A stretch of DNA of 13,906 bases from Clostridiales bacterium UBA8960. GTDB lineage: Bacteria; Bacillota; Clostridia; Peptostreptococcales; Acidaminobacteraceae. The notes beneath the pieces are model-generated. The model did not search any database. It was not told the DNA's origin and worked only from the letters and a program-made list of their open reading frames with translations. The position numbers and the translations under genes are program-made. The DNA lies in contig DMYC01000191.1 in assembly GCA_003482695.1 (NCBI GenBank), forward strand, positions 3,858-17,763, read 5' to 3'. Positions 1 to 13,906 of this stretch are shown here, in pieces; the first letter of the stretch is position 1; every line of letters begins with the position of its first letter.

Positions 1-25
1 ATCAGGGGGTCCGACCCCTTGATCA
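1..25. repeat. REP-like palindromic repeat, copy 1 (cut by window edge)
   Basis: This is an imperfect palindrome whose left arm reads ATCAGGGGGTC and right arm GACCCCTTGATCA around one central C. Its reverse complement is identical over 25 bases to the copy at 6800-6826, so it is the same element in opposite orientation; two bases are missing at the window edge. It lies in non-coding DNA upstream of the EAL/HDOD gene. The nature of the element (REP or small mobile palindrome) is inferred from its dispersal and symmetry. Confidence 0.8.
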
Positions 26-118
26 TTTCCTTCATCATTGCCTGTTTGTTTCCGTCATGATATGATGTTGATACATATTATAATTACATAAAAATAAGAG
101 CATTTAGGAGAGTGATTC

Positions 119-1336
119 ATGTTTATTGCAAGACAACCTATATTTAGCAAAACGATGGATGTCTTCGGCTATGAACTTTTATTCAGATCGGGAAGTGAAT
201 CCATAGGGTTCGATGGCATTTCTTCTACACACGCTACAGCAAGTGTCATAGGTGGACTATTCGAGTCGGGTATCGATGAAATCGTGGACGACAAGCGCGC
301 ATTCATTAATTTTGATGCGGGATTTATTATGACGGATTTACCCGAACTTATCGAAAGTCACCGATTGATTATCGAAGTGCTCGAAGATGTGGTCGCAGAC
401 CAACCTTTAATCGATCGAGTGATTGAACTTAAGAAAAAGGGCTATAAAATCGCACTTGATGATTTTATTGAAAGCTATGACGACTACCCGCTTGTCAGAT
501 ATGCGGACATCATTAAATTTGATTTGATGGAAACGCCGCTAGAGACGATTGGCACACCTGTGTACAAAGCGCTCAGCCAAGGCAAAGTGTTGCTTGCAGA
601 AAAGGTCGAGGATGTGGGTGTTTTTGAGCTCGCCAAAATGATGGGCTTCAGTTTGTTTCAAGGGTATTTTTTCAGCAAGCCGAAAATCATGGGCAGATCG
701 AACCATAAATCGTCTACAAAAGCGCAGTATGCACGGCTTATTTCGGAACTGAAAAAAGAAGAGCCTTCATATCAAGTCTTGGCTGAAATCATCGAAAAGG
801 ATGTCAATCTCGCCTACCGTTTGATGCGCATCATCAGTGCTAGGGCGGGCGATGATCTCGTCTACTCCATAAAACGTGCATTAACTTATATGGGACTCAA
901 AGAAATCGAACGATGGATCAATATCTTGATGATTCAGGATCTCGGTGAGAACAAACCGAAAGAGCTTATGACGCTCTCTCTGGTCAGGACGAAATTTGCT
1001 GAAATGATCGCATTACATTGTAAACTGAAAAAAATAAAGCATGAAGCCTCAATGATGGGTCTATTTAGTACGCTTGATGCCATTTTAGATCAAAACATGG
1101 AAGAAGCGCTTTCTGATATATCCCTCCCTCAGTCCATTAAGGATACGCTGATTAAAAACGAAGGTGAGTTGATGCCTATCTTTAGGCTCGTCAAAGCATA
1201 TGAGCAGGGCGACTGGGACTTGACGTCATCACTTTCCGACTCGGTCAAAATTGATGAAGACACTTTGTTTGATGCGTATATGACTTCTGTTAAATGGGCG
1301 AGAGATACGATACGCGTGATGTATATGAAACAATAA
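119..1336 (+). CDS. EAL and HDOD domain signal-transduction protein (YuxH/CdgJ-like)
   Basis: This 405-residue protein has an N-terminal EAL-type domain (about 1-190) followed by an HDOD domain (about 200-390). The EAL half begins with the ARQPIF motif typical of this fusion family and carries an ExLxR motif (ELLFR, 19-23). Further on it has FINFD, IEVLED, ALDDF, IKFD, AEKVED and a final GYFFSKP. Many phosphodiesterase metal ligands therefore look present, but the usual DFG(T/A)G loop is replaced by DFIESYDD. EAL/HDOD fusions of this kind are often catalytically inactive c-di-GMP or protein-interaction modules. The HDOD part shows YQVLAEIIEKDVNLAYRLM and ALTYMGLKEIERW. An AGGAG at 106-110, 8 bases before ATG, supports the start. 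A TATAAT at 79-84 may be a -10 box, but no matching -35 was found. The sigma-54 activator starts 22 bases downstream with no terminator between, so the two are probably co-transcribed. Confidence 0.9.
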   Translation: MFIARQPIFSKTMDVFGYELLFRSGSESIGFDGISSTHATASVIGGLFESGIDEIVDDKRAFINFDAGFIMTDLPELIESHRLIIEVLEDVVADQPLIDRVIELKKKGYKIALDDFIESYDDYPLVRYADIIKFDLMETPLETIGTPVYKALSQGKVLLAEKVEDVGVFELAKMMGFSLFQGYFFSKPKIMGRSNHKSSTKAQYARLISELKKEEPSYQVLAEIIEKDVNLAYRLMRIISARAGDDLVYSIKRALTYMGLKEIERWINILMIQDLGENKPKELMTLSLVRTKFAEMIALHCKLKKIKHEASMMGLFSTLDAILDQNMEEALSDISLPQSIKDTLIKNEGELMPIFRLVKAYEQGDWDLTSSLSDSVKIDEDTLFDAYMTSVKWARDTIRVMYMKQ

Positions 1337-1347
1337 ACGGTTAAGAT

Positions 1348-1353
1348 AGGAGG
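1348..1353 (+). promoter_or_regulatory. Strong Shine-Dalgarno deciding a TTG start
   Basis: AGGAGG lies 5 bases before the TTG at 1359. No ATG or GTG with comparable spacing is in frame near here, so TTG is taken as the start of the sigma-54 activator. Confidence 0.75.
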
Positions 1354-1358
1354 CGCTT

Positions 1359-3095
1359 TTGTCACTTCAGAAGATTGTATCCAGTGTTAGGCTAATATGT
1401 GAAGCGATTGCGAGTGTGGTGAACATCGATGTGACGATCGTAGATGACCATAGGGTAAGGCTCGCAGGAACGGGGCGATATAGCGAGAGCGTCGGAGAAA
1501 TCGTCAGTGTGAATTCCGCTTTCAGCTACGCATTAAATGAAGGGCTCGGTTTTATCATAGAGAACCCTGGAGAACATCAGGCGTGTGTCAATTGTGACTG
1601 TAAAGACAAGTGCAACGAACACGCTGAAGTCTGTTGCCCGATACGGCTCGACGGAAAGACCATCGGCGTGATTGGGCTTATCGCATTTAAAGCCGAACAG
1701 AGAAAAGCATTGATCGAAAACCAGGGAAACCTTATGTCGTTTCTAGAGCGGATGGCGGATCTTATTGCGACGAAGCTTAAAGAGTTTGAGGGTCACGAGA
1801 CGCTGGAACTTCTTGCGATGGAACTTGAAGTCGTGGTGGATAGCCTAGATACAAGCCTTGTCGCCATCGATTTAAAAGGCAACATATTAAGGACGAATCG
1901 CAAGTTCAAAAAAGTCTTCTCGGGGAAAGCGACACACATCTCGCAAATTATGGATGGCGATGAATGGCGATCGGTTCTTTTGTCTAGAGAGAATGCTCGA
2001 AATCATTTTCATACATTCAGCGGTGGAGTAGAAGGCGTTTACGATCTATCGCTCATAAAAGTCAATCAATCCATTAAAGGGTATATCATCACGATCAAAT
2101 CGATGGAAGAAGTAATGAACACGGTGAACGATATGATGACAGATGCCGTAGTGACAGGATTTGAGCATATCATCGGGAACTCGGAATCTTTGCTTGAGGC
2201 GAAGGCCCTAGCTAAAAAAGTGGCAAACACGGCATCCACTGTTTTAATTCTCGGAGAAAGTGGAACTGGAAAAGAGTTGTTCGCAAGAGCCATCCACCAC
2301 TCAAGCCCTCGCAACAATGCACCATTTGTCGCCATAAATTGTGCCGCAATTCCAGATCATTTGCTTGAAAGCGAACTGTTCGGCTATGAAGAAGGCGCTT
2401 TCACAGGGGCGCGTCGCGGAGGCAAACCCGGAAAGTTTCAACTCGCAAATAAAGGGACGCTGTTTCTGGATGAAATCGGCGATATGCCGTTACATTTGCA
2501 AGCCAAATTATTAAGGGTTTTGCAGGAGAAACGTATCGACCGCTTGGGTTCGGATCATTCGATAGATGTGGACGTGCGGTTAATCGCAGCGACACACCGA
2601 AATCTTGAAGAGAAAGTGGTGGAAGGCTCATTCAGACAGGATTTGTATTACAGGTTGAATGTGATTCCAGTGATTATTCCACCTTTGAGAGAGCGTCATG
2701 ATGATATACTCATAACTGCAGAATTTCTGGTTTCAAAATGCAGCAAAAAGCTCCTGAGAGATGTACCACAGCTGACGGATTCTTTCGTGAAGATGTTGAT
2801 TGCGCACGATTGGCCAGGAAACGTGAGAGAACTTGAAAATGCCATCGAATACGCCGTCAATGTCTGTGATGACGGCATGCTTGAACCTCGCCATTTGCCA
2901 AAGAGGCTTATGTCAATGGGAATGGCATCATCAGTCGGTTCTACGATTCGTACGATTGATGCGCTTGAAAAGGAAGTCATCGCAAATGCACTCGATTATT
3001 ATGGTCGCAGTGGAGAAGGACACGAAAAGGCAGCTGTTGCGCTTGGTATAAGCCGTGCAACACTTTATAGGAAAGTGAAGCAATATCAAATTTAG
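1359..3095 (+). CDS. Sigma-54-dependent transcriptional activator (EBP) with cysteine-rich sensor domain
   Basis: This 578-residue bacterial enhancer-binding protein activates sigma-54 RNA polymerase. The central AAA+ domain is complete: Walker A GESGTGKE (299-306), the sigma-54-contacting GAFTGA loop (346-351), Walker [11 protein letters not shown] (366-375), then [10 protein letters not shown] and [11 protein letters not shown]. The C-terminus (about 555-577) is a Fis-type helix-turn-helix ending [15 protein letters not shown]. The first 140 residues form a GAF-like sensor containing six cysteines at 76, 79, 81, 85, 92 and 93 (pattern C-x2-C-x-C-x3-C-x6-C-C), followed by a PAS-like segment (about 150-240, including [16 protein letters not shown]). 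The effector is unknown. The cysteine cluster suggests metal, Fe-S or thiol sensing, which is inference. A plausible target is the sigma-54 promoter of the cysteine desulfidase at 8318-8332. A regulator/desulfidase pair of this type (CdsR/CdsB) is known to me in Clostridioides difficile, recalled from memory. There is no receiver domain, so this is not a two-component regulator. Confidence 0.93.
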
Positions 3096-3110
3096 AATGG
3101 TTATACCATC

Positions 3111-3150
3111 ACCACCTATAGGTTTTTCCTATGGGTGGTTTTATTTTATT
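3111..3150 (+). terminator. Rho-independent terminator of the EAL/HDOD-EBP operon
   Basis: A 12-bp stem (ACCACCTATAGG with CCTATGGGTGGT, one G-T wobble) and a 5-base T loop (3123-3127) are followed by a T-rich tract. It begins 16 bases after the activator stop codon. Confidence 0.9.
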
Positions 3151-3155
3151 TCTTA

Positions 3156-3180
3156 TAAAGTTACTTGAATATGCCGATAT
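3156..3180 (+). promoter_or_regulatory. Candidate sigma-D/FliA (flagellar) promoter
   Basis: TAAAGTTA at 3156-3163 resembles the -35, and GCCGATAT at 3173-3180 matches the Bacillus sigma-D -10 exactly. The gap between TAAA and GCCGATAT is 13 bases, while the usual range is about 14-16, so the -35 part is suboptimal. It lies 49 bases before the ATG of the EF-hand protein and points towards it. Confidence 0.55.
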
Positions 3181-3229
3181 TCTTACATAGTATGGATGCT
3201 GTTTAACGGATGCACATGGAGGTGTATGC

Positions 3230-4273
3230 ATGAAAATAACTAATTTTGAAGTGGAACAGAAGGCATTTTCTTCTTATAGTAGAATCGAGAAAAGCGAGTC
3301 GTCGATTCACGTTTTTAAAGTGAATCCACCCGAGCAGCAAGCTGGGGCTGCGAGCCAAAATCCAGTGGCACTGTCCCTTTCTGGTGCTGAAATAAGTACT
3401 GAAGAAACTGAGTTTGACAAGCTCTTTCATTTATCTGAAGAGGATTTAGCGAAAATTAGGCTCCTTGAGAAATTGCTTTCCGCTTTGACTGGGAAGACAT
3501 TCAAGTTTCAGCAAGTGGTCAAACTCGATGATGAATCTAGAGCGAAGGCCACCAGATCAAGCGCGCCAAATGTATCCGTAGCGAATCCGGGGCGACCTAA
3601 TGCAGGCAATATTGGGATCCGCATCACCGCTAGACATGAGCTTCAAGAGTCGGAGCAGATGTCTTTCAGTTCAAGAGGTGTCGTAAAAACGGCTGATGGA
3701 AGAACGATTGACTTCAAAGTGAATCTAAACATGGCGCGTTCGTATTACGAATCCTCTGAAGTGCTCATCGAAATCGGTGCAAAGATGCAAGACCCTCTGG
3801 TTATCAATTTTGACGGACGTGGCATCGCGTTTGGTGAGGATATGATTGAACTGGATATAAATTTAGACGGAACCATCGATCAATTTAAGAATTTGGCTGC
3901 AGGTAGCGGTTTTCTTGTGTTTGATAAAAACGGCAATGGGGTCGTCGATGATGGCAGTGAACTCTTTGGACCAGAAACGGGTCGTGGATTTGATGAACTG
4001 GCTGCATATGATACTGATAAAAATGGATGGATCGACGAGTCGGACGCGATTTTTAAGTCACTTAGCATATGGACCGTGAGCCCATCTGGTGAAAAAACGC
4101 TGATTGGTCTAAAAGAAGCCGATGTAGGCGCAATCTATTTAGGCAATATTTCATCGCAGTTCCACGTTAAACAAGGCGCGGATACGGTCGCAAGAATCAG
4201 GGAGTCAAGTGTCTATCTTAAGGAGAGCAGTGGCCTCGCAGGCGTGATTCATGAAATAGATTTGAAAATATAA
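3230..4273 (+). CDS. EF-hand / RTX-associated calcium-binding protein
   Basis: This 347-residue protein has no evident signal peptide or membrane segment. Residues 190-300 resemble the conserved block found in RTX/hemolysin-type calcium-binding proteins: a predicted Ca-binding loop DINLDGTID (from 209), DKNGNGVVDDGSELFG (232-247) and DTDKNGWIDESD (261-272), followed by FKSLSIWTVSPSGE. The last two loops have Asp/Asn spacing typical of EF-hands. The N-terminal 120 residues are low in recognisable features and rich in Ser, Glu and Lys. GGAGGTG at 3218-3224, 5 bases before ATG, fixes the start. The gene stands alone between two terminators. The putative sigma-D promoter suggests a place in the motility regulon, but its real role (surface, flagellar or signalling) is unknown. 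Calcium binding is inferred from the loops only. Confidence 0.75.
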   Translation: MKITNFEVEQKAFSSYSRIEKSESSIHVFKVNPPEQQAGAASQNPVALSLSGAEISTEETEFDKLFHLSEEDLAKIRLLEKLLSALTGKTFKFQQVVKLDDESRAKATRSSAPNVSVANPGRPNAGNIGIRITARHELQESEQMSFSSRGVVKTADGRTIDFKVNLNMARSYYESSEVLIEIGAKMQDPLVINFDGRGIAFGEDMIELDINLDGTIDQFKNLAAGSGFLVFDKNGNGVVDDGSELFGPETGRGFDELAAYDTDKNGWIDESDAIFKSLSIWTVSPSGEKTLIGLKEADVGAIYLGNISSQFHVKQGADTVARIRESSVYLKESSGLAGVIHEIDLKI

Positions 4274-4278
4274 CGGTT

Positions 4279-4323
4279 AAAACCTGCATGGTTATGATTT
4301 TATCAAGCTTTGCAGGTTTTTTA
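4279..4323 (+). terminator. Rho-independent terminator after the EF-hand gene
   Basis: A perfect 10-bp stem (AAAACCTGCA, 4279-4288, with TGCAGGTTTT, 4311-4320) encloses a 22-base loop, and the right arm runs into a T tract. It starts 6 bases after the stop codon. The long loop is slightly unusual. Confidence 0.8.
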
Positions 4324-4409
4324 TTATTATTTTCGTTACAATTTCGCCATATCCTTCGCTAGAACTTAGGGAGCCTTTTTGTTATTTTAGTACTATAAAT
4401 ATGATTGAG

Positions 4410-4415
4410 AGGAGG
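4410..4415 (+). promoter_or_regulatory. Shine-Dalgarno fixing the lon start at 4422
   Basis: AGGAGG sits 6 bases before ATG 4422. An in-frame ATG at 4401 lies upstream of this site and would place it inside the coding region, so 4422 is preferred. Confidence 0.85.
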
Positions 4416-4421
4416 AGCATT

Positions 4422-6845
4422 ATGAAAACACATGAACCTAAGAGACTATTGAACGTGTTCGGTATTGCAGAGATGGTTCTATTCAAAGGAAATGAAGTAT
4501 CAATCAAAGTCAGAAAAGAGCCTTCTCGAGATTTGGAAAAAGATTTGATCGAGGATTCGATGTTTGCACTTGGTGTTTCGGTCAAAAAACACAGTGCGGA
4601 TACAAATTACGATGTTAAAGATTTTTATAGATTTGGGGTGCTTCTTCTGGTGAGAAGTATTGTGCTCGTAGATGATTTTTATACGATGGAAGTCAAAGCG
4701 ATTGATAAAGTTAAAGTGGATCGCTTTTACCAAACGGGCTCACTACTTAAGGCGGAGTTCGATTATGAACCGACGATCGCAGACATGGAGGGACTTCCTT
4801 ATGATGAAATGATGAAGAATATAAAAGGATTGGTCAAAGAAATCAGCATTTACTTCAAAGGCGCTGAACCTTTTGTACACTTTATAGATGAAATCGAAGA
4901 CATCGAGCTGATGGCAGGCGTTCTGCTTCAGTACATGAACATGCCCATCGATGACAAGCAGCATATTTTTGAAGCCAAATCTTATAGCGATAAAGGCCTT
5001 AAGTTGATTGACGCACTTATCAGGCAACGTGAGATGTTTGCGTTTCAAAAGGAAATGAGCGAGAAATTCTCACAGGAAGCGAATAAAAATTATAGACGTG
5101 CATTTTTAAGAGAGCAACTAAGGGCGATTCAAGAAGAACTCAATGAAGATATGCCGGAAGGCAATGCAAAAAAGGATTATCAAACGCTGATCGAAGAATC
5201 TAACATGCCGGATGATGTGAAAAAGATGGCACTCGCTGAAGCGGCCAAATTTGAAACGTTGTCGCCTCAAAGTGCTGAGAGAAGTGTCGTGGCGAATTAT
5301 TTGGATTTATTGACCGCTTTGCCTTGGGGTAAGTTTAAAGGCATTGAAATCGACATAGAAAAAGCGAGAAAAGTCCTTGATGACGACCACTATGGCTTAA
5401 AAGAAGTCAAGGATCGCATTATTCAACATTTAGCGGTTTTAAAACTCAAGAAGGAAAAACAAGGTTCCATTTTGCTTTTAGTGGGTCCTCCAGGAACGGG
5501 TAAGACGAGTCTTGGCAAGAGCATTTCCAAAGCGCTCGACCGACCTTATGTCAGAATGAGCCTAGGTGGCATTCGAGATGAAGCGGAGATTAGAGGCCAT
5601 AGGCGCACATATGTGGCGGCGCTTCCAGGTCGAATCATACAGGGCATGAAAAAAGCTGGACAAACGAATCCGGTGTTTGTGCTTGATGAGGTGGATAAGC
5701 TTCAGATTGGCAACAGCGGCGATCCAGCCAGTGCACTTCTCGAAGTGCTGGACCCTGAACAAAACAACTCGTTTGCGGATCACTATTTGGAAGTTCCCTA
5801 TGATTTGTCTGACGTGTTCTTTATTGCGACAGCGAACTCTTATAGATCGATTCCTGGACCGCTTCTTGATCGTATGGAAGTCATCGAAATATCCAGTTAT
5901 ACAAATTTGGAAAAGTTTCATATCGCGAAGGGGCATTTGATTCCGGATGTGCTTGAAGAACATGGATTAAATGAGGAGCAGCTGGTGTTTGCGGATGCTT
6001 CAATAAATGCGTTGATAGATGGTTATACACGTGAAGCGGGTGTGCGTGGGCTTAAGAGGCAGATCGCCGCTGTGGCGCGTGTCGTTTCTGAAAAGGTCGT
6101 TTTGAATCAAGTGCCGCTCCCTTATCAGGTTGAAGCGGATATGCTCTATGATTTGATCGGTAAACCTATGGCAAGGCATGATTTGGCTGGATCAAGCAGT
6201 GCGATTGGTGTCGCAACTGGACTCGCATGGACGCCTGTAGGTGGCGAAATACTGTTTATCGAAGGTTCGTTTATGCCGGGGAATGGTCAGTTGATTCTAA
6301 CCGGAAAGCTGGGTGACGTTATGAAAGAGTCTGCTAGGATTTCTCTTAGCCTCGTTAGATCGAGGTTGGCATTCCAAATCGCAGATTTCGAGTTTAATAA
6401 AAAAGACCTTCATATTCATGTGCCGTCAGGTGCGGTACAGAAAGATGGCCCGTCTGCTGGTGTAGCGCTGTTTGCATCCATTGCGTCGCTGATTTTAGGT
6501 CGACAACTCTCTTCGACTGTGGCGATGACCGGTGAAGTGACGCTGAGAGGCAACGTGCTTGCGGTCGGCGGCATTAAAGAGAAAATAATCGCCGCTCATC
6601 GAGCTGGCGTGAAGAAAGTGCTGATCCCTGAAGAAAACATGAAGGACCTCGATCAGGTCCCTGAAGAAGTGAAATCGGCACTGGAATTCGTGAAAATCGC
6701 AAATGTTGAAGACGTGATTCATGAACTCTTCGACTTGAAATTGCCAGGAAGCGAAATGGTAAGTGATCAAGGGGTCCGACCCCCTGATCAATTTGGAAGT
6801 GATCAAGGGGTCGGACCCCCTGATCATTTTGGTCCAACTTTTTAA
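4422..6845 (+). CDS. lon: ATP-dependent Lon protease with repeat-encoded C-terminal tail
   Basis: This 807-residue LonA-type AAA+ serine protease degrades misfolded and regulatory proteins in the cytoplasm. The order is: a divergent N-terminal substrate domain (1-200, lacking the usual PLR-type opening), a helical linker with YRRAFLREQLRAIQEEL, AAA+ Walker A GPPGTGKT (355-362), Walker B VFVLDEVDK, and a C-terminal protease domain. The catalytic Ser678 is in DGPSAG and Lys721 in GGIKEK. They are 43 residues apart, as in the E. coli dyad Ser679/Lys722. After a normal ending near LFDLKLPGSEMV, the frame continues through two tandem 12-residue units (SDQGVRPPDQFG and SDQGVGPPDHFG) and PTF, all encoded by palindromic repeats. 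No CIRCE or CtsR-like operator was seen upstream; a TATAAA at 4394-4399 could be a -10 without a clear -35. Function is near certain. Whether this is the housekeeping Lon or a paralogue cannot be told here. Confidence 0.95.
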   Translation: MKTHEPKRLLNVFGIAEMVLFKGNEVSIKVRKEPSRDLEKDLIEDSMFALGVSVKKHSADTNYDVKDFYRFGVLLLVRSIVLVDDFYTMEVKAIDKVKVDRFYQTGSLLKAEFDYEPTIADMEGLPYDEMMKNIKGLVKEISIYFKGAEPFVHFIDEIEDIELMAGVLLQYMNMPIDDKQHIFEAKSYSDKGLKLIDALIRQREMFAFQKEMSEKFSQEANKNYRRAFLREQLRAIQEELNEDMPEGNAKKDYQTLIEESNMPDDVKKMALAEAAKFETLSPQSAERSVVANYLDLLTALPWGKFKGIEIDIEKARKVLDDDHYGLKEVKDRIIQHLAVLKLKKEKQGSILLLVGPPGTGKTSLGKSISKALDRPYVRMSLGGIRDEAEIRGHRRTYVAALPGRIIQGMKKAGQTNPVFVLDEVDKLQIGNSGDPASALLEVLDPEQNNSFADHYLEVPYDLSDVFFIATANSYRSIPGPLLDRMEVIEISSYTNLEKFHIAKGHLIPDVLEEHGLNEEQLVFADASINALIDGYTREAGVRGLKRQIAAVARVVSEKVVLNQVPLPYQVEADMLYDLIGKPMARHDLAGSSSAIGVATGLAWTPVGGEILFIEGSFMPGNGQLILTGKLGDVMKESARISLSLVRSRLAFQIADFEFNKKDLHIHVPSGAVQKDGPSAGVALFASIASLILGRQLSSTVAMTGEVTLRGNVLAVGGIKEKIIAAHRAGVKKVLIPEENMKDLDQVPEEVKSALEFVKIANVEDVIHELFDLKLPGSEMVSDQGVRPPDQFGSDQGVGPPDHFGPTF
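6764..6790. repeat. REP-like palindromic repeat, copy 2 (in lon)
   Basis: A 27-base palindrome has left arm TGATCAAGGGGTC, central C, and right arm GACCCCCTGATCA. The arms pair except at one A/C position. Same family as the copies at 1-25 and 6800-6826. Confidence 0.85.
6800..6826. repeat. REP-like palindromic repeat, copy 3 (in lon)
   Basis: It has the same arms and orientation as copy 2 but a central G. It is identical to the reverse complement of the copy at 1-25 over all visible bases. It ends 16 bases before the lon stop codon. Confidence 0.85.
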
Positions 6846-6852
6846 ACAAAGC

Positions 6853-6917
6853 AAAAAATAGCTGCTGAAAATGGCGCGCCACAGCTTAGGGCCCGTCTTT
6901 ATTTTCAGCAGTTTTTT
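6853..6917. terminator. Bidirectional terminator between lon and the cysteine desulfidase
   Basis: An 11-bp perfect stem (CTGCTGAAAAT, 6862-6872, with ATTTTCAGCAG, 6901-6911) is followed by T6 on the plus strand (6912-6917) and preceded by A6 (6853-6858), which gives a U tract on the minus strand. It can therefore serve both convergent genes. The 28-base loop includes GGCGCGCC. Confidence 0.85.
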
Positions 6918-6950
6918 ACGTCCGTATTCGCAGAGTCATGCATGATCAAT

Positions 6951-8261
6951 TTATTTGACCGATGTCCTTGCCCCCATCATCACATTCAAAATCACACGAT
7001 CCACCACATCCATGGCATTCTTCGAAAGATATCCCAAATTCTTGATGGTTTCATCCGCCGTTTTTCCGATGACGCCGTTGCCGCTAGGCACGACGACATT
7101 TCCGATCGCTAAGAGCGACGACTGAATGGCAGCGGACGCAGAAGTCGCAAGTTTAAGTGAACAACCAACTTTGGCTCCATCGCAAATCATACCCGTCGTG
7201 TTGGCGATCATATTTTGAATCGCACCTTCCATCTGGATGACGGAACCACCCATTAGCCAAGTGATCGCCACGGAAGCGCCAGTTCCCGCAGCAACGCCGC
7301 AGCCACAAAGTGCCGACAATCTGCCAATATTATACTTAATGACGCTGTTCACAAGATGGCTAATCGCAGCAGCCCTTGCCAATCTATCAGGTGACGTAGG
7401 ATTGGTCTCGGCATATGCCACGATGGGCAGTAAAGCCGTCAAGCCATTGTTGCCACTCCCGTTGCTGCTCATGACAGGAAGTGAAACCCCAGACATCCTC
7501 GCATCGGAAGCCGCAGCCGTTAAAATCATCGCTCGATTCATCAAATCTCTAGACAATATACCTTTTCGCGTATTTTCTTCCAGTGTTCGCCCAACATTCA
7601 TGCCCGAATCATTTGCTAGGCCATACTCAGCAACAGCACGATTCATCTCGAACCCATCAAGCAAAAACGCCAAATCTTCAAAAGGAAGCGACTCGACAAC
7701 ACGAATAACCTCCGATAGAGGCGTCTCATAAATCGGATTCACAGCTTCATCCTCTGCACAAACAGCCTCCGCTTCAAACACCACACCAGCATGTGACTCA
7801 ACGAACACGAACTGATCGTGTCTATCCTGAATCACCGCACGGCCAAAAGCGTCTCCACAAACAACACGCGCATCGATCAACACTTTCTTATCCGTATCCA
7901 AAATACCCAGCTTTATCCGATCTTCATCTATCACTTTAAACGCACCTTCAATATCGGATTGCTTCACATGTTTAAAAACCTCAAGCCCATCATCGCTATA
8001 ACATGTAAGCAGCCCAAGAGCCGATGCAACAACAAGTCCAACTTGATCCGTACCTGGAATCCCCACAGAAAGCCCATTCTTAAAAATGTTTGGACTGACT
8101 TTAATCTCAAGCATCATGCCATCTGTCTCACGAGTTGAACCCGCCTGACACATTTCTTTCGCTTTTGCCACTGCGAGTGCCACCGCAACAGGCTCGGTAC
8201 AACCCATAGCAGGTTTTACTTCAGCGCGTAAAGTATCCACGATCACACGTTCTAAAGACAT
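6951..8261 (-). CDS. L-cysteine desulfidase (CyuA/CdsB, UPF0597 family)
   Basis: This cytoplasmic enzyme breaks L-cysteine down to hydrogen sulfide, ammonia and pyruvate. It belongs to the serine-dehydratase-alpha-like family with an oxygen-sensitive [4Fe-4S] cluster. The 436-residue product carries the family signature VKPAMGCTEP near the N-terminus (Cys21), SSNGSGNNG in the middle, LCGCGVAAGTGAS (about 317-329) and CDGAKVGC (360-367). These cysteines are where the cluster ligands are expected. Two adjacent ATGs are possible: CCTCCT at 8267-8272 (AGGAGG on the minus strand) is 5 bases from the ATG at 8261 and only 2 from that at 8264, so 8261 is preferred. Expression is probably sigma-54 dependent, judging from the promoter at 8318-8332 and the dyads further upstream. 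A role on another amino acid, as debated for E. coli YhaM relatives, cannot be excluded. Confidence 0.88.
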   Translation of the reverse strand: MSLERVIVDTLRAEVKPAMGCTEPVAVALAVAKAKEMCQAGSTRETDGMMLEIKVSPNIFKNGLSVGIPGTDQVGLVVASALGLLTCYSDDGLEVFKHVKQSDIEGAFKVIDEDRIKLGILDTDKKVLIDARVVCGDAFGRAVIQDRHDQFVFVESHAGVVFEAEAVCAEDEAVNPIYETPLSEVIRVVESLPFEDLAFLLDGFEMNRAVAEYGLANDSGMNVGRTLEENTRKGILSRDLMNRAMILTAAASDARMSGVSLPVMSSNGSGNNGLTALLPIVAYAETNPTSPDRLARAAAISHLVNSVIKYNIGRLSALCGCGVAAGTGASVAITWLMGGSVIQMEGAIQNMIANTTGMICDGAKVGCSLKLATSASAAIQSSLLAIGNVVVPSGNGVIGKTADETIKNLGYLSKNAMDVVDRVILNVMMGARTSVK

Positions 8262-8317
8262 CATATCCTCCTCATAAACCTGAAAATTACAAATAGCTTC
8301 TTTAGGACATGGTTAAC

Positions 8318-8332
8318 GCAAACGCCGTGCCA
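8318..8332 (-). promoter_or_regulatory. Sigma-54 (-24/-12) promoter of the cysteine desulfidase
   Basis: On the minus strand the sequence is TGGCACGGCGTTTGC. It matches the sigma-54 consensus TGGCACG-N4-TTGC at every defined base, with GG and GC at the required spacing. The predicted start site is near 8306, leaving about 45 bases of leader before the AGGAGG and ATG of the desulfidase gene. Confidence 0.9.
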
Positions 8333-8427
8333 AAAGTGAGTAGCCTAGGCGCATCTTATATAACCGTGTTGTTCCAATGCCTTCGGCCGCATCACAAAAA
8401 ATGAGCTATTTTAGAAAAACAGCTAGA

Positions 8428-8442
8428 ATCTCATATTGAGAA
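8428..8442. promoter_or_regulatory. Upstream activator dyad 1 (ATCTCA-N3-TGAGAA)
   Basis: ATCTCATATTGAGAA is a 15-bp dyad with one mismatch to the other two. Its centre is about 129 bp upstream of the predicted sigma-54 start site, a normal distance for an EBP enhancer. Confidence 0.7.
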
Positions 8443-8457
8443 AAAAGCGCGACAATC

Positions 8458-8472
8458 TTCTCAAAATGAGAA
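8458..8472. promoter_or_regulatory. Upstream activator dyad 2 (TTCTCA-N3-TGAGAA)
   Basis: TTCTCAAAATGAGAA is a perfect 6-3-6 dyad. Its centre is 30 bp from dyad 1 and about 159 bp upstream of the predicted start site. Confidence 0.75.
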
Positions 8473-8486
8473 TAAATTCTAAATTG

Positions 8487-8501
8487 TTCTCATTTTGAGA
8501 A
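8487..8501. promoter_or_regulatory. Upstream activator dyad 3 (TTCTCA-N3-TGAGAA)
   Basis: TTCTCATTTTGAGAA is a perfect dyad and the exact reverse complement of dyad 2. Its centre is 29 bp from dyad 2 and about 188 bp upstream of the predicted start site. With dyad 2 it could also form a 15-bp hairpin, but the three-fold repetition argues for protein binding. Confidence 0.75.
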
Positions 8502-8515
8502 TAGAATCAAAAAAA

Positions 8516-8560
8516 ATAACGCAATAGCACATGCTACTGCGTAGGTGGTATTCGCGTTAT
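8516..8560. repeat. Nested inverted repeat upstream of osmC
   Basis: ATAACGC (8516-8522) is complementary to GCGTTAT (8554-8560). Between them GCAATAG (8521-8527) can pair with CTACTGC (8534-8540) around the loop CACATG, with one mismatch. There is no T tract suitable for termination, and it matches no RNA family that I recognise. Confidence 0.5.
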
Positions 8561-8612
8561 GAGGAATAACACTTGAAATCGAACCCACATAAATAGAAAT
8601 CAATAAGGGATA

Positions 8613-8629
8613 CCCCCCCCGCTAGGGGG
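8613..8629. repeat. C8 homopolymer with CCCCC-GCTA-GGGGG hairpin
   Basis: Eight C residues (8613-8620) are followed by GCTA and GGGGG (8625-8629). This is the only long homopolymeric C tract noticed in the window; it lies about 120 bases ahead of osmC in otherwise A/T-rich DNA. The rest of 8630-8749 is A/T-rich leader; TATATATAAA near 8695-8704 may contain a -10 box, but no convincing -35 was found. Confidence 0.5.
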
Positions 8630-8749
8630 ATGTTTGTTATAGAATATCACAAAAAGTTCAAACCTTCAACTGTTTATGTTAAAATTTAATTGTGTATATA
8701 TAAATAGAATTGAAATTAATAATGAGTGATGAAAGGAAATGAAAACGAT

Positions 8750-9142
8750 ATGGATAAAAAAGAAATCAAACTTATGTTTACAAACGCCTTTGAAGGTGAC
8801 ATGATCGCACCAAAAGCGACGATTAAAATCGGCGGAGAAGAGGGTATGGTCGCACCTTATGATATGTTGTTCGGTGCACTTGGTTCGTGCCTATACTCGA
8901 CGTTCCTCGATGTCATGAAAAAAAAGCGCATCGGATTCGAGCGCTTAGAAATGGTCATAACCGGTGAAAAAAGAACAGAAATACCGACGACTCTCAAATG
9001 GGTTAAAGTTGAAGCGAAAATAGTCTCACCTGAAAAAGAAAATGGTGTTGAGCAGTCATTTAAGCTCGCGACAGAGTATTGTTCCATTTATTATACGATC
9101 TCTCAGGTCGCAGAAATGTCCTATGAAATAGAAATAATTTAA
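8750..9142 (+). CDS. OsmC/Ohr-family peroxiredoxin
   Basis: This 130-residue OsmC-like protein belongs to a family of thiol-dependent peroxidases that reduce organic hydroperoxides in the cytoplasm. The two conserved cysteines are visible: Cys47 in GALGSCL and Cys111 in ATEYCSIY. APYDMLFGALGSC is the usual central helix. Three in-frame starts exist (GTG 8726, ATG 8729, ATG 8750). The first two have no ribosome site. ATG 8750 follows AAAGGA at 8732-8737 by 12 bases, which is long, and it matches the usual family length, so it is preferred with moderate certainty. The gene runs convergently into the transporter gene and overlaps it by 4 bases at the stop codons. Subfamily and physiological substrate are not clear. 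Confidence 0.85.
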   Translation: MDKKEIKLMFTNAFEGDMIAPKATIKIGGEEGMVAPYDMLFGALGSCLYSTFLDVMKKKRIGFERLEMVITGEKRTEIPTTLKWVKVEAKIVSPEKENGVEQSFKLATEYCSIYYTISQVAEMSYEIEII

Positions 9143-10533
9143 GGTTTGAGCGCTTGGTGAATTTCCACCATGCGCTTTTTTGTTAAACTATAAGGGCTGT
9201 AAGACCAATAAGCGGCGACTAAACTTAGAATGCTTCCGATCGCCAAAAGCAACGCAAGTCCAACGACAGTCGATGAAAGCTGCACAGGTTTGTTCGAATC
9301 AAATTTAAGTAGATCAAGTGCGAATCCAAGTAGGAAGATGGCAATAGACTGTGAAAGTTTATAACATAATGTAAGTGTGCCATAAAATACGCCCTCTTGC
9401 CGAGTGCCATACTGAAGCGCTTGGGCGTCTACCGAATCTGCAACCATCGTTTGAGGCATCGTAAATAGACCACCTGTACCAAAACCCGCTAAAATTCCAA
9501 AAGGCAATAGATACAGTACATTTCCATCAAAGATGTTTCTAAAAAGGATGCAAATAATAAAGTATAAACAAGCGGCAAGTGCAATAACAATACCGACCTG
9601 AACGGCCTTCTTCTTTTCGTGTCGATCAGAAAATTTGATCCAAAAAGGTTGACTAAGGATGCTAAAAACCAGTTGCGAACCTACGATGGTTGCGATGCCG
9701 GTATTTCCAAGATGAAACGTATACGTGTAAACGTGAAGCCCGAGTGTGCTAATCAAAGCGCTGGCAATATTGGTGAAAAGATAACCAAGTACAATGGCTC
9801 TGAAATCCACATTTTTGAATGAAGCAAAAATAGATGAGAAAAAAACATTTATATTCAAACTCGGATTGCTTAGAATGCGTCCGTTAAGGTTCGGGATAAG
9901 ATTTTTTGTTGAAAAGTAAGCGGACAAAGCAGACAATAACATGATTGTAGAGGCAAAGATCGCCATGTTATAATAACCTTGTGGATTGAGTTGACCTATA
10001 GGATATTCAGGTGTACTCTTAAAGAAGACGAGGATGCCAAAAGCCGTTGCTAAAAAAATGCCAAGCAAAAAGAAAGTCGTCTTGACCGCTTGGATTCTGG
10101 TACGATCCGTATAGTCTTCACTGATTTCAGCAGCAAGTGCCGTATATGGCGTAATGTAAATCGTGGTAAATGTTTTAAGCAGCAAAACGAGCGCAATCAT
10201 AAGAAACCATTTCACAGTGTTATCAAGCGAAGATGGAATCATCCATAGTCCTAAGTTGATGATGGTGGTACCGATTCCCCCGATGAGCAAATAAAGATGC
10301 CTTCTGCCGAATCTTGTACTTCGCGTCATATCGGAAAGGTAACCCATTATTGGGTCGGATAAAGCATCCCAAACGATGCCCAAACTCACGAGAAGACCAA
10401 TGGACGCACCAGACATGCCCAAGATCACAGTCGCAAAAAAGACGAGATAAGCGGACATGATTTGGGTAGTGAGGCCAAAACCGATGTTGCCAAAACCAAA
10501 ACTCCATAGTGTGCGTTTGTTTAGCGTCTCCAT
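9139..10533 (-). CDS. GPH-family (MelB-like) cation:sugar symporter, MFS
   Basis: This 464-residue polytopic membrane protein has about 12 hydrophobic segments. Residues 54-80 (VWDALSDPIMGYLSD...RFGRRH) carry the GPH signature with Asp56, Asp60 and Asp68, the positions that in MelB-type carriers bind Na+ or H+ and sugar. GTRQEGVFYG in the C-terminal half is another typical GPH segment. It probably takes up a glycoside or sugar with a cation; the substrate cannot be deduced, and no glycosidase is nearby. AAGGAG (rc of 10538-10543) lies 4 bases before ATG. A sigma-A promoter is at 10573-10601. No terminator for the minus strand is evident beyond its stop, where it overlaps osmC. Confidence 0.88.
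   Translation of the reverse strand: METLNKRTLWSFGFGNIGFGLTTQIMSAYLVFFATVILGMSGASIGLLVSLGIVWDALSDPIMGYLSDMTRSTRFGRRHLYLLIGGIGTTIINLGLWMIPSSLDNTVKWFLMIALVLLLKTFTTIYITPYTALAAEISEDYTDRTRIQAVKTTFFLLGIFLATAFGILVFFKSTPEYPIGQLNPQGYYNMAIFASTIMLLSALSAYFSTKNLIPNLNGRILSNPSLNINVFFSSIFASFKNVDFRAIVLGYLFTNIASALISTLGLHVYTYTFHLGNTGIATIVGSQLVFSILSQPFWIKFSDRHEKKKAVQVGIVIALAACLYFIICILFRNIFDGNVLYLLPFGILAGFGTGGLFTMPQTMVADSVDAQALQYGTRQEGVFYGTLTLCYKLSQSIAIFLLGFALDLLKFDSNKPVQLSSTVVGLALLLAIGSILSLVAAYWSYSPYSLTKKRMVEIHQALKP
9149..9181 (+). terminator. osmC terminator embedded in the convergent transporter gene
   Basis: An 11-bp stem with one T-T mismatch (AGCGCTTGGTG, 9149-9159, with CACCATGCGCT, 9166-9176) has a 6-base loop and runs into T6 (9176-9181). 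It is 6 bases after the osmC stop and lies within the last codons of the opposite-strand transporter gene. Confidence 0.85.
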
Positions 10534-10572
10534 AATGCTCCTTCGTGTTTAACTTTCTAGTTATATGTTCCC

Positions 10573-10601
10573 ATTATAGAGAAAAGGGTATCCCGTTTCA
10601 A
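10573..10601 (-). promoter_or_regulatory. Sigma-A promoter of the GPH transporter
   Basis: On the minus strand, TTGAAA (rc of 10596-10601) and a perfect TATAAT (rc of 10573-10578) are separated by exactly 17 bases and face the transporter, about 40 bases before its ATG. Confidence 0.8.
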
Positions 10602-10649
10602 GGTAATTAAGGTTAAGATTAGATTAATATGAAAAAAAGTGGTGATAAG

Positions 10650-11276
10650 ATGAATCAAAAATTCAACATCAATATAAATGCAAAAGTAAATAGCAGTTTT
10701 GAAGGGCCAAGCAAAAGCTATTATCAAGCGAAGAATCGATTTGATGAGATTTTGAGAACGAAGCTTGGCGTGAACAATAGTCCAAGTACCATTTACCGCA
10801 GCTCGCCTTCAAATGTCTACGGCATGGCATCGAGTGTCAATGCCATTTATGATGATGTAAGACGCTCTAGTGGTGCTACGGCTGTGGATATTGATGCGAA
10901 ACTTATTGGCACTGGCCTAGAAGGTCTTGGTGCTTCATTTGTCGAGGCTGAGAGAAATTATAATATCAATGCCTGGTTCCTCGCGGGACTCGCCGTTCAC
11001 GAATCCGGATATGGCACAAGCAAGATCGCAGTGGATAAGAACAACATCTTCGGGTTCCAAGCGTATGACAGTTCACCGTACGAAAGTGCGAGAACATTTA
11101 CGTCCAAAGAGGCTGGCGTTGATCATGTGGCAAAGTATATTTCTGAAGCGTATTTGACGCCGGGCGGTGCCTTTTATAACGGCGTTTCTGTGGACAGCAT
11201 CGGCAAACGTTATGCGACAGACCCAGATTGGGCTGCCAAAGTGAAGAAGCATATGGCGAACTTGCTTCTCGCGTAA
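10650..11276 (+). CDS. Glucosaminidase-domain (GH73-like) peptidoglycan hydrolase
   Basis: This 208-residue protein has a C-terminal glucosaminidase domain (about 85-205). Such enzymes cut the glycan strand of peptidoglycan after N-acetylglucosamine. The core motif HESGYGTSKIA includes the expected catalytic Glu118, followed by NNIFGFQAYD and a terminal helix (WAAKVKKHM). The first 80 residues (Asn-, Ser- and Tyr-rich) are unrecognised. No signal peptide or membrane anchor is seen from either start, so the export route is unclear; FlgJ-type flagellar export is one possibility. ATG 10650 is preferred over ATG 10629, since GGTGAT at 10641-10646 lies just before it and the upstream ATG has no ribosome site. 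The DUF362 gene follows after 36 bases without a terminator. Confidence 0.8.
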   Translation: MNQKFNININAKVNSSFEGPSKSYYQAKNRFDEILRTKLGVNNSPSTIYRSSPSNVYGMASSVNAIYDDVRRSSGATAVDIDAKLIGTGLEGLGASFVEAERNYNINAWFLAGLAVHESGYGTSKIAVDKNNIFGFQAYDSSPYESARTFTSKEAGVDHVAKYISEAYLTPGGAFYNGVSVDSIGKRYATDPDWAAKVKKHMANLLLA

Positions 11277-11312
11277 ATTTGAATAATAAGGTTAAGCTTA
11301 TAAGGAGGAAAT

Positions 11313-12347
11313 ATGTCAAAAGTTTATTTCAAAAGGGTTGTGGATAAGAATCATAAGTCGCTGAGCGAGGCTGCACTTCAGCTCATGACGACACTAATAG
11401 AGGCTGATAATCACAAGTTTGACGGCACTGTGCCGATCAAGGTGCATTTTGGTGAAAAGGGCAACAAGACGTATGTGCCTTCTGAATGCTATGAAGGCGT
11501 CATCGACTTTTTGAAGTCAAACGACATTCCATCTGCGTACATAGAGACAAACGTCCTTTATCGCGGGGCGCGTACCACGGCGGAAAGCCATAAACAAATT
11601 GCTGTTGACCATGGATTTACTCAGCTTCCTGTGATTATCGCAGATGGTGACCACGGTGAGGCGTTTGATGAAATCGAGATTAACAAAGACTTTTTTAAGT
11701 CGTGTAAAATAGGGAAATCTTTCGGCGATTACAGACAGTTTATCGTCATGAGCCACTTTAAAGGACACGGAATGGCGGGCTTCGGTGGCGCAATGAAGCA
11801 ACTTTCCATGGGCTTTGCGGCACGTGGCGGTAAAATGGCGCAGCATGCTGGGATTAACCCGGTGGTGAAAGCCACAAGGTGCATCGCATGCGGCCTTTGC
11901 ATCAAAAAGTGCGATGTGGATGCGATTGAGATGCGACATGACTCGGGCAAGGAAGCGGCTTTCATCGACCACGACAAATGTGTGGGCTGTGCAGGCTGTA
12001 TCGCGGTCTGTCCAGTGGGTGCGATCTTCAGCGATTGGTCTGGGGAGCACTTCAAAGAAAAGGTGGCAGAGTATGCTTATGGCGCTCAGCTTGGCAAGGA
12101 CAACCTGTACATCACCTATCTGATCAATGTGACGCCTGAATGCGATTGCATGGGTCAACATATGGACACAATCGCAGCGGATATCGGCGTATTTGCGTCC
12201 AAGGACCCTGTGGCCATCGATACAGCATGCCTAGATATGCTTCAAAAGGAATCGGGACAAAGCCTTTTTGACGATGGACGAGTGTCGATTAAGCACGCTG
12301 TGAAAATCGGCTTTGGATCGGATGAATACGAGCTTATAGAAATTTAG
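11313..12347 (+). CDS. DUF362 protein with two [4Fe-4S] ferredoxin motifs
   Basis: This 344-residue protein has an N-terminal DUF362 domain (about 1-180, with [19 protein letters not shown]) followed by a bacterial two-cluster ferredoxin domain. Cysteines 190, 193, 196 and 200 ([11 protein letters not shown]) and 223, 226, 229 and 233 ([11 protein letters not shown]) give two CxxCxxCxxxC sets. A final segment resumes the DUF362 fold ([17 protein letters not shown]). The family is common in anaerobes as an uncharacterised Fe-S protein, and its reaction is unknown. It is presumably cytoplasmic, since no signal peptide or twin-arginine motif is seen. AAGGAGG at 11302-11308 sets the start. rlmH begins 16 bases after the stop, so the two are probably co-transcribed. 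Confidence 0.85.
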
Positions 12348-12363
12348 TTTGGAGAATGTGAAG

Positions 12364-12843
12364 ATGCGAATCACCGTCATCAGTGTCGGCAAAATCAAAG
12401 AAAAATTTTATACAGGCGCTATAGAGGAGTACTCTAAGCGCCTTTCAAAATATTGCACCTTAAGTCTCGTGGAGGTTGCCGACGAAAAAGCCCCCGAAAC
12501 GCTCTCCGAGAAGGAGATGGTCCAGATCAAAGACCGTGAAGGTGAGCGCATCCTCGACAAAATCAAGGAGTCGCAGTATGTCATCACACTTGAGATCCGG
12601 GGCAAGCAGCTCACCTCAGAAGAACTGTCCGAAAAGATGTCCGCATTAGGACTCGAAGGCAACTCGGACGTCGTATTCGTCATCGGCGGAAGCCTTGGGC
12701 TTTCCGATGCGGTGATGAAGCGCTCAAATTTTGCGCTGTCTTTTTCCAAGATGACGTTCCCGCATCAGCTCATGAAGGTGGTGCTGCTTGAGCAGGTGTA
12801 TCGGGGGTTCCGGATTCTTCGGAATGAACCTTATCATAAATAA
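12364..12843 (+). CDS. rlmH: 23S rRNA (pseudouridine1915-N3)-methyltransferase RlmH
   Basis: This 159-residue SPOUT-class enzyme methylates pseudouridine 1915 of 23S rRNA in the assembled ribosome, using S-adenosylmethionine. The SAM-binding knot is visible as [10 protein letters not shown], preceded by [12 protein letters not shown], and the conserved C-terminus [11 protein letters not shown] is intact. Length equals that of Gram-positive orthologues. The start is ATG 12364, with GGAG at 12351-12354 upstream. An in-frame TTG at 12349 overlaps that site and is rejected. It is probably the last gene of the glucosaminidase-DUF362-rlmH unit, as a terminator follows. Confidence 0.95.
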
Positions 12844-12876
12844 CAGTTAAATGCATTTGGTTTCATAAAGACACTT

Positions 12877-12907
12877 CCCTCTTTCGTTTTCGACAGAGGG
12901 CTTTTTT
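12877..12907 (+). terminator. Rho-independent terminator after rlmH
   Basis: The stem CCCTCT (12877-12882) pairs with AGAGGG (12895-12900), extended by TCG/CGA around a TTTT loop after one mismatch, and is followed by T6 (12902-12907). Confidence 0.85.
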
Positions 12908-12947
12908 ATAGTCACAGTTCGTTTGATTTTGGTTAGGTTGGGTATGA

Positions 12948-12977
12948 ATGACAAAGACTATTTGTAATTCATATAGA
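12948..12977 (+). promoter_or_regulatory. Candidate sigma-A promoter of the membrane protein-katG pair
   Basis: ATGACA (12948-12953) and TATAGA (12972-12977) are 18 bases apart. The match is modest. No PerR-like box was seen around it. Confidence 0.3.
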
Positions 12978-13009
12978 TTTATGATGATTACAGTTAAGAA
13001 GGTGAACGC

Positions 13010-13906
<897 letters not shown>

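Follow-up and report, generated by a model that had tools for sequence, protein, structure and literature searches.

The cysteine desulfidase gene and its sigma-54 promoter

The stretch of DNA analysed here, referred to as the window (13,906 nucleotides), contains a gene for an L-cysteine desulfidase of the CyuA/CdsB type (437 aa; minus strand, 6951-8264), a gene for a predicted CdsR-type sigma-54 activator (EBP; 578 aa; plus strand, 1359-3095), and an intergenic region (8265-8749) that separates the desulfidase gene from a divergent OsmC-family gene (8750-9142). A promoter, three dyads and a candidate small RNA lie within this intergenic region.

The first-pass annotation had named the gene a cysteine desulfidase, and this identification holds. 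Residues 6-429 of the product match two distinct PDB sequences, both named L-cysteine desulfidase (best match 9fsl, E 5.4e-37), and the protein matches Pfam SDH_alpha (E 1.9e-59), while NCBIfam at E up to 1e-5 gave no match. In CyuA of Methanococcus maripaludis (MmCyuA), as described in PMC12647591 (PDB 9fsl, whose chain numbering is two higher than that of the paper), Cys287, Cys329, and Cys336 are the ligands of the [4Fe-4S] cluster, and Cys23 and Glu25 lie near the active site. Cys320, Cys361, and Cys368 of the window's protein align with the three ligands, and Cys22 and Glu24 (in Cys22-Thr-Glu24) align with Cys23 and Glu25. The two proteins thus belong to the same enzyme family, with cluster-binding and catalytic residues kept; MmCyuA, unlike the window's enzyme, is archaeal, and the likeness concerns the enzyme alone. 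The gene is given here with the ATG at 8264, but the ATG at 8261 is better spaced from the AGGAGG at 8267-8272.

Directly upstream of the desulfidase gene and pointing at it, on the minus strand as previously annotated, is a sigma-54 -24/-12 promoter, TTGGCACGGCGTTTGC (8333-8318; positions 8332-8318 read TGGCACGGCGTTTGC and are preceded by the T at 8333). This promoter had been called consensus-perfect. The core, TGGCAC-N5-TTGC, is indeed perfect, but the next base after TTGC is G where the long -24/-12 consensus has A or T, and the wording was slightly too strong. The exact core occurs once in the window, with both strands searched, and on average 0.029 times in whole-window shuffles; the looser TGGCA-N6-TTGC had a mean of 0.18 in those shuffles and occurred 92 times per 20,000 shuffles of the intergenic region alone. 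Taken alone, the promoter match is a weak claim, suggestive and not compelling. Transcription from it would start near 8306, 42 bp before the desulfidase ATG.

The enhancer dyads and their conservation

Upstream of the promoter are three dyads, to which no strand is assigned, spaced by 29 and 30 bp. Dyad 2 (8458-8472; 13-mer 8459-8471) and dyad 3 (8487-8501; 13-mer 8488-8500) are perfect over 15 bp as TTCTCA-N3-TGAGAA, and dyad 1 (8428-8442; 13-mer 8429-8441) has one mismatch in 15 and is perfect as TCTCA-N3-TGAGA. The earlier description of three 15-bp dyads is therefore right as to their number and exact for two of them, while the third is perfect only over 13 bp. Its placement of the dyads about 130-190 bp upstream of the start agrees with our estimate, which puts their centres at about -129, -159, and -188. 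All three TCTCA-N3-TGAGA 13-mers of the window sit in this enhancer. Among 2,000 shuffles of the window, 48 contained one 13-mer dyad and none contained two or more; among 20,000 shuffles of the intergenic region (8265-8749) these numbers were 5 and 0. The dyads are not due to chance.

A scan of genome_contigs returned one relative, L001 (uncultured Clostridia bacterium OKU2, 66% identity), and we used its genome, G001, as a stand-in for the host genome. L001 carries TTGGCACGGCATTTGC and three perfect TTCTCA-N3-TGAGAA dyads upstream of its desulfidase gene, in the same layout as the window, and no other perfect 15-mer exists in its 2.4 Mb genome. With up to 2 mismatches allowed, the 15-mer matched 151 places in that genome compared to 73 for a reversed control; weaker matches therefore mean little. 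We also considered the 13-mer GCATTGGAACAAC, found between enhancer and promoter and identical in the window and G001, as an extra site. We rejected it: 16 copies are spread over 10 of 41 family genomes, and of the other desulfidase genes only that of G097 was seen to have its TTGGAAC core upstream.

The first-pass annotation had proposed a search of related genomes for the promoter and dyads, and we carried this out in two ways. First, a pattern of two 13-mers 12-22 bp apart was searched in 393 genomes of the order, an even sample of a larger group; it was found in 22 of them, and the reversed pattern in none (0/393). We mapped 25 loci: 23 stretches surrounding tandem-dyad places, L001, and L040, where the EBP of G001 is encoded. 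A desulfidase gene follows the tandem dyads in 19 of the 22 genomes. Directly upstream, 17 of these 19 also encode an EBP with 42-51% identity to that of the window; the exceptions are G001 and G118, close kin of the window. In G122 the promoter and dyads are at least 555 bp from the desulfidase start. The other three genomes (G337, G362, and G241) encode DcuC-type carriers and octopine-dehydrogenase-like proteins instead, with an EBP from a different group. The dyad is thus not unique to CdsR, which we counted against our reading, and two EBP groups seem to share one site sequence. Near-identical dyads stand at DcuC-type carrier/octopine-dehydrogenase-like genes at L049 5990-6033, L050 5978-6022, and L051 5994-6037.

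Second, we examined 41 family genomes in a test based on gene presence rather than on dyads. Thirty contain a desulfidase gene (33 copies) and 23 contain the EBP at E up to 1e-100. All 19 genomes with both have a dyad (at most 1 mismatch) within 450 bp upstream of their best desulfidase gene, a check that for G159 rests on 195 bp upstream; G127, G150, and G156 have one-mismatch dyads only and none that is perfect. Of these 19 desulfidase genes, 18 are preceded by an exact TGGCA-N6-TTGC; the exception is that of G086, which nevertheless has dyads. The 14 other desulfidase copies, 12 of them in 11 genomes without the EBP and two being divergent second copies in G150 and G177, have neither dyads (0/14) nor a strict -24/-12 promoter (0/14). 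Fisher's exact test of 19/0 versus 0/14 gives p 1.2e-9, a value that, like the counts themselves, takes no account of kinship. The genomes show directly that the sites exist, that they are conserved, and that they occur together with this EBP and this enzyme. RpoN is encoded in 37 of the 41 genomes of this nearest family, G001 among them; of the 19 that combine EBP and desulfidase, 18 encode it. It does not discriminate, since most family genomes without the EBP have it as well. Four genomes have the EBP at the same threshold and no desulfidase gene that we found: the EBP of G123 falls inside the group of EBPs linked to desulfidase and dyads (see below), those of G180 and G189 fall outside, and that of G147 is a fragment. 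The locus in G123 (L111) encodes a CdsR-type EBP with 68% identity, and either an incomplete genome or another target would account for the missing desulfidase.

The earlier prediction of a dedicated activator, which it did not name, had set a lack of conservation in close relatives as a refuting result. The searches gave the opposite outcome and support it: promoter and dyads recur at orthologous desulfidase genes and track one EBP family, of which 1359-3095 is the likely member here. The dyads might instead serve another regulator, for example a repressor of the divergent OsmC-family gene, and lie upstream of the desulfidase promoter by accident. The region is indeed shared with the divergent gene, and repressors too typically use symmetric sites. 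However, the dyads are located between the EBP gene and the desulfidase gene in 17 genomes, a GDPD gene stands between dyads and OsmC in G118, and the dyads track the EBP in the family test, which together make a role at OsmC very unlikely.

We next describe the geometry of these enhancers, surveyed over 28 loci with promoter and dyads. The 78 sites have mostly A/T at their three middle bases; they were picked at no more than 1 mismatch, so that conservation of their arms follows from how they were chosen. Spacings are mostly 17-21 or 29-34 bp, with eight between 37 and 101, and the dyad nearest to the start has a median position of -76 compared to -129 in the window. Even spacing is common to the window and G001 (29 and 31 bp in the latter); in the window it departs from the usual 17-19 plus 31-34 bp, which we counted against its reading as a CdsR unit. 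A further explanation gives the dyads their main role in RNA, as hairpins or as transcription terminators: a 21-nt inverted repeat links two of the window's dyads, and a T run follows one dyad in the four Clostridioides-like genomes described below. Yet the intrinsic terminator found in the window is a separate hairpin followed by a T run (8519-8542, minus strand), dyad spacing is patterned, and the dyads are linked to an EBP. We regard a main role as hairpins or terminators as extremely unlikely.

The tandem dyads at L043 6060-6104 and L045 6081-6153 precede class-V aminotransferases resembling cysteine desulfurases, and those of L045 are accompanied by a -24/-12 promoter. Second sites in G186 and G153 likewise stand before class-V aminotransferases, with a likeness to SufS-type cysteine desulfurases that is below the NCBIfam cut-off. 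Such sites before cysteine-desulfurase-like genes possibly belong to a wider CdsR regulon.

The likely activator and its relation to CdsR/SigL-cdsB

The EBP encoded at 1359-3095 is assigned to the CdsR type by Pfam, the position of its homologues beside dyads and desulfidase genes, clade support in trees, and a cysteine signature. It consists of GAF, PAS-like, AAA+ (with GAFTGA), and Fis-type HTH domains, with GAF_2 just below the Pfam cut-off, and is likely the reader of the dyads. The protein search returned P0002, 84% identical to it, and, among named homologues, those of Fusibacter bizertensis (68%), F. tunisiensis (57%), and others; we therefore refer to the host as Fusibacter-type, which is an inference. 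In a tree of 51 EBPs, 30 that are linked to desulfidase and dyads, together with that of G123, form one branch (support 98/87), and eight other EBPs of G001 fall outside it. A second tree, which includes four Clostridioides-like EBPs and drops six rows (G131, G180, G189, G168b, G001x5, and G001x6, mostly long branches), places 33 linked EBPs and that of G123 on one branch (96/87). The fragment from G147 was omitted from both trees, and the EBP of G131 fell inside the linked group in the first. The window's EBP sits inside the linked group in both trees, and the EBP of G138 is slightly closer to it than that of G001.

The EBP and desulfidase genes of the window are convergent, and their ends are about 3.9 kb apart, with Lon and another gene between them. 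The same order (EAL-HDOD, EBP, hypothetical gene, Lon, desulfidase, with a convergent EBP) is found in G138 and G118, the latter with four extra ORFs. EBP and desulfidase genes are convergent neighbours in G054 and are separated by the hypothetical gene alone in G159 and G174; they are on different contigs in G001 and G080 and more than 20 kb apart in G127 and G177. G001, G118, and G138 keep the same EBP and the same sites with the EBP not adjacent, suggesting that the EBP gene moved in this clade while the enhancer stayed put. Two near-identical 26-base palindromes, GATCAAGGGGTCsGACCCCCTGATCA, occupy 6765-6826 of the window at the 3' end of the Lon gene, whose reading frame they keep, and give the Lon protein a repeated tail.

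Distance and orientation of the EBP gene raise the possibility that the unit works as described with its dyads read by a different EBP of the genome, and the other EBP group near similar dyads in G337, G362, and G241 adds to it. Against this, the trees place the window's EBP within the linked group, the EBP and desulfidase genes belong to the same neighbourhood in G118, G138, G054, G159, and G174, and of the EBPs of G001 placed in the tree only one falls in the linked group. We consider a different reader very unlikely.

The first-pass annotation had pointed to a related CdsB/CdsR system from C. difficile, and this system is indeed published. As reported in PMC5767170, cysteine induces cdsB in a manner that requires SigL, CdsR (591 aa), and the upstream region, inverted repeats are located at -190 to -179 and -211 to -200, and a promoter fragment with only 153 bp upstream has no significant activity. 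The cdsB promoter is given as ATGGCATGTATTTTGCTAT in PMC7438776, a later C. difficile study in which, under the conditions used, no control of cdsB by SigL was detected. We searched this 19-mer in the 393 genomes of the order and found it in five. Four of them (G100, G094, G115, and G105) encode a 591-aa EBP directly upstream of a desulfidase, with 44-45% and 47-48% identity to the window's EBP and desulfidase, respectively; from promoter and EBP length we infer that they are Clostridioides. The fifth, G311, differs in its genes and lacks a dyad. Dyads GTCTCAAAATGATAT and ATCTCATTTTGAGAT/C are found in the four, 18 bp apart and with 0-1 mismatches to the 13-mer, with centres at -200 and -182 of the estimated start, or about -202 and -184 relative to the published start, which lies 63 bp ahead of the ATG (counted on the printed sequence). 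These dyads lie within the required -223 to -153 stretch; one coincides with the first published repeat and the second is a few bases off.

Since the same dyads and a 591-aa EBP stand beside the published cdsB promoter in these four genomes, we assign the window's unit to the known CdsR/SigL-cdsB system, and its function is very likely alike. Both have an L-cysteine desulfidase behind a -24/-12 promoter with inverted repeats upstream, and an EBP with GAFTGA and Fis-type HTH (PMC5767170, PMC7438776). In contrast to C. difficile, where cdsR is upstream of cdsB and two inverted repeats are reported, the window has a convergent EBP gene at a distance of about 3.9 kb, and its three dyads are spaced by about 30 bp. 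Target gene, promoter, dyad sequence, and orthologous EBP all agree with the defining features of the system; gene order departs from the usual one, in which the EBP is directly upstream on the same strand. The CdsR1/CdsR2 regulons of Clostridiales (PMC6615313) likewise have predicted sigma-54/CdsR control of cdsB with an upstream site; the CdsR row there names only Clostridium and Clostridioides, and our comparison is with its description, the motif letters being in Fig. 3/Table S3. As a system the unit has low novelty; less expected are the displaced and convergent EBP gene, the small-RNA-like gene beside the enhancer, and a fourth cysteine in the sensor.

That cysteine is part of a signature in the GAF sensor (EBP residues 76-95; 1584-1643, plus strand), C76-x2-C79-x5-C85-x6-C92-[CSA]-P-I, which all 30 linked EBPs carry, as do 44 of the 46 rows of A1; among the 22 other EBPs it is found in one, that of G123. 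Since the first three cysteines also occur in 12 of the 22 others, the fourth (C92) is the clade-specific one. AlphaFold2 predicted a confident GAF-like sensor domain (165 aa, mean pLDDT 89.6; full-length EBP model 86.1, pTM 0.49). With this model, Foldseek found free methionine-R-sulfoxide reductases as best matches (E 9.7e-6, TM 0.59), with numerous other GAF domains and CodY ranking below them. A role of the sensor in sulphur-amino-acid or metal binding would be a guess from the model.

Overall, we are confident that this stretch is the enhancer-promoter of a CdsR/SigL-controlled cysteine desulfidase gene, read by the EBP at 1359-3095, a reading drawn from sequence comparison. CdsR would bind the three TCTCA-N3-TGAGA dyads as dimers, and a presumed cysteine-derived signal would reach its GAF/PAS sensor region and lead to assembly. 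The GAFTGA loop would then contact sigma-54 RNA polymerase at 8318-8333 and the promoter would open, so that desulfidase would be produced when cysteine is in excess.

A candidate small RNA beside the enhancer

Just upstream of the dyads, on the minus strand, lies a candidate small RNA (8509-8633) with the motifs AUCCCUUAUU and UUCCUC. On the desulfidase-sense strand, 8633-8509 contains a C/G hairpin, ATCCCTTATT, a second hairpin whose loop holds TTCCTC, and the intrinsic terminator. A sigma-A-like promoter, TTGAAG-N17-TATTCT (8641-8669, minus strand), precedes it. Similar RNAs are located just upstream of the dyads in G118, G138, G054, and G174, and also in G080, there without a clear terminator; in G054, G174, and G080 the TTCCTC is just before the second hairpin and not in its loop. 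At all six loci inspected, an equivalent promoter (TTG-N20-TA-N3-T) begins 30-36 nt before the RNA; counted on the window, so loose a pattern would fall in a given 20-nt slot by chance with a probability of about 0.005. Folding z-scores of the six RNAs are -3.1, -3.6, -3.8, -2.1, -2.0, and -6.1, and the lowest-energy fold of the G174 RNA loses the first hairpin. In G118 the RNA sits away from OsmC, and we therefore take the RNA to go with the enhancer.

We searched for this RNA in several ways. A model of the RNAs of the window, G118, and G138 (R1), run on 14 sources, matched G174 (E 8.7e-5) and G054 (E 5.1e-4) at the equivalent place, along with eight weaker matches (E 0.007 to 0.45) that we took as chance or partial. 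R1 gave no match at the equivalent place for G080 (L098), whose RNA is proposed from inspection by eye, fold, and promoter. Over whole family genomes R1 matched 2 of 41. A five-sequence model (R2), trained on the window, G118, G138, G054, and G174, matched 5 of 393 genomes of the order, once each, which is a lower bound because filters were strict and 9 candidates were scored per genome. G159 was the only independent find, its match being at the end of a different contig from its desulfidase gene. A 23-base pattern from the RNA matched 6 of the 41 family genomes, two exactly (G138 and G118) and four at 3 mismatches, like 2 control matches, and a DNA query from G138 found G138 and G118 only. 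Rfam 15 gave no match in the window at gathering score and nothing relevant as riboswitch or leader; at E up to 5 it gave three matches in L094, L095, L097, and L098, none overlapping the equivalent RNA.

Among the five RNA sequences, 97% of the cells of predicted pairs are paired compared to 48-60% with partners slid, and three of five pair statistics were reached by 6 of 500 shuffles. Two pairs changed on both sides, a count reached by 245 of 500 shuffles, and pair types were reached by 217 of 500. Covariation support for the RNA is modest, from an alignment that had been fitted to the structure. The C-rich palindrome at 8610-8631, at first taken to be a CsoR/CstR-type operator, is the first hairpin of the conserved RNA, just after its promoter; it could be both RNA hairpin and operator.

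The segment at 8509-8633 may be a small RNA or a conditional leader, and both are possible. As a leader, it would mean that the desulfidase gene is also read through from the sigma-A-like promoter, with leader and terminator as an attenuator, and that the sigma-54 unit is half of the control. Promoter, folded RNA, and terminator all point to the desulfidase gene and are conserved just upstream of the dyads. On the other hand, there is a strong hairpin of the terminator kind, the sigma-54 promoter lies between it and the gene, the model with its strict filters did not find the RNA in G001 or most genomes with the unit, and an independent small RNA explains the data equally well. We consider such attenuation unlikely, if deserving some weight. 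Turning to the small RNA, we find the case evenly balanced for a wider proposal: that the CdsR enhancer of Fusibacter-type bacteria comes with an adjoining small RNA gene, about 120 nt long and without Rfam match, which ends 3-38 bp before the first dyad and has two C-rich motifs, mostly unpaired, that could pair with Shine-Dalgarno sequences, and that CdsR may sense through C76-x2-C79-x5-C85-x6-C92, confined to this clade among the EBPs compared.

These data tie a motif read from raw sequence to a published sigma-54 system and provide a site consensus and geometry over 28 loci. With the likely activator named, its regulon can be scanned elsewhere, and two further sites before cysteine-desulfurase-like genes are already at hand. 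The clade-specific cysteine motif makes the signal of CdsR testable by mutation, and the conserved RNA beside the enhancer is a new lead; RNA and fourth cysteine both merit specialist attention. If the wider proposal is true, cysteine catabolism in these bacteria would be controlled through two arms, one sigma-54 and one RNA, of a single regulatory island.
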